Assembly: GCA_937925925.1 (NCBI GenBank) | Contig: CALANA010000091.1 | Coordinates: 1 to 64,000 of the forward strand | Length of the DNA: 64,000 nt | Source of the DNA: an uncultured Chloroflexales bacterium | GTDB lineage: Bacteria; Chloroflexota; Chloroflexia; Chloroflexales; Chloroflexaceae | Direction of reading: 5' to 3' | Shown here: piece after piece, positions 1-64,000 of the stretch | Position numbering within the stretch: position 1 is the first letter of the stretch | Layout of the letters: each line of letters begins with the position of its first letter | Notes under the pieces: generated by a model | What the model saw: only the letters and a program-made list of their open reading frames with translations | Told to the model about the DNA's origin: nothing | Database searches by the model: none | Program-made: the position numbers and the translations under genes

Positions 1-106
1 GTTGACACCATTGGCCCGCTATGAAGGGTTTGGAAACTTGCTCCCCAACCTTCCCCCTGCTAGCGGGTAGGTCAGTTGACCGCATTGGCGCGCTATTTGG
101 AACCCA

Positions 107-172
107 GGTGACGGTCACCCCCCGCAGGTTCCGGTTCTCAACCCTTCAGCGTTGCAGGGGGTGACCGTCACC
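107..172. repeat. Inverted repeat, 19-bp arms
   Basis: Arms 107-125 and 154-172 are complementary with one mismatch (GGTGACGGTCACC-type arm, itself palindromic). The loop is about 28 bp. Function unknown; no T-run follows. Confidence 0.7.
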
Positions 173-247
173 TACCCGCCAGGTGGCTTGCAACCCGCAC
201 AACGGCGATAGCGCCGATTGACGCAATAGCCTGCTATAAAGGGGTTA

Positions 248-334
248 GAACCGCTGACCCGCTGACCTCCTGATGACGCTGCACGTGGCGTGAGGAGTTT
301 GAATCGCTGACCCGCTGACCTATTGATGACGCTG
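248..334. repeat. Direct repeat pair, 34-bp unit
   Basis: The unit at 248-281 recurs at 301-334 with four differences, at a 53-bp period. Both begin GAAYCGCTGACCCGCTGACC and end GATGACGCTG. Confidence 0.7.
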
Positions 335-555
335 AACAAGGCGTGTGAGGGGGAGTGAATCGCCGAGGCAGATGAGCATAACCGGCATACCGCCCACTTG
401 CCCGGCAGACAACCGGCACGCAACCGGAGTCCCGGCTTGAGCCGGGCCACCCCCGACACGCGAGTCAGCGTCCTCAGTGTCCTCAGCGCCGCAGCGATTC
501 AAACCTCTGGGGATGGGGCGCGTGGTGGGTACCACTGATGTGCGTTAGAAAGTGA

Positions 556-585
556 TTGACGTAAGCGTTTATATATAACTATAAT
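556..585 (+). promoter_or_regulatory. Sigma70-like promoter of PAS/STAS gene
   Basis: TTGACG (556-561), an 18-bp spacer and TATAAT (580-585) lie 60 bp upstream of the start codon. AAGGAG at 631-636 is the ribosome binding site for the ATG at 645. Confidence 0.6.
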
Positions 586-644
586 AGAGTCACCTTACAT
601 AAGGTGCCGACCAGAGCTATCAATACAACGAAGGAGTCGAGTAC

Positions 645-3053
645 ATGACAACGAGCTTGGAGGAGAAAACCCTCCGGGTTGAGAATGAGCGGCTGCGCCA
701 GCGCATAACTGAACTAGAACAATCCGTGCAGCGTCAAGATGCGCAGATTCATCACTACGAGCAAATCCTTAATATACTTCCCGTAATGGTCATCACCAAA
801 GATACGCGCTCTCGCCTGACCTATGGCAATCAGGCTTTTCGTGATCTATATGGAATGAGCCAGACCGAATTGCAGGGGTTGATCGATGCGGCCTTTAATG
901 ACCCCACCTACACCTTGCAGTATCTTGAAGATGACACCTATGTGCTGCAGACCGGCCAGATACGCGAAGTCGAAGAACTGGTAACTCGGCATGACGGTGT
1001 GGTGCGCGCGGTGCGGACGATCAAAGCACCATTGTATAACCAGGAAGGGCAGATTGATGCTCTGGTGGGAGTGTTTACCGATATTACCGAGCGTAAACAG
1101 ACACAGGCAGCGTTAGAAGCATTCAATGCGGAACTGGCGCAGCAGGTGGCACAACAGACTGCAGCACTCCAGGTGTTCAAAGCACTGGTAGAACATACGC
1201 CCGATGCCGTTGCTATCACTGATGCTGATGGTGTGCTGACCTACGTGAACCCGGCCTTTAAGCAGTTGTATGGCTATGGTGATGCAGCGGTTGGTATGTC
1301 TATTTCGGCCTGCTTTCCACAGACCGAGCAGGCGCGTCTGGCAGAAGTGTTGACGCATATCCAGGAACATGACCTGTGGCAAGGGGTGCTGACACACCAG
1401 CACCAGGAAGGTCGCGTCTTTCCGGGTGAGGCGGCGGTGATGGTGATACGCGACCCACAGGGCAATGTTCAAGCCATGGGAGCTGTTGTGCGTGATATTA
1501 CCATCCGCCAGGAACAAGAGGAAGCGTTGCGTCGCAGCGAGTTGCGCCTGCAAACATTGCTAAAGGCTATTCCTGATATGATACTGCGGATTAGTCAGGA
1601 TCATATCTTCCTGGATTATCAGGAAGCCCTGAATGTGCCAGCCTATGTGCCGCCAGAGGTCTTCCTGGGCAAACATGTGGCGGATGTTCTACCGGCCGAT
1701 GTAGCAGAAATGGTTATGCAGACTGCTGTACAGGTGCTGCGCACGGGCGAGCGCCATATGATCGAATACCAGCTCGCCATGCCTGATGGTCAACATTGGT
1801 TTGATGCCTGGGTGGTAGCCAGTGAGGACAACACCTACATGCTGCTGATCCGCGACAGCACCGAGCGCAAGGAGCAACAGAACCTGCTGCTGAACCTGAA
1901 TGAGCGCCTGAACTTTATTCTCGAAGGGAGCCAGGATGGGGCCTGGGATGCCAACCTGCTAACCGGTGAATTCTACTACTCGCCGCGCTTTGCCGAGATA
2001 CTGGGCTACGATATCGACGAACTTGCCCCAACTATTGATACGTGGATAAGCAAGATGCATCCCGACGATGTGGACAAAGTCAACCAGGTATTCCAGGACT
2101 ATCTGGCCGGACAAACATCGGTGTATGAATACGAAAACCGCATGCGTCACAAATCTGGTACGTGGCTCTGGATTCTAGCGCGGGGCAAGATTACTATGCG
2201 TGATGTGCAGGGCCAGCCGCTGCGTATGGCGGGCACGATCTCGGATATCACTCGGCGCAAGCAGCAGGAGGAAACGCTGCTCTGGTTTCGTCAGGCCATC
2301 CAGAGTATCAGTGATCTTATCGGTATCATGGATATCAAAGGGCAGTCGCTCTATCACAATCAGGCCTTTCTTGATCGACTGGGCTATACGCCCGCCGAAC
2401 TCAATGCGCTTGGTGGCCCGCCAGCGATCTACACTGATCCGCAGCAGGCGGCAGCGGTCTTTGCGGCCCTACAACAGGGGCGTTCCTGGAAGGGAGAGAT
2501 TACCCTGTGCAGCAAGGATGGTACCCATATTCCCATCTTATTACGTGCCGATGTCATCCGCAATGATGCCGGCCAACCTGTTGGCTTTATCGGAGTGCAG
2601 ACCGACATCACTGCGCAAAAACAGGCCGAAGCGGAACGTGCTGCGTTCCAGCAACAAATTATCGACGCTCAACGCAATGCACTCCGTGAACTCTCCTCCC
2701 CGATCATTCCCATCTCGAATGACGTAATGATTATGCCGCTGATCGGGACGATTGACAGCGGACGGGCACACCTGGTGATGGAAACGTTGCTGGAAGGAGT
2801 AGCCGCGTATCAGGCGCAACTGGTCATTATTGACATAACCGGTGTGGCCGTTGTTGATACCCAGGTGGCGCAGGCACTAATCAGCGCGGCGCAGGCGGTG
2901 AAGCTGCTGGGGGCAAAGGTGATGCTAACGGGCATTCAGCCCCGGATCGCGCAGACGCTGGTACATCTGGGGGTTGATCTGAGCGGCCTGATCACGCTCG
3001 GTAGCTTGCAAGCGGGTATTGCGATGGCATTGGGGCGCAACGTGGGTTTATGA
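645..3053 (+). CDS. Multi-PAS protein with C-terminal RsbR-type STAS domain
   Basis: An 802-residue cytoplasmic signalling protein. A short N-terminal coiled coil (about 5-35) precedes five PAS/PAC modules (about 37-150, 178-295, 300-410, 420-535, 540-660). Several end in the PAC-type DIT(E/R)RK linker. The last 130 residues form a STAS domain like RsbR/RsbS stressosome proteins. In the motifs IDITGV and VMLTGI the threonines match the positions phosphorylated by RsbT-type kinases in that family. There is no kinase, GGDEF or HTH domain, so the output should be protein-protein, probably a stressosome-like complex. No RsbS, RsbT or sigma-factor partner is nearby. The start is set by AAGGAG 8 bp upstream and a good promoter. 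The PAS ligands (flavin, heme or none) cannot be read from the sequence. Confidence 0.85.
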   Translation: MTTSLEEKTLRVENERLRQRITELEQSVQRQDAQIHHYEQILNILPVMVITKDTRSRLTYGNQAFRDLYGMSQTELQGLIDAAFNDPTYTLQYLEDDTYVLQTGQIREVEELVTRHDGVVRAVRTIKAPLYNQEGQIDALVGVFTDITERKQTQAALEAFNAELAQQVAQQTAALQVFKALVEHTPDAVAITDADGVLTYVNPAFKQLYGYGDAAVGMSISACFPQTEQARLAEVLTHIQEHDLWQGVLTHQHQEGRVFPGEAAVMVIRDPQGNVQAMGAVVRDITIRQEQEEALRRSELRLQTLLKAIPDMILRISQDHIFLDYQEALNVPAYVPPEVFLGKHVADVLPADVAEMVMQTAVQVLRTGERHMIEYQLAMPDGQHWFDAWVVASEDNTYMLLIRDSTERKEQQNLLLNLNERLNFILEGSQDGAWDANLLTGEFYYSPRFAEILGYDIDELAPTIDTWISKMHPDDVDKVNQVFQDYLAGQTSVYEYENRMRHKSGTWLWILARGKITMRDVQGQPLRMAGTISDITRRKQQEETLLWFRQAIQSISDLIGIMDIKGQSLYHNQAFLDRLGYTPAELNALGGPPAIYTDPQQAAAVFAALQQGRSWKGEITLCSKDGTHIPILLRADVIRNDAGQPVGFIGVQTDITAQKQAEAERAAFQQQIIDAQRNALRELSSPIIPISNDVMIMPLIGTIDSGRAHLVMETLLEGVAAYQAQLVIIDITGVAVVDTQVAQALISAAQAVKLLGAKVMLTGIQPRIAQTLVHLGVDLSGLITLGSLQAGIAMALGRNVGL

Positions 3054-3310
3054 ACCCCGTTGTTCCTTGCTCAGTTTGTACGACGATATGGTAGCATACA
3101 CTGAGGTATGCAGTCGCTCGAATCCGGCGTCTCTCTCGCATAGAGTGAACCGGGTCTGCGCGCTACGAACGAGGCTTGCGGCCAATGTACCAGGGGAAGG
3201 TTTGCACTATGGCGAAACCAATCCGTCAAAGAACTCGCACGTGCCAGCGTGCTTGCCCAGGGGGTTCAATGCTCTATCGCTCTACAACTATGCCCATTGT
3301 CAACAGGAGT

Positions 3311-3383
3311 GGAGTCCCGGCTTGAGCCGGGGTATTACTCCGCCCTGGCTCAAGCCGGGAGTCCGGTTTTTTCACTACTCAAG
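3311..3383. repeat. Family C-like inverted repeat
   Basis: Arms 3311-3328 and 3347-3364 are complementary with one mismatch (CCCGGCTTGAGCC core). The 30-bp tail ending at 3383 is identical to 3791-3820, so the two palindromes flanking the family G element share an end. Confidence 0.6.
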
Positions 3384-3387
3384 GACT

Positions 3388-3668
3388 TATACCAATTTGA
3401 CTTCGACCTTCCGCATCCGTTGGTTCGTCGTACGCTTGCGCATACGACCACGAGACTTCCCTTGGAACGAGCGGTCGCGGGGCAGAGAGGCGTTGCATGC
3501 AACGCCTCTCTGCCGACATCCCCTTGCTGGTGCGGCGCGGCGAAGCCGCGCCGCACCAGAAAACGAACATGGGCGGGGGCCGCAGGCCCCCGCCCCCCCG
3601 CCGCGACGCAGTCTCGTGGAAGGACGCATGGCACGACCATGCGGAAGGGTCACATCGAAACGGTATTA
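3388..3668. repeat. Family G interspersed element
   Basis: An element of about 280 bp with imperfect terminal inverted repeats (ATACC..TTTGA...GACCTTCCGCAT at the left; its complement ending CGAAACGGTAT at the right). Inside are nested palindromes: GGCGTTGCATGCAACGCC, GCGGCGAAGCCGC and a GC-rich GGGGGCCGCAGGCCCCC stem. Related copies are near 28970, 33690, 34240, 37146, 46275 and 61133. There is no coding capacity. Confidence 0.65.
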
Positions 3669-3752
3669 CGCGGTGGGTCATTTGCCGACCGGTTTCGGCT
3701 GCGGTGGTAGGCGCGCACGTCTGTGCGCGTCTCTGGGCGGAGCAACCAGAGG

Positions 3753-3820
3753 CCCGGCTTGAGCCGGGGCGGAGCAATCCCCCGGCTCAAGCCGGGAGTC
3801 CGGTTTTTTCACTACTCAAG
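3753..3820. repeat. Family C-like inverted repeat, second copy
   Basis: CCCGGCTTGAGCC (3753-3765) pairs with GGCTCAAGCCGGG (3784-3796). The downstream tail duplicates 3354-3383 exactly. A family B-like end (ACATACGCGGTCGCTTGAA) follows at about 3850-3876. Confidence 0.55.
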
Positions 3821-3898
3821 CTGACAATGAACGACCGTGTACATCCTGTCATTGAAAGGACATACGCGGTCGCTTGAATGCCCGCACGTTCGACTCCC

Positions 3899-6007
3899 CT
3901 ATGGCTTACTGAACGTGACACTCATGGAAACAGACGGCTTACCAGCAGCGTTTGCCGTAGCCGTGAGTTGATATGTCCCCGATCCCAGCATATCCCAGTT
4001 AGGAACAGTGGCACAGGGGCCATCGCCACCATAGGCACAGTAGGCTGCCTGGCGCTCCAGGCGGCTGTGACTGTAGCTGCCGCTGCCAGCGATCTGCTGG
4101 ATGCTAAACTGAACAGAAGCGATTCCCGCCCCATCACTGGTGCCAACGTCTGGATCGTAGGCGATGGCCTGGAATGCTGTGCCTGCTGCACTCTCTATCA
4201 CTGCGCCGTCGCCTGGTACGGTGATCTGGATGAATAATCTGGCCGGGACAGGGGTATCCGTCGGCGGCGGCGGTGGGACGGGCGTATCCGTCGGTGGTGG
4301 CGGCGGGACGGGCGTATCCGTCGGCGGCGGCGGTGGGACGGGCGTATCCGTCGGCGGTGGCGGCGGGACGGGGGTATCCGTCGGCGGTGGCGGGACGGGG
4401 GTATCCGTCGGCGGCGGCACCGGAGTTCCTGTCGCGGTGGGTGGCGGCGGCACCGGCGTTCCTGTCGCGGTGGGTGTGGGCAACGGGACAGGCGTATTCG
4501 TCGGTGTGGGCGATGGTAGCACACCACCGTTTACAGGTACAACAATGCGTGCTGACTCGGCAGTAATGCCACTCGCGCTGGCATAGGCCTGGTTCACGAT
4601 AGTGCCAGCCAGGGCGTCGTCACGTACCCGAACCAGGATGGTGATAATGGCGGGTGCTGCATCCTGAATGCTCACAAAACACATAACGGTCTGGCCCATT
4701 ACGTCGCATGTGCCGTTGCTGGGTGTCGCTGCCAGTACCTCCAGGCGATTATCCAGAGTGTCCTGCATCGTCGCTATAAAAGCGGGAGTGTTGTAGGTTA
4801 GCAGCGAGATGCTGTAGTTGAACTGCTGGCCGGGATTTGCTGCTGACACCGAAGCCAGTTTGAGAATGTGCAATGAGTCGATTGGTTTTGGCGTCGTTAT
4901 CAGTGTTGGCGTTGATGTCGGTGGAACAGGCGTATCGGTTGGTAGTGGTAGCGGCTCCAGTGTGCTAGTTGGTGTCGGTATGTCGGGCGCAGGCGGCTCG
5001 TCGGGCGCGGGCGGCTCGTCAGGCGCAGGCGGCTCGTCGGGCGCAGGCGGCTCGTCGGGCGCGGGCCGCTCGTCAGGCGCAGGCCGCTCGTCAGGCGCGG
5101 GTGGTGCGGGTGGTGCGGGTGGCGCAGGTGGCGCAGGTGGCGCGGGTGGCGCGGGCGGCGCGGGCGGCGCGGGCGGCGCGGGTGGTGCGGGTGGCACGGG
5201 TGGCGCGGGCGGCGCGGGTGGCGCGGGCGGCGCGGGCGGCGCGGGTGGCGCGGGTGGCGCGGGTGGCGCGGGTGGCGCGGGTGGCGCGGGCGGCGCGGGT
5301 GGGACGAGTGGTGCGAGCGAATCGCTCATTGCAGGCGGCAGTGGATCTGCGGGCGCAGGTGGTACGGGTGGCAACTGATTAGGGGGGATCAATGGTGCGC
5401 CAGGCAGGTTGAGATTGCTCGTTGCCGGTGGCGCGGGCGGTAATGGGTTGGCAGGTGCTGGTGGTACCGGCAGTGTCGTTATCTCGCCAGGTGCTGGTGA
5501 TGGGGCAATCGCTACCACTGCCGCCGTCGCCATGACCGGCTCGCTGGTAGCCACTGCGGTTACGTTGGATGTGGCCGGTGGTGCTGGCTCGCGGGTGCGG
5601 TTCGCGCCGGTTGCGGTCGGGAGCATACGTGCTGCCAGTGGGCGTTGACCCTGTGAGTCCACCGCCTGTGGCAACGGTGGGACCTCAAGTGGTACAAGCA
5701 GACTGGCACCAGGAAGCGGCGTAACTTGACGTAAGATGGCATCACGGGCAGCTTCAACGATAATCTCTTCCTCAAGCTGACCCTGACGCTGGTAGGAGTC
5801 CGGCCACGGTGCATAGTCGGCTTCTAGCAATGACAATAGACTGACGGTATAAGCCCGATTCTGTGGCTCAACCAGCGCCAGCCCGATCGACGAGGTGGTA
5901 ATAATAGCCACAACCGCCAGCACCAGCATACACACCGTCATGATCTGTATTGGCCGCCGTCGTAGTGGACGCAGCCAGAATCTATGCCGCAAGAGCGTTC
6001 GTTGCAT
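3899..6007 (-). CDS. Proline-rich secreted or surface protein with DUF11-like domain
   Basis: About 702 residues from the ATG at 6007. An in-frame start at 6094 would add 29 residues lying wholly inside the upstream kinase gene, so the shorter form is preferred. An N-terminal membrane segment (about 20-45) suggests a signal anchor. It is followed by a spacer, a long APP-repeat tract (about 225-305), DERPAPDE/DEPPAPDE repeats, a beta-rich DUF11-like domain (about 370-475), a second low-complexity tract of TDTPVPPPPP units, and an Ig-like C-terminal domain with a final GSGTYQLTATA-type strand. No sortase motif or lipobox was seen. The start overlaps the histidine kinase stop by 26 bp, so the two genes are translationally linked. 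Role unknown; a wall-spanning stalk carrying Ig domains is plausible. Confidence 0.7.
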   Translation of the reverse strand: MQRTLLRHRFWLRPLRRRPIQIMTVCMLVLAVVAIITTSSIGLALVEPQNRAYTVSLLSLLEADYAPWPDSYQRQGQLEEEIIVEAARDAILRQVTPLPGASLLVPLEVPPLPQAVDSQGQRPLAARMLPTATGANRTREPAPPATSNVTAVATSEPVMATAAVVAIAPSPAPGEITTLPVPPAPANPLPPAPPATSNLNLPGAPLIPPNQLPPVPPAPADPLPPAMSDSLAPLVPPAPPAPPAPPAPPAPPAPPAPPAPPAPPAPPAPPVPPAPPAPPAPPAPPAPPAPPAPPAPPAPPAPPAPDERPAPDERPAPDEPPAPDEPPAPDEPPAPDEPPAPDIPTPTSTLEPLPLPTDTPVPPTSTPTLITTPKPIDSLHILKLASVSAANPGQQFNYSISLLTYNTPAFIATMQDTLDNRLEVLAATPSNGTCDVMGQTVMCFVSIQDAAPAIITILVRVRDDALAGTIVNQAYASASGITAESARIVVPVNGGVLPSPTPTNTPVPLPTPTATGTPVPPPPTATGTPVPPPTDTPVPPPPTDTPVPPPPPTDTPVPPPPPTDTPVPPPPPTDTPVPPPPPTDTPVPARLFIQITVPGDGAVIESAAGTAFQAIAYDPDVGTSDGAGIASVQFSIQQIAGSGSYSHSRLERQAAYCAYGGDGPCATVPNWDMLGSGTYQLTATANAAGKPSVSMSVTFSKP
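4251..4425. repeat. Coding tandem repeat, TDTPVPPPPP units
   Basis: About six near-identical units of 27-33 bp (on the plus strand GGGACGGGCGTATCCGTCGG plus GGN triplets) encode Thr-Asp-Thr-Pro-Val-(Pro)n. The number of GGC/GGT triplets differs between units, as expected from replication slippage. Confidence 0.85.
4976..5312. repeat. Coding tandem repeat, 9-bp APP units
   Basis: Roughly two dozen 9-bp units (GGYGCGGGY on the plus strand) encode Ala-Pro-Pro on the minus strand. They are flanked by 18-bp units encoding DE(R/P)PAP. All changes keep the reading frame. Confidence 0.85.
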
Positions 6008-8618
6008 GACAAGGTACCCCCGGAAGGAAAAGATTGAAAAGACTACCGTCTCCAGGGCGGCTCTCGACCTGAATGGTGCCGCCCTGGCGTTCAATTAACT
6101 CGCGTGTAATAACCAGTCCCAGACCCATACCGCGTGGAGCTGCATTCAGGCTATTGGCGTTGCGTCGCAGACGCTGAAAGAGCTGGGGGAGATCTTCGGG
6201 CGGAATACCTGGCCCAAAGTCACGTATGGCCAGTACCACTCCGCGACCATGGGCACGGGCGACAATGCGCACCGGGGCACCGGCCGCATATTTAATGGCG
6301 TTGTCCAGCAGTTGTTGCAGCGCGACTTTGATCATCCGCGCATCCACCATCACCAGTGGCAAATCGTCGGGGAGATCGACCAGCAGTTCAACCTCAGCCG
6401 CTGCCGCCGCGTCGCGCAGCGAACTGAGCGCGGTTTCAACCACCAGACTGAGGCCAGTAGGCTGGATGTCCATCTCGAGCGAACCGGTCTCAATATTTGC
6501 CACCATCAGCGCCTTATCAATTAACGTACTCATCGCCTGACTCTGGCGCAGGGCCGTATCCACCAGTTCATCCTGCAGCGGCGAGAGCGGGCCACCAATG
6601 CCTTTGCGTAACATATCGGTGGCACCGTGAATAGATGTGAGTGGTGTGCGCAACTCGTGCGCGATCATGGCGATCAGATCGGTCTTGGCCTGGTCAAGCG
6701 CCACTTCATCGCTGATATTGTGCAGAACAATGACCTCCCCCGCGTGCGCACTGGCGGTGGTGGACACGATCGCGCAACTCGCGCTCAACACCTGGCCCTG
6801 CGGCGCGAGATAGCGCGGCTGATCCGAGTGTTGCCCGGCCCGGAGCGCACTGTCAACAATCGGTTTCAGCGGCAACTCATCAAAGTGATAGCGATGCTGC
6901 GTCCAGTCGGATATACCCAGCAACACTTCCGCCGCCGGGTTCATCAGCACCACATAGCGTTCGGCGTCACATACCAGCACGCCATCGGCAATACTCTCAA
7001 GAATCGCACGCCGCCGGTTGCCTTCCGCCTGCACCTCAAGATACAGCCGAATATTATGCAATGCAGTCGCAGTCATGCTGCTAATCGCTGCCAGCGGTTC
7101 CAGCACGCCCGGTGCAAAGGCACCCCGGTATGGGTGAATAATCAGTAACAGCCCGATCGGTCGGCCATGTACCATCAGAGCGGTATAACAGACAGCGGAA
7201 ATATCTGGTGGCAGGCAAAAGGTGCGCAAGCGGCGGGCGTTGGTCGTGGCTACTACTGGACGGGCAGCGCGGCGTACCAGCGCCTGCACCGCAATCTCAT
7301 CCTGAATACGGACTTGACATAATGGCAGGAGCATTTCATCGGCATCGTCGCCCACATAAAACCGCCAGATACCCTGTTCTTCAAGCAGTGCCAGCACCGC
7401 TGCACCGGGTACCAATGGTTGTACGGCTGCATTGGCCTCGGTCAGAATCGCCCCGATCTGCGACTGACTGCTGAGGGCGCGGCTCGTCTGATAGAGATGC
7501 AGCAGGCGTTCGGTCATCTGGTTAAAAGAGCGTGCCAGCAGGCCCAGTTCGTCATTGCTCATAATCGGGCTGCGGCGGCGCAGTTCACCACTGGAGACAG
7601 CACGGGCGGTTGCGACCAGCGTTTCGAGCGGATGCGTAATGCGACGCGAGATGAACAGCCCCATCGCCACCACCGCCACGATCAGCACGATCGCCAGCAG
7701 AATCAGCGGCAGGCGCTGGATAGCCCAGGTGTCAACAATAAAGCTGCGGGGCAAGGCGACTGCAAAGTAGCCATTCATTGTGCGCCGCACTTGCAACGAG
7801 CTATAGGCAAACTGATAGTCACGTCCGTTGATCTCGATCACGCTTTGTACGTGGAGCGGATCGGTGGCGGCGCGTTGCATAACGAGTTGTTCCAGTGCAA
7901 CCACGGGAATGGCAGGGACAATCGCATCACCAGCAATAATCTGGGTAGTAGCGACTGCATAGCCAGCGCCGTCATAAAAGGTGGTGATGCTAGCCTGGCT
8001 GCGGGTCTGTAATGTTTGCAGCAATTGATCTAGCGGCCAGCCAACCATGATCCCGCCCACCAGTTCACCTTCGTGGCGCACCGGGGCCGCGGTATACAAA
8101 AAATCGTCGCGGAACGCCGAAAATTTATCACCAAACGCATCACTGCTGGCACTGACGATCTGCTGCACTATCCACCACTGCGGCAGGTCAGGCACGGGTA
8201 TGCTATCCGGTGGGGCATCAACGCTGGCGGTGGGCGCACGTTGCCAGCTCAGAATCGGGTTGCCCGCCAGGTCAAATGCAACGAGGCGGTAGAGATTGGC
8301 GTTGGCCCAGTGTGGCCGCAACAGCGATGCCAACTGCTGGTCGTTACCCATTGCAAACGCTTCGGCTACACCCTCGGTAAAAGCCATCGCCCGTAGTTGT
8401 TCGATCTGTTGATCTTCAACAGCTACCAGACCGTCACTGGTCACTTGTCCAGCCTCAATCAACCGATTGTCCATCCGATCCTGGAGGGCACCGGTGGTAA
8501 ACCGCACGGCCACAAACGTGGTTGCCACCGTGAGGCATAAAGCCAGCACCAGATAGGGCAGGATGATCTTGTTGCTGATGCGTGTTGAGAAATAACGCAA
8601 GGCTATCTGTAGAAACAT
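5982..8618 (-). CDS. Transmembrane sensor histidine kinase (sensor-HAMP-GAF-PAS-HisKA-HATPase)
   Basis: 878 residues. TM1 is at about 17-40, followed by an extracytoplasmic sensor region of about 260 residues (cache/CHASE-like, not further classified). TM2 is at about 302-325, then HAMP (325-380), GAF (about 395-530), PAS (about 540-640), HisKA with the H-box AHELRTPLTS near residue 655, and HATPase_c with N-box QQLLDNAIKYA, G1 DFGPGIP and G2 GMGLGLVITREL. All catalytic elements are present, so it should be an active kinase. No response regulator is adjacent; the nearest receiver is the single-domain protein at 11357. The gene is upstream of, and overlaps, the proline-rich surface protein, which suggests co-transcription. 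No strong Shine-Dalgarno precedes the ATG. Confidence 0.9.
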   Translation of the reverse strand: MFLQIALRYFSTRISNKIILPYLVLALCLTVATTFVAVRFTTGALQDRMDNRLIEAGQVTSDGLVAVEDQQIEQLRAMAFTEGVAEAFAMGNDQQLASLLRPHWANANLYRLVAFDLAGNPILSWQRAPTASVDAPPDSIPVPDLPQWWIVQQIVSASSDAFGDKFSAFRDDFLYTAAPVRHEGELVGGIMVGWPLDQLLQTLQTRSQASITTFYDGAGYAVATTQIIAGDAIVPAIPVVALEQLVMQRAATDPLHVQSVIEINGRDYQFAYSSLQVRRTMNGYFAVALPRSFIVDTWAIQRLPLILLAIVLIVAVVAMGLFISRRITHPLETLVATARAVSSGELRRRSPIMSNDELGLLARSFNQMTERLLHLYQTSRALSSQSQIGAILTEANAAVQPLVPGAAVLALLEEQGIWRFYVGDDADEMLLPLCQVRIQDEIAVQALVRRAARPVVATTNARRLRTFCLPPDISAVCYTALMVHGRPIGLLLIIHPYRGAFAPGVLEPLAAISSMTATALHNIRLYLEVQAEGNRRRAILESIADGVLVCDAERYVVLMNPAAEVLLGISDWTQHRYHFDELPLKPIVDSALRAGQHSDQPRYLAPQGQVLSASCAIVSTTASAHAGEVIVLHNISDEVALDQAKTDLIAMIAHELRTPLTSIHGATDMLRKGIGGPLSPLQDELVDTALRQSQAMSTLIDKALMVANIETGSLEMDIQPTGLSLVVETALSSLRDAAAAAEVELLVDLPDDLPLVMVDARMIKVALQQLLDNAIKYAAGAPVRIVARAHGRGVVLAIRDFGPGIPPEDLPQLFQRLRRNANSLNAAPRGMGLGLVITRELIERQGGTIQVESRPGDGSLFNLFLPGVPCHATNALAA

Positions 8619-8685
8619 ACTATTTGCCGTTAGTGAGCTACATTGATTTCATGTACAAAAATTAGCTATCAATCACATAAGCTAT

Positions 8686-8850
8686 GCGGTCGCTTGTCGT
8701 TACCGTCTTTGTCGCCTTCAGCAAAGCCGTACCTGGTCTGTTTTCCCCGCCCCTCAAATTTTGGCCATGGGCGAAAACTTGAGGGGAAACAGCGTTTCTG
8801 CCTCGCTGTCCCAGGCGCAAACAGTTGGCGGATGACCCACCGCGTAACTC
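8686..8850. repeat. Family B element (B1)
   Basis: Ends resemble GCGGTCGCTTG and CCACCGCGTAACTCC. The core hairpin has arms about 8750-8765 and 8771-8786 (CCCCTCAAATTTT against GAAAACTTGAGGGG) with two mismatches, so this is a slightly decayed copy. Confidence 0.6.
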
Positions 8851-8956
8851 CTATCAATCAGTGGATCACGGCAAGAATTCTATCGGCATGACAAAGCTCG
8901 TCATGTGCCGTTCTAACGCTTCTTGCGCAGGCCAACAGCAACGTAGGGAGCACATA

Positions 8957-9066
8957 TAGCGTCCTCTTCCAATTATGAACGGGAAATCCAGGCTTGAACC
9001 TGGATGGCGTGTTCTCCGGCGAAAGCCTGGCCTCCGGTCTTTACAACTCATTTTAGGATTGCTATA
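8957..9066. repeat. Family C element
   Basis: About 110 bp ending in TAGGATTGCTATA. It contains the inverted pair AATCCAGGCTTGAACCTGGAT and a GGCCTCCGGTC module. The same ends occur near 29651, 37972, 39577, 44724 and 61017. Confidence 0.65.
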
Positions 9067-9080
9067 GGCTCACTTTAGCA

Positions 9081-9353
9081 GGGCTTACGCCGTCGCTTGA
9101 ACCCAACGTTCCTTCGACAACGCTCAGAGCTTGCCCTGAGCGCAGTCGAACGGGACAAGCTTTTTCGTCGGAGTTTACCCCTTCGACAACGCTCAGAACT
9201 TGCCCTGAGCGCAGTCGAAGGGGGCAGCGGGGAAAAAACTCTTTTTTTCTCTCCCCCTTTTCGCCGAAGGCGAAAAGGGGGAGAGAAAAACAAGAAAGTA
9301 CCGCGCTGCCGCAAGCGAAAAGGCGCAGTGACCAGATCACTGCGTACGTCCTG
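9081..9353. repeat. Family B element (B2)
   Basis: Ends CTTACGCCGTCGC and ACTGCGTACGTCCTG. It carries two copies of the TTCGAC..GCTCAGAGCTTGCCCTGAGCGCAGTCGAA palindrome (about 9114-9150 and 9181-9218). The core hairpin has perfect 17-bp arms, 9249-9265 and 9269-9285, with loop GAA. Confidence 0.75.
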
Positions 9354-9891
9354 TTTAGATAATTTTATGACAGGAACATTGTCTGAAAACATTATGACAC
9401 TGGTTAGAAAGACGCTATACCAGAGCGATCTCATCATTCCTGTTCATAAAGAGGGTAACATGCTAACGAGGGACAATCCAGAGGATAAATGGTCACATCT
9501 TGCCGCCACTAATGGTACTGCTGCATACTGAGTAGCTACGTCCTGGTACCGTTCGTGGGTTGAAGCGTTCGAACGTTTGAGCGTTGAAGCGTTCGAGCGT
9601 TCGAGCAGTGTCAGCAACCATATCTGAATGACAGAACACACGCGGTGGCTTAAAGTCCAGGCCTGCGTGCCCTGCGGCAGCGATGTATGACTCTGCCGCA
9701 GGTGGAACCCTTTCATAATGAACGACTGTGTACTTCGTGTGAATGGAATGAGAGGATGGCCCTGGTATCTAGTGTGTGGGTTCTCCCAACCGTGAACAGG
9801 TACACGTTTTTTTCGGGTAACCGCATACCTGGTATGAATGATTATGAGTCGGAAATCACCTGGAAGACCCAGGGCACAAAACGGTCATGGA
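9354..9891. other. Intergenic remnant, no gene seen
   Basis: No convincing coding sequence. It holds the octamer array at 9559-9606 and decayed family B-like pieces (for example ACACGCGGTGGCTTAAA near 9640 and CTGCCGCAGG near 9693). Confidence 0.4.
9559..9606. repeat. Octamer tandem array, 6 x 8 bp
   Basis: Six units of the form GTTNGARC in register (GTTGAAGC, GTTCGAAC, GTTTGAGC, GTTGAAGC, GTTCGAGC, GTTCGAGC). It is related to the arrays at 10918 and 48321. Confidence 0.75.
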
Positions 9892-10854
9892 TTATTCGGC
9901 AAAAGGAATGAGTGTGCCCAGGTTGGCGGCTACTGCTCGTTCATAGATCGTTGCCGCCAGTGCAATGTCCCAGAGCGCAATGCCTTGCGACTCGAACAGC
10001 GTAATATCTTCCGGGCGCTGCCGTCCGGTTGTCAAACCGGCGACCACGTCGGCCAGAAGCCGGACACGCGCCCAGGAGAGGGCATTGCGTTCGTAGGCCC
10101 GGATCAGATCACCACTTTCGATGCGTGCGCCTTCCAGATCATCGGTAAAAATCAAATCCGCCCGCCGAACAGTCGTCCGATCCAACTCGGCGCGAATCGC
10201 AGCATTGGAGCCAGCACCGTTAATATGCACACCGGGACTCAAGTCATTGCCATCAAAGACCGGATCGATGGCGGTAGTGGCAGTAGTGACAATATCGGCC
10301 CCTTCCAGTGCCTCACGCGGGGTAGGTGCGGGATGTATTGGTATGTTCAGACGTTGAGCCATCGTCTGGGCAAAAGTCTCGCGCCGCTCTGGAGTGCGAC
10401 CATAGACACGCACCTCTCGCAGGGCGCAAACCGCGGCGATCGCCTCCAGTTGCGTCTCGGCCTGGAAGCCGGTGCCGAATAGTGCGAGTACCCCGGCATC
10501 GCTCCGGGCCAGGTATTTCGTTGCCACACCACTGGCCGCGCCAGTGCGAAGCTGGCCTAGATAGTCGGCCTCGATCATTGATAGCAGCGCACCCGACTGG
10601 CTATCATAGAGGTTGACAATGAAGCGAACCCTTGACCGTGTGGCAGTATAGGCTTTGAACCCCCAGTACCCGCGGCTGACCAGTGCCCCGGCCATGATAT
10701 GCAAAGTACCTGCGGGTTGGCGCACCCGGCGGCGTGGCTCGTTGATACCAGTACCATGAGCTTGCTCCACAAACGCTGTTTCAACCGCTTCCAGTGCTTC
10801 GGGCATGCCCACTAGCGAGCGGGTATCCTCTTCGCGCAGTACACGCACGGCCAT
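9892..10854 (-). CDS. Ornithine cyclodeaminase / mu-crystallin family dehydrogenase
   Basis: 320 residues, the usual length for this NAD(P)-dependent family. Members include ornithine cyclodeaminase, alanine dehydrogenase of the archaeal type and pyrroline-2-carboxylate or ketimine reductases. Visible features are the substrate-side segment FKAYTATR, the Rossmann motif LFGTGFQAETQLEAI (about 125-139), YGRTPERRE after the second strand, and ADIVTTATT followed by VHINGAGSN. The start at 10854 is chosen over 10905 because AGGAGG lies 7-8 bp upstream of it. It stands alone between repeat-filled gaps, so the substrate cannot be inferred from neighbours. Confidence 0.85.
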   Translation of the reverse strand: MAVRVLREEDTRSLVGMPEALEAVETAFVEQAHGTGINEPRRRVRQPAGTLHIMAGALVSRGYWGFKAYTATRSRVRFIVNLYDSQSGALLSMIEADYLGQLRTGAASGVATKYLARSDAGVLALFGTGFQAETQLEAIAAVCALREVRVYGRTPERRETFAQTMAQRLNIPIHPAPTPREALEGADIVTTATTAIDPVFDGNDLSPGVHINGAGSNAAIRAELDRTTVRRADLIFTDDLEGARIESGDLIRAYERNALSWARVRLLADVVAGLTTGRQRPEDITLFESQGIALWDIALAATIYERAVAANLGTLIPFAE

Positions 10855-10917
10855 ACTTATCCTCCTGCGGCTATGACAAGCTGAAACCTGAATGGGTCTC
10901 ATCATACCATACTATGG

Positions 10918-10973
10918 CGTTGAAACGTTGAAACGTTGGAACGTTGGAACGTTGGAACGTTGGAACGTTGGAA
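10918..10973. repeat. Octamer tandem array, 7 x 8 bp
   Basis: Two CGTTGAAA units followed by five identical CGTTGGAA units, in perfect register, about 60 bp upstream of the cyclodeaminase start codon. Confidence 0.85.
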
Positions 10974-11068
10974 CGCATCCGCATGGTGCGCGAACTGGTG
11001 ACGCGGGTGCGACGTAGCGCATCCCTTTGGGGCGTGTGCGGGCGGCGCGGATGCGGCGCGAGATGCTG

Positions 11069-11097
11069 TTGGATTTTGGCAATAGTTAAGTTATAAT
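11069..11097 (+). promoter_or_regulatory. Candidate promoter of response regulator
   Basis: TTGGAT (11069-11074), a 17-bp spacer and TATAAT (11092-11097). It would give a leader of about 255 nt before the ATG at 11357. A second -10-like TATACT (11334-11339) lacks a clear -35. A 7-bp hairpin with a 5-nt loop (11115-11133) sits early in the leader. Confidence 0.45.
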
Positions 11098-11356
11098 GAA
11101 AACGGAAGGATTATGCAGTACACAAGGTACTGCAAGTTAAGAGCTAATCTGAAAAAATGTTCATCGGGAGCGCCGGGTCGTACATCGCAATGTTCATTAA
11201 CAAAGGGTATACTAGGTACGATAAGTACACAATGGCAACCGAACGCACAGTCGTACCCCTGTACCTTGCCCCGTGGTTGAACCATACGGTTGGTGTACGT
11301 ACCACGTGATGGGGATGTTCAAGTTATAAGTGCTATACTAGCAAGGAGTAATACAT

Positions 11357-11740
11357 ATGGCGAAGATACTTGTTGTTGATGATAACACTGTCAGCCAGCG
11401 TTTGTTGAGCTTTATTCTGCAGCAAGGCAATCATGCTGTTGTGACGGCAATCAATGGTGTGCAGGCCATGGAGCAACTAAACGAAGCGGGTGTTGATTTA
11501 GTCCTGACCGACCTGATGATGCCCAAAATGGATGGTCTGACATTGCTCGAACATCTGCGGGCCGATGAGCGCTATAAAGATCTGCCGGTCATTGCGCTCA
11601 CCGCCAGCGTCAAAGAGCAGCACTATTCCCGCGCCCGGGCGGCCGGGGTGAACGCTTTGTTAACTAAGCCCATCGAGTCTGAAGTCATTATTGATACAGT
11701 GAATCGTCTGGTGACACAGAAGCACGCTCTTAGTGTATAA
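11357..11740 (+). CDS. Single-domain response regulator (CheY-like receiver)
   Basis: 127 residues forming one receiver domain with no output domain. All key positions are present: acidic pair D8-D9, phospho-acceptor D52 in LTDLMMPKMDG, T82 in ALTAS, and K104 in LTKP. AAGGAG at 11343-11348 supports the start. Single receivers act by protein contact (motor control, phosphorelay) or as sinks. The histidine kinase at 5982-8618 is a possible partner, but they are separated by other genes and transcribed in opposite directions. It is followed by a glycosyltransferase 128 bp downstream on the same strand. Confidence 0.9.
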   Translation: MAKILVVDDNTVSQRLLSFILQQGNHAVVTAINGVQAMEQLNEAGVDLVLTDLMMPKMDGLTLLEHLRADERYKDLPVIALTASVKEQHYSRARAAGVNALLTKPIESEVIIDTVNRLVTQKHALSV

Positions 11741-11868
11741 AGAATGAGCGAAGGTTATAGATGTCGACTTCATCGTGGTTCATTCTCGTAATTGGAGATG
11801 AAACAGCAGTCGAAAAAATACAATGAAGTGTTACTTCCACACTGTTTTTTAAGTGGAGTAGATAAACA

Positions 11869-12828
11869 ATGAACAGGCAACCATCAAAAGTAAGCATTGG
11901 TTTGCCCGTATATAACGGCGAGCAGTACCTCGTAAAAGCGCTCGACTCGCTTCTGGCTCAGACATTTACCGACTTTGAAATTATTATCTCTGACAACGCC
12001 TCCACGGATCGCACGTCAGAGATCTGTGCTGCATATCGTGAGCGAGACCCACGGATTCGCTATTATCGCAATGAGCAGAATATCGGTGCGGCCCCAAACT
12101 TCAACCGCACATTTGAACTGGCTACTGGCACGTACTTCAAATGGGCTGCCGCTGATGATATGCTGGCTCCGACTTTTTTGGAAAAGTGTGTTGCGGTACT
12201 GGATGCAGATACGTCCGTGGTAGTAGCTTATCCCTGGACGCAGTATATTGATCAGCATGGAAAGAATCTGGCAGTTTCTCCGCATAATGGCAAGCATCGT
12301 GCCGACTCGTCACAGGTAGCAGCACGCTTTCATGATCTGATTAACTATGACCACTACTGTCATCAAGTCTTTGGCTTGATCCGCGTCAGCGCCTTGCGCA
12401 ATACGGGTTTGATCGGTGGCTATAGCGAGGGTGATCGCTTGCTCCTGGCCGAGTTGGGATTGATGGGTCGCTTTTGTGAGATCCCAGAGTATTTATTTTT
12501 GAATCGATCGCATCCCGATCAATCATCAGTCAGACTGGGTCAAAAGCGCAATCGACTGGCGTATACCGCCTGGTTTAATCCTGCCAACGCTGGGAGAATC
12601 CAGTTGCCGACCTGGCAGCTCTATCGGGGCTATTTCAAAGCCGTTCAGCGTGCTGATTTAAACTGGTCTGAAAGGTTCCAATCTTATCTTTGTCTGGTAT
12701 GGTGGCTCTTGCGTTATAGCCAGTTGAAAAAGATGCTGAAAGATGTCATTATCGTTCTACCTTTGATTTTGCACCGTACGATGCACAGTCTCGAAGCATG
12801 TGTGAGACACGAACGTCTTAGCTCATAG
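11869..12828 (+). CDS. Family 2 glycosyltransferase
   Basis: 319 residues of GT-A fold. The N-terminus SIGLPVYNGEQYLVKAL and the nucleotide-binding segment IIISDNASTDRT are diagnostic. The metal-binding DXD equivalent is AADDM near residue 100. The C-terminal third is mixed and ends in an amphipathic helix, with no clear membrane segment. A purine-rich AGTGGAG lies 10 bp before the ATG. It is the only plus-strand gene of the polysaccharide region. Donor and acceptor are unknown. Confidence 0.85.
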   Translation: MNRQPSKVSIGLPVYNGEQYLVKALDSLLAQTFTDFEIIISDNASTDRTSEICAAYRERDPRIRYYRNEQNIGAAPNFNRTFELATGTYFKWAAADDMLAPTFLEKCVAVLDADTSVVVAYPWTQYIDQHGKNLAVSPHNGKHRADSSQVAARFHDLINYDHYCHQVFGLIRVSALRNTGLIGGYSEGDRLLLAELGLMGRFCEIPEYLFLNRSHPDQSSVRLGQKRNRLAYTAWFNPANAGRIQLPTWQLYRGYFKAVQRADLNWSERFQSYLCLVWWLLRYSQLKKMLKDVIIVLPLILHRTMHSLEACVRHERLSS

Positions 12829-12849
12829 AGCCATCTTATCCCATCTATC

Positions 12850-12905
12850 AACTGTAGTCCAGGCTCAAGCCTGAACGCCGGTTTTTCACCAATCCTATAG
12901 AATTG
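12850..12905. repeat. Partial family C element
   Basis: GTCCAGGCTCAAGCCTGAAC palindrome followed by GCCGGTTTTTCACCAATCCTATAGAATTGC, matching the terminal module of family C without a clear left end. Confidence 0.45.
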
Positions 12906-12946
12906 CTCTCTTTCAAAGTTCCCTGTGATTTCTGTACTGTACAATT

Positions 12947-13107
12947 GTAACTGTTCAGGTGGGGTGGTTGGAAGGAACACGACCCCGGCCGGAGGTTCTT
13001 TTTCAGCGCGTTGTGGCGGCAAAGCCACCACAACGCGCCGAAACGAGGGTTGCGCGCGAGCCTGTACCCCCCGCAACCCCGCTGGCGAACGTTTCCCTGA
13101 AGGTTCC
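12947..13107. mobile_element. Family A element (A1) with 8-bp target duplication
   Basis: A 161-bp element with ends GTAACTGTTCAGG and CCTGAAGGTTCC, flanked by the direct repeat GTACAATT (12939-12946 and 13108-13115). Internal palindromes include CGTTGTGGCGGCAAAGCCACCACAACG. The right duplication overlaps the stop codon of the 13114-14238 gene. GTAA ends plus 8-bp duplications recall IS66-family elements. Confidence 0.75.
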
Positions 13108-13113
13108 GTACAA

Positions 13114-13156
13114 TTATGTTGATCGGATAAGCAACAGGCTCATCCGATCAACATAA
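13114..13156 (-). terminator. Perfect 15-bp hairpin covering the stop codon
   Basis: Arms 13114-13128 and 13142-13156 (TTATGTTGATCGGAT and its exact complement) with a 13-nt loop. Read on the minus strand, the hairpin spans the last 14 codons and the TAA of the secreted protein gene. No long T-run follows, so termination is only a candidate role. Confidence 0.5.
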
Positions 13157-14238
13157 AATGTTGGTAAAAAAGCTGGATCGTCATTCTTAATGTAGATGCC
13201 CGTGATATATCTATAATCCGGGTCAAACTCACGTTCATCGAGCCAGAGTACCACTTCAACCCACGTATCAGGCGGAATAGTGCGGTTAATATCCAGGAAG
13301 TACAGCCGCGTCTCAGAAAAGAGCGGAAATTCATCGGTGATTGCGCTATCTGGAATGCCCGCTGCTTGCTGAACCGAGGTATCGCCAGCAACCCAGTAAG
13401 GATAAGCGTTGCTGCCCACAACCGTTATTGCCAGGTCACCGGGGTCAACTGCGTTTGCACCACCACTCAACCAGAAACTGACCCCCAGAATTTCGTTGCG
13501 GTTATACACTGTCTGCGCATCCTCGCGCACAGTGAGAAAAAACTGTCCATACCTCCTCTGTGGCGCAACTGCTATGGCAACCCGTCCACTATATACATAT
13601 GTTTCTGACGCAAGATCATATGCTACGCCTTGACTCTGTTCTGCATTCCAATCTGGATGGAGATGATCGTCATAGATCGGAATAGATGCTATTTGTTCAT
13701 CAGGTGCAGCAGGAGGGGAAGTCGGAGGCAGTGGGGCAGTGAGGGCGGGCGGTGTGCTGGTGGGTGGCAGCAGGGCAGCAGGGGCGGGCGGCGTGCTGGT
13801 GGGTGGCAGCGGGGCAGCAGGGGCAGGTGTACTGACAATCTCCGGTACAGTGTCAGTATGGACAATCAGCGGCAGGAAAATGGCAAATTGTTCTCGCGCC
13901 GGGTCGGAAGCTACAGCAGAGGAACGAGCATCAGGATTATCTATGTCGTTCTCACGTGATGTCGGTGTGTCCAACAAAAGAGGTGGCAGTATGGCTGTAC
14001 TTGTTATGTCTGGATTGATCGCTGGTGGTAATTCAGTCACCTGTGGGATTTCTGGTGATTGACTGGGCAGAGGCGTGGGCCATTCTGCAAACAAGCTGCC
14101 AGTGGTTGGGGCAGGTAGTGCATGACTGTTCTGGTCGTTGGTACACCCGGATAGTAGGCACACTGGTAGTAACAGGCCGATCATACACCCTGGCGCTGTC
14201 TTCCAGAATTCTGGTTGTATATACCTATCTATTCTCAT
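13114..14238 (-). CDS. Secreted lipoprotein with Thr/Pro linker and beta-sandwich domain
   Basis: About 374 residues from the ATG at 14238. A longer frame to 14454 runs through repeat DNA and is not credible. The hydrophobic segment IGLLLPVCLLSGC ends in a lipobox (LLSGC, Cys near residue 32), so the product is probably lipidated. A low-complexity linker holds three LPPTSTPPAP-type repeats. The C-terminal 175 residues form a beta-rich domain reminiscent of galactose-binding or CBM folds, with repeated Trp/Tyr residues (SFWLSGG, YPYWVAG, WVEVVLWLDE). A segment FAIFLPLIVH before the linker resembles tails of two other exported proteins here. It lies next to polysaccharide genes and may bind glycan; the substrate is unknown. 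Confidence 0.65.
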   Translation of the reverse strand: MRIDRYIQPEFWKTAPGCMIGLLLPVCLLSGCTNDQNSHALPAPTTGSLFAEWPTPLPSQSPEIPQVTELPPAINPDITSTAILPPLLLDTPTSRENDIDNPDARSSAVASDPAREQFAIFLPLIVHTDTVPEIVSTPAPAAPLPPTSTPPAPAALLPPTSTPPALTAPLPPTSPPAAPDEQIASIPIYDDHLHPDWNAEQSQGVAYDLASETYVYSGRVAIAVAPQRRYGQFFLTVREDAQTVYNRNEILGVSFWLSGGANAVDPGDLAITVVGSNAYPYWVAGDTSVQQAAGIPDSAITDEFPLFSETRLYFLDINRTIPPDTWVEVVLWLDEREFDPDYRYITGIYIKNDDPAFLPTFYVDRMSLLLIRST

Positions 14239-14885
14239 TTGATTATTCCATGTAATACGAATTTGAATTCGTCCTTCCGTATTTTTCTCGACCCCTGCCC
14301 CCCGTTCGGAGAGGGAGGCACGGGTGGAACCCCCATGCGCATCAACGTAAGAGCAGCCGCCTTTACAACCTGTTGCTGTTCTGGCAAAAAAGGCCAGCGA
14401 AGCTGGCCTTTTTTGCCAGAACAAGAGAGATTTTTGGGGGCCTGTAGGCCCCAAATCTCCAACCGGAGGCTTATGTTGATGCGCATAGGGGCAGGGGTGG
14501 AACCCCCATGCGCATCAACGTAAGAGCAGCCGCTCTTACGTTGATGCGCGATTCTTGGGAGCCGTAGGCCCCCAAACCCCCGGCCGGAGGCTTACGTTGA
14601 TGCGTATGGGCGGGCCGTGCGGGAACCCCTTCCCGTTGTCAGGACGGACATGGTGGGGTATCTGCGGCCGCGGGGACGGGACGCACTTCAAGTTTCCCCT
14701 TTTCGCCTTTGGCGAAAGGGGGCACCAGAAAAGAGCAAAAGAACTGTGCTGCCGCAGGCCCCCCCCCTTGCGGGGGGAGAATGGGGTGGGAACGACCGCG
14801 TGCCGCGTAGGCATAATCAGAACATACGGTATAATCATAACCATAAGAAACGTGAATGGTATACTCACGACAAGCCATATTGCGC
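14239..14885. repeat. Family E repeat cluster
   Basis: A gap with no gene. Nested palindromes: ATGCGCATCAACGTAAG (14335-14351) pairs with 14470-14486. Inside is a 22-bp perfect hairpin, 14377-14398 against 14402-14423, with loop GAA (GCGAAGC centre). A second ATGCGCATCAACGTAAG palindrome begins near 14510, and a further end lies near 14595. A related copy is at 38327-38562. Beyond it, near 14692-14712, is a CCCCTTTTCGCC..GGCGAAAGGGG hairpin. Confidence 0.65.
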
Positions 14886-15977
14886 TTACTGTGCTATGCA
14901 TCGCTCTTGTGTTGCAGCTAGAAGGGTAGCAACGATCCGCAGCGCATTGTGGCGAGCATCGAAAAACCTTTCTGCACGCTGACGCGCTGCCTGACCCATG
15001 CGCAGGCGCAGATCGGCGTCGGCGGCCAGCAGACGTAACCGTGCTGTGAGTGTGTCAACATCACCGGGTGGGATCAGAAAGCCTGTCTCGCCATCAATCA
15101 CAATATCCGTCAGGCCACCGACTGCTGTCACAATTGCTGGTAGCCCGGCCGCGCTGGCTTCCGCAGCGGCAATGCCAAAGGCCTCGCCCTCGGTTGGTAG
15201 CACAAAGACATCCGCCGTCCGAAATAGTTCCAATAGTTCCGGTGAATTTGGTTGTAAATGATGATAGCTGCGTATACCTGTAATTTGCGGTGTTTGCGAA
15301 CGTGTTACCAACACCAGTTCTGCCGTACCTGCTGGCAACTGTTGAAAAGCCTGAATTAAAAGATGACCACCTTTACGATGAAGATCGCCACCAACAAAGA
15401 GGATGTGCAACCGGTCATTTGCTGATCGGGGCTGCATCGTCCAGTATGTCAGGTCAACCCCAGGTGGAATGACCTCGATCCGTTCAGGAGCAACACCATA
15501 ATCAATTATCAATGATTGGCGTGCCCAGGTTGACCAGGGTAGTAAGCGGGTTGCGCCACGGAGCAATGCGACATTCACCTGGTGTTTGAATATTTTCAAC
15601 AACCCCGGTCGATCAGGACGATGGCCGTATTGTTTGCTCATCTGGTCGTACTGGATCGGAGTCACATCGGTACTAATCACATACGGTTGTCGTCGCGTCA
15701 GATTTCCGCCCAGAACGGCAGGAACTTGCGTATTAAAAAAGGCGACATCGCCGGGCGATTGAGCCAGACCGGCCCGTACCTGGCTACGTCCACAGAGGGT
15801 GCCACGGATATGGGCCGGTATTAGTGGAACGCGCTCCCAGAAACCATTCGGGTTCGTATACGTCACCGGAATCCATGTGGCCTGAATGTCATGTGACTCG
15901 TCAACAAAGCTTTGTAAATTGCGATAGTAGGTCAGGTGGCCGAGGTGTTGTTCCATCACGAACGTTGCCCGTATCAT
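14886..15977 (-). CDS. GT4-type glycosyltransferase
   Basis: 363 residues, GT-B fold. The C-terminal half has the GT4 signature: IEVIPPGVDL (about 170), ILFVGGDLHRKGG, and the nucleotide-sugar site VLPTEGEAFGIAAAEASAAGLPAI with its E-x7-E pattern. The end is LRMGQAARQRAERFF. The N-terminal half (VMEQHLGHLTYYRNL, FFNTQVPAVL, STDVTPIQYDQ) is clearly homologous to the protein at 32258-33418, so the two are paralogues. The start ATG at 15977 follows a weak AAGAGA. It is probably involved in exopolysaccharide assembly; the sugar is unknown. Confidence 0.85.
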   Translation of the reverse strand: MIRATFVMEQHLGHLTYYRNLQSFVDESHDIQATWIPVTYTNPNGFWERVPLIPAHIRGTLCGRSQVRAGLAQSPGDVAFFNTQVPAVLGGNLTRRQPYVISTDVTPIQYDQMSKQYGHRPDRPGLLKIFKHQVNVALLRGATRLLPWSTWARQSLIIDYGVAPERIEVIPPGVDLTYWTMQPRSANDRLHILFVGGDLHRKGGHLLIQAFQQLPAGTAELVLVTRSQTPQITGIRSYHHLQPNSPELLELFRTADVFVLPTEGEAFGIAAAEASAAGLPAIVTAVGGLTDIVIDGETGFLIPPGDVDTLTARLRLLAADADLRLRMGQAARQRAERFFDARHNALRIVATLLAATQERCIAQ

Positions 15978-16097
15978 AACAGTTTCTCTTTACAGGTTTT
16001 GAGGGTTACAAGTGTATTGGTCGTCCCTGGGTATCTGCACTGGTACGGAGATACGCGGTGGGATCAACAAGATACATGGTACACGATTTTAATTAAG

Positions 16098-16395
16098 ACT
16101 GGCGCCGTCGTCCATCACCGCATGGGTTTCGCCTGCGGCAGAGCGGTACGTTGCCTGTTTTTTGCCCCAAATTTTCGCTGTAGGCGAAAATTTGGGGCAA
16201 AAAAAGCGTTTCTTCCATGCTGCCCCATTCAGCTTCGCTCAGAGACTGCCCCGTTCGACTGCGCTCAGGGCAAGCTCTGAGCGTCGTCGAACGGGGTAAA
16301 CTCCGGCGAAAAAGCTTGTCCCGTTCGACTGCGCTCAGGGCAAGCTCTGAGCGTCGTCGAAGGAACGTTGGCTTCCAGTAACTGCGTGAGTCCTG
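16098..16395. repeat. Family B element (B3)
   Basis: The core hairpin has perfect 21-bp arms, 16158-16178 and 16184-16204 (TTTTTTGCCCCAAATTTTCGC). Two copies of the GTTCGACTGCGCTCAGGGC..GAGCG palindrome follow (about 16253-16291 and 16320-16362). It ends GCGTGAGTCCTG at 16395, one base before the stop codon of the next gene. Confidence 0.75.
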
Positions 16396-16396
16396 T

Positions 16397-17449
16397 TTAA
16401 TGTACGATCTGGCGCAATGCATGCAAAAAACGGTCGCGTCCACCGAGTTCGTCGGCCACCCCTTGATAGTAGCGCAGGTTAAACAGGCCGCTATACGCCA
16501 TTTGCGTCAGCCGCGAGATACCGAGCATCTGCGCCAGATCGGCGAGTTGCTTGAGGCCCATATGGATCACTCGGCTCAGGGCATAGCGATCGATCCCCAG
16601 ATACACCATCTGGCGAATCAACCGATGGCGAGTGTAAAACTCTTTCCAGATAGTGGGGAGCAACCAGTCCTGTTGTTTGTCGCGTGCAAAGATGACATCG
16701 TTACGCCCATAGGCATAAGGAATATCTATCCATGAGCGAAAGCTACGTTCAGCATAGTGATAGCCAATGGCGTTGGGATTGAAGACAAACCGCAGCCCAT
16801 ACCGTGCCAGGCGATAGGCCAGTTCGACATCTTCGGCACGGCGAAACGTCGGGTCAAATCCGCCAGCGGCAAGCAAGAAACGCCGGGCCAGTGACGTATT
16901 GCCGGTATAAAATTGGCGGGCTGTGGGTTGCCAGCGACCAGCCAGCATATCAGCATACTGTTTAACCAGCATTGCCTGTTCCCACTGTACCCAGGGTACC
17001 ATGGTGAAATCAGGTGGCGTGAGCATTGGCCCCAGGACAACAATATCATCGGTGCTGGTAGTATGTGTGCCGATATGTTCCGCGATCAATGCGGGGGTCG
17101 GTACAACATCATCATCAAGGAACAGAACAAACTCGCCAGTGGCGTGCTGTATGCCATGATTGCGTGTGGCAGCAACACCCTGGTTTGCCTGGATAACCGG
17201 GATAATCGGCAGAGATGTCTGTGGTGTTTCCAGGTAAGCATTCGTTCCATCGGTCGAACCATCGGAAACGACAATGATCTCACATTGCGCCAGAGGATAT
17301 GTCTGTTGTTGCAAACCGTCAAGGACGCGCTGCAACCGTTCGAGCCGATTGTAGGTCGGAATGATAACACTGACCTTCGGTATCGTCACGGGCGTGGTGC
17401 TTGCCGTCACGTGGGTGGTATCGATTCGCGTTCGGGTCTGTTCGTTCAT
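16397..17449 (-). CDS. Family 2 glycosyltransferase
   Basis: 350 residues from the ATG at 17449, which overlaps the upstream stop as ATGA; the frame continues to 17617 only inside the upstream gene. GT-A motifs: VSVIIPTYNRLERLQRVLDGL, IIVVSDGSTDGT, NHGIQHATGEFVLFLDDDVVP (DDD metal site), and a downstream GGFDPTFRRAEDVELAYRL segment containing the ED catalytic-base region. The C-terminal part has no strong membrane helix. It is the last gene of a four-gene glycosyltransferase operon (20543 to 16397). The stop codon TAA lies one base from the family B element B3. Confidence 0.88.
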   Translation of the reverse strand: MNEQTRTRIDTTHVTASTTPVTIPKVSVIIPTYNRLERLQRVLDGLQQQTYPLAQCEIIVVSDGSTDGTNAYLETPQTSLPIIPVIQANQGVAATRNHGIQHATGEFVLFLDDDVVPTPALIAEHIGTHTTSTDDIVVLGPMLTPPDFTMVPWVQWEQAMLVKQYADMLAGRWQPTARQFYTGNTSLARRFLLAAGGFDPTFRRAEDVELAYRLARYGLRFVFNPNAIGYHYAERSFRSWIDIPYAYGRNDVIFARDKQQDWLLPTIWKEFYTRHRLIRQMVYLGIDRYALSRVIHMGLKQLADLAQMLGISRLTQMAYSGLFNLRYYQGVADELGGRDRFLHALRQIVH

Positions 17450-18450
17450 CGCTTGCCTTCCGCAATGGCGGTGTAGTATTGGAGATAGCGTTGAGCCGAA
17501 CCGTCGAATGAGAGTTCGTGTTGCACATATGTCCGTGGCTGATAGGTATCCAGGTTGGCCCAGAAGTGCGCAAATGTGTCGGGAAAGGCGGCAAAATCCC
17601 GAAAGCGCTCGCCACATGCGGCGGAAAAGTATGGTACAGAAGATGCCGGTACCGGGTTGGGATCATATTTCTCGCGGTCAGGATCAAGCCAGAAGCCATT
17701 CTCCCAGGCCAGGATAGGCACATTCGAAGCCAGTGCTTCTTGATAAGCCAGACCCTGTGTTTCGTGTTCACACAAAAAGATCATGCTGCGCGAGCGTTGT
17801 AAGAGTGCTTTGTAGGTATCGTGATCATAGTGGCGATAGCGAATCGTGGTATACCGCAGGCCACGCTCTTGTAGCATCTGCAGGATTGGATTCAACAGGG
17901 CCGGTTCGTAATGCTCGCGGTTCCAGCGAATTTTATCGTACACCAGCACATCGATATCTTTGGGATGCGAACGTGTATCCGGCCACTGGTGCGTATCGAT
18001 ACCGGCATACCATAACACGCATCGATCACCATAGACCGGCGCAAACATTGCCCGCATCCAATCACAGGTAACGAGATAGAGCTTATAGCGTGGATCGTGT
18101 AACAGATTCGGAGCCTGTCGGGGATGATCGAACAGGCTGGGGCCGAGCAGCGCCGGGTTGGGCAAATTCCATCCATGCAACAGATGCGGATAGCCCACCA
18201 GTCCAACCGGATAGTCGGGGTGTTTCCGTGCAAGCGTATAGTTATTCAGTTGCACATCATAGCCCGCCTGGCGTAAGGCTTTCACCAGGAGTTGATACCA
18301 GACAAAGAACCCGCTCACCTTCTGTTTTTTGCTGATGGCCTGATACACTGGCCGCACAATCCGCTTTACATAACGATCATGCTTAAAAAACGTATCCTTT
18401 TCAAAGTCCTGATAAAAAAGTAAGATGACCCTATCGCGTGCCAGATTCAT
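17446..18450 (-). CDS. Putative glycosyltransferase (GT1/GT4-like)
   Basis: 334 residues. The C-terminal part has a GT-B-like layout: DIDVLVYDKIRWNRE, YKALLQRSRSMIFLCEHETQGLAYQEALASNVPILAWENGFW, where E-T-Q-G-L-A-Y-Q-E resembles the EGFGLxxxE donor site. The N-terminal part (YQLLVKALRQAGYDVQLNNY) looks like an acceptor domain. It is more divergent than the neighbours, so family assignment is less sure. It overlaps both neighbours by 4 bp (ATGA at 18447-18450 and at 17446-17449), which implies translational coupling and a shared product. Confidence 0.7.
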   Translation of the reverse strand: MNLARDRVILLFYQDFEKDTFFKHDRYVKRIVRPVYQAISKKQKVSGFFVWYQLLVKALRQAGYDVQLNNYTLARKHPDYPVGLVGYPHLLHGWNLPNPALLGPSLFDHPRQAPNLLHDPRYKLYLVTCDWMRAMFAPVYGDRCVLWYAGIDTHQWPDTRSHPKDIDVLVYDKIRWNREHYEPALLNPILQMLQERGLRYTTIRYRHYDHDTYKALLQRSRSMIFLCEHETQGLAYQEALASNVPILAWENGFWLDPDREKYDPNPVPASSVPYFSAACGERFRDFAAFPDTFAHFWANLDTYQPRTYVQHELSFDGSAQRYLQYYTAIAEGKR

Positions 18451-19637
18451 GCCGCTTGATCCTTTCGGGACGCAATGTGTATATCACGACTGGCTATTTC
18501 ACTGAATAATGCAGCAATCTGCTTCCCGTAGATTTTGTCAGTATAGTAGGTCTCTACGTGTTTCCGACCCTTGACTCCCATCATCTGCGCACGTTCCGGG
18601 TCGTTAATTACCGTTAACAAGGCTCGGGCCAGGGCATGATAATCACGCGGCTCAATCAAGATGCCCATCTCCCCGTCTACCAGAAACTCGGGTACGCCAC
18701 CAGCGCGTGTTGCTACTACCGGCTTGCCCATCGCCATTGCTTCCAGTGCAACCAGGCCAAACGGCTCTTCGTGACTGGGCATCGTGGACACGGTAGCACT
18801 GGCAAATACTGCGGGCAGATCGCTACGATGTCCGATCAGCTTGACACGGTGCCCAACGTTCAGTTCAGCGATCAGATTTTCGAGAGTTCCGAGAAATCCC
18901 TCCACATTCTCGCCGCCGGCCAGCAGAAAGTACGTATCAGGGCGTTCTTTGAGTACCAGCGCAGCAGCACGGATCAGGTCATCCTGGCCCTTAAACGGTG
19001 AGAGGCGTCCTGCCAGGACTACAACCGGCGCATCGGCGGGAATGTTCCATTCCCTGCGAATGCTGGCACCAGATATGGTCGGGTCATAGCGCTCAAACGT
19101 GATCGCGTTGGGAATGGTGACTAATCTGGTGGGATCAGCAACATACGGGAGAAAGGCTCGACGCATAGCTTCACTGCTCACGGTTATTTTGTGGGCATGT
19201 TTGATCACGCGCTGGTGCAACCGACTGTTTGCCAGGTAGTGTGTAATCTGAGCATTTAAGACCAGAGGACGACCGGTTAACAGCGATACGACATAGGTGA
19301 TGGTCATTCCAACCGTGCGATCAACCGTGTAAAGCACGTCGATCTTTTCGCGTTGTACCAGCGTAGTGACACGCGGCACGGTCAGCAGTGCTTCTGCGGC
19401 GCGGAGTGGTTTACCCAGGCGTGTCGGTGGATGTAACTCGCTGCCCCCCACTTCCATTGGGATTATCGTCGCATGCGGCAAATCACGTAAAAATTCATAT
19501 ACCTTGCCACGCGGGGCTGAGACGGCATAGATGTGAAAATGTGCTGGTTCCAGGTAGGGTAATCCCAGCAACAGCATGGCAATATCACCGCCTATGTACC
19601 CGGCTGCGTTAACGATTAAGATTTTTGTTTGTGACAC
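18447..19637 (-). CDS. GT4-type glycosyltransferase
   Basis: 396 residues from a GTG at 19637, chosen because AGGAG (19645-19649) is 7 bp upstream; an ATG at 19658 would add 7 residues and lacks such a site. It begins QTKILIVNAAGYIGGDIAML. GT4 features are VVVLAGRLSPFKGQDDLIRA, FLLAGGENVEG, VKLIGHRSDLPAVFASATV, and SHEEPFGLVALEAMAMGKPVVATRAGGVPE with the E-x7-E site. The C-terminus has the usual helix with ETYYTDKIYGKQI. It lies 27 bp downstream of the 19665-20543 gene and overlaps the next gene by 4 bp. Confidence 0.88.
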   Translation of the reverse strand: MSQTKILIVNAAGYIGGDIAMLLLGLPYLEPAHFHIYAVSAPRGKVYEFLRDLPHATIIPMEVGGSELHPPTRLGKPLRAAEALLTVPRVTTLVQREKIDVLYTVDRTVGMTITYVVSLLTGRPLVLNAQITHYLANSRLHQRVIKHAHKITVSSEAMRRAFLPYVADPTRLVTIPNAITFERYDPTISGASIRREWNIPADAPVVVLAGRLSPFKGQDDLIRAAALVLKERPDTYFLLAGGENVEGFLGTLENLIAELNVGHRVKLIGHRSDLPAVFASATVSTMPSHEEPFGLVALEAMAMGKPVVATRAGGVPEFLVDGEMGILIEPRDYHALARALLTVINDPERAQMMGVKGRKHVETYYTDKIYGKQIAALFSEIASRDIHIASRKDQAA

Positions 19638-19664
19638 AGGCCTGCTCCTATTCTGCATATGCCA

Positions 19665-20543
19665 TCATGCAAAAAGACGCTCGATGCGCCGGGTAGCGCG
19701 CACCTGCGCCCAGTTGAGTAGATTGTATGGCCGGCTGGGCACTGTCCGTATTGGTACCGGGACAGCCTGCGGGTTAATCGTCTGGGCATGGGTGCGGAAT
19801 TCATCGATGCGATGGCGTACCAGCGAGACAAAATGTCCGCCTACCAGATCTTTCGTGAATTTAGAACTGGTCTGGAGTACCGGTATCTGGCGTGCATCCC
19901 ACATCCGCGCCCCGATACGTACCCCAAGTGCTGACCAGCAGGTTTGTTCTTGCCACCAGCCCCGATGCCCGGTATAGGTAAACCGTGGTTCGTTATCGAT
20001 CAACAGATGTTCGATAAAATCCAGATCATAGGCGGTCTTCTGAAGAAAAACCAGCCCGGCATTGACCCGACTGAGCAGCTTTAAATCACCCAGTTGCCAG
20101 GGCTTGAGCGAATAGGAATCCTGGTAATCGTGCATGAAAATGATCGATGTCTGGTTGTCCGGGAGTTGAAACAGGCGCGAGAAAGGTCGAAAGAAGAGAA
20201 TATCCGTATCACAATAGGCCATATTGCCCTGCCCCAGCAAGACCACATCGAACAGTTTCAGCCCCAATACCGATGCACACCGAAAATTAGTACAGTAGGG
20301 ATAGTTACGTAACAATGACGCCAGTAATTCATCGGCCTCGGCCCGTGAGATGATGGTGACGCCGGGCAGCCCTTGCTGTAGTTTTGCAACATCCTCCGGA
20401 GTTAATGACCCATCATCGTGTAAAACAGAACGCAGTGGCTCCTGTGAGAAGGTATGGAGGGAGCTTAAACACATAAGCGCCATATCAACATCACGATGGC
20501 AGATCAAACTATGCACTTCTTGAACAGGGGGACTGGCCTGCAT
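19665..20543 (-). CDS. Glycosyltransferase-like protein with DXD motif (GT8-like)
   Basis: 292 residues from the ATG at 20543, preceded by AAGGAG; an upstream ATG at 20576 is less likely. It begins with HSLICHRDVDMALMCLSSL. The segment GNMAYCDTDILFFRPF (about 120) is a typical DXD metal-binding loop of GT8 or stem-type transferases. NAGLVFLQK and the later GHRGWWQEQTCWSALG resemble acceptor-side motifs of capillary and GT8 proteins. No membrane segment is visible. It is the first gene of the four-gene glycosyltransferase operon. Substrate unknown. Confidence 0.7.
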   Translation of the reverse strand: MQASPPVQEVHSLICHRDVDMALMCLSSLHTFSQEPLRSVLHDDGSLTPEDVAKLQQGLPGVTIISRAEADELLASLLRNYPYCTNFRCASVLGLKLFDVVLLGQGNMAYCDTDILFFRPFSRLFQLPDNQTSIIFMHDYQDSYSLKPWQLGDLKLLSRVNAGLVFLQKTAYDLDFIEHLLIDNEPRFTYTGHRGWWQEQTCWSALGVRIGARMWDARQIPVLQTSSKFTKDLVGGHFVSLVRHRIDEFRTHAQTINPQAVPVPIRTVPSRPYNLLNWAQVRATRRIERLFA

Positions 20544-20664
20544 ATGAGACTCCTTCACGGTTTTTCGGCTATGCACGGGTTCTTGCGATGTTCATCATCT
20601 CCTACACGCTTGTCATTCTAATGAATACGACCGCATAGGAGATCAATATTTTGTAAGGTTACTC

Positions 20665-20781
20665 GTAACCGTTCAGGTGGGGTGGTCAGGAGGGGCAACG
20701 CCCCTCCTGAAGTCTCTTCGGTTTTGCGGGGACTGCAGGCCCCCGCATCCCCGCCGGCGCAGGTACCACCTGAACGGTTAC
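20665..20781. mobile_element. Family A element (A2), intact, with 8-bp target duplication
   Basis: A 117-bp element with perfect 16-bp terminal inverted repeats (GTAACCGTTCAGGTGG and its complement), flanked by GGTTACTC at 20657-20664 and 20782-20789. It contains palindromes GGAGGGGCAACGCCCCTCC and a GCGGGG...CCCCGC stem. The right duplication contains the stop codon of the 20784-22154 gene. Confidence 0.85.
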
Positions 20782-20783
20782 GG

Positions 20784-22154
20784 TTACTCAGTACTCAATG
20801 ACCAGATCGCAATATCGCGTACATGCCAGCTATGCCCCAGGTTTTCGCCCCGGATCTGCACCGAGGTGATACCGGCTGGTACAGGTGTCCAGTATGACTT
20901 GAAGTGATACCCTTCTGGCCGTTGCTGCACCTGAAGTTGCGCGGCTTCCCATGTACGGCCACCATCGAAACTGACCTGCAGGTTCGTCGCTGCGGCGGCA
21001 AAGCGCAGGTGTGCATTGGCCGGAGCCGGGGCCGGAAAATGCACGTCAGGACTGGTGGTTGCATCGACAAAGCGTTGATCGGCATGGAGCATGGTGAAGG
21101 GACGGGAGGGATGCATGCTGACATTATCCCAATGCCAGGTGTTCGGATGGCATTCGTCAAAGGGGCATTCTTTGCGTGGTGTATAGGAATGATGCCCAAA
21201 CTGCACAATCCCCTGACTCCAATCCAGTTCGGGAATGGTGTTGTCAATCCACCAGAAATTATAGTCGGGCATGCCAAATTTGAGATGCGTACGCGAAATA
21301 CGCAACTCAAAGGTATCACGCCGCTGGGCGCTGGGGGTCAAAAAGTCTTGATAGCCGCGCCACCAGTTCTCGCCATCAACTGCTGTTACCTCAAAGTTGC
21401 GTACCACTGATCCGCGAAAGACGGTACCGTCGTTATGGTGCCCCATCACGATGTGAATGGCATGCCGCGGTTCACCGCTCAGATCCGGCATCCACAGTTG
21501 TAACGGTAATTGCAAATGATCCTGATAGGGCGTAATCCAGAAGCTCACCCAATCGCGGCCAGATGTGCGTTCAGTTGACAGATCAAAGCGAATAACCGCT
21601 TCCCCATCGGAGAAGTCTACCATATGATCGGGTGTAAGATAAATAACGCCATATCCCGTGGCATTGATGGCGGTCATCATGTGATTACGACAAATAAAAA
21701 CAGCATCCTCATAGGCGCTGATCGGATGGCTGGCAGGCGGTGGCGCGCAATCACTCCCATGGGCGGCCTGCATCGGTTCCAGCGTTTTCCAGGTATCACC
21801 ATCGCGGGAATGAATCGTGATGTCCCAATTATCTGGCCGCCATGGCTGGGGTTGCGCGGGATTGCCATCAAATGTTTCCAGAAAAGACGGCGTTCTGCCA
21901 TCAGTATCAGGGGCGTAATCGGAGTCGGGATCGGGATCGATATCGATATCAGGATCAGGAGCAGGATCGGGGACGGGGTTAGAGGCCGCATGCTGTCCCT
22001 GCATAATAAGTGCGAGGAAAATCTTGTTGTCTGACCGGGTGCCTTGTGCTGGCAGATGATGGGTAGCTAACAGACGGGCAAGCGAGATCTGGACCAAAAA
22101 GGTGAACAACAGGATGCTTACCAGTATAACTGGTTGCTTGATTTTATGAATCAT
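20784..22154 (-). CDS. Exported protein with acidic Asp-Pro linker and lectin-like domains
   Basis: About 456 residues from the ATG at 22154; the frame to 22367 extends into repeat DNA. A signal peptide is clear (VILVSILLFTFLVQISLA). A DPDIDIDPDPDSD-type linker of about 30 residues follows. The rest is beta-rich with many aromatic residues. A concanavalin-like fold is suggested by FLETFDG at its start, DWVSFWITPYQDHLQLPLQLW, FELRISRTHLKFGM and a closing TWHWDNVSMHP. The last 80 residues resemble a small beta domain (LQVSFDGGRTWEAAQL). FLALIMQ after the signal peptide echoes the FLPL motif of other exported proteins here. It is probably a glycan-binding or glycan-modifying surface protein. Confidence 0.65.
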   Translation of the reverse strand: MIHKIKQPVILVSILLFTFLVQISLARLLATHHLPAQGTRSDNKIFLALIMQGQHAASNPVPDPAPDPDIDIDPDPDSDYAPDTDGRTPSFLETFDGNPAQPQPWRPDNWDITIHSRDGDTWKTLEPMQAAHGSDCAPPPASHPISAYEDAVFICRNHMMTAINATGYGVIYLTPDHMVDFSDGEAVIRFDLSTERTSGRDWVSFWITPYQDHLQLPLQLWMPDLSGEPRHAIHIVMGHHNDGTVFRGSVVRNFEVTAVDGENWWRGYQDFLTPSAQRRDTFELRISRTHLKFGMPDYNFWWIDNTIPELDWSQGIVQFGHHSYTPRKECPFDECHPNTWHWDNVSMHPSRPFTMLHADQRFVDATTSPDVHFPAPAPANAHLRFAAAATNLQVSFDGGRTWEAAQLQVQQRPEGYHFKSYWTPVPAGITSVQIRGENLGHSWHVRDIAIWSLSTE

Positions 22155-22289
22155 AGAATATGGATACTCCTGGATTATCAACACGACGTAGTGAGCTAAG
22201 AAATCAGACCTGATCACTGCTGGTTTTTCGTGTACATCCTGGCCCTGCGCACGTTTGCTTACGCGGGACATCTGCGGATTGATTATTTT

Positions 22290-22588
22290 AGGACGTACGC
22301 GGTCGTCCATCACCCGATGGGTTTCGCCTGCGTCCGGGCGGTACGTTTCCTGTTTTTTGCTCGACATTTTCGTCTACGGCGAAAATGTCGAGCAAAAAAA
22401 GCGGTTCTTCCACGCTGCCCCCTTCGGCTTCGCTCAGAGCTTGCCCCGTTCGACTGCGCTCAGGGCAAGCTCTGAGCGCAGTCGAAGGGGGTACTCCGGC
22501 GAAAAAGCTTGTCCCGTTCGACTGCGCTCAGGGCAAGCTCTGAGCGTCGTCGAAGGAACGGGAGCTTCAAGCAACCACGTACGTCCTG
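22290..22588. repeat. Family B element (B4)
   Basis: Well-preserved ends AGGACGTACGCGGT and ACCACGTACGTCCTG. The core hairpin has perfect 20-bp arms, 22353-22372 and 22380-22399 (TTTTTTGCTCGACATTTTCG). Two CTCAGGGCAAGCTCTGAGCG palindromes follow. The right end is 2 bp from the stop codon of the acetyltransferase gene. Confidence 0.78.
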
Positions 22589-22590
22589 AT

Positions 22591-23214
22591 TTATGCATCG
22601 AACGTTTTAATTGCACGAGCGGGCACACCGGCCACTAATGTATGCGGTGGTACATCACGGTTGACCACACTCCCGGCCGCAACAATTGCCCCTGCTCCGA
22701 TGGTAACGCCGGGGAGAATGGTCGAGCGTGAACACAACCAGGTACCGGCACCGATGGTCACCGGTAGCCGTTGGGGTGGCCCGACGCGACGCTCTGCGCT
22801 CCCAATGTCATGCGTCGTCGTCAGTATCATCGTTTCGTGGCCCAATCCAACGCGATCACCAATAGTAATGGCGGCCCCCAGTTCCAGCACACAACCAATA
22901 TTGATCCAACATTCGCGGCCAAATGAGAGACGTTGTGTAATATCACCAGTACCGGTAATCGTAGGCATACCCCAGATGACAGTGCCATGACCGACATTGA
23001 ATCCCGCCATGCGTAGCGCATAGGCACGCAGGCGACTGCCAGCATATAGTGGTAATGGCGTAAGCAACAACTGCATCAGTAAAAGACGCGGATGAAATCC
23101 TTGTAGTTCTTCACGGGCTACTCGTTCTAGATGCCAGGGCGTGAACTGGCGCTGACCATTTGCATGCACCGTGTATTGCCGTTGATGTATTCTTCTCGTC
23201 ACAGGCAGCCTCAT
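22591..23214 (-). CDS. Hexapeptide-repeat O-acetyltransferase (LbH family)
   Basis: 207 residues. The C-terminal 120 residues are a left-handed beta-helix of hexapeptide repeats: HGTVIWGMPTITGTGDI, VGLGHETMILTTTHDIG, IGAGTWLCSRSTILPGVTIGAGAIVAAGSVV. The His in TTTHDIG corresponds to the catalytic His of Maa/NodL/WcaF-type acetyltransferases. It probably O-acetylates an exopolysaccharide sugar using acetyl-CoA. The expected Shine-Dalgarno is absent: a family A element ends 4 bp upstream of the ATG, and the likely original GGAG now lies on its far side (see findings). Expression may therefore be reduced. Confidence 0.82.
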   Translation of the reverse strand: MRLPVTRRIHQRQYTVHANGQRQFTPWHLERVAREELQGFHPRLLLMQLLLTPLPLYAGSRLRAYALRMAGFNVGHGTVIWGMPTITGTGDITQRLSFGRECWINIGCVLELGAAITIGDRVGLGHETMILTTTHDIGSAERRVGPPQRLPVTIGAGTWLCSRSTILPGVTIGAGAIVAAGSVVNRDVPPHTLVAGVPARAIKTFDA

Positions 23215-23218
23215 TTCT

Positions 23219-23382
23219 ATAACCGTTCAGGTGGGTTGGTTTGGAGGGGCGTTGCCCCTCCTGGTGTCTCTTCGTTTCGGCCCGTTGTGGCGGCGAAGCC
23301 GACACAACGGGCCGAAAAAGGGTTTCGCGGGGGCCTGCGGCCCCCGCAACCCCCGCTGGCGAACGTTCCCCTGAACGGTTAC
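23219..23382. mobile_element. Family A element (A3) inserted at a start codon
   Basis: A 164-bp element with ends ATAACCGTTCAGGTGG and CCTGAACGGTTAC, flanked by TCATTTCT at 23211-23218 and 23383-23390. Internal palindromes are GGAGGGGCGTTGCCCCTCC, CGTTGTGGCGGCGAAGCCGACACAACG and GCGGGGGCCTGCGGCCCCCGC. The left duplication contains the ATG (as CAT) of the acetyltransferase gene. Confidence 0.85.
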
Positions 23383-23406
23383 TCATTTCTTACTCCAATG
23401 CAGCAT

Positions 23407-24966
23407 TTACAATGGACGTAAGCCAGGTACAGGCAGCGGGTCAGGTTGCCATGGCCAGCGCTTCGGTGGTGCCTCCACCGGTTGAGCCACGATCCGCTCC
23501 AGGCTGTTGATCAGGCCCATCGACATTCCCACATAAATCATGCTTTGTGGCTCCCAGGCCATATCAACATAGGCAAAGATGAAATGCATGATAATGTATA
23601 ACACGGCTGTCAAGGCAATAGCACTCAAATCACCACCAGGCATACGCGCCAGAACCCGAAAGCCTTTAATAATCGATAAACCCACCATAAACAGCAGCGC
23701 CAGGAAGCCACCAATTCCGGTTTTGATCCAGATCCACAAGATCGAGTTATGCGGAATATACTCCCACCAATCAAAAAAGCTAATATCGGCCATCGGCGCA
23801 ATAATATGGAATTTTTGTCCAAACCCTACTCCTGTAAGCGGGGACATTCTAATGGTAAAGAAAATATTGATATTTTCAAGTATCCGATAGAGATTCGAGG
23901 ATTGATCCCGTTCACTGCTGGCATCCTCAGCTACTACGGACTTAATCGCACGGGCCGGCATTCCAATGACACCAGAACTGTTCCAGAAGGCACCGATATA
24001 GAGCGTACCGACTACAGCGGCAACAGGAGCAATCAAGAAGAAGGCCTTGCGATTGTGCCAGTATAGAACCGCGAATATAAACACCAGGGCAATCGCCAGG
24101 GTCACAAAAGCAGCGCGACGCTGATTAGCAAAGAAGCTGAGTAAGACAAAAGGCATCATTACCGGCAAAATGAGGCGACGAGCGTATGATGCCCTGAACA
24201 TCCAACTGCCAATCACCATGATAAAAAACGTGTTGGCATGTACCGAAGAGGGATGCCCGGCGATCCGATCTACGGTACTCAAATCAAACTTCAGCACAGT
24301 TGCTACAAACCAGGAACCGACGAACCCGTTGATAAAAATGGCGATCATCACCAACCACAGCAGAATACTCACCTGCCGACGCGTCTCGATCAAATTGCTC
24401 GTCAATATAAGCATCAGGGGCAGATAGTAGATCGCCCGCGATTCCCACAGGCCAATGTTCACGTTTCCCCCGCGCCCCAGTCCATAGACCAGGCCAAAAG
24501 TAATAAAAGCAATAAAGAGCAGCGTAGGCCAGAACAGGAGGCCAGTATAGAATGATTTGAGTTTGCGCTGGACAATCGCTCTGCCCAGCCAGGATACATA
24601 CGTCAGGACGAGAAACGACTCCAGTGGGCTAAAGATGATCGCGTTGCTGAGAAACAACAGCGACTCACCACTCGAAAAGTTCTTGATAAACGGATACCAA
24701 TAGACTAGCGCCGAATCAGCGGCCATACCCAGGCCCATGATAAGATACACCCCATAGCGTGGGTGATAGAAAATGAGGGTAACGCCAGCAATGTACCCAA
24801 ACCAGCCGAATAGCGCCGGATTGGGGCCGCTACGCGCCATCGAGAGGCCCATCAAGGTTGTGATGCCAATCAGACACGCAAACCAGAGCCACCATCTGAT
24901 GGTCGCCCGCCGTACCTGATCGGTGACGGTGATGATGTTTGAGCGAGGAGTAAAGCTTGTAATCAT
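23407..24966 (-). CDS. O-antigen ligase / Wzy-like polymerase
   Basis: 519 residues from the ATG at 24966; a TTG frame start at 25014 lies in repeat DNA. It is a polytopic membrane protein with about 11-12 hydrophobic segments and a large loop (about 345-420) between late helices, the layout of O-antigen ligases and Wzy polymerases. Diagnostic-like pieces are GRGGNVNIGLWESRAIYYLPLM, AGHPSSVHANTF, and, after the loop, GVGFGQKF...PHNSILWIWIKTGIGG, where the PHN motif matches the conserved Wzy_C His region. It should polymerise or ligate undecaprenyl-linked repeat units at the outer face of the membrane. It shares a strand and gene cluster with the flippase, chain-length protein and CpsD-like ATPase upstream. 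Confidence 0.8.
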   Translation of the reverse strand: MITSFTPRSNIITVTDQVRRATIRWWLWFACLIGITTLMGLSMARSGPNPALFGWFGYIAGVTLIFYHPRYGVYLIMGLGMAADSALVYWYPFIKNFSSGESLLFLSNAIIFSPLESFLVLTYVSWLGRAIVQRKLKSFYTGLLFWPTLLFIAFITFGLVYGLGRGGNVNIGLWESRAIYYLPLMLILTSNLIETRRQVSILLWLVMIAIFINGFVGSWFVATVLKFDLSTVDRIAGHPSSVHANTFFIMVIGSWMFRASYARRLILPVMMPFVLLSFFANQRRAAFVTLAIALVFIFAVLYWHNRKAFFLIAPVAAVVGTLYIGAFWNSSGVIGMPARAIKSVVAEDASSERDQSSNLYRILENINIFFTIRMSPLTGVGFGQKFHIIAPMADISFFDWWEYIPHNSILWIWIKTGIGGFLALLFMVGLSIIKGFRVLARMPGGDLSAIALTAVLYIIMHFIFAYVDMAWEPQSMIYVGMSMGLINSLERIVAQPVEAPPKRWPWQPDPLPVPGLRPL

Positions 24967-25011
24967 CTTGTGACTATTGTGTTTGTACGTCTTATTCCGT
25001 TGATCATCGAG

Positions 25012-25128
25012 CAATCTTACATCAATTGTGAAGACCTGGCGTCCCGGCTTGAGCCTGGACGGTTGTGAAGACCTGGTGTTCCGGCTTGAGCCTGGACGGA
25101 GCGAGACTCAGGCTCAAGCCGGAACGCC
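25012..25128. repeat. Family C element joined to family B
   Basis: Starts GCAATCTTACATCAATTGTGAAGACC and holds two copies of a TTGTGAAGACCTGG..CCGGCTTGAGCCTGGACGG module (about 25028-25057 and 25070-25098) plus the inverse CTCAAGCCGGAACGCC. It runs directly into B5, so one element inserted in another. Confidence 0.55.
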
Positions 25129-25235
25129 TTTCTTGCTCCACATCTTCGCCGTAGGCGAAAATGTGGAGCAAGAAACAGGAAACGTACCGCTCTGCCACGG
25201 GCGAAACCCATGGATGGCGTGATGGACGACTGCAT
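25129..25235. repeat. Family B element, partial (B5)
   Basis: Core hairpin arms 25129-25150 and 25154-25175 (TTTCTTGCTCCACATCTTCGCC) pair with one mismatch and have a GTA loop. The right flank keeps the ACGTACCGCTCTGCC..GGGCGAAACCCATGG module. The left half was lost or replaced by family C. Confidence 0.65.
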
Positions 25236-25279
25236 CAGTCCTACGATAGAGATGTGCTGTAGTATGGCCGTTTTTCGTA

Positions 25280-25423
25280 TCAAATCTGGTTAAACACAAA
25301 GTAGCCAATACAGACCAGGACACACAACGCAGCCAGCATCCAGAGCGTAAACGTCAAATCTTTTTTGCGCAATATCACGGCGATGATGGCGCACAAAAAT
25401 ATATAACCGAGAAAGACCTTCAT
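25280..25423 (-). CDS. Small two-helix membrane protein
   Basis: 47 residues, not previously assignable to a family. The ATG at 25423 is preceded by GAGAGGTG. The sequence is two hydrophobic stretches (FLGYIFLCAIIAVIL and LWMLAALCVLVCIGYFVF) joined by a short basic hinge (RKKD), so an N-in hairpin with both ends on one side is likely. It starts 16 bp after the stop of the CpsD-like ATPase and precedes the Wzy-like gene on the same strand. Operon position suggests a role in polysaccharide export or polymerisation, for example a helper for the polymerase or chain-length protein. That role is inferred from context only. Confidence 0.6.
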   Translation of the reverse strand: MKVFLGYIFLCAIIAVILRKKDLTFTLWMLAALCVLVCIGYFVFNQI

Positions 25424-25439
25424 ACACCTCTCGTTCACC

Positions 25440-26234
25440 TCAGTCTTCAGGTAAAAAAGCGCGTACCCATTTGGGAGTATGAATGTAGGTTTTGTTCAGC
25501 ACCACCCCCAGTATAGGTAAATGTTTTATTTCGTCCAACCCCATTTTCACATCATTGATTGGTGTAATTCCCTGCTGCACCACCAGGCAACAGGCGTTCG
25601 CAAGTGAAGCCAGCGCAATGGCATCACTGGTCAACATAATGGCTGGAACATCCAGAATAAGATGATCAAAACGTTGATCGAGTTCCTCGATGCAGTTCTT
25701 CAGCGTATCACTACGGGCGATTAACGGGCGCTGGCTCATTGGCATATCGCCGGCTGGTAGCAGGCTGAGATTCGGGCGATCGGTCTGGATCAAGACCTCA
25801 TCAAGCGTTGCTCCATGCAATAACACCCCGGCCAGACCGGGATTACCTCTCATCATATCGTCCATATCAGCTTGATTTGCCGTACGCCGGGAGGCCTGTT
25901 TCGCTCCTCGCTTTTTCGTCGAAGTAGACAGATGATCGTGCATGCCAGGGTTATACCAGTTTAACTCAAGCGCACACACCCGGGTATCCAGATCGTTTGC
26001 CAGGGTTGCTGCCAGCGCGAGAGAGATATAGGTAACACCTTCTTTACGCAATGTTGCGATCACCGAGATCCGTGCCGGGAGGTTCTCGCGGTGCATAATC
26101 CCGGTGATCATCCGCCGTACATTATTAGCTGCCTCTGTGGGTATCGCGTAGAAGGGCGTCCCATCCGTAGCCCGCAAGGGCACGGTGGTCTCCTGAGCGC
26201 TACTTTTTTTACGCGGTTTTTGCACTTTTGCCAT
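25440..26234 (-). CDS. CpsD/CapB-like ATPase with degenerate P-loop
   Basis: 264 residues from the ATG at 26234, 7 bp after the flippase stop. The fold follows the MinD/BY-kinase family: a strand then VIATLRKEGVTYISLALAATLA (about 55-76), VCALELNWYNPG where Walker A' should be, GLAGVLLHGATLDEVL, LSLLPAGDMP, and FDHLILDVPAIMLTSDAIALA (Walker B region). The canonical GEGKS/T loop is replaced by KEGVT and the second Asp of Walker A' is missing. No C-terminal tyrosine cluster is seen; the protein ends WVRAFLPED. The partner chain-length protein is encoded two genes upstream. It probably keeps the regulatory partner role; tyrosine kinase activity is doubtful. Confidence 0.75.
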   Translation of the reverse strand: MAKVQKPRKKSSAQETTVPLRATDGTPFYAIPTEAANNVRRMITGIMHRENLPARISVIATLRKEGVTYISLALAATLANDLDTRVCALELNWYNPGMHDHLSTSTKKRGAKQASRRTANQADMDDMMRGNPGLAGVLLHGATLDEVLIQTDRPNLSLLPAGDMPMSQRPLIARSDTLKNCIEELDQRFDHLILDVPAIMLTSDAIALASLANACCLVVQQGITPINDVKMGLDEIKHLPILGVVLNKTYIHTPKWVRAFLPED

Positions 26235-26241
26235 GGGTGGG

Positions 26242-27738
26242 TCAAACTCCTGTGATACCGGGTGACTCGGCCTCTGTGCGGCGGAAACGCGCCAATCCCT
26301 GGCGTACCAGATCGGTAAATAGAGCGATTTCTGTTGATGGTATTGCACGGGTCAGAAAAATCAAGCCTGTGTAGGTTATCGCCCCCAGGCCAATCGTGAT
26401 AGCCAGAGGCATCGCTTCTGACCACCAGCAGACACCTACCATCGCCGTGCCTGATCCAGCCGACAGCAACACAGTACGGACGTTGGACCAGGCAAAGGTG
26501 CCACGGGGCAGCAACAGGATGCCTGCGCTCACCATGCCAAACTCGGTGATGAGATAGCTGATTGCACCTGCCAGTGCCCCGATGCCAAAGATGCGTTGGC
26601 ACCATGGGATAAGATAAATATCCATAGGTATCGTGGCTACCGTCGCCACAAAAATGACCAGTGTCCACTGGTTCACGCGATCAGTGGCGATCACAAAGCG
26701 CCCGAACATAGTGGAGAGATACGTGAAGATCAATGATATGGCCATGAACGCCACAATCAGGCCACTTGGCGCAAATTCCTCACCAAAGAGTAAGATGACT
26801 GCTCGATCCGAAATGGCAAACAAGCCCATGCCAATGGGCACTCCCAGCAAGAGCATCAGATCAAAACTTCGGCGCATCACACGCAATGATGCCTCCGGTA
26901 CATTGGCATAACTGCGTGCAATGGCGGGGAAGATGGCCGTTGTTAAAATCACGGGCAGGAACATAAAAGCGCTGGTCAAGCGGAGGGCCACACTGTACAA
27001 ACCAATTTCAGTTTCATTGACCAGGATCGAGAGCAGTAAGATATCGACTTGAAAATACACCGTAACGACCAGTATCGACATGAGATAGGGGGCACCGGAT
27101 TTAAGCATATCCAGTGACTCCTGTAATCGAAACCGTAGATGTAATCGATACCGACGGTTCAGGAAATACAACTGGAGGATCATCTCGGTAAAAGCTGCGA
27201 TGACAATAACGCCAGCAACGATATACACGCCGTAGCCCATAAGCAGGATAGTAATCCCTAGAACCGTATTGACCAGTTTCCCACCGATAAGTGATAGTGA
27301 AGCGAATTCCATACGTTCCAGACCATACAAGGCCGACTGAAACGTCTGGGTAAATTGGCCGATCAAAACAGAAACACCAATGATATAGACAATGTGCGTC
27401 GTTATTGTAGGATAGTCTAACAGATACATATAGAGTGCAACTGCGCCAAAACCCAGGATACAAAAGAACCCGCGTGTCACCATACTGGCCCCAATTAATT
27501 CCGGGGTTTTTTCGGGATAACGTGCAATCTCCTTCATCAAGTAGGTGTCCATCCCAAAAGCGATCAGTACACCAGCAATCGCCCAGATTGATTGGGCAAA
27601 AGTAAGTTGCCCAACCGCTGTTGCACCAAGATACCGAGGCAGAAAGACCATTAAAGCCAGAGTCAAGGCCCAGGTAATTATCTGCGACAGCATCAAGGCG
27701 CTAGCGTTTTTGAAGATCGTCCCTTTAGAGTCATTCAT
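26242..27738 (-). CDS. Wzx-type polysaccharide flippase (MATE-like superfamily)
   Basis: 498 residues with about 14 hydrophobic segments, the usual size of polysaccharide-specific flippases. It begins KNASALMLSQIITWALTLALMVFLPRYLGATAVGQLTFA, typical of the family (helix 1 with a Q and the G-A-x-x-x-G-Q-x-x-F turn). A mid-protein AIFPAIARSYA segment and charged helices are also typical. It should flip undecaprenyl-linked oligosaccharides across the membrane. It lies 62 bp downstream of the chain-length protein gene and 7 bp upstream of the ATPase, so it is in the same operon. Confidence 0.88.
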   Translation of the reverse strand: MNDSKGTIFKNASALMLSQIITWALTLALMVFLPRYLGATAVGQLTFAQSIWAIAGVLIAFGMDTYLMKEIARYPEKTPELIGASMVTRGFFCILGFGAVALYMYLLDYPTITTHIVYIIGVSVLIGQFTQTFQSALYGLERMEFASLSLIGGKLVNTVLGITILLMGYGVYIVAGVIVIAAFTEMILQLYFLNRRYRLHLRFRLQESLDMLKSGAPYLMSILVVTVYFQVDILLLSILVNETEIGLYSVALRLTSAFMFLPVILTTAIFPAIARSYANVPEASLRVMRRSFDLMLLLGVPIGMGLFAISDRAVILLFGEEFAPSGLIVAFMAISLIFTYLSTMFGRFVIATDRVNQWTLVIFVATVATIPMDIYLIPWCQRIFGIGALAGAISYLITEFGMVSAGILLLPRGTFAWSNVRTVLLSAGSGTAMVGVCWWSEAMPLAITIGLGAITYTGLIFLTRAIPSTEIALFTDLVRQGLARFRRTEAESPGITGV

Positions 27739-27800
27739 GGAAGTGTTGTATCTTTCAGGTAAGCAGGAAATGGTAACGAATTGTATCTTGCCGGGCTATC

Positions 27801-28937
27801 TTAAGAGGTTGGCAACGGTGCTGGTTGTTCAACCGCGTCACGCTCAACGGGTTCGCGTGTAGTCCGTGATTGTTTATTCACCGCATGCGTGCCGGGTTTG
27901 TGAACTGGATCGCGATCTTCTGCTGTTGCTTTGCGTTCATTGGCAACCGTACTTGCCAGAACAATCGGGCGGGCATTGGGTACCATCGCTAAAACCGGTA
28001 GATCGAGACTATGCTGAACATCGACTGGAAAACGAATACTGCGATCAAGGAGCATACCGCCCACAATACCGCCGCCGGTTAATGCCACACCGATCATGAT
28101 AAAAATCGCAAAACTCATGATCAAATCTTTCTTTGATGATGATGGCTCACGCGGCAGGGTCGGTGCATCAATGACGAGATAGGATTGACTCGCCTCACTC
28201 TCTGCTTTGGATAGGGCAAGACGGGCTGCTTCTTCTTTGTCAAGCGTTTCCTTGACGCGCGCTGAGAGTTGATCGACCATTGCTTGCAGTCCATCTAATT
28301 CCATTTGCTCTACTTCAGGCCGTTCTCCGCGTATTGGCGCAGGATGTGCTTGAATAAAATCACTTAACCGTGTACGGGCTGCCTCTAACTCTTGCTGCAA
28401 CGGTTCGAGTTGGCTGGCAAAAAACGCCTGGGCTACCATACTGTCCCGTCGATCAGCGTTTAATTTCCAATCGGTATACGCTTCGATAGTTGATGAAGCC
28501 AGTTGATAGGCAATATCCGGATCTTGATGTCTGGCTCCAAAGCGCATCAGTTTTTCGCCCTCAGCCCCCACCCAGATCGACTGGCGTACACTGAAAATGA
28601 TACGCTCAACTTCTTCCGGGCCTTCGTTCATATGTTCCTCAAGTGAGGTGCGCTGGATAATGAAACGAATAAAGGCTTCGGTGCGTAACAGCTCATTCAG
28701 TTCATTCGCCGTCATCTGCGCAGGGGTGATCCAGGAAAACCCGCTGTTGCCAATCGGAACCAGGGTTGAGAGCAGCGAGTCTTTTTGCACAAAAAGTACG
28801 CCACTGGAGATATACATACGTGGAGATTGAATGGTATAGACTGTAGCCACCCCTGCCATCAGTACGATAGGGAGCAGATAGAGCCAGCGATGCCGGAAAT
28901 AACTTTCGAGCAATCGGAGGACAACAAGACGGAGCAT
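27801..28937 (-). CDS. Wzz/GumC-like chain-length determinant protein
   Basis: 378 residues. TM1 (about 20-38) is followed by a periplasmic-type region with a long heptad-rich coiled coil (about 170-260). TM2 lies at about 283-305, preceded by a proline-containing PTLPREPSSSKKD stretch, as in the PCP family (Pfam Wzz). A cytoplasmic tail of about 70 residues is rich in charged residues and prolines. It regulates polymer length together with the ATPase encoded downstream. AAGGAA lies 7 bp before the ATG. It is the first gene of the five-gene operon Wzz-flippase-ATPase-small protein-Wzy. Confidence 0.85.
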   Translation of the reverse strand: MLRLVVLRLLESYFRHRWLYLLPIVLMAGVATVYTIQSPRMYISSGVLFVQKDSLLSTLVPIGNSGFSWITPAQMTANELNELLRTEAFIRFIIQRTSLEEHMNEGPEEVERIIFSVRQSIWVGAEGEKLMRFGARHQDPDIAYQLASSTIEAYTDWKLNADRRDSMVAQAFFASQLEPLQQELEAARTRLSDFIQAHPAPIRGERPEVEQMELDGLQAMVDQLSARVKETLDKEEAARLALSKAESEASQSYLVIDAPTLPREPSSSKKDLIMSFAIFIMIGVALTGGGIVGGMLLDRSIRFPVDVQHSLDLPVLAMVPNARPIVLASTVANERKATAEDRDPVHKPGTHAVNKQSRTTREPVERDAVEQPAPLPTS

Positions 28938-28964
28938 AAAAATTTCCTTGCGTATGAATCACTA

Positions 28965-29086
28965 CGCTCTTACTACAACGAGACTTTCCCTGGAAAGAGA
29001 TGGCGGAGCAGCTTCGCCCCACCAGAAAGGGAACATGTGCCGGGGCCGCAGGCCCCCGTCGAAACGAAGTCTCATTATGGTACATG
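28965..29086. repeat. Family G element, short variant
   Basis: Ends TTACTACAACGAGACTTTCCCTGG and CGAAACGAAGTCTCATTATGGTA, with an internal GGGGCCGCAGGCCCC stem. It matches the short form at 34240-34392. Confidence 0.55.
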
Positions 29087-29105
29087 ACATATAAATATCA
29101 ATGAC

Positions 29106-29183
29106 CTGACCGTTCAGGGAAACGTATATCTGCTGCGGATGTGGAGGCCGTGTCCTTGCAACCCATCCCACCTGAACGGTTAC
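29106..29183. repeat. Family A remnant (A4)
   Basis: Only the ends are preserved (TGACCGTTCAGGGAAACG and CCACCTGAACGGTTAC at 29183); the GC-rich middle is diverged. No clear target duplication. Confidence 0.5.
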
Positions 29184-29196
29184 TCAATATGAATGC

Positions 29197-29337
29197 CTAA
29201 CGCAGAGTCTTAAATATCATGGGGCTGACTTCAGGTTGCTTCTGTTCTCTGCGCAGACTATGCGTATGTACAGTGTATCTAAGAATAATAAAGATTGTCA
29301 ATAATGTCTGATAGATGAAAGATGTCAAAAAAATCAT
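29197..29337 (-). CDS. Possible small single-span membrane protein
   Basis: A 46-residue frame: MIFLTSFIYQTLLTIFIILR is a good membrane helix followed by a basic, polar tail (HSLRREQKQPE). AGGAAG abuts the ATG, too close for an ideal ribosome binding site. It sits between two family A elements in otherwise gene-free DNA. I do not recognise it; it may be chance coding in AT-rich sequence. Confidence 0.22.
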   Translation of the reverse strand: MIFLTSFIYQTLLTIFIILRYTVHTHSLRREQKQPEVSPMIFKTLR

Positions 29338-29526
29338 CTTCCTGCATGCATAACCGCAGGAGTCATCGGCGTGATGGTACGCTGTACGAGGAAAGAGCAA
29401 CGATGTACAATTATACCACTGCTCAGACTGGTGCGCATTGCGAATAAAGATACTCTTTAACAGTTTCGTCATATCGAAAGGAACAGAGGTAGCTTCTATG
29501 ACACGAGTGACGCGGTAGTATAGCAA

Positions 29527-29644
29527 GTACCCGTTCAGGGGAACGTTCACCAGCGGGGGTTGCGGGGGCCTGCGGCCCCCGCGAAACCTTTAGAACCTCC
29601 TGGAGCGGCACGGCTCCTCCCAACCAACCCACCGGAACGGTTAC
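29527..29644. repeat. Family A element (A5)
   Basis: 118 bp with ends GTACCCGTTCAGGGGAACG and CCACCGGAACGGTTAC, a GCGGGGGCCTGCGGCCCCCGC stem and a GGAGCGGCACGGCTCC stem. No target duplication is evident; a family C element begins about 6 bp to its right. Confidence 0.7.
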
Positions 29645-29650
29645 GCACAA

Positions 29651-29756
29651 CAATCCTATTCCAATTGTGAACGGAAATCCAGGCTTGACGCTGGATGGAG
29701 CGCTCCCAGCGTCAAGCCTGGACTCCGGTCTTCACAAATCATTTAGGATTGCTATA
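29651..29756. repeat. Family C element, well preserved
   Basis: Ends CAATCCTATTCCAATTGTGAAC and TTCACAAATCATTTAGGATTGCTATA. A long inverted repeat is formed by TCCAGGCTTGACGCTGG and CCAGCGTCAAGCCTGGA (about 29678-29730). Confidence 0.75.
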
Positions 29757-29965
29757 TGGTCAACTCGTCTTTTCGCTTTCGGCCGAGCGGTACTTTTCTG
29801 GTTGTCCGCTCCTGCATTTCGTCGTAGGCGAAGGTTTGGAGCGGAAAAACGTTTCTTTCATACTGCAGACGAAAAAGACGTTGTGTGTGAGCGACTATGC
29901 ACGTTCTTGTGTAAAACGCCGCCCCAATCTCGACAGGTGGGTCAACGAACGTCCTGTCAGTTTAG
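29757..29965. repeat. Family B element, decayed (B6)
   Basis: Left end GGTCAACTCGTC, right end GTCAACGAACGTCCTG. The core hairpin (about 29806-29848: GTCCGCTCC..TTTCG against CGAAGGTTTGGAGCGGA) has several mismatches. Confidence 0.5.
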
Positions 29966-29981
29966 AAAGGCCATACAGCAT

Positions 29982-31175
29982 TCAAGAGTCATTGCGAGCA
30001 GTACGTACCCAGCCATGCTGATCGCGTCCGATCAGCACGCGCACATACAACCAGATCTTCCAGGCGATAAAGGCGGGCGCATACAGCAATGCCTGATAGA
30101 GCTTGCGGGGTGCCCGTGCCAGAATCAGACTGGCGACAATGTAGATAATCTGCCCCAGAATGGTACCTGCACAGAGGATGGTTGCTCTAACACTCTGAAG
30201 CGCTGCCGCTGCCAGCAAACAGACCAGGCTGCCAATGGTCACGATTGAAAATGGCGGAATGAGTTGCTCCACTGCTGCATCGAAGAGCAGAAAGTTGCGC
30301 CTGGTCAGAGCGGTGCGCAAGAGACGGGGCACATACTGGCGCACCATCTGCAACCGTCCGCGTTCCCAGCGGGCATTTTGTGATTGTGCTGCCCGTAGTG
30401 TGCCGGGCATCTCGGCCCAGACGACAGCATCGGGCGCAAACATAACGCGCTCGCCGCCCTGAATGAGCGCCATATGGTACTCAATATCTTCGGTCAAGGA
30501 GGCTGGCCAGCGATACCGGCGCATAATATCGGCCCTAAACACCATCCCGTTGCCCTTCAGTCCGGCTGAACCACCGAGTACCATGCGCCCCTGTGGGCGC
30601 ACATAGTGTACCGCCATCAGCGCAATCGAGCGCAGGCTGGCACTCCAGGAGGCTTCGGGATCACGCACGGCGTAATATGCCTGAATAACGCGCTCGCCTC
30701 GTGACAGTCGAGCATCCATGACCGTTAAGAAGTTCGGCGAAACAATGGTATCGGCATCAAGAATAACCATTGCGTCATGGGCATCACCGCGCTCCCAGAT
30801 CCGCTCTAGCAGCCACTCCAGCGCATAGCCTTTGCCAAGCCGTTCGGTATTGGTGCGTTCGTGAACGATTGCCCCGGCTTGTCGCGCCAGTTCGGCGGTG
30901 CGGTCGGTGCAGTTATCGGCCACCACGTGGATCGCGTACAGTGTGGAAGGATAATCGAGCTGATGCAGGTTCGTCAGTAATGTTGGCAGCAACCGCTCTT
31001 CATTGTGAGCCGGTATCATGAACAAAAAGCGCGTATCTGGTGCCCGGCCACGGGCGGCTGTTCGTCGGGGCGCAAACCATGCTGCGCCTGTCAGCAGCAA
31101 CAAATAGCTGACCATGGCCGCCAGGATACCAGCGATGAGCCAGACCACTCCGCGTGCTAGTGAGATAATGCGCAC
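29982..31175 (-). CDS. Membrane-bound family 2 glycosyltransferase (processive type)
   Basis: 397 residues. An N-terminal helix (about 8-32) precedes a GT-A domain: FLFMIPAHNEERLLPTLL, VVADNCTDRTAEL, VILDADTIVSPNFL (DXD), GNGMVFRADIMRRYRW, SLTEDIEYHMAL (TED) and QNARWERGRLQ (QxxRW). Two or three helices follow at the C-terminus. The QxxRW and TED motifs are those of cellulose synthase/NodC-like enzymes, although the protein is short for a synthase. The start is a GTG preceded by GGAGAGGA. A GT4 gene ends 43 bp upstream on the same strand. Confidence 0.88.
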   Translation of the reverse strand: MRIISLARGVVWLIAGILAAMVSYLLLLTGAAWFAPRRTAARGRAPDTRFLFMIPAHNEERLLPTLLTNLHQLDYPSTLYAIHVVADNCTDRTAELARQAGAIVHERTNTERLGKGYALEWLLERIWERGDAHDAMVILDADTIVSPNFLTVMDARLSRGERVIQAYYAVRDPEASWSASLRSIALMAVHYVRPQGRMVLGGSAGLKGNGMVFRADIMRRYRWPASLTEDIEYHMALIQGGERVMFAPDAVVWAEMPGTLRAAQSQNARWERGRLQMVRQYVPRLLRTALTRRNFLLFDAAVEQLIPPFSIVTIGSLVCLLAAAALQSVRATILCAGTILGQIIYIVASLILARAPRKLYQALLYAPAFIAWKIWLYVRVLIGRDQHGWVRTARNDS

Positions 31176-31218
31176 GAGTTTCTATCCTCTCCTCAGAACA
31201 TGGCAACAGTGTAACGTT

Positions 31219-32310
31219 TTAATGGGTTACTGCCTCGCCGTTTGTCTGAACGCTTGCCACCACACGACTCAGGCGAGCCGTATAGTGATCCAGGCTCATT
31301 TCCTGTTCAATGCGTCGCCGTCCAGCCTGACCCATCCGTGCTGCCTGATCGGGATGGGTCACCAGTTGCATGATCGCCGCTCGTAGGGCATCAGGGTCGC
31401 CCGGCGGAACGTACAGTCCGGTCTCGCCATCGATCACTACGTCGGTCTGACCAGGTGTGCGCGAACAGATGACCGCCCGCCCCATCGCCATCGCTTCTAG
31501 AATCGCCGTCACACCCGCCTGATAGTTGACATTCAGCAACGGCATGACCACAAAGCGGCTATCGGCATACAGTTGGCGTAGTTCATACTGCGAAAAGCGC
31601 TGCACCGTAACATTTTCGGGAATATGCTGTCCTTGCGTGCTATCCGCTTGCCTGGCCCAGGGACTGGCAGCCGCAATAACCACCTGGATGTCCAGGCCAC
31701 GCACAGCCTGAATCAGGGTGGGATAGTCACGTGACTCCAGACCGACCGAGCAAATCATAGGGCGGGAGGTCGGGTTGGGGGTTACCTTGTCGGGCGCGAA
31801 AAAGTCAGCATCGACCATAAAGGGTGTAAAGACCACCCTCTGAGCAGGTACCTTCCAGCGGCGTTGGATAAACTGTTGTTGCCAGGTGGCATACACCAGA
31901 AAGATATCGACATGGCTCTGCAAGCCAAGCACGTCAAACAGCAACATTTTTTTGCCCACCGACAGGATGTGGACGATCATCACATGTCGTGCGCGGTGAC
32001 CGGCGATGGTGGCATACTTCAACAGAGTGGCGAGCGGAATACCCACTTGCTCACCGTCGGTAAAGATAACGTGATAGTGTCGTCGGCGACAATAGCATGC
32101 CCAGGCCAGCAACAGATTCGGGCCAGACAGACGCTCCAGCAGCCATCCGAACCAGCCGCTGTTGCGACGCGCCGCGGCATAGTCCATAATATCGGCTTCA
32201 AATGCCTGGGCCAGTTCAAAGTAATCAGCGCGTGGCCGCGCGCCTTGAGCAATCTTTTCAACTGTGTCGGGGGCGATTACCCCGGATACCGTCAACAGCA
32301 CCTGTGCCAT
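31219..32310 (-). CDS. GT4-type glycosyltransferase
   Basis: 363 residues from the ATG at 32310 with AAGGTA upstream; the frame continues to 32400 but that part lies in the upstream gene. GT-B elements: an N-terminal domain with LLLAWACYCRRRHYHVIFTDGEQVGIPLA, MICSVGLESRDYPTLIQAV (donor domain start), VTVQRFSQYELRQLYADSRFVVMPLLNVNYQAGVTAILEAMAMGRAVI, and the C-terminal LVTHPDQAARMGQAGRRRIEQ helix. The usual EGxP loop is replaced by NVNYQAGVTAILEAM, but the E-x-x-A core remains. It overlaps the preceding gene by 53 bp, so expression is linked. Confidence 0.82.
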   Translation of the reverse strand: MAQVLLTVSGVIAPDTVEKIAQGARPRADYFELAQAFEADIMDYAAARRNSGWFGWLLERLSGPNLLLAWACYCRRRHYHVIFTDGEQVGIPLATLLKYATIAGHRARHVMIVHILSVGKKMLLFDVLGLQSHVDIFLVYATWQQQFIQRRWKVPAQRVVFTPFMVDADFFAPDKVTPNPTSRPMICSVGLESRDYPTLIQAVRGLDIQVVIAAASPWARQADSTQGQHIPENVTVQRFSQYELRQLYADSRFVVMPLLNVNYQAGVTAILEAMAMGRAVICSRTPGQTDVVIDGETGLYVPPGDPDALRAAIMQLVTHPDQAARMGQAGRRRIEQEMSLDHYTARLSRVVASVQTNGEAVTH

Positions 32311-33418
32311 AGCGTACCTTACTTTCAATGCGTGCTGTATCCGCCTCCTGTTTGAGCAAATCCAGCAAACGATCGGCATTGCGTTGCGCATCAAATTCAC
32401 GCGTCACCAGTTCGATCGCCCGTGTGCCCATATCCAGCCGCAGTATCGGATTTTCGATCAGTCGTCTCAGCGCCGTAACCAGTGCCGATACATCGCCTGT
32501 CGGTATCAGCAACCCGGTTGTACCATCTTGTATAATCTCAGGAATAGCCGCTATCCGTGTGGCTATTCCTGGTAAACCTGTGGCCCCGGCCTCCGAAAGT
32601 ACCATGGGCAAGCAGTCGCCATGGGTTGGCAGGCAAAAGATGTCGCTATTATAGTACAGTTGTTTGAGCGGCGCACTGTTGGGCTGCATATCGTTATAGA
32701 CAAATAGCCCTGGCTCGGCAGGTAAGGTATCGCGTGTCACCAGATGCAACTCCACGTCTGGCGAACGCACGGCCCGAAAAGCCTCGAGTAGCAACAGACC
32801 ACCTTTGCGCTCTAGATTACCACCCACAAACAAGATTTTCACTGGCCCATCGTGTGCTACACGTGGTGTTGGACGTAGCCACTCGCTGGTGTTCACGCCG
32901 GGTGGGATGACAGTTATTTTATCTGCGGGAACGTCATAGTCGTCCACCAGACCTTGCCTGGCCCACGTACTCCATGTGACGAGTCGTCGTGCAGCCCGAA
33001 AACAGTCCCGATTCATCCGCCACTTGGTGTGTTCTAGCCATGCCGGGCCACGTCTATGGCTATAGGCTGCGCCCAACGCGTCGTACTGGAGCGGTGTGGC
33101 GTCTAACGAGACAATACTAGGAATACGCTTGATCCAGTTGGTGGACAGCACGGCCGGTACCTGGGTATGAAAGAACAGGGCATCCAGTTGCGTCCGGCGG
33201 GTCATATCTGCCACCAGCCGTCGGGCGCGTACACCAGCCCGCACTGTCCAGTTACTTCTGAAAAGCGGGATATACCCACCAATCCCTGGTGTTTCCCAGG
33301 GCACCAGCCCCCAGCAAGCTTGAATATCCGGGTCACGCGGCACATTCGCCCGCAGATTGCTGGCATGCGTGATATGGCCCAGAGCCTGCTCAAGAATGAA
33401 ACCAATGCGATAGGTCAT
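32258..33418 (-). CDS. GT4-type glycosyltransferase
   Basis: 386 residues from the ATG at 33418 with AAGGAA upstream. It begins YRIGFILEQALGHITHASNLR and is paralogous to the protein at 14886-15977 along its whole length (FFHTQVPAVLS, SLDATPLQYDALG, LVTWSTWARQGLVDDYDV, ITVIPPGVN). Donor-site region: FCLPTHGDCLPMVLSEAGATGLPGIATRIAAIPE. In the canonical E-x7-E site the first residue is D (GDCLPMVLSE). Probably an exopolysaccharide mannosyl- or glucosyltransferase; the substrate is not readable. First gene of a three-gene group with 31219 and 29982. Confidence 0.85.
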   Translation of the reverse strand: MTYRIGFILEQALGHITHASNLRANVPRDPDIQACWGLVPWETPGIGGYIPLFRSNWTVRAGVRARRLVADMTRRTQLDALFFHTQVPAVLSTNWIKRIPSIVSLDATPLQYDALGAAYSHRRGPAWLEHTKWRMNRDCFRAARRLVTWSTWARQGLVDDYDVPADKITVIPPGVNTSEWLRPTPRVAHDGPVKILFVGGNLERKGGLLLLEAFRAVRSPDVELHLVTRDTLPAEPGLFVYNDMQPNSAPLKQLYYNSDIFCLPTHGDCLPMVLSEAGATGLPGIATRIAAIPEIIQDGTTGLLIPTGDVSALVTALRRLIENPILRLDMGTRAIELVTREFDAQRNADRLLDLLKQEADTARIESKVRYGTGAVDGIRGNRPRHS

Positions 33419-33642
33419 GCTGATTTTTTCCTTGATAGCATGGAATGTAGGCGATAACGACGGGTATGGCAACCAATATCAGAGTGACTGACACCATCCT
33501 GTGGCTGTTGTTCGGCCATTGACCGATGAACCAGGCAGGGTTGCACTACTCCACGCCAGGATGGCCCCCTCTACAGTATGTACCATTCTGACACTAAACG
33601 AGTTACACTCCTACTTGAGCTGGATGAATATTTGGTAATATA

Positions 33643-33810
33643 GCAATCCTACATGAGTTGTAAAGACCGGAGGCCCGACTTGACGCTGGTAATACCGTTT
33701 CGACTTTCCCCTGGGAGCGCGGGCAGTGTGCCCTCGTCTCCGCGATAGAGATCGTCCTGTCCTCGCTCCCAGGTATCCGGTGTTATACCAATTTGTCTTA
33801 GGCAGTTGGT
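33643..33810. repeat. Composite repeat: half family C and a family G-like piece
   Basis: TATAGCAATCCTACATGAGTTGTAAAGACCGGAG is a family C left half. It is followed by GTAATACCGTTTCGACTTTCCCCTGGGAGCG ... CGCTCCCAGGTATCCGGTGTTATACCAATTTG, a palindromic block with family G ends. No gene is seen between 33419 and 34401. Confidence 0.5.
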
Positions 33811-33834
33811 TCGTCTTACCCTTCTTACTGTCAG

Positions 33835-34012
33835 GATGTACGCGGTGGGTCATCCGCTGACCAGGTGCGCCTGCGGCAGCGTGGAAGAAACGCGTTCTTT
33901 CCCCCCCCAATTTTCGCCGTAGGCGAAAATTGGGGGGGGAAAAACAAGAAAAGTACCGCTCTGCCGAAGGCGAAAAAGACGTCTTGTTTGATCTACCGCG
34001 TAACTCGTGTTC
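33835..34012. repeat. Family B element (B7)
   Basis: Ends AGGATGTACGCGGTGGGTC and CTACCGCGTAACTCGTG. The core hairpin has perfect 21-bp arms, 33898-33918 and 33922-33942 (TTTCCCCCCCCAATTTTCGCC), with loop GTA. Confidence 0.72.
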
Positions 34013-34239
34013 ATGACAAGAACATGCGGAATGTTCAAGTCAAAACGGTGTTACTCCACGCGTGAACAGGTACAACAACGCAACAATCGCTGTTCTTGAC
34101 AAATTTAACTCACAATGTTACCATTTTCCTATCAACGGCGCAGGAGACCACCATACCGATCCAGACGCCGTAGCCCGTTATAATCAATATGCGACACATT
34201 GCATCGTAGTGTATACTTAGCGCGGATTTTGCTCTAGCG

Positions 34240-34392
34240 TAGTACTATAACGAGCCTTCCCCTGGAACGAGATTGCGAGGGGGCGTAGAGACATTGCATG
34301 CAACGTCCCGCCGCCGCCCCTCCCCTATGGGGGGATGTAGGGGGGAGGGGCGCAGCGAAGCCGCGCCGAGACGAAGTCTCGTTGTAGTAGTA
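34240..34392. repeat. Family G short element directly upstream of sulfite reductase
   Basis: Terminal inverted repeats TAGTACTATAACGAG and CTCGTTGTAGTAGTA, with internal ATTGCATGCAACGT and GAAGCCGCGCC modules. The right end is 10 bp from the ATG of the sulfite reductase gene, so the gene's ribosome binding site (GGGAG) abuts the element. Confidence 0.6.
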
Positions 34393-34401
34393 GGGAGTCA
34401 T

Positions 34402-36132
34402 ATGCATAGTGAGACACCACTGGACGGAGATACGTTGTCAAAAGTTGAGCATATCAAAGTCAACAACGATGGTCTGGGTGGTTTGCTCTTTGAAGAGATT
34501 CTGGATGCAACCACCGATCATATCTCAGAAGACGCCTATCAACTGCTGAAGTTTCACGGGAGCTATCAGCAAGATGACCGTGATCTGCGTAAGGAGCGCA
34601 AAAAGCAGGGTCTTGATCGGGCCTGGCAATTTATGGTGCGCACCAAAACGCCCGGAGGTCGTATGACCGCCGAGCAATATTTGCTGGCGGATGAACTGGC
34701 GACACGCTATGCCAATAACACGTTGCGTATCACTACCCGCCAGGCTTTCCAGTTTCACGGCGTTGGGAAGGCCAATCTGAAACCGTTGATTCGCGCATTG
34801 AATGGACGCTGGATCAGCACCTATGGTGCGTGTGGCGATGTGGCGCGTAATACGCTCACGTGCCCGGTAGCCGATCTGTTGCCCGGTAACACCTTTGACT
34901 ACCAGGCACTGGCCCAAGAGGTGAGTGATCGCTTCTTGCCCGAATCCACGGCTTACTATGAACTCTGGCTCGATGGCGCGAAAGTGCTGGCCGACGGAAA
35001 AACCATAAAGATCGAACCCAATCGCCACGAGTCCTTTTATGGCCCGAACTATTTGCCGCGCAAACACAAGATCGGTATTGGTCTGCCTCACGACAACTGT
35101 ATTGACCTCTTTACCCACGATCTGGCGCTGGAGGCAGTGCTTGCCAGCGATGGAACCCTCAGTGGCTTTAACCTGGTGGCGGGTGGCGGGTTGGGTAGCA
35201 CACATGGCAAAGCGGAGACCTTTCCGCGTCTGGGTGACCGTATCGGATTTTTGCCACCGGACAGAGCGCTGGCGGTATTGGAAGCCGCGACGGCTATCTA
35301 TCGTGACTATGGCGATCGTACGAATCGGCGGCATGCGCGCCTGAAGTATGTGCTTGAAGATCGCGGTGTAGCCTGGTTTCAGCACGAGTTAGGTCGGCGA
35401 TTAGATGGGCCGCTGGCACCGCCCGCTGCGGTTCCCCGCTATAGTGTTGAAGATCATCTGGGCTGGCAGCAGCAGGCCGATGGGCGCTGGATGGTGGGCA
35501 TCTGGATCGAGAATGGGCGCATTAAGGATACACCACACGACCAGAGTAAACGCGGCCTGCGGGCGATCATAGAGGAGTTTCAGCCCGAAATCCGTCTAAC
35601 GGCGCATCAAAATATTGTGCTGGTAAATATTGCGCCGGAAGACAAGCCGCGGGTTGAGTCGTTGCTGGTATACTACCAGCTGGCAACGAGCGATGGGCAG
35701 GCTACCGGGCGGGGTACACTCAGCCAGTTGCGGCGCTATGCGATGGCTTGTCCTGCAATGCCCACCTGTGGGTTGGCAGTGGCTGAGAGCGAACGATTTT
35801 TGCCAGACGTTATCAGTGCGCTGGAGCAACGCGGCTATGGCGATGATCGGGTCTGGATTCGTATGAGCGGGTGCCCAAATGCTTGCTCGCGTCCACCCAC
35901 CGCCGAGATTGGCATCATCGGGCGTAGCCTCGGTTTGTACAATGTCTATCTGGGTGGCAGCTTTGAAGGCACACGCCTTGCACAGCTCTATCGTGAACAT
36001 GTTCGCGCTGATGTCCTGGTGGATCTGCTGGCAGACGTTCTCGATCAGTGGAAACGTGAACGGGCCGAGGGTGAAGCCTTTGGCGACTGGGCGGCGCGTG
36101 TGCTGTGGAGTTCAACGGCGGAAGCAATGTAA
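34402..36132 (+). CDS. cysI: Assimilatory sulfite reductase hemoprotein (siroheme, 4Fe-4S)
   Basis: 576 residues, close to the 570 of CysI. It reduces sulfite to sulfide with six electrons in the cytoplasm. Two ferredoxin-like half domains are visible, with FQFHGVGK and LTAHQNIVLVNI at the equivalent strands. The siroheme/4Fe-4S ligands are present: CPAMPTC (Cys about 450 and 456) and SGCPNACSR (Cys about 490 and 494). The tail LYNVYLGGSFEGTRLAQLYRE matches the sulfite reductase C-terminus. The start at 34402 is preferred over 34273, because the extra 43 residues would be encoded by the family G repeat. The APS reductase gene lies 260 bp downstream. No CysJ flavoprotein was seen, so the electron donor may be ferredoxin or encoded elsewhere. 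Confidence 0.9.
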   Translation: MHSETPLDGDTLSKVEHIKVNNDGLGGLLFEEILDATTDHISEDAYQLLKFHGSYQQDDRDLRKERKKQGLDRAWQFMVRTKTPGGRMTAEQYLLADELATRYANNTLRITTRQAFQFHGVGKANLKPLIRALNGRWISTYGACGDVARNTLTCPVADLLPGNTFDYQALAQEVSDRFLPESTAYYELWLDGAKVLADGKTIKIEPNRHESFYGPNYLPRKHKIGIGLPHDNCIDLFTHDLALEAVLASDGTLSGFNLVAGGGLGSTHGKAETFPRLGDRIGFLPPDRALAVLEAATAIYRDYGDRTNRRHARLKYVLEDRGVAWFQHELGRRLDGPLAPPAAVPRYSVEDHLGWQQQADGRWMVGIWIENGRIKDTPHDQSKRGLRAIIEEFQPEIRLTAHQNIVLVNIAPEDKPRVESLLVYYQLATSDGQATGRGTLSQLRRYAMACPAMPTCGLAVAESERFLPDVISALEQRGYGDDRVWIRMSGCPNACSRPPTAEIGIIGRSLGLYNVYLGGSFEGTRLAQLYREHVRADVLVDLLADVLDQWKRERAEGEAFGDWAARVLWSSTAEAM

Positions 36133-36212
36133 CTGCAGTCTGGCACAGGTTAGCAAGAGAGTGCATACGCCCATCGACCTCGTTTACAGTGTCATTGCTA
36201 ATATGTAATGAT

Positions 36213-36240
36213 TTGACACACCAGACAAATAGGGTAAGAT
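36213..36240 (+). promoter_or_regulatory. Promoter of APS reductase gene
   Basis: TTGACA (36213-36218), a 16-bp spacer and TAAGAT (36235-36240). The start of transcription would be near 36247, giving a leader of about 145 nt before the ATG at 36393. Confidence 0.6.
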
Positions 36241-36327
36241 TCTGGTCGTATAGCGCTCCTTATTCATAGGAAGCAACATCTGATGCCATTGTACATATAA
36301 CCAGTATGGGGCAAGTGCGTTGAGGCA

Positions 36328-36374
36328 CGGACATAACAACAGACGATCGTCTGTCGTTGTGTCCGTTTTATTTT
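36328..36374 (+). terminator. Terminator-like hairpin in the leader of the APS reductase gene
   Basis: CGGACATAACAACAGACGAT folds on ATCGTCTGTCGTTGTGTCCG (a stem of up to 18 bp with two imperfect pairs), followed at once by TTTTATTTT (36366-36374). The ribosome binding site GGAAGG (36375-36380) directly follows the T-run. It could be the 3' terminator of an upstream transcript or a regulated attenuator. Confidence 0.6.
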
Positions 36375-36392
36375 GGAAGGACGGGTTTTGGT

Positions 36393-37115
36393 ATGAGATC
36401 ACTGACAGCAGAGGATGACGTTGCCCAGATCTGGACCGAAGATGAGATAGGTGAACTGAACGAACGATTCCGGGCATGTTCGACCGAGACGCTGCTTGAC
36501 TGGGCAACTGCTCGATTCGGTCAGGACATCGTGTTAACCTGTAGCTTTGGTGGCCCATCCGGTATGGTCTTGCTCGATATGGTGTCACGCCTGGAACGTG
36601 GTACGCCGGTCGTTTTCCTCGACACTGATTTACTCTTCCCTGAAACCTATGCGCTGGCCGAGGCGGCTGCCCAACGGTATGGGGTCACTATCCAACGTCA
36701 GCGCCCGGCTTTGACGCTGGCTGCACAGGATAAGATGGAAGGGCCACGCCTCTACGAGCGTGATCCAGACCGTTGTTGCGGCATCCGCAAAGTGGCTCCG
36801 TTAGCCGAGGCGTTGCGCCCCTATCAGGCGTGGATCAGCGGCATTCGCCGTGATCAGGCGCAGAGCCGGGCTGCGACGCCACTGATCCAGTGGAATACAC
36901 GTCACCATCTGCTCAAGATCAATCCGCTTGCTTTCTGGAATGATCGTGATGTCTGGCATTATATTCACACGCATGATGTACCCTACAACCCCCTGCTCGA
37001 TCAGGGTTACCCCAGTCTGGGCTGTATGCCCTGTACGCGACCGGCCAGTGCCCAGTCACCGCGCGCAGGCCGTTGGAACGGTTTTGCCAAAACGGAATGT
37101 GGCATTCACGTATGA
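36393..37115 (+). CDS. cysH: Adenylyl-sulfate (APS) reductase, Fe-S type
   Basis: 240 residues from the ATG at 36393 (GGAAGG 12 bp upstream). It reduces APS (or PAPS) to sulfite using thioredoxin. Visible motifs are the PP-loop-like TCSFGGPSGMVLLDM, VFLDTDLLFPETY, the Cys pair in RDPDRCCGIRKV (about 127-128), SGIRRDQAQSR, the CXXC in LGCMPCTRP (about 210-213), and the catalytic C-terminal KTECGIHV. The CC..CXXC set ligates a 4Fe-4S cluster and marks the bacterial APS-using subgroup, whereas E. coli-type PAPS reductases lack it. It has its own promoter and leader and supplies sulfite to the upstream sulfite reductase. No ATP sulfurylase gene is in the window. Confidence 0.92.
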   Translation: MRSLTAEDDVAQIWTEDEIGELNERFRACSTETLLDWATARFGQDIVLTCSFGGPSGMVLLDMVSRLERGTPVVFLDTDLLFPETYALAEAAAQRYGVTIQRQRPALTLAAQDKMEGPRLYERDPDRCCGIRKVAPLAEALRPYQAWISGIRRDQAQSRAATPLIQWNTRHHLLKINPLAFWNDRDVWHYIHTHDVPYNPLLDQGYPSLGCMPCTRPASAQSPRAGRWNGFAKTECGIHV

Positions 37116-37145
37116 GCTATGGCTAAAGGTCAGAAAGAGGTATTA

Positions 37146-37382
37146 TGACCAACGAGCCAGCGTCGCGGCGAGGGGGGCGGGGGCCTGCTGCCCCCACTCC
37201 TGTTCCTTTTCTGGTGCAGCGTGGTGAAGCCGCACCCTGTCCCCGCAGGGAGGGGCCGGGGGGTGTTGCATGCAATGCCCCCCGGCCCCGCGACATCGCG
37301 TTCCAGGGGAAGGCTCGTGGTCGTAGGCGCAAGAAGCATCAGCCGAACCAACGGATGAAGGCACATTGGTATAAGGCGCTGC
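37146..37382. repeat. Family G element
   Basis: Contains GGGGGCGGGGGCCTGCTGCCCCC, GTGCAGCGTGGTGAAGCCGCAC, GGGTGTTGCATGCAATGCCCC, CTTCGTGGTCG-type and CCAACGGATGAAGG modules, and ends ATTGGTATAA. It lies in the inverse orientation to the 3388 copy. No gene is seen between 37116 and 37541; the remainder (37383-37541) is featureless. Confidence 0.6.
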
Positions 37383-37541
37383 CGGGTCAGATTCGCGGTC
37401 GAAGGACAACACAAGACCTCGGATTCGAGCGATGGTGCAACTGTAGCCTATACACGAGTTACATTGTTACTCTGTATAGCCTTCTTTGTTGCCTTTAGCA
37501 GCCAGGTATCACCACATATGGTCGTGCCGATACATTGGGTA

Positions 37542-37958
37542 TTACTCAGCTTCAAACGGCCCGATCTGCTGCTCAAGGCGGACTAATTCGGCATGGAAGC
37601 CCGCAAAATTCTCCATGCCACTGAGCATTGCTACCTTCTGCTGATCGCGTGCGTCTGGTTCCAGTAGTGCCCGATACGTCTGCAATCCCTGATCCATCGC
37701 CGCCAGGAATGCTTGATGCACAGACTGACAGGCTGGTGGTACCGGTAATTGCTGTGCCGTGAGGCGAATGGCCTCAAGCCGTGTCGCAAGGGGCAATGTT
37801 GCTGGTGGCTGATTTTCTTCATCGGCAGCTTCTGCTTTGAATGCAACCGATGCATGCTGGCTTTCGGTATGCCACAGCTTTAACAGTGCCATCGCTGCGC
37901 CTAGATAGGCGACAATGGCGGGTTCAATCGGTTGATCTGATTGAGACATCGGCACCAT
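37542..37958 (-). CDS. Hypothetical helical cytoplasmic protein
   Basis: 138 residues from the ATG at 37958. AAGGAG with 7-bp spacing decides this start over an ATG at 37973 that belongs to the end of a family C repeat. The protein is alpha-helical, hydrophilic and acidic. Visible pieces are VAYLGAAMALLKLWHTES, LATRLEAIRLTAQQLPVPPACQSVHQAFLAAMDQGLQTY and a closing FHAELVRLEQQIGPFEAE. It has one Cys, no membrane segment and no motif I recognise. It is downstream of repeat DNA and monocistronic. Confidence 0.65.
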   Translation of the reverse strand: MVPMSQSDQPIEPAIVAYLGAAMALLKLWHTESQHASVAFKAEAADEENQPPATLPLATRLEAIRLTAQQLPVPPACQSVHQAFLAAMDQGLQTYRALLEPDARDQQKVAMLSGMENFAGFHAELVRLEQQIGPFEAE

Positions 37959-37971
37959 GCGTTCTCCTTCC

Positions 37972-38046
37972 ATAGCAATCCTACATCTGTTGTGAAGCAC
38001 CAGAGTCCAGGCGAAAGCCGGGACAGAGCGAGATCCAGGCGAAAGC
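37972..38046. repeat. Family C element, left half
   Basis: Begins ATAGCAATCCTACATCTGTTGTGAAGCACCGGAGTCC and carries GGCGAAAGCCGGGAC and CCAGGCGAAAGCC modules. It lies immediately upstream of the ribosome binding site of the 37542-37958 gene. No matching right end. Confidence 0.55.
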
Positions 38047-38098
38047 CAGCTTGGGGATAAGCTTACTCTATGACTGAGCCTGATCGCTATTATACAAA

Positions 38099-38322
38099 AG
38101 GACGTACACAGTCGCGTGAACCCAACGTTCCTTCGACTACGCTCAGAGCTTGCCCTGAGCGCAGTCGAACGGGACAAGCTTTTTCACCTGCGGCAGCGTG
38201 AAAGAGACACATTCTTTCCCGCCACATTTTTTCGCCTTCGGCGAAAAAATGTGGCGGGAAAAACAGAAAAAGGAGCGCTCTGCCGCAGGCGAAAACGGTC
38301 AGTGGATGACCCACCACGCACG
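38099..38322. repeat. Family B element (B8)
   Basis: Ends AGGACGTACACAGTCGCG and CCACCACGCACGCCTGG. The TTCGACTACGCTCAGAGC..CAGTCGAA palindrome spans about 38132-38169. The core hairpin has perfect 22-bp arms, 38215-38236 and 38240-38261 (TTTCCCGCCACATTTTTTCGCC), with loop TTC (GAA on the other strand). Confidence 0.78.
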
Positions 38323-38326
38323 CCTG

Positions 38327-38562
38327 GACATGCGGAAGGGGTTCCCCCTGCCCTCTGCGCATCAACGTAAGCCTCCGGTTGGGGGGTTGGGGGCCGTAGG
38401 CCCCCAAAAGTCTCTCTTTTTCTGGCACAAAAGGCCAGCTTCGCTGGCCTTTTGTGCCAGAACAGCAACGGGTTGTAAGGATGGCAACCCTTAACGTGAT
38501 GTACATAGGGCTTCCTCCTACCCTCCCACCCCCTCCGAGCGGGGTGGGTAGGGGGTCGAAAA
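38327..38562. repeat. Family E element
   Basis: Shares GCGCATCAACGTAAGCCTCCGG and GGGGCCGTAGGCCCCC modules with 14335-14610. The core hairpin has perfect 20-bp arms, 38420-38439 and 38443-38462 (TTCTGGCACAAAAGGCCAGC), with loop TTC. Relative to the 14377 copy, one A-T pair is replaced by C-G in both arms. Confidence 0.7.
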
Positions 38563-38579
38563 GATGCAGAAGGTCGCAG

Positions 38580-39155
38580 TTAAATTGGTATAAGACGATC
38601 ATCCGTCCCCGCTTCCGTCATTGTGCGGAGTGCATGCTGGCTACGCTTATCATTTAGCGCTTCCATAAAGGCACGGGGGCGGGCCGGGCTAATGATCAGT
38701 GTGGTTGTTCCCTGTCGTGCCACAGCGACCAGCCGTTCACGATTGGTCGCCAGAAAAAACGCCTCGCCGTAGGGATCAAGACGGAATGGCCCCTGGTAGC
38801 CAAATATGCCAGGATTGAAGGCAAAGCGTAGCCCGGCACGAGGCATACCAGCCAGTGCTGGTGCCGAAGAAACGCCGGTAATGCGCGTAAAAGGGATGTC
38901 GAGCGTGCGCCACCAGCGCCGCTGAATACGTAATCGATCATCTTCAACGATATATCCTACTGGTTGTACGGCATAGGCCAGCAGCAGAAACAGAGCCATA
39001 GATACGGCCAGGGCAATTGGAATCAATAGTCCGCCCCAGCGCAGGTTGCTCAAATACGCAAACAGCAACGGCAGCGTGAGCAAACCTCCCATATAAGCGA
39101 TGCCAATCGTAATCCGTTCCGCGTAACTATCGAGCGGTGCGATCTCAAATTTCAT
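38580..39155 (-). CDS. Membrane protein with bacterial PH-like domain
   Basis: 191 residues. Two N-terminal membrane helices (about 16-36 and 42-64) are followed by a soluble domain of about 110 residues: YIVEDDRLRIQRRWWRTLDIPFTRITGVS, then GIFGYQGPFRLDPYGEAFFLATNRERLVAV, TTLIISPARPRAFMEAL. This order (YxIxDxxLxI, FGxxG, YATxRxxxVxI, ISPxxPxxFxxAL) is that of the bPH_5/PH-related membrane proteins. Function unknown. Its TAA lies at the edge of a repeat (TTAAATTGGTATAAG). No neighbouring gene shares its strand closely. Confidence 0.75.
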   Translation of the reverse strand: MKFEIAPLDSYAERITIGIAYMGGLLTLPLLFAYLSNLRWGGLLIPIALAVSMALFLLLAYAVQPVGYIVEDDRLRIQRRWWRTLDIPFTRITGVSSAPALAGMPRAGLRFAFNPGIFGYQGPFRLDPYGEAFFLATNRERLVAVARQGTTTLIISPARPRAFMEALNDKRSQHALRTMTEAGTDDRLIPI

Positions 39156-39185
39156 GTCTTCAGCAACCTCTGAAATAGACTTGTT

Positions 39186-39394
39186 CAGGACGTACGCGGT
39201 GGTCTGATCACCTCGCTTTTTCGCCTTCGGCAGAGTGGGACGTTGTCTTCTTTTCCCACCAAATGTTCCCCGTAGGCGAAAATTTGGTGGGAAGCTGCTG
39301 AAGGCGAAAAAGCTTGTCCCGTTCGACTGCGCTCAGGGCAAGCTCTGAGCGTAGTCGAAGGAACGTTGAGTTCATGCGACTGCGTACGTCCTGT
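39186..39394. repeat. Family B element (B9)
   Basis: Ends CAGGACGTACGCGGTGG and ACTGCGTACGTCCTG, the best-matched TIR pair of the family. Core hairpin arms are 39253-39264 and 39282-39293 (TTCCCACCAAAT) with a partly decayed loop side; the CTCAGGGCAAGCTCTGAGCG palindrome lies near 39330-39350. Confidence 0.7.
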
Positions 39395-39576
39395 TGCTCT
39401 CTTTTTCCTATTTTCTCCCTACATGCGCGTTGGCAGCGAACATATACGCAGAAGGACAAGCCCTTTTTACGTGGTATCGTTGGGTGTAGGTTGCCCTGAG
39501 CGGAGCCACAGGCATCAGCGGAAACATCATCGAAAAAGACGGTTTGTTCGAGTGATCAAGCCCGCCCGAATCATAG

Positions 39577-39686
39577 TATAGTGATCCTACATCTGTGAAG
39601 CACCGGAGTCCAGGCTTGACGCTGGCCTAGCTCCGTCCAGGCTAAAGCCTAGAATCCAGGTTTACAAGTGTAATAGGATTGCTATA
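39577..39686. repeat. Family C element, complete
   Basis: Terminal inverted repeats TATAGTGATCCTAC and TAGGATTGCTATA. Inside, GGAGTCCAGGCTTGACGCTGG pairs loosely with TCCAGGCTAAAGCCTAGAATCC. 39395-39576 upstream has no feature I can support. Confidence 0.7.
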
Positions 39687-39767
39687 CGTCTTTGACGCTA
39701 AACCAGAGTTTCCATTATAATCTACATTCAGAAGAGACGCGAACGGAGAATATGCAAGGAGAACACG

Positions 39768-40637
39768 GTGTCAATCTTTAATCCGCTACCGGTTGAGCCA
39801 GCTTTTTTGAACTGGCGTGGGCATCAGATCGCCAGCTACACGGCTGGTGCCGGGCCAAAAGTATTGCTCATTCACAGTATCAATGCCGCCGCATCAGCCT
39901 TTGAGATGCGCAAACCGTTTGTGCAACTCCAGGATACCTTTCATATCCATGCCATTGACCTGTTGGGGTATGGACGATCGGATCGTCCTGCTCGTGCCTA
40001 CCATGCCAGTGACTACGTGGAACTGATTGCACACATCCTCCAACAGATGGGATCAGGGACGACCATCATTGCCAGTTCGCTCAGCGCAGCGTATGCGGTG
40101 CGAGCGGCCCGTCAGCATGCTGAACTGGTACAGGCGCTGGTGCTGGTTTGTCCAGCGGGGATCGAGCAACTGGCCCAACCACCCGGCCAATCCAACGCGA
40201 TCGCCTATCGTACGCTGCGTGGGGCCGCCGGAAAGTTGATCTTTGCGGCACTGACCACACGTCCGGCAGTACGTTTTTTTCTTGAACGCGAAGGCTATGC
40301 TCAGCGTAGCAGTATTACGCCAGATACACTGGAAGGGTTTTATCAGGCCACGCAGCATCCTGGTGCCCGCTATGCGCCGCTCTGTTTTGTAACCGGGTTG
40401 CTCAATACCAACATTGCTGAGGATTTTGCCGCCCTCACTCAACCCATCCTCATCGTGTGGGGCCGTCAGGCAACGACGACGCCGGTGAGCCAGGCAGATG
40501 CGTTCCTGGCGCGTAATCCGCAGGCAAAGCTGAGTGTGGTTGACAATACATCGTTACTCGTTCAGGACGAGCAACCGGAGGTGTTCAGCGGATTGGTACG
40601 TGAGTTTCTGGCGGTGCCAGCGCTAGAGTCAACGTAG
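39768..40637 (+). CDS. Alpha/beta-hydrolase homologue lacking the usual catalytic His
   Basis: 289 residues, GTG start with AAGGAG 6 bp upstream. Alpha/beta-hydrolase landmarks: VLLIHSINAAASAFEMRK (oxyanion region, where HG is replaced by HS), HAIDLLGYGRSDRP, the nucleophile elbow IASSLSAAY (Ser about 104), ALVLVCPAGIEQL, and PILIVWGRQATTTPV near the acid position. Where active members have a GH motif before E-x-P-E-x-F, this protein reads VVDNTSLLVQDEQPEVF, so the general-base His is missing. It may be inactive, use another base, or be a binding protein. It is convergent with, and overlaps by 9 bp, the Cys-rich protein gene. Confidence 0.8.
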   Translation: MSIFNPLPVEPAFLNWRGHQIASYTAGAGPKVLLIHSINAAASAFEMRKPFVQLQDTFHIHAIDLLGYGRSDRPARAYHASDYVELIAHILQQMGSGTTIIASSLSAAYAVRAARQHAELVQALVLVCPAGIEQLAQPPGQSNAIAYRTLRGAAGKLIFAALTTRPAVRFFLEREGYAQRSSITPDTLEGFYQATQHPGARYAPLCFVTGLLNTNIAEDFAALTQPILIVWGRQATTTPVSQADAFLARNPQAKLSVVDNTSLLVQDEQPEVFSGLVREFLAVPALEST

Positions 40638-40841
40638 TTCGCGCAGTTCGATCGGGTCTTCACGTGGTTCGCATACCCCACAAAATAGCGCTCTCGCGGT
40701 GACAATCGCTTTGTGAATGTTCTTCTGGTCACGATAGAGCGCCACAATGTGCGGCATTTCCTGCGCATGGTTGCGACACACGGCGCGCCCACAGAAAATG
40801 CATGTGCCATGCGCTGGACGTTCACAATGCCAGCAGTTCAT
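40629..40841 (-). CDS. Small Cys/His-rich zinc-binding protein
   Basis: 70 residues. Two CXXC pairs (C3-C6 and C14-C17) are followed by C22-X2-H25 and a third pair C54-X2-C57, a pattern able to bind two zinc ions. The order CWHC..CIFCGRAVCRNH resembles B-box or LIM-like knuckles found in small prokaryotic proteins. The middle (EMPHIVALYRDQKNIHKAIVTARALFC) is helical. It is convergent with the hydrolase homologue and overlaps its last 9 bp. Partner or nucleic acid target unknown. Confidence 0.7.
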   Translation of the reverse strand: MNCWHCERPAHGTCIFCGRAVCRNHAQEMPHIVALYRDQKNIHKAIVTARALFCGVCEPREDPIELRELR

Positions 40842-40913
40842 ACTATTCCTCTTATGATCAGACCAGCCGAGGCGCTGGTGCCACCAGTCGATCAGACCGC
40901 CAACCGCCCCACG

Positions 40914-40942
40914 CTGGTGCCGACGCTCTGCGTCGGCACCAG
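40914..40942. terminator. Perfect 13-bp hairpin, possible terminator
   Basis: CTGGTGCCGACGC (40914-40926) and GCGTCGGCACCAG (40930-40942) with loop TCT, 24 bp after the stop of the DUF11 protein gene on the minus strand. There is no T-run, so the role is uncertain. Confidence 0.4.
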
Positions 40943-40965
40943 TTCGTGATCAGTCCTGTTGTGGA

Positions 40966-43900
40966 TTAACGCTGTATGAGTGGGAGATACACAAAACTCC
41001 CTTTGGTAATGCGTACTTGAGCGGTATCCAGCGATGTATCAAGACTGGCCGGGCTAGAATTGACGACAACCACTTTATTGGTAACGATCTCGTCGTCCTC
41101 ACCATCAACGGCCCGCACACGGAAGCGGAGCAACCGCACCCCAGGAACCAGTTGTTCATCCTCATTGGTTTCCGCCCTGGGCACCCGCAAGTCGTTCCAG
41201 GTCAATCGGTTGCCATCCTGAATGGGATTGGCCGTATCGCCTACCGGTGCCACAAAAGTCAGGTTGGGCGGTAACTGATCCTCAATAGACACCGTTAGCT
41301 CGGACGTTTCCGTGTTCACGATTGAGATCTGATACACAAACTCCTCTCCAACCGCAACCTGCTCCCGGTCAGCCATCTTCGCCAGCGCCGATTGGGGTGG
41401 ACACATGCGGATAGTCGGATCGAGTACGCCGTCTTTGAGCGGGATGGCACCATTCGGGCTGGTGGTGGTTACTTTTGTTGGCAGATCATGCCAGACCTGC
41501 CCGACTTCCAGTTCACTTTCTAACACAACCAGCGCCGAGGTTTCATCAGCTCTTTTAGCCGGAACCGTTAGATTTTGCCAGACTGCCAGTGTGTCACCGT
41601 TCTCAGCCTGGCGTAGGGTTGGAGCGGGCGTAGTCCCCATAGGGCGTACAAATTTCAGACCAAGCGGCAACGTGACCGTCACAGTGGTGCTTTCATAGCT
41701 GATGTCATTGGTGTTGACCAATGAAAGTTGATAGACCGGTCGATCACCGGGAGTGGCACACGTATCGGCATTCAGCAACTTGGGTTCAGCCGTATGTAGC
41801 GGTTCGACGTTGACATCAACATAGGCAAAGCTTATTTCCGCACCCTGGAAGTTACTACAGATACCGTTACCAGGGCCCCCCCGTGGGATAGCTTCCAGCA
41901 AATCTGGCGCAGTTGCCATCAGCCAGTTACGGTTATAACGCTCAAGGTCGTTGGAGTCACATGCCTGTACCGCCTGCACGGGTTTGCGCAAACTCAAGAC
42001 CGTATTGCCGGTGCGAGCCACAAAGACGATACTGGCGGTACGGTTGGCCTGGATCGAAGGGATGACCCATGTCAACTGGATCCGCTCATCTTCGAGTTGC
42101 TCTTGCTGCGGAAGATTTGTTACGTCACCGCTGCCAACCATACTGGCAAAGGTAAAGCCGGGTGGCAGAATATCGATCACTGTCACGTTGTTAATCGCAG
42201 CGGCACGATTGTTATTCTTAACCTCCAACGTATAGGTGATCCGATCTTGCAAGCTGGCACGTTCGCGGTCAACCTTCTTCGAGTATTCAATGCGATTCGT
42301 GCCACAGTTGAGTTGCACGATACCTTCCGCGGGGGGAATTCGGCGTACAATGTAGGTGTCGCGCCCGCTCTTAAAGCGAAACATCAGTTCGTTGACATAT
42401 TTCGCCGTCTTACATTCATTGGGCAACCGGGTGACAATCACGGCCTCCAGGCTATCGCCAGGTGCGACGCGTTTCAGTGGCCACTCTAGTACGTTGTCTT
42501 CCTTCAGCTCTGGCTGTGCATAGCCACTGTCTTGCTTGACATACACGAAACTCCCAAGCGGATCGTACAGCCCTACTTCCTGAGGTTCTGAGGACTGGTT
42601 GGTAAGCCTGAGCCTGAACGTGATCGTATCCCCCTGAATGGTTGTCACGCTCTTGTCCGGTATCTTCTCCAGATTGATGTCTGGATTTATCCTGACACAA
42701 ACACTATTACTTGTGATATTAATGCGCTCATCACCGCTACGCGTTTCTACCTTGTTACAGTAATCGACAAATTCAAACCCATCAACGCGCAGTTCGTAAC
42801 GCAGGGTGAGTTTCTCACCACGTGGAACACTAATGTTATTCCAGATAAGATTGCCACCATTTTTATTATCATCAATCGAGTCTGGTTCACGACTGATATC
42901 ATCCAGGGTCGCGCTGCCTCTGACGTAACTGAATTTGGCAGGTAATGATCGATGTGAAGGCAGATTGTCAATTACGGTGACATTATCGGCATCGGCTGAA
43001 CCGTCATTCTTGATCTCGATCAGATACGCATAATTCTGGCCTCTTGTCACGAATAACTCGCCACTCTCAGAGAATTTTCCAACGCTCAAACGTGGTACGA
43101 GATTCACGCGCCCGTTGACCGTTTTGGCGCATGCCAGTGGTACCGCAGAAGTACCAGCAACCACCTGTCCTACACCAGTACCGCGTGCTATGGTTCGATT
43201 GTAATCACCAATCACCCGTAAGGAGAAGGTCGCCTCCGTCGGAGCGGTGATCGTTCCAGGAGGAATATTCAGGTTCCAGCGGATCTCGCCGCCCGGTTGA
43301 GCCGCTGAAGATGGTGCCTGGGCCGGATTAGGTGTGGCCGAATTAGGAACATAGAACGCATTCGACTGAATTGTAAAAATCAGTTGTGAACCTGAAATCG
43401 GTTTATCATAGAAATTTTGTACAACAATCGTCAACGAGGCTTCATTGCCATAAACCGTAGAGCGTGGTTCGGCCGTAATTGACTTGATTTCGAGTGGGTT
43501 GATAACCACAATATCAACCCGTTTACCCTTGACGTCATAGCGCTCATTTGCGTTCTTGAATGGCATTTGATCGCTGGTAACGCTGTAGTTCTGATTGCGA
43601 ATGAGTCCACAATCGACGCTCACGTTGAGCTTTCGGAACCGGACGCGGAACTGCTGCGCATTATTCGGTTGCAGTGGCCCGGCAATGCGCCAGGTCAGTG
43701 TGCCTTTCTGCGTATTCACCTCGGGATTACCATCGCCGTCGGCAGGTACATATTCGCTCCCAGCCGGAATGGTATCAACCAGAACGATGTTGGTGGCTGT
43801 ACGCGCATCTGCCCGAATCTGTCCATCGATCACATCGCCTGGCCCGCTAGCATTGCCCATGGTGATGATAAAATCACCGGTATCAAGCGGGTAGATTCTT

Positions 43901-44700
43901 GCCGGTGTTTCGGGTGCCCGTTCCTTTGCCAGATAGAAGATCGGGCCAACAACCAGCGCATTCGCGGTATTTTCACTGATAACCCGGTTGTTGATAAGTA
44001 GTTGTCCCGATCCAGCCGGGCGAACCGGCTCTTTGCCCGACTCGGAGTAGGCCTCGGGCATTGTGCGCAGGCGTACCGAGAAACGCCCACTCTGGTTGGG
44101 AGGCAGATCACCAATACGGTATTCGTAGTTTCTAATCTTCTCGACCGTTGGGCCACTACTGGAGGCGACATTGCATTCATTGTCGCAGTATTGCCAGTTG
44201 CCCTTTCTGGCGATTGGATTGAAGCGCGACCATGTCGCACGTACAACCACATTAGATGCCGTCTGTGAGCCGGTGTTGGTATACACATAAGTGTAAGTAA
44301 TCTGACCATTGTCTGTGCCCAGATTTTCGCTGCGAATCTGATCGGGTGTCACCAGTACACTGAGTTGTACAACACCCTGGACGTTGCGGGTTATCGGGAA
44401 ATCGTCGATTAAACCAGTTTCGCTTTCGGTTGTGTCGGTCAAACCTGGCTCGGTTTCGTGTTCGGTGGGCGTTGCGGTTATGATCGGTGTTGTTTCGGTG
44501 GGGGGAGGTACGATCAGCGTGACGCCGGTTTCATCCTCTGAATCAGGGAAGGCGTCCGGGTCAACAATTTTGAACTCGGGCGTTGGTGTGGGATCCTGAG
44601 CGGTCGTAGTAAAAGGTACCAGGGCCATCAACATAAACAGCAGGGTCAACAAGGTAATCCGACGATACCAGTGACCAGCCTGACCAGATGATGCTTTCAC
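40966..44700 (-). CDS. Large secreted multi-DUF11 surface protein
   Basis: 1244 residues. A signal peptide (ITLLTLLFMLMALVPFTTTAQ) is followed by a Thr/Pro/Glu-rich segment to about 110. About eight tandem beta-sandwich modules of the DUF11 (conserved repeat) type then run to about 1220. Diagnostic phrases recur: ITYTYVYTNTGSQTASNVVV, YAYLIEIKNDGSADADNVTVIDNLP, ITYTLEVKNNNRAAAINNVTVIDILPPGFTF, FVYQISIVNTE. Each is followed by a TWRIAG/LTWVIP/LTWNDL strand. The C-terminus ends FVYLPLIQR, with no LPXTG and no transmembrane anchor. AGGAG 7 bp before the ATG supports the start. Likely a structural or adhesive cell-surface protein; the ligand is unknown. Monocistronic. Confidence 0.85.
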   Translation of the reverse strand: MKASSGQAGHWYRRITLLTLLFMLMALVPFTTTAQDPTPTPEFKIVDPDAFPDSEDETGVTLIVPPPTETTPIITATPTEHETEPGLTDTTESETGLIDDFPITRNVQGVVQLSVLVTPDQIRSENLGTDNGQITYTYVYTNTGSQTASNVVVRATWSRFNPIARKGNWQYCDNECNVASSSGPTVEKIRNYEYRIGDLPPNQSGRFSVRLRTMPEAYSESGKEPVRPAGSGQLLINNRVISENTANALVVGPIFYLAKERAPETPARIYPLDTGDFIITMGNASGPGDVIDGQIRADARTATNIVLVDTIPAGSEYVPADGDGNPEVNTQKGTLTWRIAGPLQPNNAQQFRVRFRKLNVSVDCGLIRNQNYSVTSDQMPFKNANERYDVKGKRVDIVVINPLEIKSITAEPRSTVYGNEASLTIVVQNFYDKPISGSQLIFTIQSNAFYVPNSATPNPAQAPSSAAQPGGEIRWNLNIPPGTITAPTEATFSLRVIGDYNRTIARGTGVGQVVAGTSAVPLACAKTVNGRVNLVPRLSVGKFSESGELFVTRGQNYAYLIEIKNDGSADADNVTVIDNLPSHRSLPAKFSYVRGSATLDDISREPDSIDDNKNGGNLIWNNISVPRGEKLTLRYELRVDGFEFVDYCNKVETRSGDERINITSNSVCVRINPDINLEKIPDKSVTTIQGDTITFRLRLTNQSSEPQEVGLYDPLGSFVYVKQDSGYAQPELKEDNVLEWPLKRVAPGDSLEAVIVTRLPNECKTAKYVNELMFRFKSGRDTYIVRRIPPAEGIVQLNCGTNRIEYSKKVDRERASLQDRITYTLEVKNNNRAAAINNVTVIDILPPGFTFASMVGSGDVTNLPQQEQLEDERIQLTWVIPSIQANRTASIVFVARTGNTVLSLRKPVQAVQACDSNDLERYNRNWLMATAPDLLEAIPRGGPGNGICSNFQGAEISFAYVDVNVEPLHTAEPKLLNADTCATPGDRPVYQLSLVNTNDISYESTTVTVTLPLGLKFVRPMGTTPAPTLRQAENGDTLAVWQNLTVPAKRADETSALVVLESELEVGQVWHDLPTKVTTTSPNGAIPLKDGVLDPTIRMCPPQSALAKMADREQVAVGEEFVYQISIVNTETSELTVSIEDQLPPNLTFVAPVGDTANPIQDGNRLTWNDLRVPRAETNEDEQLVPGVRLLRFRVRAVDGEDDEIVTNKVVVVNSSPASLDTSLDTAQVRITKGSFVYLPLIQR

Positions 44701-44723
44701 AATACAATCTCCTCATTACGCAA

Positions 44724-44843
44724 TGATTAATGCGAGACTTTTATTCAGGTAGTTATGAAGACTGACGTTCAGGTTTGGGCCTGGAAGCGCTCCGTCCTGA
44801 CTGAAGCCTGGATTCCCGTTCACAATTGAAATAGGATTGCTAT
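44724..44843. repeat. Family C element
   Basis: Ends in CACAATTGAAATAGGATTGCTATA. Contains GAAGACTGACGTTCAGGTTTGGGCCTGG and CCTGACTGAAGCCTGGATTCCCGTTCAC. It lies just upstream of the DUF11 protein gene. 44844-45111 has no supportable feature. Confidence 0.6.
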
Positions 44844-45111
44844 AGGTATTATGGAAACTGGGAAGATCTGCTTCTTGATCACAATACTTGCTGACAGTTC
44901 TGATCACCAGGCTCGATTGCGTGATCGTCATTATCCTGTGTGATTATTGTCATAACCTTTAACCTGATTTAAGTATCTCATACTGACTATAGCATCTCGT
45001 CTTACATATGTGAATAGGAGAAAAGGACTAAATTTACACGAGGAACACGGTCGCTTATACAGCCGCTCGTCCCACGGGCGCATCAGAGGAGGCCCTAGTC
45101 CCAGCCCCGAT

Positions 45112-46173
45112 CTAGCGTCCTGCTTCTCTTTCACGCTCAATAGGGACACGATGGTGATTATTCAGTTCTTCGCGCACCACATAGATCGGCTTCTGCTGTG
45201 TTTCATAGTATGTACGTACCACCAGTTCACCAATTAAACCCATGCTAATAAACTGTACCCCAAGAATGAGCAGCAGCGTGCCGAGCAGCAGCAGGGGCCG
45301 ATCCGCCAGGCTCGCGCCCGTGATAAATTTCAGTAGCACCAGGTAGGTGTTAATCACGACTCCCAACAGCATCGACAGCAATCCGAATAACCCGAAGATC
45401 TGCATCGGGCGTGTTGCATAGCTCAACAAAAAGCGTACGGTCAACAGATCAAGCAAGACGCGGATGGTACGACTAATCCCATATTTTGAGGTTCCAAACT
45501 GACGTGGCGCATGCTGGACGGGTAGTTCGGTTACCGCCACTCCCTGCCAGCTTGCGATGGCGGGAATGAAGCGGTGAAGCTCGCCATACAGTTGAATATT
45601 GCGCAACACATCGGCGCGGTAGGCCTTCAGTGAACAACCATAGTCGCGCAGGTGAACTCCCGTGACGATCGAGATCAGGCGGTTGGCAATCTGGGAGGGT
45701 AGTCGGCGGCTCCAGAACGGATCCTGGCGTCGTTCGCGCCAGCCGCTTACTACATCGTAGCCTTCATCCAGTTTGTTGAGCAAACGGCCAATATCAGCCG
45801 GGTCGTTTTGCAGATCGGCATCAATCGTGATTACTACCTCGCCACGCACGCGCTCAAAGCCAGCAGCGAAGGCGGGTGTCTGGCCGAAATTACGCCGAAA
45901 GCGGATCACGCGTAAGCGAGAATCGACCAGTGCCAGGTCGCGCAACAGGCTAAAGCTACGATCTTTACTCCCGTCATCAACAGCAATAATTTCGTAGCTA
46001 TACCCTAGTTGATCCAGTTCTGTCGTTAGCCGGGTATAAAGTGTTGGAATGCTCTCCTCTTCGTTGTAAATTGGGACAACAATCGAGAGATAGGGTGCAG
46101 CATCAACGCCATTGCCCATCGACTGGAGGCTGGCGGTGTTGTACATCGGGTTGTGAGGGACGGTTTGTTCCAT
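45112..46173 (-). CDS. Polyprenyl-phosphate glycosyltransferase (GtrB/DPM1-like, GT2)
   Basis: 353 residues; CAAGGAGTACCC precedes the ATG. The GT-A domain is typical of dolichol/undecaprenyl-phosphate mannose or glucose synthases: LSIVVPIYNEEESIPTLY, YEIIAVDDGSKDRSF, RVIRFRRNFGQTPAFAAGF, VITIDADLQNDPADI (DAD), VSGWRERRQDP, DYGCSLKAYRADVL. Two C-terminal helices (about 255-280 and 295-320) anchor it, as in GtrB. It should make a polyprenyl-phosphate sugar used as donor by membrane glycosyltransferases such as the GT39-like proteins at 50348-54597; that link is inferred. Monocistronic. Confidence 0.9.
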   Translation of the reverse strand: MEQTVPHNPMYNTASLQSMGNGVDAAPYLSIVVPIYNEEESIPTLYTRLTTELDQLGYSYEIIAVDDGSKDRSFSLLRDLALVDSRLRVIRFRRNFGQTPAFAAGFERVRGEVVITIDADLQNDPADIGRLLNKLDEGYDVVSGWRERRQDPFWSRRLPSQIANRLISIVTGVHLRDYGCSLKAYRADVLRNIQLYGELHRFIPAIASWQGVAVTELPVQHAPRQFGTSKYGISRTIRVLLDLLTVRFLLSYATRPMQIFGLFGLLSMLLGVVINTYLVLLKFITGASLADRPLLLLGTLLLILGVQFISMGLIGELVVRTYYETQQKPIYVVREELNNHHRVPIEREREAGR

Positions 46174-46274
46174 GGGTACTCCTTGCCGGTTATGCTACAA
46201 CCGGCACTATGACCGTTCGTCTGTCCCCTATTGTAACCGAATACGTACTTGAGCTTGCTGCCTGACTCTGACGA

Positions 46275-46879
46275 ATACCAATTTGACGTAAACATTCTGC
46301 ATCCGTTGGTTCGTCTGACGTTAGTACCAGAGGGCCTACCTACCGCCATACGGTGTCTGGCATCCTGCGTGGAGGCGTCGCCGGCGCGAAAGGCCTCCTG
46401 CGCGGCGCGAAAGGCCTCCTGCGCGGCGTGCATGACATCCTGCGCGAAGCGACTGGCATCCTGCGCGAAGCGAAGGATCTCATCCCATCCGCAGGCAAGC
46501 TGCTTCGCTGCGAAGATGCTTCGCTGCGCTCAGCATGACAACGCGCTGCGCTCAGCATGACAAAGCGCGGCGACGATGCGTCGCTCCGCAAGATGCTGCG
46601 CTGCGAAGATGCTTCGCTGCGCTCAGCATGACAAAGCGCTTCGCTCAGCATGACACAACCTGGGAGCTATTTCCGTCATTGTGTACTAGTGCCTACGCCA
46701 ACGTGCCTGCCCCTGGAACGAGCTGGCGCGGGGCGGAGGGGCGTGGCATGCAACGTCTCTCCGCCACCCCCCGCAGGAACATGACCCCGGGGGCCTGCGA
46801 TCCCCGCCCCCGCCGCGACGCAGGTGCGTGGACGGACGCAGGGCACGCACATGTGGAAGGGTCACGTCGAAACGGTATA
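46275..46879. repeat. Family G element interrupted by a family F array
   Basis: Left end ATACCAATTTGACG..CATTCTGCATCCGTTGGTTCG (46275-46315) and right part CCCCTGGAACGAGCTGGCGCGGGGCGG ... GGAAGGGTCACGTCGAAACGGTAT (46706-46879) together match the element at 3388-3668. The family F array interrupts it between about 46325 and 46690. Confidence 0.6.
46325..46690. repeat. Family F array (GTCATGCTGAGCG repeats), inverse orientation
   Basis: Imperfect tandem GCGCGAAAGGCCTCCTGC, CATCCTGCGCGAAGCGAC and GAAGATGCTTCGCTGCGCTCAGCATGACAA units. Its right end (CTGGGAGCTATTTCCGTCATTGTGTACTAG) is the complement of the left end of the array at 62667, so the two are copies of one element in opposite orientations. 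Confidence 0.7.
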
Positions 46880-47000
46880 GCGTGTTTTTCTGCCCGTGCC
46901 TTGTCTCCAATGAGCTGTGACGTTCGAACCGCTGTATAGGCGCTGGTACTACATGATGTATGTGCTGGTATACAAAGCTTGCATACCAGTTACTATAGCC

Positions 47001-48233
47001 CTATTGTCCAGGTATGGTTGAGACACAACGGCGATGCTGATTGTACGACTTGACATAATAATAGGCCTGCTCAACACCAGGCACCAGCCGTTCCCAACGA
47101 AACGCATTCACGGCGATACGTGCGGTAGCCCCCAGACGCACCCGCAGATCGGCATACTCTAACAGCAACAGCGTGGCACGGGCCAGTGCAGCCGCATCGC
47201 CTGGTGCGACAAGCAGACCACTGTGTTGATGTTCGATGTATTCGCTCACCTGTCCCACCTGTCCGGCCACGATGGGCAAACCAGCGGCCATAAGTTCAAG
47301 CAGTTTGACCGAACAGCGCGCGCGGTTGATCAGCGTATCGTTTAATGGCACGAGGGCAATGTCTGCGGTAGCAAGTAAGGCAGGAATTGCGGCTGGCTCA
47401 ATCCAGCCACGATAGTCAATCGCGCTGGCAATACCAGCGCGGGCAGCGAGTCGCAGCATATCATGTTCCTCGCCGCGCTCGCCGCGCCCGATCACGAGCA
47501 AGCGAGTGGTAGGATAGTGGATGATGATCGCGGCCAGGGCGATGATCAGATCGGATACGTTAAATTCCCAGAAGCGCGTATAGAGCAGCAGCGTTGGCCC
47601 CGCATGCTCCCGTCTGACTGTGGATGTTGGCAGTGATGCTGCACCAATACCGTTGGGCAGATAGAAGACGCGCTCCGGGGGCACGCCTGCACCCCAGACC
47701 TGTGTCTCCAGTGTACGACTGGCAACGGTAACGGCCTGGGCACGGCGCGGCAGATCTCGTTCTTGCCAGGCAAAGAGTTGTTTTGCCAGGCGTGGATAGG
47801 GTAATACATCATTCCACCCACCCTGGCCTTCCCAGTCGTCGGTATCGACCACCAGCGGTAATCTTGGATGGGTGATGCGAGCCAGCAGTGCCGTTAGACC
47901 GCTGTAGCCTTTGGGTTTAAAGAGGTGTAACACATCGGGGCGTATAGCCAGCGCCTGCTGTAACAGGGTAACGATCCACTGCAGTGTCCCTGTTGTTCCA
48001 GGTAACACCGGGAGGTCAAGGTGGGTAACCGGTACGCCCGCGTAGACCGTGCGTTGACCGGCGTCCTGTGGATTATGCACCGGCGGAGCGGTGATCGTCA
48101 CCGTATGGCCGCGTTCTACCAATGCCTGCGCCAGCGGCAGCATACGTGCGGACAGCGTGCCTTTCGGCCGAATACCAAAGGGGGCCAGCATCGCAATTCG
48201 CAACGGCGGATGTTGCAAGCTCTGAATGGTCAA
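47001..48233 (-). CDS. GT4-type glycosyltransferase
   Basis: 410 residues from a TTG at 48233 (AGGTG 6 bp upstream); the family usually begins near RIAMLAPFGIRPKGT, so a start at the ATG 48191 is possible. Motifs: PKGTLSARMLPLAQALVERGHTV, DVLHLFKPKGYSGL, LVVDTDDWEGQGGWND, LYTRFWEFNVSDLIIAL (donor domain), VIGRGERGEE, IDYRGWIEPAAIPALLATADIALVPLNDTLINRARCSVKLLELMAAGLPIVAGQVGQVSEYI. The EGFG loop is replaced by NDTLINRARCSVKLLELMA, a known GT4 variant. Stands alone; substrate unknown. Confidence 0.82.
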   Translation of the reverse strand: MTIQSLQHPPLRIAMLAPFGIRPKGTLSARMLPLAQALVERGHTVTITAPPVHNPQDAGQRTVYAGVPVTHLDLPVLPGTTGTLQWIVTLLQQALAIRPDVLHLFKPKGYSGLTALLARITHPRLPLVVDTDDWEGQGGWNDVLPYPRLAKQLFAWQERDLPRRAQAVTVASRTLETQVWGAGVPPERVFYLPNGIGAASLPTSTVRREHAGPTLLLYTRFWEFNVSDLIIALAAIIIHYPTTRLLVIGRGERGEEHDMLRLAARAGIASAIDYRGWIEPAAIPALLATADIALVPLNDTLINRARCSVKLLELMAAGLPIVAGQVGQVSEYIEHQHSGLLVAPGDAAALARATLLLLEYADLRVRLGATARIAVNAFRWERLVPGVEQAYYYVKSYNQHRRCVSTIPGQ

Positions 48234-48320
48234 GCAGCACCTGCTACACTGGTTTAATGCCGGAGACAGGGATGTACATACTCCCTTTTGACATAATCTG
48301 AGGTGGTTTCACGTTGGTAT

Positions 48321-48370
48321 GTTCAAACGTTCATAACGTTATAATGTGATGAACGTTTGAACGTTTGAAT
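48321..48370. repeat. Octamer-based 14-bp inverted repeat
   Basis: GTTCAAACGTTCAT (48321-48334) and its perfect complement (48349-48362), followed by GTTTGAAT in register. Units match the GTTNGAAC octamer of the arrays at 9559 and 10918. It lies just after the stop of the ferredoxin-NADP reductase gene (minus strand) and may act as a terminator, but there is no clear T-run. Confidence 0.6.
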
Positions 48371-48371
48371 C

Positions 48372-49775
48372 CTAAAGTCTGTTCTGCTTGATTACAGTGA
48401 GCATCTCGGGCACACTGGTTACTTTTATGCGTGGGCGTCCCTGCTCAGCTCCACACTTGACCTCATATGCATCGAGAACCTTCCAATCGTCATAGGTAAC
48501 GTAGTCAACACCCCGTTCCCGCAGCAGTTGTTCCACCCGTTTCGGATCACGGTTGGCATCAGCTATCGGGGTGATCGTTGGTAGATCCTCAAGCATAGCC
48601 GCTACCGTTGCCACCGCATCAGGCTTGTTGGTGCCAATGACGCCCGAAGGCCCGCGCTTGGCCCATCCTACCACATACTCGCCACCGACCGGCTCGCCAT
48701 CCACTGCGTTGGTCACACGCCCGGCCACATTGGCAATCGTATAGGTGTATTCATCGAACGGCACACCTTTGAGCGGTACACTGCGATAGCCAACGGAACG
48801 TAGCACTAGACCAGCCGGAATTGTCTCGAACTCGCCTGTCCCCTGGGCACGCACGCTGCCATTGTGCTGGAGTACCAGGCGATTCCGCTCAACGCGCACG
48901 GCGACCACTCGGCCCTGTTCGCCGATGATCTCCACTGGTGAAGTCAGAAAGCGCATATGGATGGTGCGTGGCGCCGACTGGTGGCCGCGGGTAGCATAGC
49001 TGCGCAAAATCTCAACATTTTTGGTAGCAATCTTGTTGTCAGCCAGAGCTGCGGCGCTATGTTGATCCAGTTCAAGATCGGCAGGATCGACAATAATGGC
49101 GACGCCCGCAAGCTCACCAAATTCCTTGATTTCTGCATTAGTGAAGGCCGCCTGGGCTGGCCCGCGCCGTCCAAGAACCACAACTTCACGCACATTACTG
49201 GTGCGTAGTCTGGCGAGCGCGGTATCGGCAATATCGGTTTTTGCCAGTTCATCGGGATCAGAAACAAGAATGCGGGTCACATCCATTGCCACGTTGCCAT
49301 TACCCACCACAATTGCGCGCTCGTGTGTGAGATCAAACTCAAGATCACGATAATCAGGATGCCCATTGTACCAACCTACAAAAGCCGTCGCCGGGTAACT
49401 GCCGGCAAGATCCTCGCCTGGAATGCCCATTTTGCGATCACTCTGGGCACCGACTGCATAGATAATCTGATCGTAGAGTTGTTTGACATCTTCGTGTTGA
49501 ATATCTGTGCCGAAGGTGACATTGCCAAAATAGCGTACATGCGGGTTGCTGGCAATCCGGTCGTAGATGCGGGTCACAGACTTGATCGACTGGTGATCTG
49601 GCGCGACACCATCACGTACCAGGCCGAACGGTGTGGGAAAGCGATTAAATATGTCAATAGAACACACAAGATCTGGTTGCTTGAGCAGAGCCTCAGCGGC
49701 ATAGAATGCCGCCGGCCCGGCACCAATAATCGCAACGCGCAGGGGGCGCGTTTCCGTTCCCAAACTCTGGCTCAC
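48372..49775 (-). CDS. Ferredoxin/adrenodoxin-type NADP reductase (FprA-like)
   Basis: 467 residues; GTG start with GGGAGAGGGA upstream. It transfers electrons between NADPH and ferredoxin using FAD. N-terminal FAD site VAIIGAGPAAFYAAEALL; DIFNRFPTPFGLVRDGVAPDHQSIKSV and YAVGAQSDRKMGIPGEDL are characteristic of mitochondrial-type adrenodoxin reductase and mycobacterial FprA. The NADPH site is AIVVGNGNVAMDVTRIL with VVVLGRRGPAQAAFT. The late VVGWAKRGPSGVIGTNKPDA matches the conserved flavin/NADP segment. It could reduce the ferredoxin needed by the sulfite reductase, but nothing here links them directly. Confidence 0.92.
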   Translation of the reverse strand: MSQSLGTETRPLRVAIIGAGPAAFYAAEALLKQPDLVCSIDIFNRFPTPFGLVRDGVAPDHQSIKSVTRIYDRIASNPHVRYFGNVTFGTDIQHEDVKQLYDQIIYAVGAQSDRKMGIPGEDLAGSYPATAFVGWYNGHPDYRDLEFDLTHERAIVVGNGNVAMDVTRILVSDPDELAKTDIADTALARLRTSNVREVVVLGRRGPAQAAFTNAEIKEFGELAGVAIIVDPADLELDQHSAAALADNKIATKNVEILRSYATRGHQSAPRTIHMRFLTSPVEIIGEQGRVVAVRVERNRLVLQHNGSVRAQGTGEFETIPAGLVLRSVGYRSVPLKGVPFDEYTYTIANVAGRVTNAVDGEPVGGEYVVGWAKRGPSGVIGTNKPDAVATVAAMLEDLPTITPIADANRDPKRVEQLLRERGVDYVTYDDWKVLDAYEVKCGAEQGRPRIKVTSVPEMLTVIKQNRL

Positions 49776-50347
49776 GATTCCCTCTCCCTTTCAAGTTCTC
49801 TATCCTGCTGGTGGCGAAATACCTGGATGCGATCTGGATGAACAAAGGGCCACATACGTCGGCAGTGGGGGATGTGAAGCCGTCAGAGTCATTCGGTTGC
49901 TGTCGTTTATCCCCACACCGGGTTATCATGCCCTACACCGGGCCAATACTCGTGCATATTTTGGATAACGATACTGTAGCATGGTGTGTGCAGACTGTCA
50001 AACGATTGTAATGCAACGTATTTGACGCCCTGGAACGTTGTGCATATACTGTTAGCAGTTGATTTGAGCTATCCTCTGTGAGTATGCCATTCACCACTCT
50101 ATGATATACAATCTGGCAGACCAACAATCCCCATCATATGCACGAGATTATGACCGACCAGTCTACCTCTTGCAGCCGGGCCAGGTGGTAGTGGCAAGCA
50201 TGCACAAACGTAAGCAGTGTTCATGGCCAATGACGCGGGTAGGTCAGGGTTCCCAGATAGAGCCGACTGGCCAGTTTGAAGCTGCATTCATTGATACGAA
50301 GGTGGCCCGGTTCTTCGTTATACTGAAACAGGGAGGAAATACAACCA
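49776..50347. other. Divergent intergenic region
   Basis: Lies between a minus-strand reductase and a plus-strand glycosyltransferase, so promoters for both are expected. None is convincing: a TATACT at 50319-50324 lacks a -35 at proper spacing. GGGAGG near 50331-50336 is the ribosome binding site of the gene at 50348. No repeat family was recognised here, unusual for this window. Confidence 0.35.
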
Positions 50348-52456
50348 ATGATAGAGCAATCATCCTCAGCCGACAGCCACCCGTCAACCAGTAGCGCGAT
50401 CCGTGGATCAGAGCGGGTTGCGGCACTCGGCGTACAACCGAAGCTGCTGCTGCTGTTGGCCAGCACGCTGGTACTAGCAACATTGGGGCAATACAACCTG
50501 CAGCAGAAATATCTGGCAACCCGGGAGTTTCCCTGGGAAGGATTATTGATCTATGTGCTGGCAGTAGTCATGTTTACTGCCGCCAATGTGCTGGCGGATC
50601 GTACATTTGATCCGGTGATACAGCGCGATCAGCCGCCAGCATCCGATCAAGCGACGGTATTGCCGGTACGCAAACCCTGGCGGATTATAGCGGTGGTCTT
50701 GAGCCTGATGCTTACTGCGGTGGCACTCTTCTTCCTGGGACAGGAACCCCCGCTGCCGGACTACAACTGGGTGGCATGGCCCTGGTTGGCGGCGATGATA
50801 TTGTATCTCGCCGCCGTCACGCTGCCACGCGGTACCGTCTTGCCCGCTAGCCAGCCTGCCTGGTGGCATGATCGCGCTGTGGTGTGGACACTGGTCGGGA
50901 TTCTCGTGGTTGCGTTTGCGTTGCGGATCTGGCGTGTGGGTGAGATTCCGCCCACCCTTGGTGGCGATGAAGGGTCACAGGGCCTGGAAGCAATGCGTGT
51001 CATCGCGGGTGAGATTCGCAATCCCTTTACCACGGGCTGGCTCGGTGTGCCAACCATGAGCTTTTATTTCAATGCGCTGTCGATTTTACCTCTGGGAAAC
51101 ACCATCTTCGCGCTCCGTTTACCGTGGGTGCTGGTGGGTACGGCCACAGTGTTCACCATGTTCCTGCTGGTAACGCGCCTCAGCGGAGTCACACTGGGTT
51201 TGATGACAGCGGCGTTCTTAGCGATGTATGATTACCATATTCACTACTCGCGCCTTGGATCCAATCAGGTTGCGGATGCGCTGTTTGTGGCGCTGGCACT
51301 GCTGTTTTTTTATCGTGGTTTTGATCGCCATAGCCCACTCGACTGGGCCTTGTCAGGTGTGATCATTGGGGTTGGGCAGTATTTTTATGCTGGTGCCCGC
51401 TTTACGGCGATTGTCATTCTGTCGCTGATCATCTTTTTTACCGTGCGTGACCGGGTGCGCTTCTGGCGGGCGCATGGAGCCGGGGTTCTCATACTCGCAG
51501 GGGCGGCGCTGATTGTGTCTGCGCCAATGATCCAGTATGCGTTCCGCTTTCCCGATGATTACAATGCCCGCATCAATATGGTGGGTATTATTCAGAGTGG
51601 CTGGTTGGAACGGGAGCAGATGATACGCAATCAAGGCGCGCTCCCGATTCTGTTTGACCAGTTTCAACGCGCCGCCCTGGCGTTCCATTACTATCCAGAT
51701 CGCACGTTCTGGTATGGCTCGCCGCGTCCGCTATTTAGCCCTGGGGCGGCGGTTTTATTTACCCTGGGTTTTGGCTACAGTGTGCTGCATCTCCATAACC
51801 GACGCCTCTTTCCTCTGGTCGCCTGGTGGGGTGGGGCGATGGTGATGGGCGGGATGTTGACGGAGAGTCCTCCCTCAAGCCAGCGGTTAATAACCATGTC
51901 GGCACCGGCGGTCTTTTTTGTGGTCTATGCCGTGCTGAACATCGGGCAGATTTTCTTACAGGGGGCTGGCCGGCCATCGTGGGCACGCCTGAAGCCCTAT
52001 CTGGCGGCAGTCGTTCTGACGCTGGGGGTCTTCAGTATCCACTGGTACTTTGTACGGTTTACGCCGCTGCGGGTGTATGGTAATCCCAACGCGGTCGTGG
52101 CAACGTCGATTGGCAAGTTTGCCAGTGATGAGTTGGGCCCAGATTGGCAGATTTTCTTCTTTGGCCCGCCACGCATGTATATCGGGTTTGGCTCTATTCC
52201 CTACCTGGCACCTGATGTGCCCGGTCAGGATATTCACGAGCCGATTACCGAGCCACCTGACTGGGATCTGGCTGAACTGGATAAACATGTGCTGTTTATT
52301 TTTCTGCCAGAACGACTGGACGAGCTAGAACTGGTGAAGCAGGCTTTTCCGGGAGGTGAACTACGGGAAGTTCCACCGCCACCACCCCCGTTTCATGCGC
52401 AGCATCAACCGCTCTATATCATGTATAGCCTGTCACGTGAGCAACTGGCGCAATGA
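50348..52456 (+). CDS. GT39/ArnT-like integral membrane glycosyltransferase
   Basis: 702 residues; AGGAGG-like site 8 bp upstream. About 12 membrane helices. The first large extracytoplasmic loop begins GEIPPTLGGDEGSQGLEAMRVI (about 205), where the acidic pair DE corresponds to the catalytic Asp of PMT/ArnT-family enzymes. Other family-like segments are ALRLPWVLVGTATVFTMFLLV, DYHIHYSRLGSNQVADALFVALALLFFYRGF, and a C-terminal soluble region of about 150 residues. Such enzymes use a polyprenyl-phosphate sugar to glycosylate proteins or lipids at the outer face. It is followed 173 bp downstream by a homologous gene. The acceptor is unknown. Confidence 0.82.
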   Translation: MIEQSSSADSHPSTSSAIRGSERVAALGVQPKLLLLLASTLVLATLGQYNLQQKYLATREFPWEGLLIYVLAVVMFTAANVLADRTFDPVIQRDQPPASDQATVLPVRKPWRIIAVVLSLMLTAVALFFLGQEPPLPDYNWVAWPWLAAMILYLAAVTLPRGTVLPASQPAWWHDRAVVWTLVGILVVAFALRIWRVGEIPPTLGGDEGSQGLEAMRVIAGEIRNPFTTGWLGVPTMSFYFNALSILPLGNTIFALRLPWVLVGTATVFTMFLLVTRLSGVTLGLMTAAFLAMYDYHIHYSRLGSNQVADALFVALALLFFYRGFDRHSPLDWALSGVIIGVGQYFYAGARFTAIVILSLIIFFTVRDRVRFWRAHGAGVLILAGAALIVSAPMIQYAFRFPDDYNARINMVGIIQSGWLEREQMIRNQGALPILFDQFQRAALAFHYYPDRTFWYGSPRPLFSPGAAVLFTLGFGYSVLHLHNRRLFPLVAWWGGAMVMGGMLTESPPSSQRLITMSAPAVFFVVYAVLNIGQIFLQGAGRPSWARLKPYLAAVVLTLGVFSIHWYFVRFTPLRVYGNPNAVVATSIGKFASDELGPDWQIFFFGPPRMYIGFGSIPYLAPDVPGQDIHEPITEPPDWDLAELDKHVLFIFLPERLDELELVKQAFPGGELREVPPPPPPFHAQHQPLYIMYSLSREQLAQ

Positions 52457-52629
52457 TATGTTGATGAAATCATACGAACCAGTGCGCATGCTGATGCGCG
52501 TGCAATGCGTTCCCACATACGCTGGGGTTCACGGTATTCTGATGCTCGTTCGTGATGATCAGGTTCTGTCCAGTTTGCGACCAGATTAGTATGCAACCAG
52601 TTGCAGAGCAAGCATATGAGGCGCGTGTG

Positions 52630-54597
52630 ATGATGCGGTATGGTACACCGCTCATGGTCATTGCGCTGATTGCCAGTATGGGGCTAGGTATCGCAGCTCA
52701 GATAGCGCTCAACACCCGGCATGTGCCCCTGGGTGTCGTTGGTTATGCTATGGCTGTGGGTGCTGCTGTGATCGGTGTATCCCACATGCGTGTATCACCG
52801 TGCCGCCCAGCTCCTGTGCCCTTTCAATCGCATCCCACGCCCTGGATCTGGCGTCTATCGCTGGTGATACTGGCACTGATAGCGGGTGCGTATACTTTTG
52901 CTCTCAGTAGTGATAATCGTTATCGCCCGGCAGGTGTCGTGCTGTGGCTGATCAGCATGCTCTGCTGGTGGCTGGCCTGGGCGGATACGCGCTGGTTCAT
53001 GGCGCTCAAGATCCAGCTTACTGCCCGTCGATTGGCGCTATTGGTAGCGATCGCGGCAGTATTGCTACTGGGGGCGGTCTTTCGCTTTGCCAACCTGACC
53101 TCTAATCCGGCTGAGATGGGTAGCGACCATGTTGAAAAATTGCTGGATGTGCATGATATTCTGGCTGGCTCCCCTTCAATTTTCCTCGAACGTAATACTG
53201 GTCGTGAGCCATGGCAATTCTACTGGACGGTTATGCTGGTCAGGTTGACTGGAATTGCTCCCGACTTTATGGCGTTAAAGCTGGGCACAGCGCTGATCGG
53301 CTGGTTGATGTTACCCGCCGTGTTTCTGCTGGCCCGCGAGGTGGCAGGTGTGCGGGTAGCGTTGCTGGCGACACTGCTGGCGGCGATCACGAGCTGGGCC
53401 GTCATTCCGGCGCGCTTTGGGCTGCGCTATCCACTGGCACCGTGCGCTGTGGCGTGGACGATGTTTTTCCTGGTACGCGGGTTACGGCGCAACGAGCGTA
53501 CCGCTATGCTGGCGGCCGGTGTCTGGGTCGGGATCGGGTTACAGGGGTATACCGCCTATCGTCTGTTACCTGCGATTGTGTTGCTGCTGGTGTTGCTATG
53601 GATCATCAGGTATACCGTTCAACGCCGCTATGCCCTGGCAGCGCAGACAGCGGCCCATGGCGGTCTGGCACTGGTGATGGCAGTGCTGGTGATGCTGCCA
53701 CTATTGCGCTATGCCTATGAGCGGCCAGACTGGTTTTTACATCGCATGAACACACGCCTGACAGGTCGTGAGCGAGCGATTGAGGGTGAGATCGGGTCAA
53801 TCTTGCTCAATAACCTGAGAGAAGTGGTGCTGTTTTTTAACTACACATCGGATCGGGTACCAGTCGTCAATATTCTGTCCAGGCCAGCGCTTGACCTGAT
53901 ACTCGGTGCGCTTCTGGTGGTCGGTATAGCCGCAACGCTGACGCTGACAGTACGCACGCGCAATCCCTGGCCGCTGGTCATGGTGGGTACGGGGATGTTG
54001 ATGTTGCTGCCGTCGGCCCTGAGTCTGGCTTTTCCGCTCGAAAACCCCAGCACGGTTCGCACCGGCGGGGCCATTCCCCTGCTGATGATTGTGTGTGCTA
54101 TGCCACCAGGATTGCTGCTCGAAGCCACGTCACGGGTGCAACCCAGAATGGTACGGGGCGCGGTGCTGCTTACGGTGGTTGCGCTGGTGCTGGCGGCGAT
54201 CTACCTGAATGCCGACCGTGTATTTCGGCAGTATCCAGCACAATACTGTAGTGTGGCACCGAATGCCAGCGATGTGGCGCACGAGTTGCAAGCATTTGTC
54301 GCTGCTGGTCACTCCCTGGACGCAGCCTGGATTGTTGGCTATCCACACTGGATCGACTATCGCGCTATTGGGGTCTGGATCGGCGATATCCGGTTTGCCA
54401 ATCATGTTTTTGGTACGGAGGAAGCGCTGCAGATCGATCCCGGTGATCAACCAGTCTGGTTTGCCATACACGCACATGACGTGGCAACGCAACAGGCGCT
54501 ATGGGCGCGGTATCCGCATGGCATAGCGCGCACTGTGCGGGGCAGCCATTGTCCTGACCGGCAGTTTGTGGTCTTTACCACCGCATTTCAGCGTTAG
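52630..54597 (+). CDS. GT39/ArnT-like integral membrane glycosyltransferase, second copy
   Basis: 655 residues from the ATG at 52630 (GAGG with 8-bp spacing); in-frame starts at 52591 and 52552 (GTG) are alternatives. About 12 helices. The first big loop reads LTSNPAEMGSDHVEKLLDVHDIL, with D of SDH at the catalytic position, and later WVGIGLQGYTAYRLLPAIVLLLV matches the G-Q-Y-F-Y-A-G-A-R segment of the upstream protein. Similarity to that protein is clear in layout but weak in sequence. A Cys-rich C-terminal part (QYCSVAPNA, GSHCPDRQF) is unusual. Probably a partner or paralogous transferase in the same operon. Confidence 0.78.
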   Translation: MMRYGTPLMVIALIASMGLGIAAQIALNTRHVPLGVVGYAMAVGAAVIGVSHMRVSPCRPAPVPFQSHPTPWIWRLSLVILALIAGAYTFALSSDNRYRPAGVVLWLISMLCWWLAWADTRWFMALKIQLTARRLALLVAIAAVLLLGAVFRFANLTSNPAEMGSDHVEKLLDVHDILAGSPSIFLERNTGREPWQFYWTVMLVRLTGIAPDFMALKLGTALIGWLMLPAVFLLAREVAGVRVALLATLLAAITSWAVIPARFGLRYPLAPCAVAWTMFFLVRGLRRNERTAMLAAGVWVGIGLQGYTAYRLLPAIVLLLVLLWIIRYTVQRRYALAAQTAAHGGLALVMAVLVMLPLLRYAYERPDWFLHRMNTRLTGRERAIEGEIGSILLNNLREVVLFFNYTSDRVPVVNILSRPALDLILGALLVVGIAATLTLTVRTRNPWPLVMVGTGMLMLLPSALSLAFPLENPSTVRTGGAIPLLMIVCAMPPGLLLEATSRVQPRMVRGAVLLTVVALVLAAIYLNADRVFRQYPAQYCSVAPNASDVAHELQAFVAAGHSLDAAWIVGYPHWIDYRAIGVWIGDIRFANHVFGTEEALQIDPGDQPVWFAIHAHDVATQQALWARYPHGIARTVRGSHCPDRQFVVFTTAFQR

Positions 54598-54652
54598 ACA
54601 AGGTTCGTCGATACTTTAGGTTGAGTAGCACGTCATAACAACGTTCGTCGTT

Positions 54653-54720
54653 TGTAAAGCGGGATAACGACAGAAGTCGTGACTACTGTAAAGCGGTAGA
54701 ACGACTGACGTCGTTGCTAC
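54653..54720. repeat. 34-bp tandem repeat, two copies
   Basis: TGTAAAGCGGGATAACGAC.. (54653-54686) and TGTAAAGCGGTAGAACGAC.. (54687-54720) differ at a few positions. A GTCACGT/ACGTGAC hairpin with loop TTTG follows (54725-54742). The rest of 54598-54922 has no gene. Confidence 0.65.
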
Positions 54721-54922
54721 ATGCGTCACGTTTTGACGTGACACATGAACCCATGTTTTAGCCCCTCGTACCGCTCGCGGGTCGTCCCTGGTGTTGGGGA
54801 GAGGCACATCCACGCCGCGCCCCGGAAGGGCGCGCTACGTCGCTGCTTCTTGTTGAATGCCCAGACGCGAAGGGGCAAAGGCATCAGCGTTGCGATGTTG
54901 TAATGCCTAGACGCCTCGCGGC

Positions 54923-55261
54923 TCACACAAATGGTACAAAATACCCCTGGTCGTCAATTGTCCAGCGACTGCCATCACTGGCCTCAACACCATAGTGTGT
55001 GCGCCAGACGGTAGGGAGTTGCTGCGGCATCGCCAGCAGTCCACCCTGCGGGGTATGAAAGAGAATAAAGTCCATATGGCCGCTAATCCGGCCAGCCACA
55101 TCGACCGCCACCCGCCACCCGCCGCTCCACTCGCGGTAAAAATCAAACGTCATGCTGTCGCTGCCGGTCATCTGGACAATTAGCCGTGTAATGCACTCGC
55201 GGGCGATCTGGGTCAGGCTGTGCATCTCTGTCACCTGGATCAATCCATAGTGTTCTGTCAT
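54923..55261 (-). CDS. Conserved-looking hypothetical protein
   Basis: 112 residues; GGGG-rich AACGGGGAATTATC precedes the ATG. It is predicted soluble with a helix near the start (LTQIARECITRLIVQM), then beta-strands (MTFDFYREWSGGWRVAVDVAG, GHMDFILFHTPQGGLLAMPQQLP) and a compact C-terminus (GSRWTIDDQGYFVPFV). No motif I can name. It lies 25 bp beyond the end of the GH31 gene frame on the same strand and upstream of it, so the two may be co-transcribed. Confidence 0.6.
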   Translation of the reverse strand: MTEHYGLIQVTEMHSLTQIARECITRLIVQMTGSDSMTFDFYREWSGGWRVAVDVAGRISGHMDFILFHTPQGGLLAMPQQLPTVWRTHYGVEASDGSRWTIDDQGYFVPFV

Positions 55262-55286
55262 GATAATTCCCCGTTAAGCGTAGGTA

Positions 55287-57734
55287 TCATACCTTCAACC
55301 TGAAGCGCAGGGTATGGGCATTCCCGTCATCGACCAGGTGTAGCGTGAGGACACCCAATTCATCTGCATATGCTGCACCAGGATGATCTCCAACTGCCTC
55401 GGCCGCTACAGCATGCACCCGTAGCCGCAGTTGTCGTGCAGATGGAACGAAGGCTCCGGTACGTGACCCGATCTGGAAAACCAGTTCGTCGCCTACTCGC
55501 TCCAGGTGATAGGTAGTTGTACAGAACTGACCTTGCTCATATGCAAAGGTTAGCCCATCATCTTCGTACATAGTGAATGTGCCATCACCTGGAAAGAGAT
55601 CCAGCGTAAGCGGGTCAAGTATGTACTGGTCGGTATAGGTGACATCTGGCCCGGTAGGAATGATCGCCCCGGCACGAACAAAGAGCGGTAATTTCTCCAG
55701 CGGGGCATGTTCCAGCACATACGCCGGGCCAGTCAGTCGATCGCCTTGCCACCAGTCATACCAATCACCCGCTGGCAAATAGACGACGCGGTATTCACGC
55801 CCAGGTTGATAGATCGGTGCGGCCAGCAGCGATGGCCCCAGCAGTACCTGGTCGTGCAAGTGGTACGTCACCGGGTCGTCGGCAAAATGATAGAGCAATG
55901 GCCGGAGGATGGGCGTGCCGTGGCAGGCGGCTTCCCAGAACAGCGTATACAAATAGGGCAACAGGCGATAGCGTAGTTGCAGATAGTCGCGGCAGATAGC
56001 CTCGACCTGCGGGCCAAACACCCACGGTTCGTGACGTTCAGTGCGTGCGGAGGTATGGCCGCGACAGAAGGGTAGCAGGGCACCCAGTTGCATCCAGCGT
56101 GCAAACAGTTCGCCCGAAGCATTGCCGAAGAAGCCGCCGATATCTACGCCCACGAAAGGTACGCCCGAAAGCCCCATGTTGAGCAACTGGGGCATCGCCA
56201 TTTCGAGATGCTCCCACCACGAGTAGTTATCGCCCATCCAGCCCGCACTCCAGCGCTGAATACCGGCAAACGCCGAGCGTGTCAGGACAAAGGGGCGCTG
56301 ACCATTCAGATCGCGGCGTAGCCCTTCATAGGCGGCACGGGCCATGTGTGAGCCATACAGGTTGTGTACTTCGGCATGGGTGACGCGCTCATCCTCTGGC
56401 CCCTGAATTGCATCGGTATCAATAGTACCGGCGGCACTGGTACCAGCACTGAATGGCCGGGCGAACGATGTTGGCTCGTTCATATCATTCCAGATGCCGC
56501 TGATACCCTGCGCAACCAGTGTTTGTTGCCAATCGGCCCACCATTGCCGTACTTCGGGACGCAGAAAATCGGGAAAGACGGTATCATCAGGCCAGACATA
56601 GCCCTGGAACATCTCGCCGTTGGCCTTGCGCACAAACATATCACGCGCAATCCCGGTTTGATACACGGGATAGTCGGGGTCGATTTTGACACCGGGATCG
56701 ATAATGGCAACCGCATGAAAGTGTTGCTGCCGTAGATTGGTCAGCAACCCGGCCGGGTCAGGGAAGCGTTCAGGATCCCAGGTAAAAACGCGGTAGCCGT
56801 GCATATAGTCAATATCAAGATGAATAACATCGCAGGGAATAGCGTGGGTGCGAAACATCTCAGCTAACTGCCGTACATCGCGGTCGGTTTCATAGCTCCA
56901 GCGGCTCTGATGATATCCCAATGCCCAGCGCGGGGGCAAGGGCATTGTACCAAGCAGAGTGCCGATCTGGGTGACAACCTCGGCTGGTGTGGGGCCATAG
57001 CAGACATAGTAATCCAGTTCACCGCCGCCAGCCTCCATCGTCCAGGTATCCACCCGTTCGTGCCCAATGTCAAAGCGACTGGGCCAGGTGTTATTGAAAA
57101 AGACGCCATAGGCCAGTCCTGGTCGCAGAACCATAAAAACCGGAATCGCCATATACAGCGGATCAGTGCCTGGCCCATGACCAACAGGTGGATCGGTTGT
57201 CCAGTTCAGCATTCGCCGCCCGAATTTGTCAAGTTGTCCGGTACGCTCGCCAAACCCGTAGAAGTGTTCGTCGGCTTCGACGTGTTTGCTGCATGCGACA
57301 CAATCAGTGCCCAGTGGCAATACGTCTGGATCACGATGCGGAATATGGCCCCAGCGCATTCCCTCGGAATCGGCACAAAAGCGCTGCCCGTCGGTGTTGG
57401 CGAAGGCAATGCGGCAGGGATCGCGTTCAATCCGGATCGTCAATGTCTCGGTTTGTACTAGCAGGGTGTGCGGGGTGGTCTGCAAGGCCACAGGTGTGGC
57501 CGGAAAAGCGCTCTCAGGGGCCGCGACCGCCCATGAGCGGCGCGGCGCAAACTCACCGGTGGGTGCCAGGCGCACGCGCACCATACGTGGAGTTAGCACG
57601 GTCAGAGCGAGACGTGGGCCACCACAATCCAGTTCGACTCGCGTATCTGTGTGTGTATAGGTGCGTATGGTGCCCAGGCTCATCGTGGCTCGATCGGTCA
57701 AACCTGCCTCCTCAACTGCGCTCATTGTTACCAT
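55287..57734 (-). CDS. Glycoside hydrolase family 31 (alpha-glucosidase-like)
   Basis: 815 residues without signal peptide, so cytoplasmic. N-terminal beta-sandwich (about 20-240) with EHFYGFGERTG; (beta/alpha)8 barrel from about 250 with RWALGYHQSRWSYETDRDV, DVIHLDIDYMHGYRVFTWD, the nucleophile motif GIWNDMNEPTSF (Asp about 415) and the acid/base region WMGDNYSWWEHL (Asp about 500); RPLLYHFADDP and a C-terminal beta domain follow. It hydrolyses alpha-linked glucosides or xylosides; exact specificity cannot be read. The NDMNEP motif is that of alpha-glucosidases. No sugar transporter or regulator gene is adjacent. Confidence 0.93.
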   Translation of the reverse strand: MVTMSAVEEAGLTDRATMSLGTIRTYTHTDTRVELDCGGPRLALTVLTPRMVRVRLAPTGEFAPRRSWAVAAPESAFPATPVALQTTPHTLLVQTETLTIRIERDPCRIAFANTDGQRFCADSEGMRWGHIPHRDPDVLPLGTDCVACSKHVEADEHFYGFGERTGQLDKFGRRMLNWTTDPPVGHGPGTDPLYMAIPVFMVLRPGLAYGVFFNNTWPSRFDIGHERVDTWTMEAGGGELDYYVCYGPTPAEVVTQIGTLLGTMPLPPRWALGYHQSRWSYETDRDVRQLAEMFRTHAIPCDVIHLDIDYMHGYRVFTWDPERFPDPAGLLTNLRQQHFHAVAIIDPGVKIDPDYPVYQTGIARDMFVRKANGEMFQGYVWPDDTVFPDFLRPEVRQWWADWQQTLVAQGISGIWNDMNEPTSFARPFSAGTSAAGTIDTDAIQGPEDERVTHAEVHNLYGSHMARAAYEGLRRDLNGQRPFVLTRSAFAGIQRWSAGWMGDNYSWWEHLEMAMPQLLNMGLSGVPFVGVDIGGFFGNASGELFARWMQLGALLPFCRGHTSARTERHEPWVFGPQVEAICRDYLQLRYRLLPYLYTLFWEAACHGTPILRPLLYHFADDPVTYHLHDQVLLGPSLLAAPIYQPGREYRVVYLPAGDWYDWWQGDRLTGPAYVLEHAPLEKLPLFVRAGAIIPTGPDVTYTDQYILDPLTLDLFPGDGTFTMYEDDGLTFAYEQGQFCTTTYHLERVGDELVFQIGSRTGAFVPSARQLRLRVHAVAAEAVGDHPGAAYADELGVLTLHLVDDGNAHTLRFRLKV

Positions 57735-57911
57735 ATTCGAGCTACAAGCAGTATAGCATGGACGATGCTGTTGCTACGGGTTACATGTTATAGGACGTGT
57801 TTACGTTTCTCCTGGGGGCGCTAGCAGCTTGCCCGCGCTCGCAGGAGTGGGTGGTACCACGTGTGAACAGCTACAGCGTATATTATACGTGCCAGTTTTG
57901 GGCAGATCGCT
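57735..57911. other. Intergenic, no feature
   Basis: Between GH31 and a repeat remnant; only a short GGGGGCGCTAGCAGC-type inverted segment is visible near 57810-57850. No gene. Confidence 0.3.
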
Positions 57912-58015
57912 CAGGACATACACCGTCGCTTGAACCCAACGTTCCTTCGACGACGCTCGGGACAAGCTTTTTCGCCTGCGGCAGTCACGTGTGGTTCAAG
58001 TGACCGCGCACCGCA
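57912..58015. repeat. Family B remnant lacking the core hairpin (B10)
   Basis: Keeps AGGACATACACCGTCGCTTGAACCCAACGTTCCTTCGACGACGCTC and GGGACAAGCTTTTTCGCCTGCGGCAG, then jumps to GTGACCGCGCACCGC. The inverted half of the CTCAG palindrome and the core hairpin are deleted. Confidence 0.55.
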
Positions 58016-58127
58016 TGTCATTGAGCGGTTTCAGGCGTATAACGCCTTTCGGCGATTGCAGTCTCATCCTGACCGCCAGAAGACAGCATAGTATCCGGTT
58101 ATAGCCTCAGGCTGCCGGGTGTTACCG

Positions 58128-59231
58128 CTAACGCGGATTATAACCAGAGACACTGCTAATTAGCCCACCGCCGATGGTATAGGCATCCAGCACAATCCGG
58201 GCACGATCAAAATAGAACCCGGCTTCCTGAAAGCGAATGGCAGCCTCATTGGCCCGTTCGACCTTGAAGGTGCTATAAAAGTCCAGGATCGCATCCAGCG
58301 CCTCCAGTTCCAGCGCCAATCCCCGAACATAATCATCGTGAGCATTACTCAACTCCGGGGGAGGAGTCAATTCTTTCAGCGTAACGTATGCCCGCTCAAC
58401 CTGTGAGCGCAAACGTTGGGCGGCTGTCACATGCGCAACCGAAGCACCGCCAGTCTGATGCGTTGCTGTACGATAGTTATTGACAGCCGTGCGCAACTGC
58501 TGGCGCAGTGGCTCCAGCGTGCTAAGGTAGGAAATGGTGCGTACCTCACGCACCGCTGCCAGTTCCTCATCTAGCACTGGCTCGTCGATGAGCAGTGGCT
58601 CGGCCTCGCTCCGCACGGCGGACGAGAGAACTGGTGGTAGTACAGGGGGGGTGCGGCTCTGTTCAACCGCCAGGCTGAAGGCATGATGTAATACCAGTGC
58701 CAGGCACAGCAACACCAGTGGGATACTCCAGAAGAGCAGGCGAACGCGGTTCATTTCTCGACGGGTCTGCCGCCAGTTGACCCACCACGACTCGCCATAG
58801 GTACGGGCTTCGTCCTGTGCAGCAGGTTCCAGCACGGGCATATCGAGGAGCGCACTCGCTGTTCTGGGTGTATTGTGTAACGGGTTGCGTTCTTCCAGCC
58901 AGCGCAAACCCTTCTGGGCGCGCTCATTGGCCGGGTTGATTTTTAAGACAGATTGTAAACAGAAGGCTATCTGGTGCGGGTCGTCCAGTACACCACTTAA
59001 CCAGAGCCACCCCTGCTCATTATTGGGATCAAGCTGAAGTGAGCGGGTGAGCAGACCTGCGGCCACGCGCCGCTGTCCACCACGTGCAGCCGCTACACCC
59101 CGCTGATAGAGGCGGACCGCTTCGGCGTTATGCGCTTTGATACCAGTCTCCGTTACATTATTATTCTTTGATGGCGCAATGGGTGAGCAGGCCATGCTGC
59201 CATCGGATGATGGACGCCTGAATGCTTGCAT
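58128..59231 (-). CDS. TPR-containing membrane protein
   Basis: 367 residues. Two to three TPR motifs (about 32-110: AEAVRLYQRGVAAARGGQ, AAGLLTRSLQLDPNNEQGWLWLSGVL, FCLQSVLKINPANERAQKGLRWLEE) precede a membrane helix (about 165-188, LLFWSIPLVLLCLALVLHHAF). A helical extracytoplasmic domain of about 170 residues ends SVSGYNPR. TPR inside, helical domain outside is the likely topology. The ATG begins 4 bp after the stop of the GH18 gene, so it is the last gene of a three-gene operon. Function unknown; perhaps a scaffold for wall or envelope enzymes. Confidence 0.75.
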   Translation of the reverse strand: MQAFRRPSSDGSMACSPIAPSKNNNVTETGIKAHNAEAVRLYQRGVAAARGGQRRVAAGLLTRSLQLDPNNEQGWLWLSGVLDDPHQIAFCLQSVLKINPANERAQKGLRWLEERNPLHNTPRTASALLDMPVLEPAAQDEARTYGESWWVNWRQTRREMNRVRLLFWSIPLVLLCLALVLHHAFSLAVEQSRTPPVLPPVLSSAVRSEAEPLLIDEPVLDEELAAVREVRTISYLSTLEPLRQQLRTAVNNYRTATHQTGGASVAHVTAAQRLRSQVERAYVTLKELTPPPELSNAHDDYVRGLALELEALDAILDFYSTFKVERANEAAIRFQEAGFYFDRARIVLDAYTIGGGLISSVSGYNPR

Positions 59232-59235
59232 AGGC

Positions 59236-60510
59236 TTAATGCTCCGGCAATAGTGGGTTGATCGAGCGCTGGATCAGCGCTGGATCTTCAACGAGCTTGC
59301 GACGTATCACTCTCCAATATTCGGGCCTCTCATACCCCAGTTGCCAGATTGCAATCCCGGCCAGATCTAACTCTTGCACCAGATCGAGTTTGGATTCGAG
59401 GCCCTTGTCAGTCATAAACCAGACCTCACGGCTACCCTGCGCCGATTGATACACAAACCAGCTTTCATCAACCGGGCCACGGCTGTTGCGTTCCATCAGG
59501 TTCACCGTCAATCCCTGGGAAGCAATCAGATCCTCGATATCGCTCCAGGGCAGGCCGCGTGCGGTACCACCGGGAGGCCAGTCATAGCCATAGAATGGCA
59601 CCCCAATCACCACTTTGGCCGGATCAACCACAGAGCGTGCATACTGGGCAACTGCCTGTACCCAGTAGAGCGGTGCAACCGGGCCGGGGCCACTACCGCG
59701 CCAGTGATAATCGTAGGTCATAATCCGTAATCGGTCAACATATTGCCCCAGGACTACCCAGTCCTGATAGCCACCCATGCCACCAAAGTCGTTATCTTTG
59801 GCATGGACGGCCACGGTGAGCATCTTGTTATGACTATGCAGTACGTTAGCGAGATCACGAATAAAGATCGAAAAATCTTCGCGCATCGAAGGATCGAGTG
59901 CCTCATAGTCAATGTCGATGCCATCATAGTTACGGGCCAGCACTTCATCCAGAATATTTTGAATATGCCAGGCGCGCAACTGCGGATCAGAGAGTATGTT
60001 TATGACCGACTGAAAATCGGCGATGTTATGAATAGTCGGAATAACAAGAATATTGTTTTCGTGCGCAATCCGCACAAACTCATCATCGCGGGTGCCGATC
60101 AATCGTCCACTGCTATCGGTATGATACCAGAAAGGACTGACCTCATCAATAATATCTTTGTTCGCCTCGAAAGATGCGCGCGCCCCACCGCTGAACGAGG
60201 GGGGGAGCCAGGCGGCCACATAGCGCCCGGTTTTGGGATAGTAGCGACTATCAGGGCGAAATTGAATATCGGTGGTGACGGGCAGGGTGGCTGGCGTGGG
60301 CGTGGGCGTTGTTGCCACGGCCACCGCGTTGGGCGTCGGCTCCGGGGTAGGGCTGGCTGGTCTGGTGGTGGCTCCAATAATCAGAGGGGTTGGCATTTCG
60401 CTGGTCAACAGAAAGGTTTGATAGACCAGCACCCCCGCAACGCCCAGTGCGCTGATGTAGATCAAGGCAAACAAGAGATTGCGCAGATAACGGATAATAC
60501 GATAATTCAT
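59236..60510 (-). CDS. Glycoside hydrolase family 18 protein, YaaH-like
   Basis: 424 residues; GGGAGC 9 bp before the ATG. An N-terminal membrane anchor (about 12-32) is followed by a Pro/Thr linker (TPEPTPNAVAVATTPTPTPA) and the GH18 barrel. The catalytic signature DGIDIDYEALDP (about 193-204, Glu as acid) is intact; MLTVAVHAKDND, YVDRLRIMTYDYHWRGSGPGPVAPLYWVQAV and GVPFYGYDWP are typical of spore-germination YaaH/YdhD enzymes that cleave N-acetylglucosaminyl bonds. It likely acts on peptidoglycan or a GlcNAc-containing polymer at the outer membrane face. It lies 2 bp after the zincin gene. Confidence 0.88.
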   Translation of the reverse strand: MNYRIIRYLRNLLFALIYISALGVAGVLVYQTFLLTSEMPTPLIIGATTRPASPTPEPTPNAVAVATTPTPTPATLPVTTDIQFRPDSRYYPKTGRYVAAWLPPSFSGGARASFEANKDIIDEVSPFWYHTDSSGRLIGTRDDEFVRIAHENNILVIPTIHNIADFQSVINILSDPQLRAWHIQNILDEVLARNYDGIDIDYEALDPSMREDFSIFIRDLANVLHSHNKMLTVAVHAKDNDFGGMGGYQDWVVLGQYVDRLRIMTYDYHWRGSGPGPVAPLYWVQAVAQYARSVVDPAKVVIGVPFYGYDWPPGGTARGLPWSDIEDLIASQGLTVNLMERNSRGPVDESWFVYQSAQGSREVWFMTDKGLESKLDLVQELDLAGIAIWQLGYERPEYWRVIRRKLVEDPALIQRSINPLLPEH

Positions 60511-60512
60511 AC

Positions 60513-60884
60513 TTAATAGGCTCCCAGTTCGCGCAAGCGGTCGTCACTAATGCCAAAAAGATGCGCTATTTCATGAAAAACAGTTCGACGTACCTGGGCA
60601 CGTAGTGCAATACGGCTGGGGAAGTCGTGTTCCAGTGGTTCTTGAAAAAGAATAATGGTATCTGGCAAATGTACGTGGTGAACGCTCCGCCGCGTTAAGG
60701 GTACTCCTTCGTAGAGTCCATAGAGCGTCTGCCAGGGTTTCAGCCCAACCCGTCGTCGATGGTCGGCGGTGGGTCGTGGCTCGATCAGAATCTCAACATT
60801 GGCCAGATAGCGTGCGAATTCGGGTGGCAAGCTATTGATAGCTTCGATCACCAGTTGCTCAAATTCTGTTCTATCCATGGTCAT
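60513..60884 (-). CDS. Small metalloprotease (minimal zincin, DUF1025-like)
   Basis: About 123 residues from the ATG at 60884 (GAGAG upstream; 60911 and 60878 are alternatives). The zinc motif FHEIAHLFGISDDRL (HExxHxxGxxD, about 104-114) is complete, and LYGLYEGVPLTRRSV with IILFQEPL are the conserved strands of this family (known as minimal metallopeptidases with a conserved YxG). No signal peptide, so cytoplasmic; no protease substrate is known for the family. First gene of the operon with GH18 and TPR genes (2-bp and 4-bp spacings). Confidence 0.82.
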   Translation of the reverse strand: MTMDRTEFEQLVIEAINSLPPEFARYLANVEILIEPRPTADHRRRVGLKPWQTLYGLYEGVPLTRRSVHHVHLPDTIILFQEPLEHDFPSRIALRAQVRRTVFHEIAHLFGISDDRLRELGAY

Positions 60885-61016
60885 CAAATGTTCTCTCAAC
60901 TTCCAGGCCATTATACGGGGCTGAGCAAGACGGTGTCAAGCGTTTTCTGGGCTATTTTGCGTTTGAATAGCAATACCTCTACAATAGACCTGGAAAAAGG
61001 CAGGACTCAAGCAGTG

Positions 61017-61132
61017 AAATAGCGCAATTCTCCATGATGTCGTGAAAAACCGGAGTCTCGTCTTAAGCCTGTAGAGAGCGCTATCCAGGCTCAAGCCATA
61101 GCTCCGGGTTACAATTGAAATAGACTTGCTAT
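61017..61132. repeat. Family C element, diverged
   Basis: Ends ATAGCGCAATTCTCC and AAATAGACTTGCTAT; inner arms GGAGTCTCGTCTTAAGCCTG and CAGGCTCAAGCCATAGCTCC. Confidence 0.5.
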
Positions 61133-61335
61133 TCCTCTCACGAGACTGCGTCGCGGTGGGGGTGCGGGGGCCGCAGGCCCCCACCCATGTTCCCTTTCTG
61201 GTGCGGCGCGGCAAAGCCACACCGCATCCCTCCACACCCCTCGCAAGGGGGGTGCGGCGGAGGGGCGTTGCATGCAACGCCTCTCCGCCCCGCGACAGCT
61301 CTTTTCAGGGGAAGGTTCGTTGTAGTACTATAGAC
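61133..61335. repeat. Family G short element
   Basis: CACGAGACTGCGTCGCGG at the left, GGGGCGTTGCATGCAACGCC, GGTGCGGCGCGGCAAAGCCACACCGC and GGGGGCCGCAGGCCCCC palindromes, and TTCGTTGTAGTACTATAG at the right. It lies 30 bp upstream of the start codon at 61365. Confidence 0.6.
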
Positions 61336-61364
61336 TTTTGTGAGGAGGAGATCCAATAGAAGGT

Positions 61365-62312
61365 ATGACGATACGGCAACTGATTGTATGCATGTTCAGC
61401 TTATGCCTGGTGATCGGTGTGTTGCACTGTAGTGGATGGCGCAGTGGCGCTGGTAATTATGTTGATAATCAGGCGCAACATTCACAACCGGCAATAATGC
61501 TACCCGTACATCTCGGTCGTGTCCAGCCTGTCCAGGCATGGGAGTTGACTGGACACACGCATGTATACCAGGATACCATGTCAGGACCACAGCGCTTTAT
61601 CGCACCCTATGTGCGCCCGGGGTTAGCATCACGTATGGCGGATTTGCGACCGATTATACTCGCAGCGGCAGCACGCCATAATGATCCAGAACAGTCGGGG
61701 ATGAGTGATCGGGAATTTGCAGTGATCATCGCGCTGATCCTGTATAACGAGCATCATGGCTGGCTCGAAGACGATATAACGCTGCTACGGGCATTGAGAC
61801 CGTGGTATGAGCAAGCCCAGGTGCGGGTGAATCGCCAGGGAATTGGCGCAAATTTCAGTGTCTGGCCGACGAATTTACGCCCTTCGGTGGCGCTCGAAAT
61901 TCTGCGGCATGAGGTACCCGTACCTGAACCAACGCGCTTGATTACGGTACCAATCGAGGTGTATGGTAGCCAGATTGTACTCGATGACTATGATTCACAG
62001 CAAGCATTGCTGGCTGCAATTACCGATGAGATTACCCACGATGAGCTGGCGATTGAGTATCTGGCAGCCAATCTGCGGCGGGGGGTCTACCGTGCGCGCT
62101 ACGAGGGTGTTCCAGTAAGCTGGTGGGTATTGGCCGCCTGGCACAATCAAGGCATTGTGCAGCCGATGCAGATATGTACTAACTCGATGGCTGCCACTTA
62201 TGTGCAGCGGGCAGCGGCCTATATGCCCCTCGCACGTCGTCTTATTGCGCAGGAGGGCGCTCTCCGTCTGGCACATTCGAGTAGGGAATATCAGGGGCAG
62301 GCACCACAGTGA
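61365..62312 (+). CDS. Exported protein of unknown function, possibly lysozyme-like
   Basis: 315 residues. A hydrophobic N-terminus (LIVCMFSLCLVIGVLHCSG) could be a signal peptide, with a Cys that only loosely fits a lipobox. The mature part is helical: FAVIIALILYNEHHGWLED (about 125-145) has a Glu in the position expected for a lytic transglycosylase-like catalytic residue, and YLAANLRRGVYRARYEGVPVSWWVLAAWHNQG resembles the later helices of that fold. This is a weak resemblance only. The AGGAGGAG is 15-20 bp upstream, longer than ideal, so translation may start elsewhere. Convergent with the 2Fe-2S protein gene. Confidence 0.6.
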   Translation: MTIRQLIVCMFSLCLVIGVLHCSGWRSGAGNYVDNQAQHSQPAIMLPVHLGRVQPVQAWELTGHTHVYQDTMSGPQRFIAPYVRPGLASRMADLRPIILAAAARHNDPEQSGMSDREFAVIIALILYNEHHGWLEDDITLLRALRPWYEQAQVRVNRQGIGANFSVWPTNLRPSVALEILRHEVPVPEPTRLITVPIEVYGSQIVLDDYDSQQALLAAITDEITHDELAIEYLAANLRRGVYRARYEGVPVSWWVLAAWHNQGIVQPMQICTNSMAATYVQRAAAYMPLARRLIAQEGALRLAHSSREYQGQAPQ

Positions 62313-62411
62313 TACCGGTTGCTGGTGCCAACACTGATTGGTGACGATATTCCGTGCCGCCACAGGCCAAAACGGTTGCCAGATGACCCACTGCATCCAT
62401 TCCATCCCTGG

Positions 62412-62651
62412 CTACGGTGCGTCGCTAGTGTCCAGGTGCGCCTGCACCCGTCCTTCCAGTTCTGTGAGCGTGATGCGCGGAATATAGTCAACACCGATAA
62501 TCATGGCGGGATTATCGTCACAAGCTGCCATACAGTTTAGCTCAACCACACAGAGTTGATCCGCATGGTTCTGCAACAGATCCTGAAGAAAGGCGATCAG
62601 CGCTGGATGCTCGTGCAAACACAGCACACAATAGGTCAATGTCAGGGTCAT
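62412..62651 (-). CDS. Small thioredoxin-like 2Fe-2S protein
   Basis: 79 residues. Cys at 8, 11, 34, 40 and 44. The segment VELNCMAACDDNPAMIIGVDYIPRIT closely resembles the CLGAC..P..I...Y..L part of the 2Fe-2S subunit NuoE and related ferredoxins, and C8-X2-C11 with C40-X3-C44 would be the cluster ligands. An acidic helix (LTELEGRVQAHLDT) closes it. Probably an electron carrier or a sensor; it is not next to any NADH dehydrogenase gene. Convergent with the exported-protein gene. Confidence 0.65.
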   Translation of the reverse strand: MTLTLTYCVLCLHEHPALIAFLQDLLQNHADQLCVVELNCMAACDDNPAMIIGVDYIPRITLTELEGRVQAHLDTSDAP

Positions 62652-62666
62652 GGTAGCATCTCAATT

Positions 62667-63098
62667 CTAGTACACGATGACGGAAATAGTTCCAGGGTTG
62701 TGTCATGCTGAGCGCAGCGCAGCATCGTGCGGAGCGCAGCATCGTGCGCAGCGCGTTGTCATGCTGAGCGAAGCGCAGCATCTTGCGCAGCGCAGCATCG
62801 TGCGGAGCGCAGCATCGTGCGCAGCGCGTTGTCATGCTGAGCGAAGCGCAGCATCTGAGCGCAGCCCGTTGTCATGCTGAGCGAAGCGCAGCATCTTGCG
62901 GGGCGCGTTGTCATGCTGAGCGCAGCGCAGCATCTGAGCGCAGCCCGTTGTCATGCTGAGCGGAGCGAAGCATCTTGCGGGGCGCGTTGTCATGCTGAGC
63001 GCAGCGCAGCATCGTGCGCAGCGCAGCATCTGAGCGCAGCCCTCAGGATGCCCTGCGCTCCGGCGACGCCTCCGCGCAGGATGACCGACAACTAGTAC
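62667..63098. repeat. Family F array, seven GTCATGCTGAGCG units
   Basis: Bounded by CTAGTAC (62667-62673) and ACTAGTAC (63091-63098). Seven copies of TCATGCTGAGCGNAGCGCAGCATC (starting about 62703, 62759, 62832, 62871, 62911, 62951, 62991) are separated by TTGCGCAGCGCG or TGAGCGCAGCCCGTTG. Spacing is irregular and units differ, so it is not a CRISPR. Confidence 0.8.
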
Positions 63099-63376
63099 AG
63101 CTTGGCGTAAATATCTCTATAGTTTCGTTCAACTTCCAGCCGATTGGTGTAGACAGGAAACTATGGAGAAACGTAGGCCCGAATATACTAGCTTGATCTT
63201 GTCTTCTGATTAGAACAGTGACACAACGCCATACCTACACCAACCGAAGTGTCATTCACTGTCTATCAGCAAAGCACATGCTTACGTATTATGGCGCTGC
63301 TTGTACGCATTTGTCAAGACTTTGAAAAGGCTTTGAAAATATATTGCATATACTGCTGCATGCACCAGCGCCTGGC
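63099..63376. other. Intergenic, no feature
   Basis: AT-richer sequence without a gene or recognised repeat; it ends at a family A element. Confidence 0.35.
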
Positions 63377-63492
63377 GTAACCGTTCAGGTGGGGTGGTCA
63401 GGAGGGTCGTTACCCCTCCTGGAGTCTCTTCGGTTGTGCGGGGGCCGCAGGCCCCGCGCCCCCGCCGGCGCAGGTACCACCTGAACGGTTAC
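63377..63492. mobile_element. Family A element (A6) with 9-bp near-duplication
   Basis: 116 bp with perfect 16-bp terminal inverted repeats (GTAACCGTTCAGGTGG). Flanked by GCGCCTGGC (63368-63376) and GTGCCTGGC (63493-63501), one mismatch. Internal stems GGAGGGTCGTTACCCCTCC and GCGGGGGCCGCAGGCCCCGCGCCCCC. Confidence 0.8.
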
Positions 63493-63588
63493 GTGCCTGG
63501 CAACCAACCTGCAGGTAAGCGGGAGCTTCCGTGTTGAGGCGGGTTCCGAACCCGCCCGTACGCGGCTCTTGTTCTGCACGCAAGATGC

Positions 63589-63594
63589 TATAAT
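63589..63594 (+). promoter_or_regulatory. Candidate -10 box
   Basis: TATAAT 56 bp before the start at 63650; no good -35 is visible (TTGTTC at 63569-63574 would give a 14-bp spacer). Confidence 0.3.
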
Positions 63595-63649
63595 GGCCAT
63601 GGTGGCAACAGTTGAAGCAAACGTTAGCACAGTGGGGTCATTCTTAGCT

Positions 63650-64000
63650 ATGAACATGCTGACTTCATCGTCACTATCGGTTATACAACCTGGTTGGAGT
63701 GATCGCCTGCGGCTGAGTTATCTAACAGTGAGTGCGTCACAGTCGTCGGTAGTACTTGTCCATGGATGGGGCGCTTTTAAGGAATTGTGGTGGAGTACAA
63801 TGCTCAAGCTGGCACCGTACTACCGGGTGGTTGCTGTGGATTTACCAGCGCATGGCGACTCGCCGCCCGCCTATCGGTTGACAATACGCGGCCTGGCCGA
63901 GTTACTGGCCGATTTTTGTGCGGAACAGGGCTTGGAGCGGATTGCGCTGGTTGGGCATTCGCTGGGTGGGAACATTGCGCTGGAACTGGCGCTGGCGCGC
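63650..64000 (+). CDS. Alpha/beta hydrolase, truncated by the window end
   Basis: The 5' part of a gene, 117 residues visible from the ATG at 63650 (an in-frame ATG at 63656, and two more upstream at 63593 and 63599, are alternatives). Motifs are intact: VVLVHGWGAFKELWW (oxyanion HG), VVAVDLPAHGDSPP, and the nucleophile elbow ALVGHSLGGNIALE (GHSLG). It should be an esterase, lipase or C-C hydrolase; specificity is in the missing part. Confidence 0.85.
   Translation, partial: MNMLTSSSLSVIQPGWSDRLRLSYLTVSASQSSVVLVHGWGAFKELWWSTMLKLAPYYRVVAVDLPAHGDSPPAYRLTIRGLAELLADFCAEQGLERIALVGHSLGGNIALELALAR

Follow-up and report, generated by a model that had tools for sequence, protein, structure and literature searches.

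A candidate two-hairpin transcription attenuator ahead of cysH and cysI in some Chloroflexales

The analysed window, a stretch of 64,000 nucleotides, belongs to a 5.2-Mb draft genome that is 93% complete. Its relatives, among them assemblies of Roseiflexus, Chloroflexaceae and Herpetosiphonaceae, place it in the Chloroflexales. It carries two codirectional sulfate-assimilation genes on the forward strand. The sulfite reductase hemoprotein gene cysI (34402..36132, +) lies upstream of cysH (36393..37115, +), which codes for a (phospho)adenylylsulfate reductase of 240 amino acids (NCBIfam phosphoadenylyl-sulfate reductase). A sigma-70-like promoter, TTGACA-N16-TAAGAT (36213..36240, +), was read from the sequence ahead of cysH, with the -35 element at 36213-36218, the -10 element at 36235-36240 and a spacer of 16 nt. 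Transcription is predicted to start near 36247 and the ATG of cysH is at 36393, giving a leader of about 146 nt. The 5' part of the leader (36247..36314, +), which is unconserved and has no more structure than shuffled sequences, holds two five-codon ATG frames, which are not conserved either. It is followed by the hairpin H1 (36315..36328, +), GTGC-GTTGAG-GCAC, with a 4-bp stem and a 6-nt loop of the consensus RYNGNN. H1 abuts the terminator-like hairpin H2 (36329..36364, +) with the arms GGACATAAC...GTTGTGTCC, which AC/GU pairs could extend to 36327-36366. The predicted intrinsic terminator ends in the U-rich tract GTTTTATTTT (36365..36374, +), directly followed by the Shine-Dalgarno sequence GGAAGGA (36375..36381, +).

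The surroundings contain further features. A promoter-like TTGACA-N17-TACCAT (34096-34124, +) precedes cysI. The long cysI leader (34270-34400) has a G-rich repeat-like stretch with TTGCATGCAA, and a similar TTGCATGCAA palindrome is located at 37252-37289. Three related intergenic palindromes, MITE- or REP-like (33898-33942, 38215-38261 and 39248-39293), are inverted repeats, almost perfect, whose arms of about 20 nt flank GGCGAAAA. The genome has no match to ATP sulfurylase (PF01747), though cysI and cysH are present; given the incompleteness of the draft, this may be an assembly gap or the use of another enzyme.

By pattern alone, promoter-like sites are at chance level, with 5 in 7 kb versus 4.2 in shuffled sequences. 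What lends the window promoter credibility is comparison with 14 other leaders, in which a similar TTGAC-N17-TA stands ahead of cysH or cysI. The promoter proposed for cysH in the earlier note, TTGACA-16-TAAGAT, was correctly placed and has counterparts elsewhere. The common sequence was found in the window at 36213-36240 and 34096-34124 and at L002, L003, L006, L015-L017, L019, L022, L028, L053, L054, L131 and L149. It is present with or without H1-H2 or a SAM-I leader downstream. Its spacer is weakly conserved around GATCAA and TATAT in Chloroflexales cysH and cysI promoters, and the shared pattern may be an operator to which a common sulfur regulator binds.

Among hairpins flanked by a T-rich tract, on whichever strand of the 64-kb window, H2 is the most stable (-24.1 kcal/mol; the next locus reaches -19.5). 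H1, H2 and the tract together (36315-36374) fold with -29.1 kcal/mol and z = -5.8, and none of 200 shuffled sequences was as good. The upstream leader (36246-36314) is no more folded than shuffled sequences (z = -0.3). A leader of about 145 nt ending in a strong hairpin, with the ribosome binding site following without a gap, had been described before, and this description holds. Conservation is confined to H1 fused to the terminator hairpin and does not extend to the whole leader, of which the first 70 nt or so are neither conserved nor structured. The end of cysI is 195 nt upstream in the same direction, so that the hairpin could be a mere cysI terminator, with cysH transcribed from elsewhere. 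This is very improbable: the cysH promoter sits between cysI and the hairpin, the 18 nt left between hairpin and ATG hold no promoter-like site, and the upstream gene is divergent at other loci.

These other loci came from a search for cysH in 60 relatives and the whole family, with minus-strand loci reverse-complemented. The order promoter, H1, H2 precedes cysH in the window and at five further loci, spread over four more Chloroflexales genomes: L002 of G059 (Herpetosiphonaceae bacterium KatS3mg057, on the same contig as L031 of that assembly), L015 of G012, L017 and L053 of G030 and L006 of G045. It also precedes cysI in G030, with the same promoter type, an H1 of GTGC-ACTGGC-GCAC and a re-paired H2. 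This amounts to only seven strong loci in five genomes, window included. Conserved stems, which the earlier note proposed to look for in relatives, exist. At G045 the sequence of H2 differs (GAACCCG..CGGGUUU) and still pairs. G009 (L003) has a degenerate copy, and G011, G014 and G016 have kept the promoter with the hairpins absent. The Roseiflexus-type cysH loci that were read have neither promoter nor hairpins. The cysH of G016 (L047/L054, G016:C308:3942-4624) is split over two reading frames, by a frameshift or an assembly error. In G030, G045 and G059 the cysH element is followed further downstream by sat; the ATP sulfurylase leaders examined had no separate copy of the element.

The gene upstream is divergent at G059, G045 and G012, where H2 is therefore not the terminator of that gene, and also at the degenerate G009 copy. 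A predicted intrinsic-terminator hairpin lies between an inferred promoter and the start codon at all seven strong loci, which is the layout of an attenuator; the promoter in this layout is read from the sequence at every locus. A hairpin of terminator type placed after the promoter and ahead of the start codon, previously noticed in the window only, is an anatomy kept in five genomes, with compensatory changes. Strong U tracts are limited to the window and G059. Those of G012, G030 and G045 are broken by other nucleotides (5-7 U in 12 nt), and at these loci H2 may be a weak terminator or have a different function. Termination strength thus probably differs from locus to locus, unless H2 serves another role where the tract is interrupted.

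The distribution was followed with covariance models. MAFFT on full-length elements put H2 out of register and loops were trimmed to equal length for the models, which consequently cover H1, the H2 arms and the tail, but not the H2 loop. Model R1, built from six leaders, was run on the order, the class (158 genomes) and a phylum sample. Over all of these sets, the 158 genomes of the class included, its strong matches were cysH leaders and one terminator in G074, with no others. A weaker match led to the cysI leader of G030. The other weaker model matches were, where inspected, coding sequence or ordinary terminators. The hold-out model R2 was made from four leaders of G059, G012 and G030, leaving the window out. 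On the 5.2-Mb genome of the window it gave a single match at E<=1, the cysH leader (36309-36374, E 0.0019, 21.8 bits). R2 also recovered the G030 cysI leader in a 285-kb set (E 0.003) and missed the G045 leader, with its different H2, and the degenerate G009 copy. The H1 pattern alone was uninformative, with 250 matches in five genomes. All strong model matches except the one in G074 precede cysH or cysI. The G074 site (L068, 1501-1560, minus strand; G074:C172:5548-5607; R1, 33.8 bits) looks like an ordinary terminator and lies between two converging genes, directly 3' of a gene and with no gene of the same direction behind it. A perfect H1 (GTGC-ATAGAC-GCAC) abuts a long hairpin at this site, the sole strong model match away from sulfur genes.

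Four base pairs of H2 are changed on both sides, that is, by compensatory changes. The H2 arms pair in 97% of cells in the six-sequence set (18-51% in slid controls) and in 90% in the seven-sequence set (at most 54% in slid controls), percentages that lean towards structure because the arms were partly placed in register by hand. H1 pairs at all loci, with three of its four pairs invariant. With so little covariation H1 could be a DNA site. As a 14-bp inverted repeat, GTGC-N6-GCAC, it would be the operator of a sulfur regulator, and H2 would protect the 5' end of the mRNA as a stem or help a bound repressor to block the polymerase. The near invariance of the palindrome, half sites about one helical turn apart and the weak U tracts at several loci are in line with this. 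However, the gap between H1 and H2 is 0 nt in 7/7 loci, and the distance from promoter to H1 varies from about 20 to 68 nt. The fixed gap and the variable promoter distance suggest that H1-H2 is one unit, best explained at the RNA level. Moreover, the loop of H1 is conserved asymmetrically (positions 1, 2 and 4 of RYNGNN), and the outer H1 pair in G045 has changed from G-C to G-U with pairing kept. We consider an operator improbable. The zero gap and the asymmetric loop favour a role of H1 as RNA.

H2 could instead be an unconditional partial terminator that senses nothing and fixes the CysH level by stopping a constant share of transcripts, both those begun at the cysH promoter and those reading through from cysI. 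The high stability of H2 and the position of cysI just upstream in the same direction agree with this. So does the search for an alternative structure or upstream antiterminator, which found none: the best upstream partner of either H2 arm was no better than in shuffled sequences (p 0.57 and 0.30 in the window), and likewise in nearly all relatives. The alternative antiterminator considered in the earlier note finds no support. Switching through H1 or a protein would need no upstream antiterminator. For constant termination, however, an adjoining H1 with its conserved stem and loop would be superfluous, and several loci have a divergent gene upstream. A fixed terminator is unlikely, although it is the least unlikely of the rival explanations.

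The same results bear on ribosome-mediated attenuation by a short leader peptide. The five-codon ATG frame seen earlier upstream of the hairpin exists, and there are two such frames (MPLYI* and MGQVR*). Neither has a Cys codon and neither has a counterpart in the leaders of relatives. The 5' arm of H1 has UGC, a Cys codon, in 7/7 loci, yet the UGC frame is without a start codon in the window and G059, and there is no conserved reading frame, start codon or Shine-Dalgarno sequence. With an unconserved, Cys-less peptide and antiterminator pairing no better than in shuffled sequences, leader-peptide attenuation is unsupported and, of all the explanations considered, the most improbable.

Bacteria regulate sulfate assimilation either with proteins such as CysB and CymR or with RNA leaders of the SAM-I, T-box and leader-peptide kinds. 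A search of the leader against Rfam (4227 models, T-box included) gave nothing at gathering score, and a relaxed threshold gave chance-level matches only. SAM-I (RF00162) has no match in the window and the leader has no S-box core, so the earlier view that this is not a SAM-I leader was right and extends to every other Rfam family. A literature search found no described cysH leader of Chloroflexi. Sister lineages carry SAM-I in the same place. SAM-I leaders precede cysH at L021, L022, L026 and L028 (Herpetosiphonaceae and L021) and cysI in G037, G046 and G049 of another Chloroflexales sister family. In another Chloroflexales family, cysH lies just downstream where SAM-I precedes cysI (L138, L142 and L143). 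The genome of the window has four SAM-I copies elsewhere. The new sulfur-responsive leader that the earlier note considered possible is upheld as far as the link to sulfur genes goes: with one exception, the strong matches lie ahead of cysH or cysI, and SAM-I occupies this place in sister lineages.

From comparative sequence analysis we consider it somewhat probable that some Chloroflexales use H1-H2, rare and uncatalogued, as a transcription attenuator made of two hairpins to control genes of sulfate assimilation. Attenuation is the best-supported role because H2 follows an inferred promoter and precedes such genes, because the gene upstream is divergent at G059, G045 and G012 (and G009), and because SAM-I is found in the same slot in sister lineages. 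RNA polymerase would start at TTGACA/TAAGAT and transcribe an unstructured spacer, H1 and then at once H2 with the U tract. Some transcripts would end near 36374, and the remainder would read into cysH. The 3' arm of H1 overlaps the last 2-3 extendable H2 pairs beside the U tract in the window and three others (4/7); the overlap is absent in 3/7 (G059, G045 and the G030 cysI leader). As H1 abuts H2 and overlaps its last pairs at four loci, H1 is probably the control point, and the formation of H1 versus the fully extended H2 may set the termination frequency. The choice between them would probably depend on binding of a protein or of a small metabolite of sulfur. By stabilising H1, such a ligand could weaken the base of the terminator beside the U tract, similar to the HMP-PP riboswitch (PMC6478431).

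More tentative, and improbable at present, is the wider proposal that H1-H2 represents a new, minimal regulatory RNA class of Chloroflexales. It would be an aptamer or a protein-binding RNA, fused to a terminator and sensing a metabolite of sulfur assimilation (e.g., cysteine, OAS, sulfide or APS/PAPS), and it would have replaced SAM-I at cysH and cysI. Within one order, the same gene is headed by SAM-I in one family and, in others, by a different leader of two hairpins that is far smaller. The replacement of one regulatory RNA by another could thus be tested in a natural case, and the element is a compact candidate for a novel RNA that responds to sulfur, or for the target of a novel RNA-binding regulator.

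Among known systems, SAM-I (S box, RF00162) is alike in heading the same genes in sister lineages. In well-studied cases it regulates via a terminator. Its aptamer comprises 108 positions, whereas H1-H2 has about 50-60 nt in two short hairpins. The HMP-PP riboswitch (thiS motif) is a compact terminator-embedded aptamer of thiamin synthesis genes (PMC6478431). Like it, H1-H2 is very compact and has a small stem abutting, and at 4/7 loci overlapping, a predicted intrinsic terminator, so that switching could occur within the terminator itself. In the HMP-PP riboswitch the terminator loop is conserved (PMC6478431); here, the H2 loop is variable, H1 is conserved and the genes are those of sulfate assimilation. 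The uORFC-8-2 motif, the cysS attenuator of Rhodobacterales, likewise consists of two stems before a cysteine-related gene, and its second stem with a run of U forms an intrinsic terminator; its uORF, with Cys codons in tandem, is conserved (PMC8632094). The leaders described here have no conserved uORF. H2 and its U tract fit the definition of an intrinsic terminator. Unlike intrinsic terminators in general, H2 sits between promoter and gene, with a conserved hairpin abutting it.
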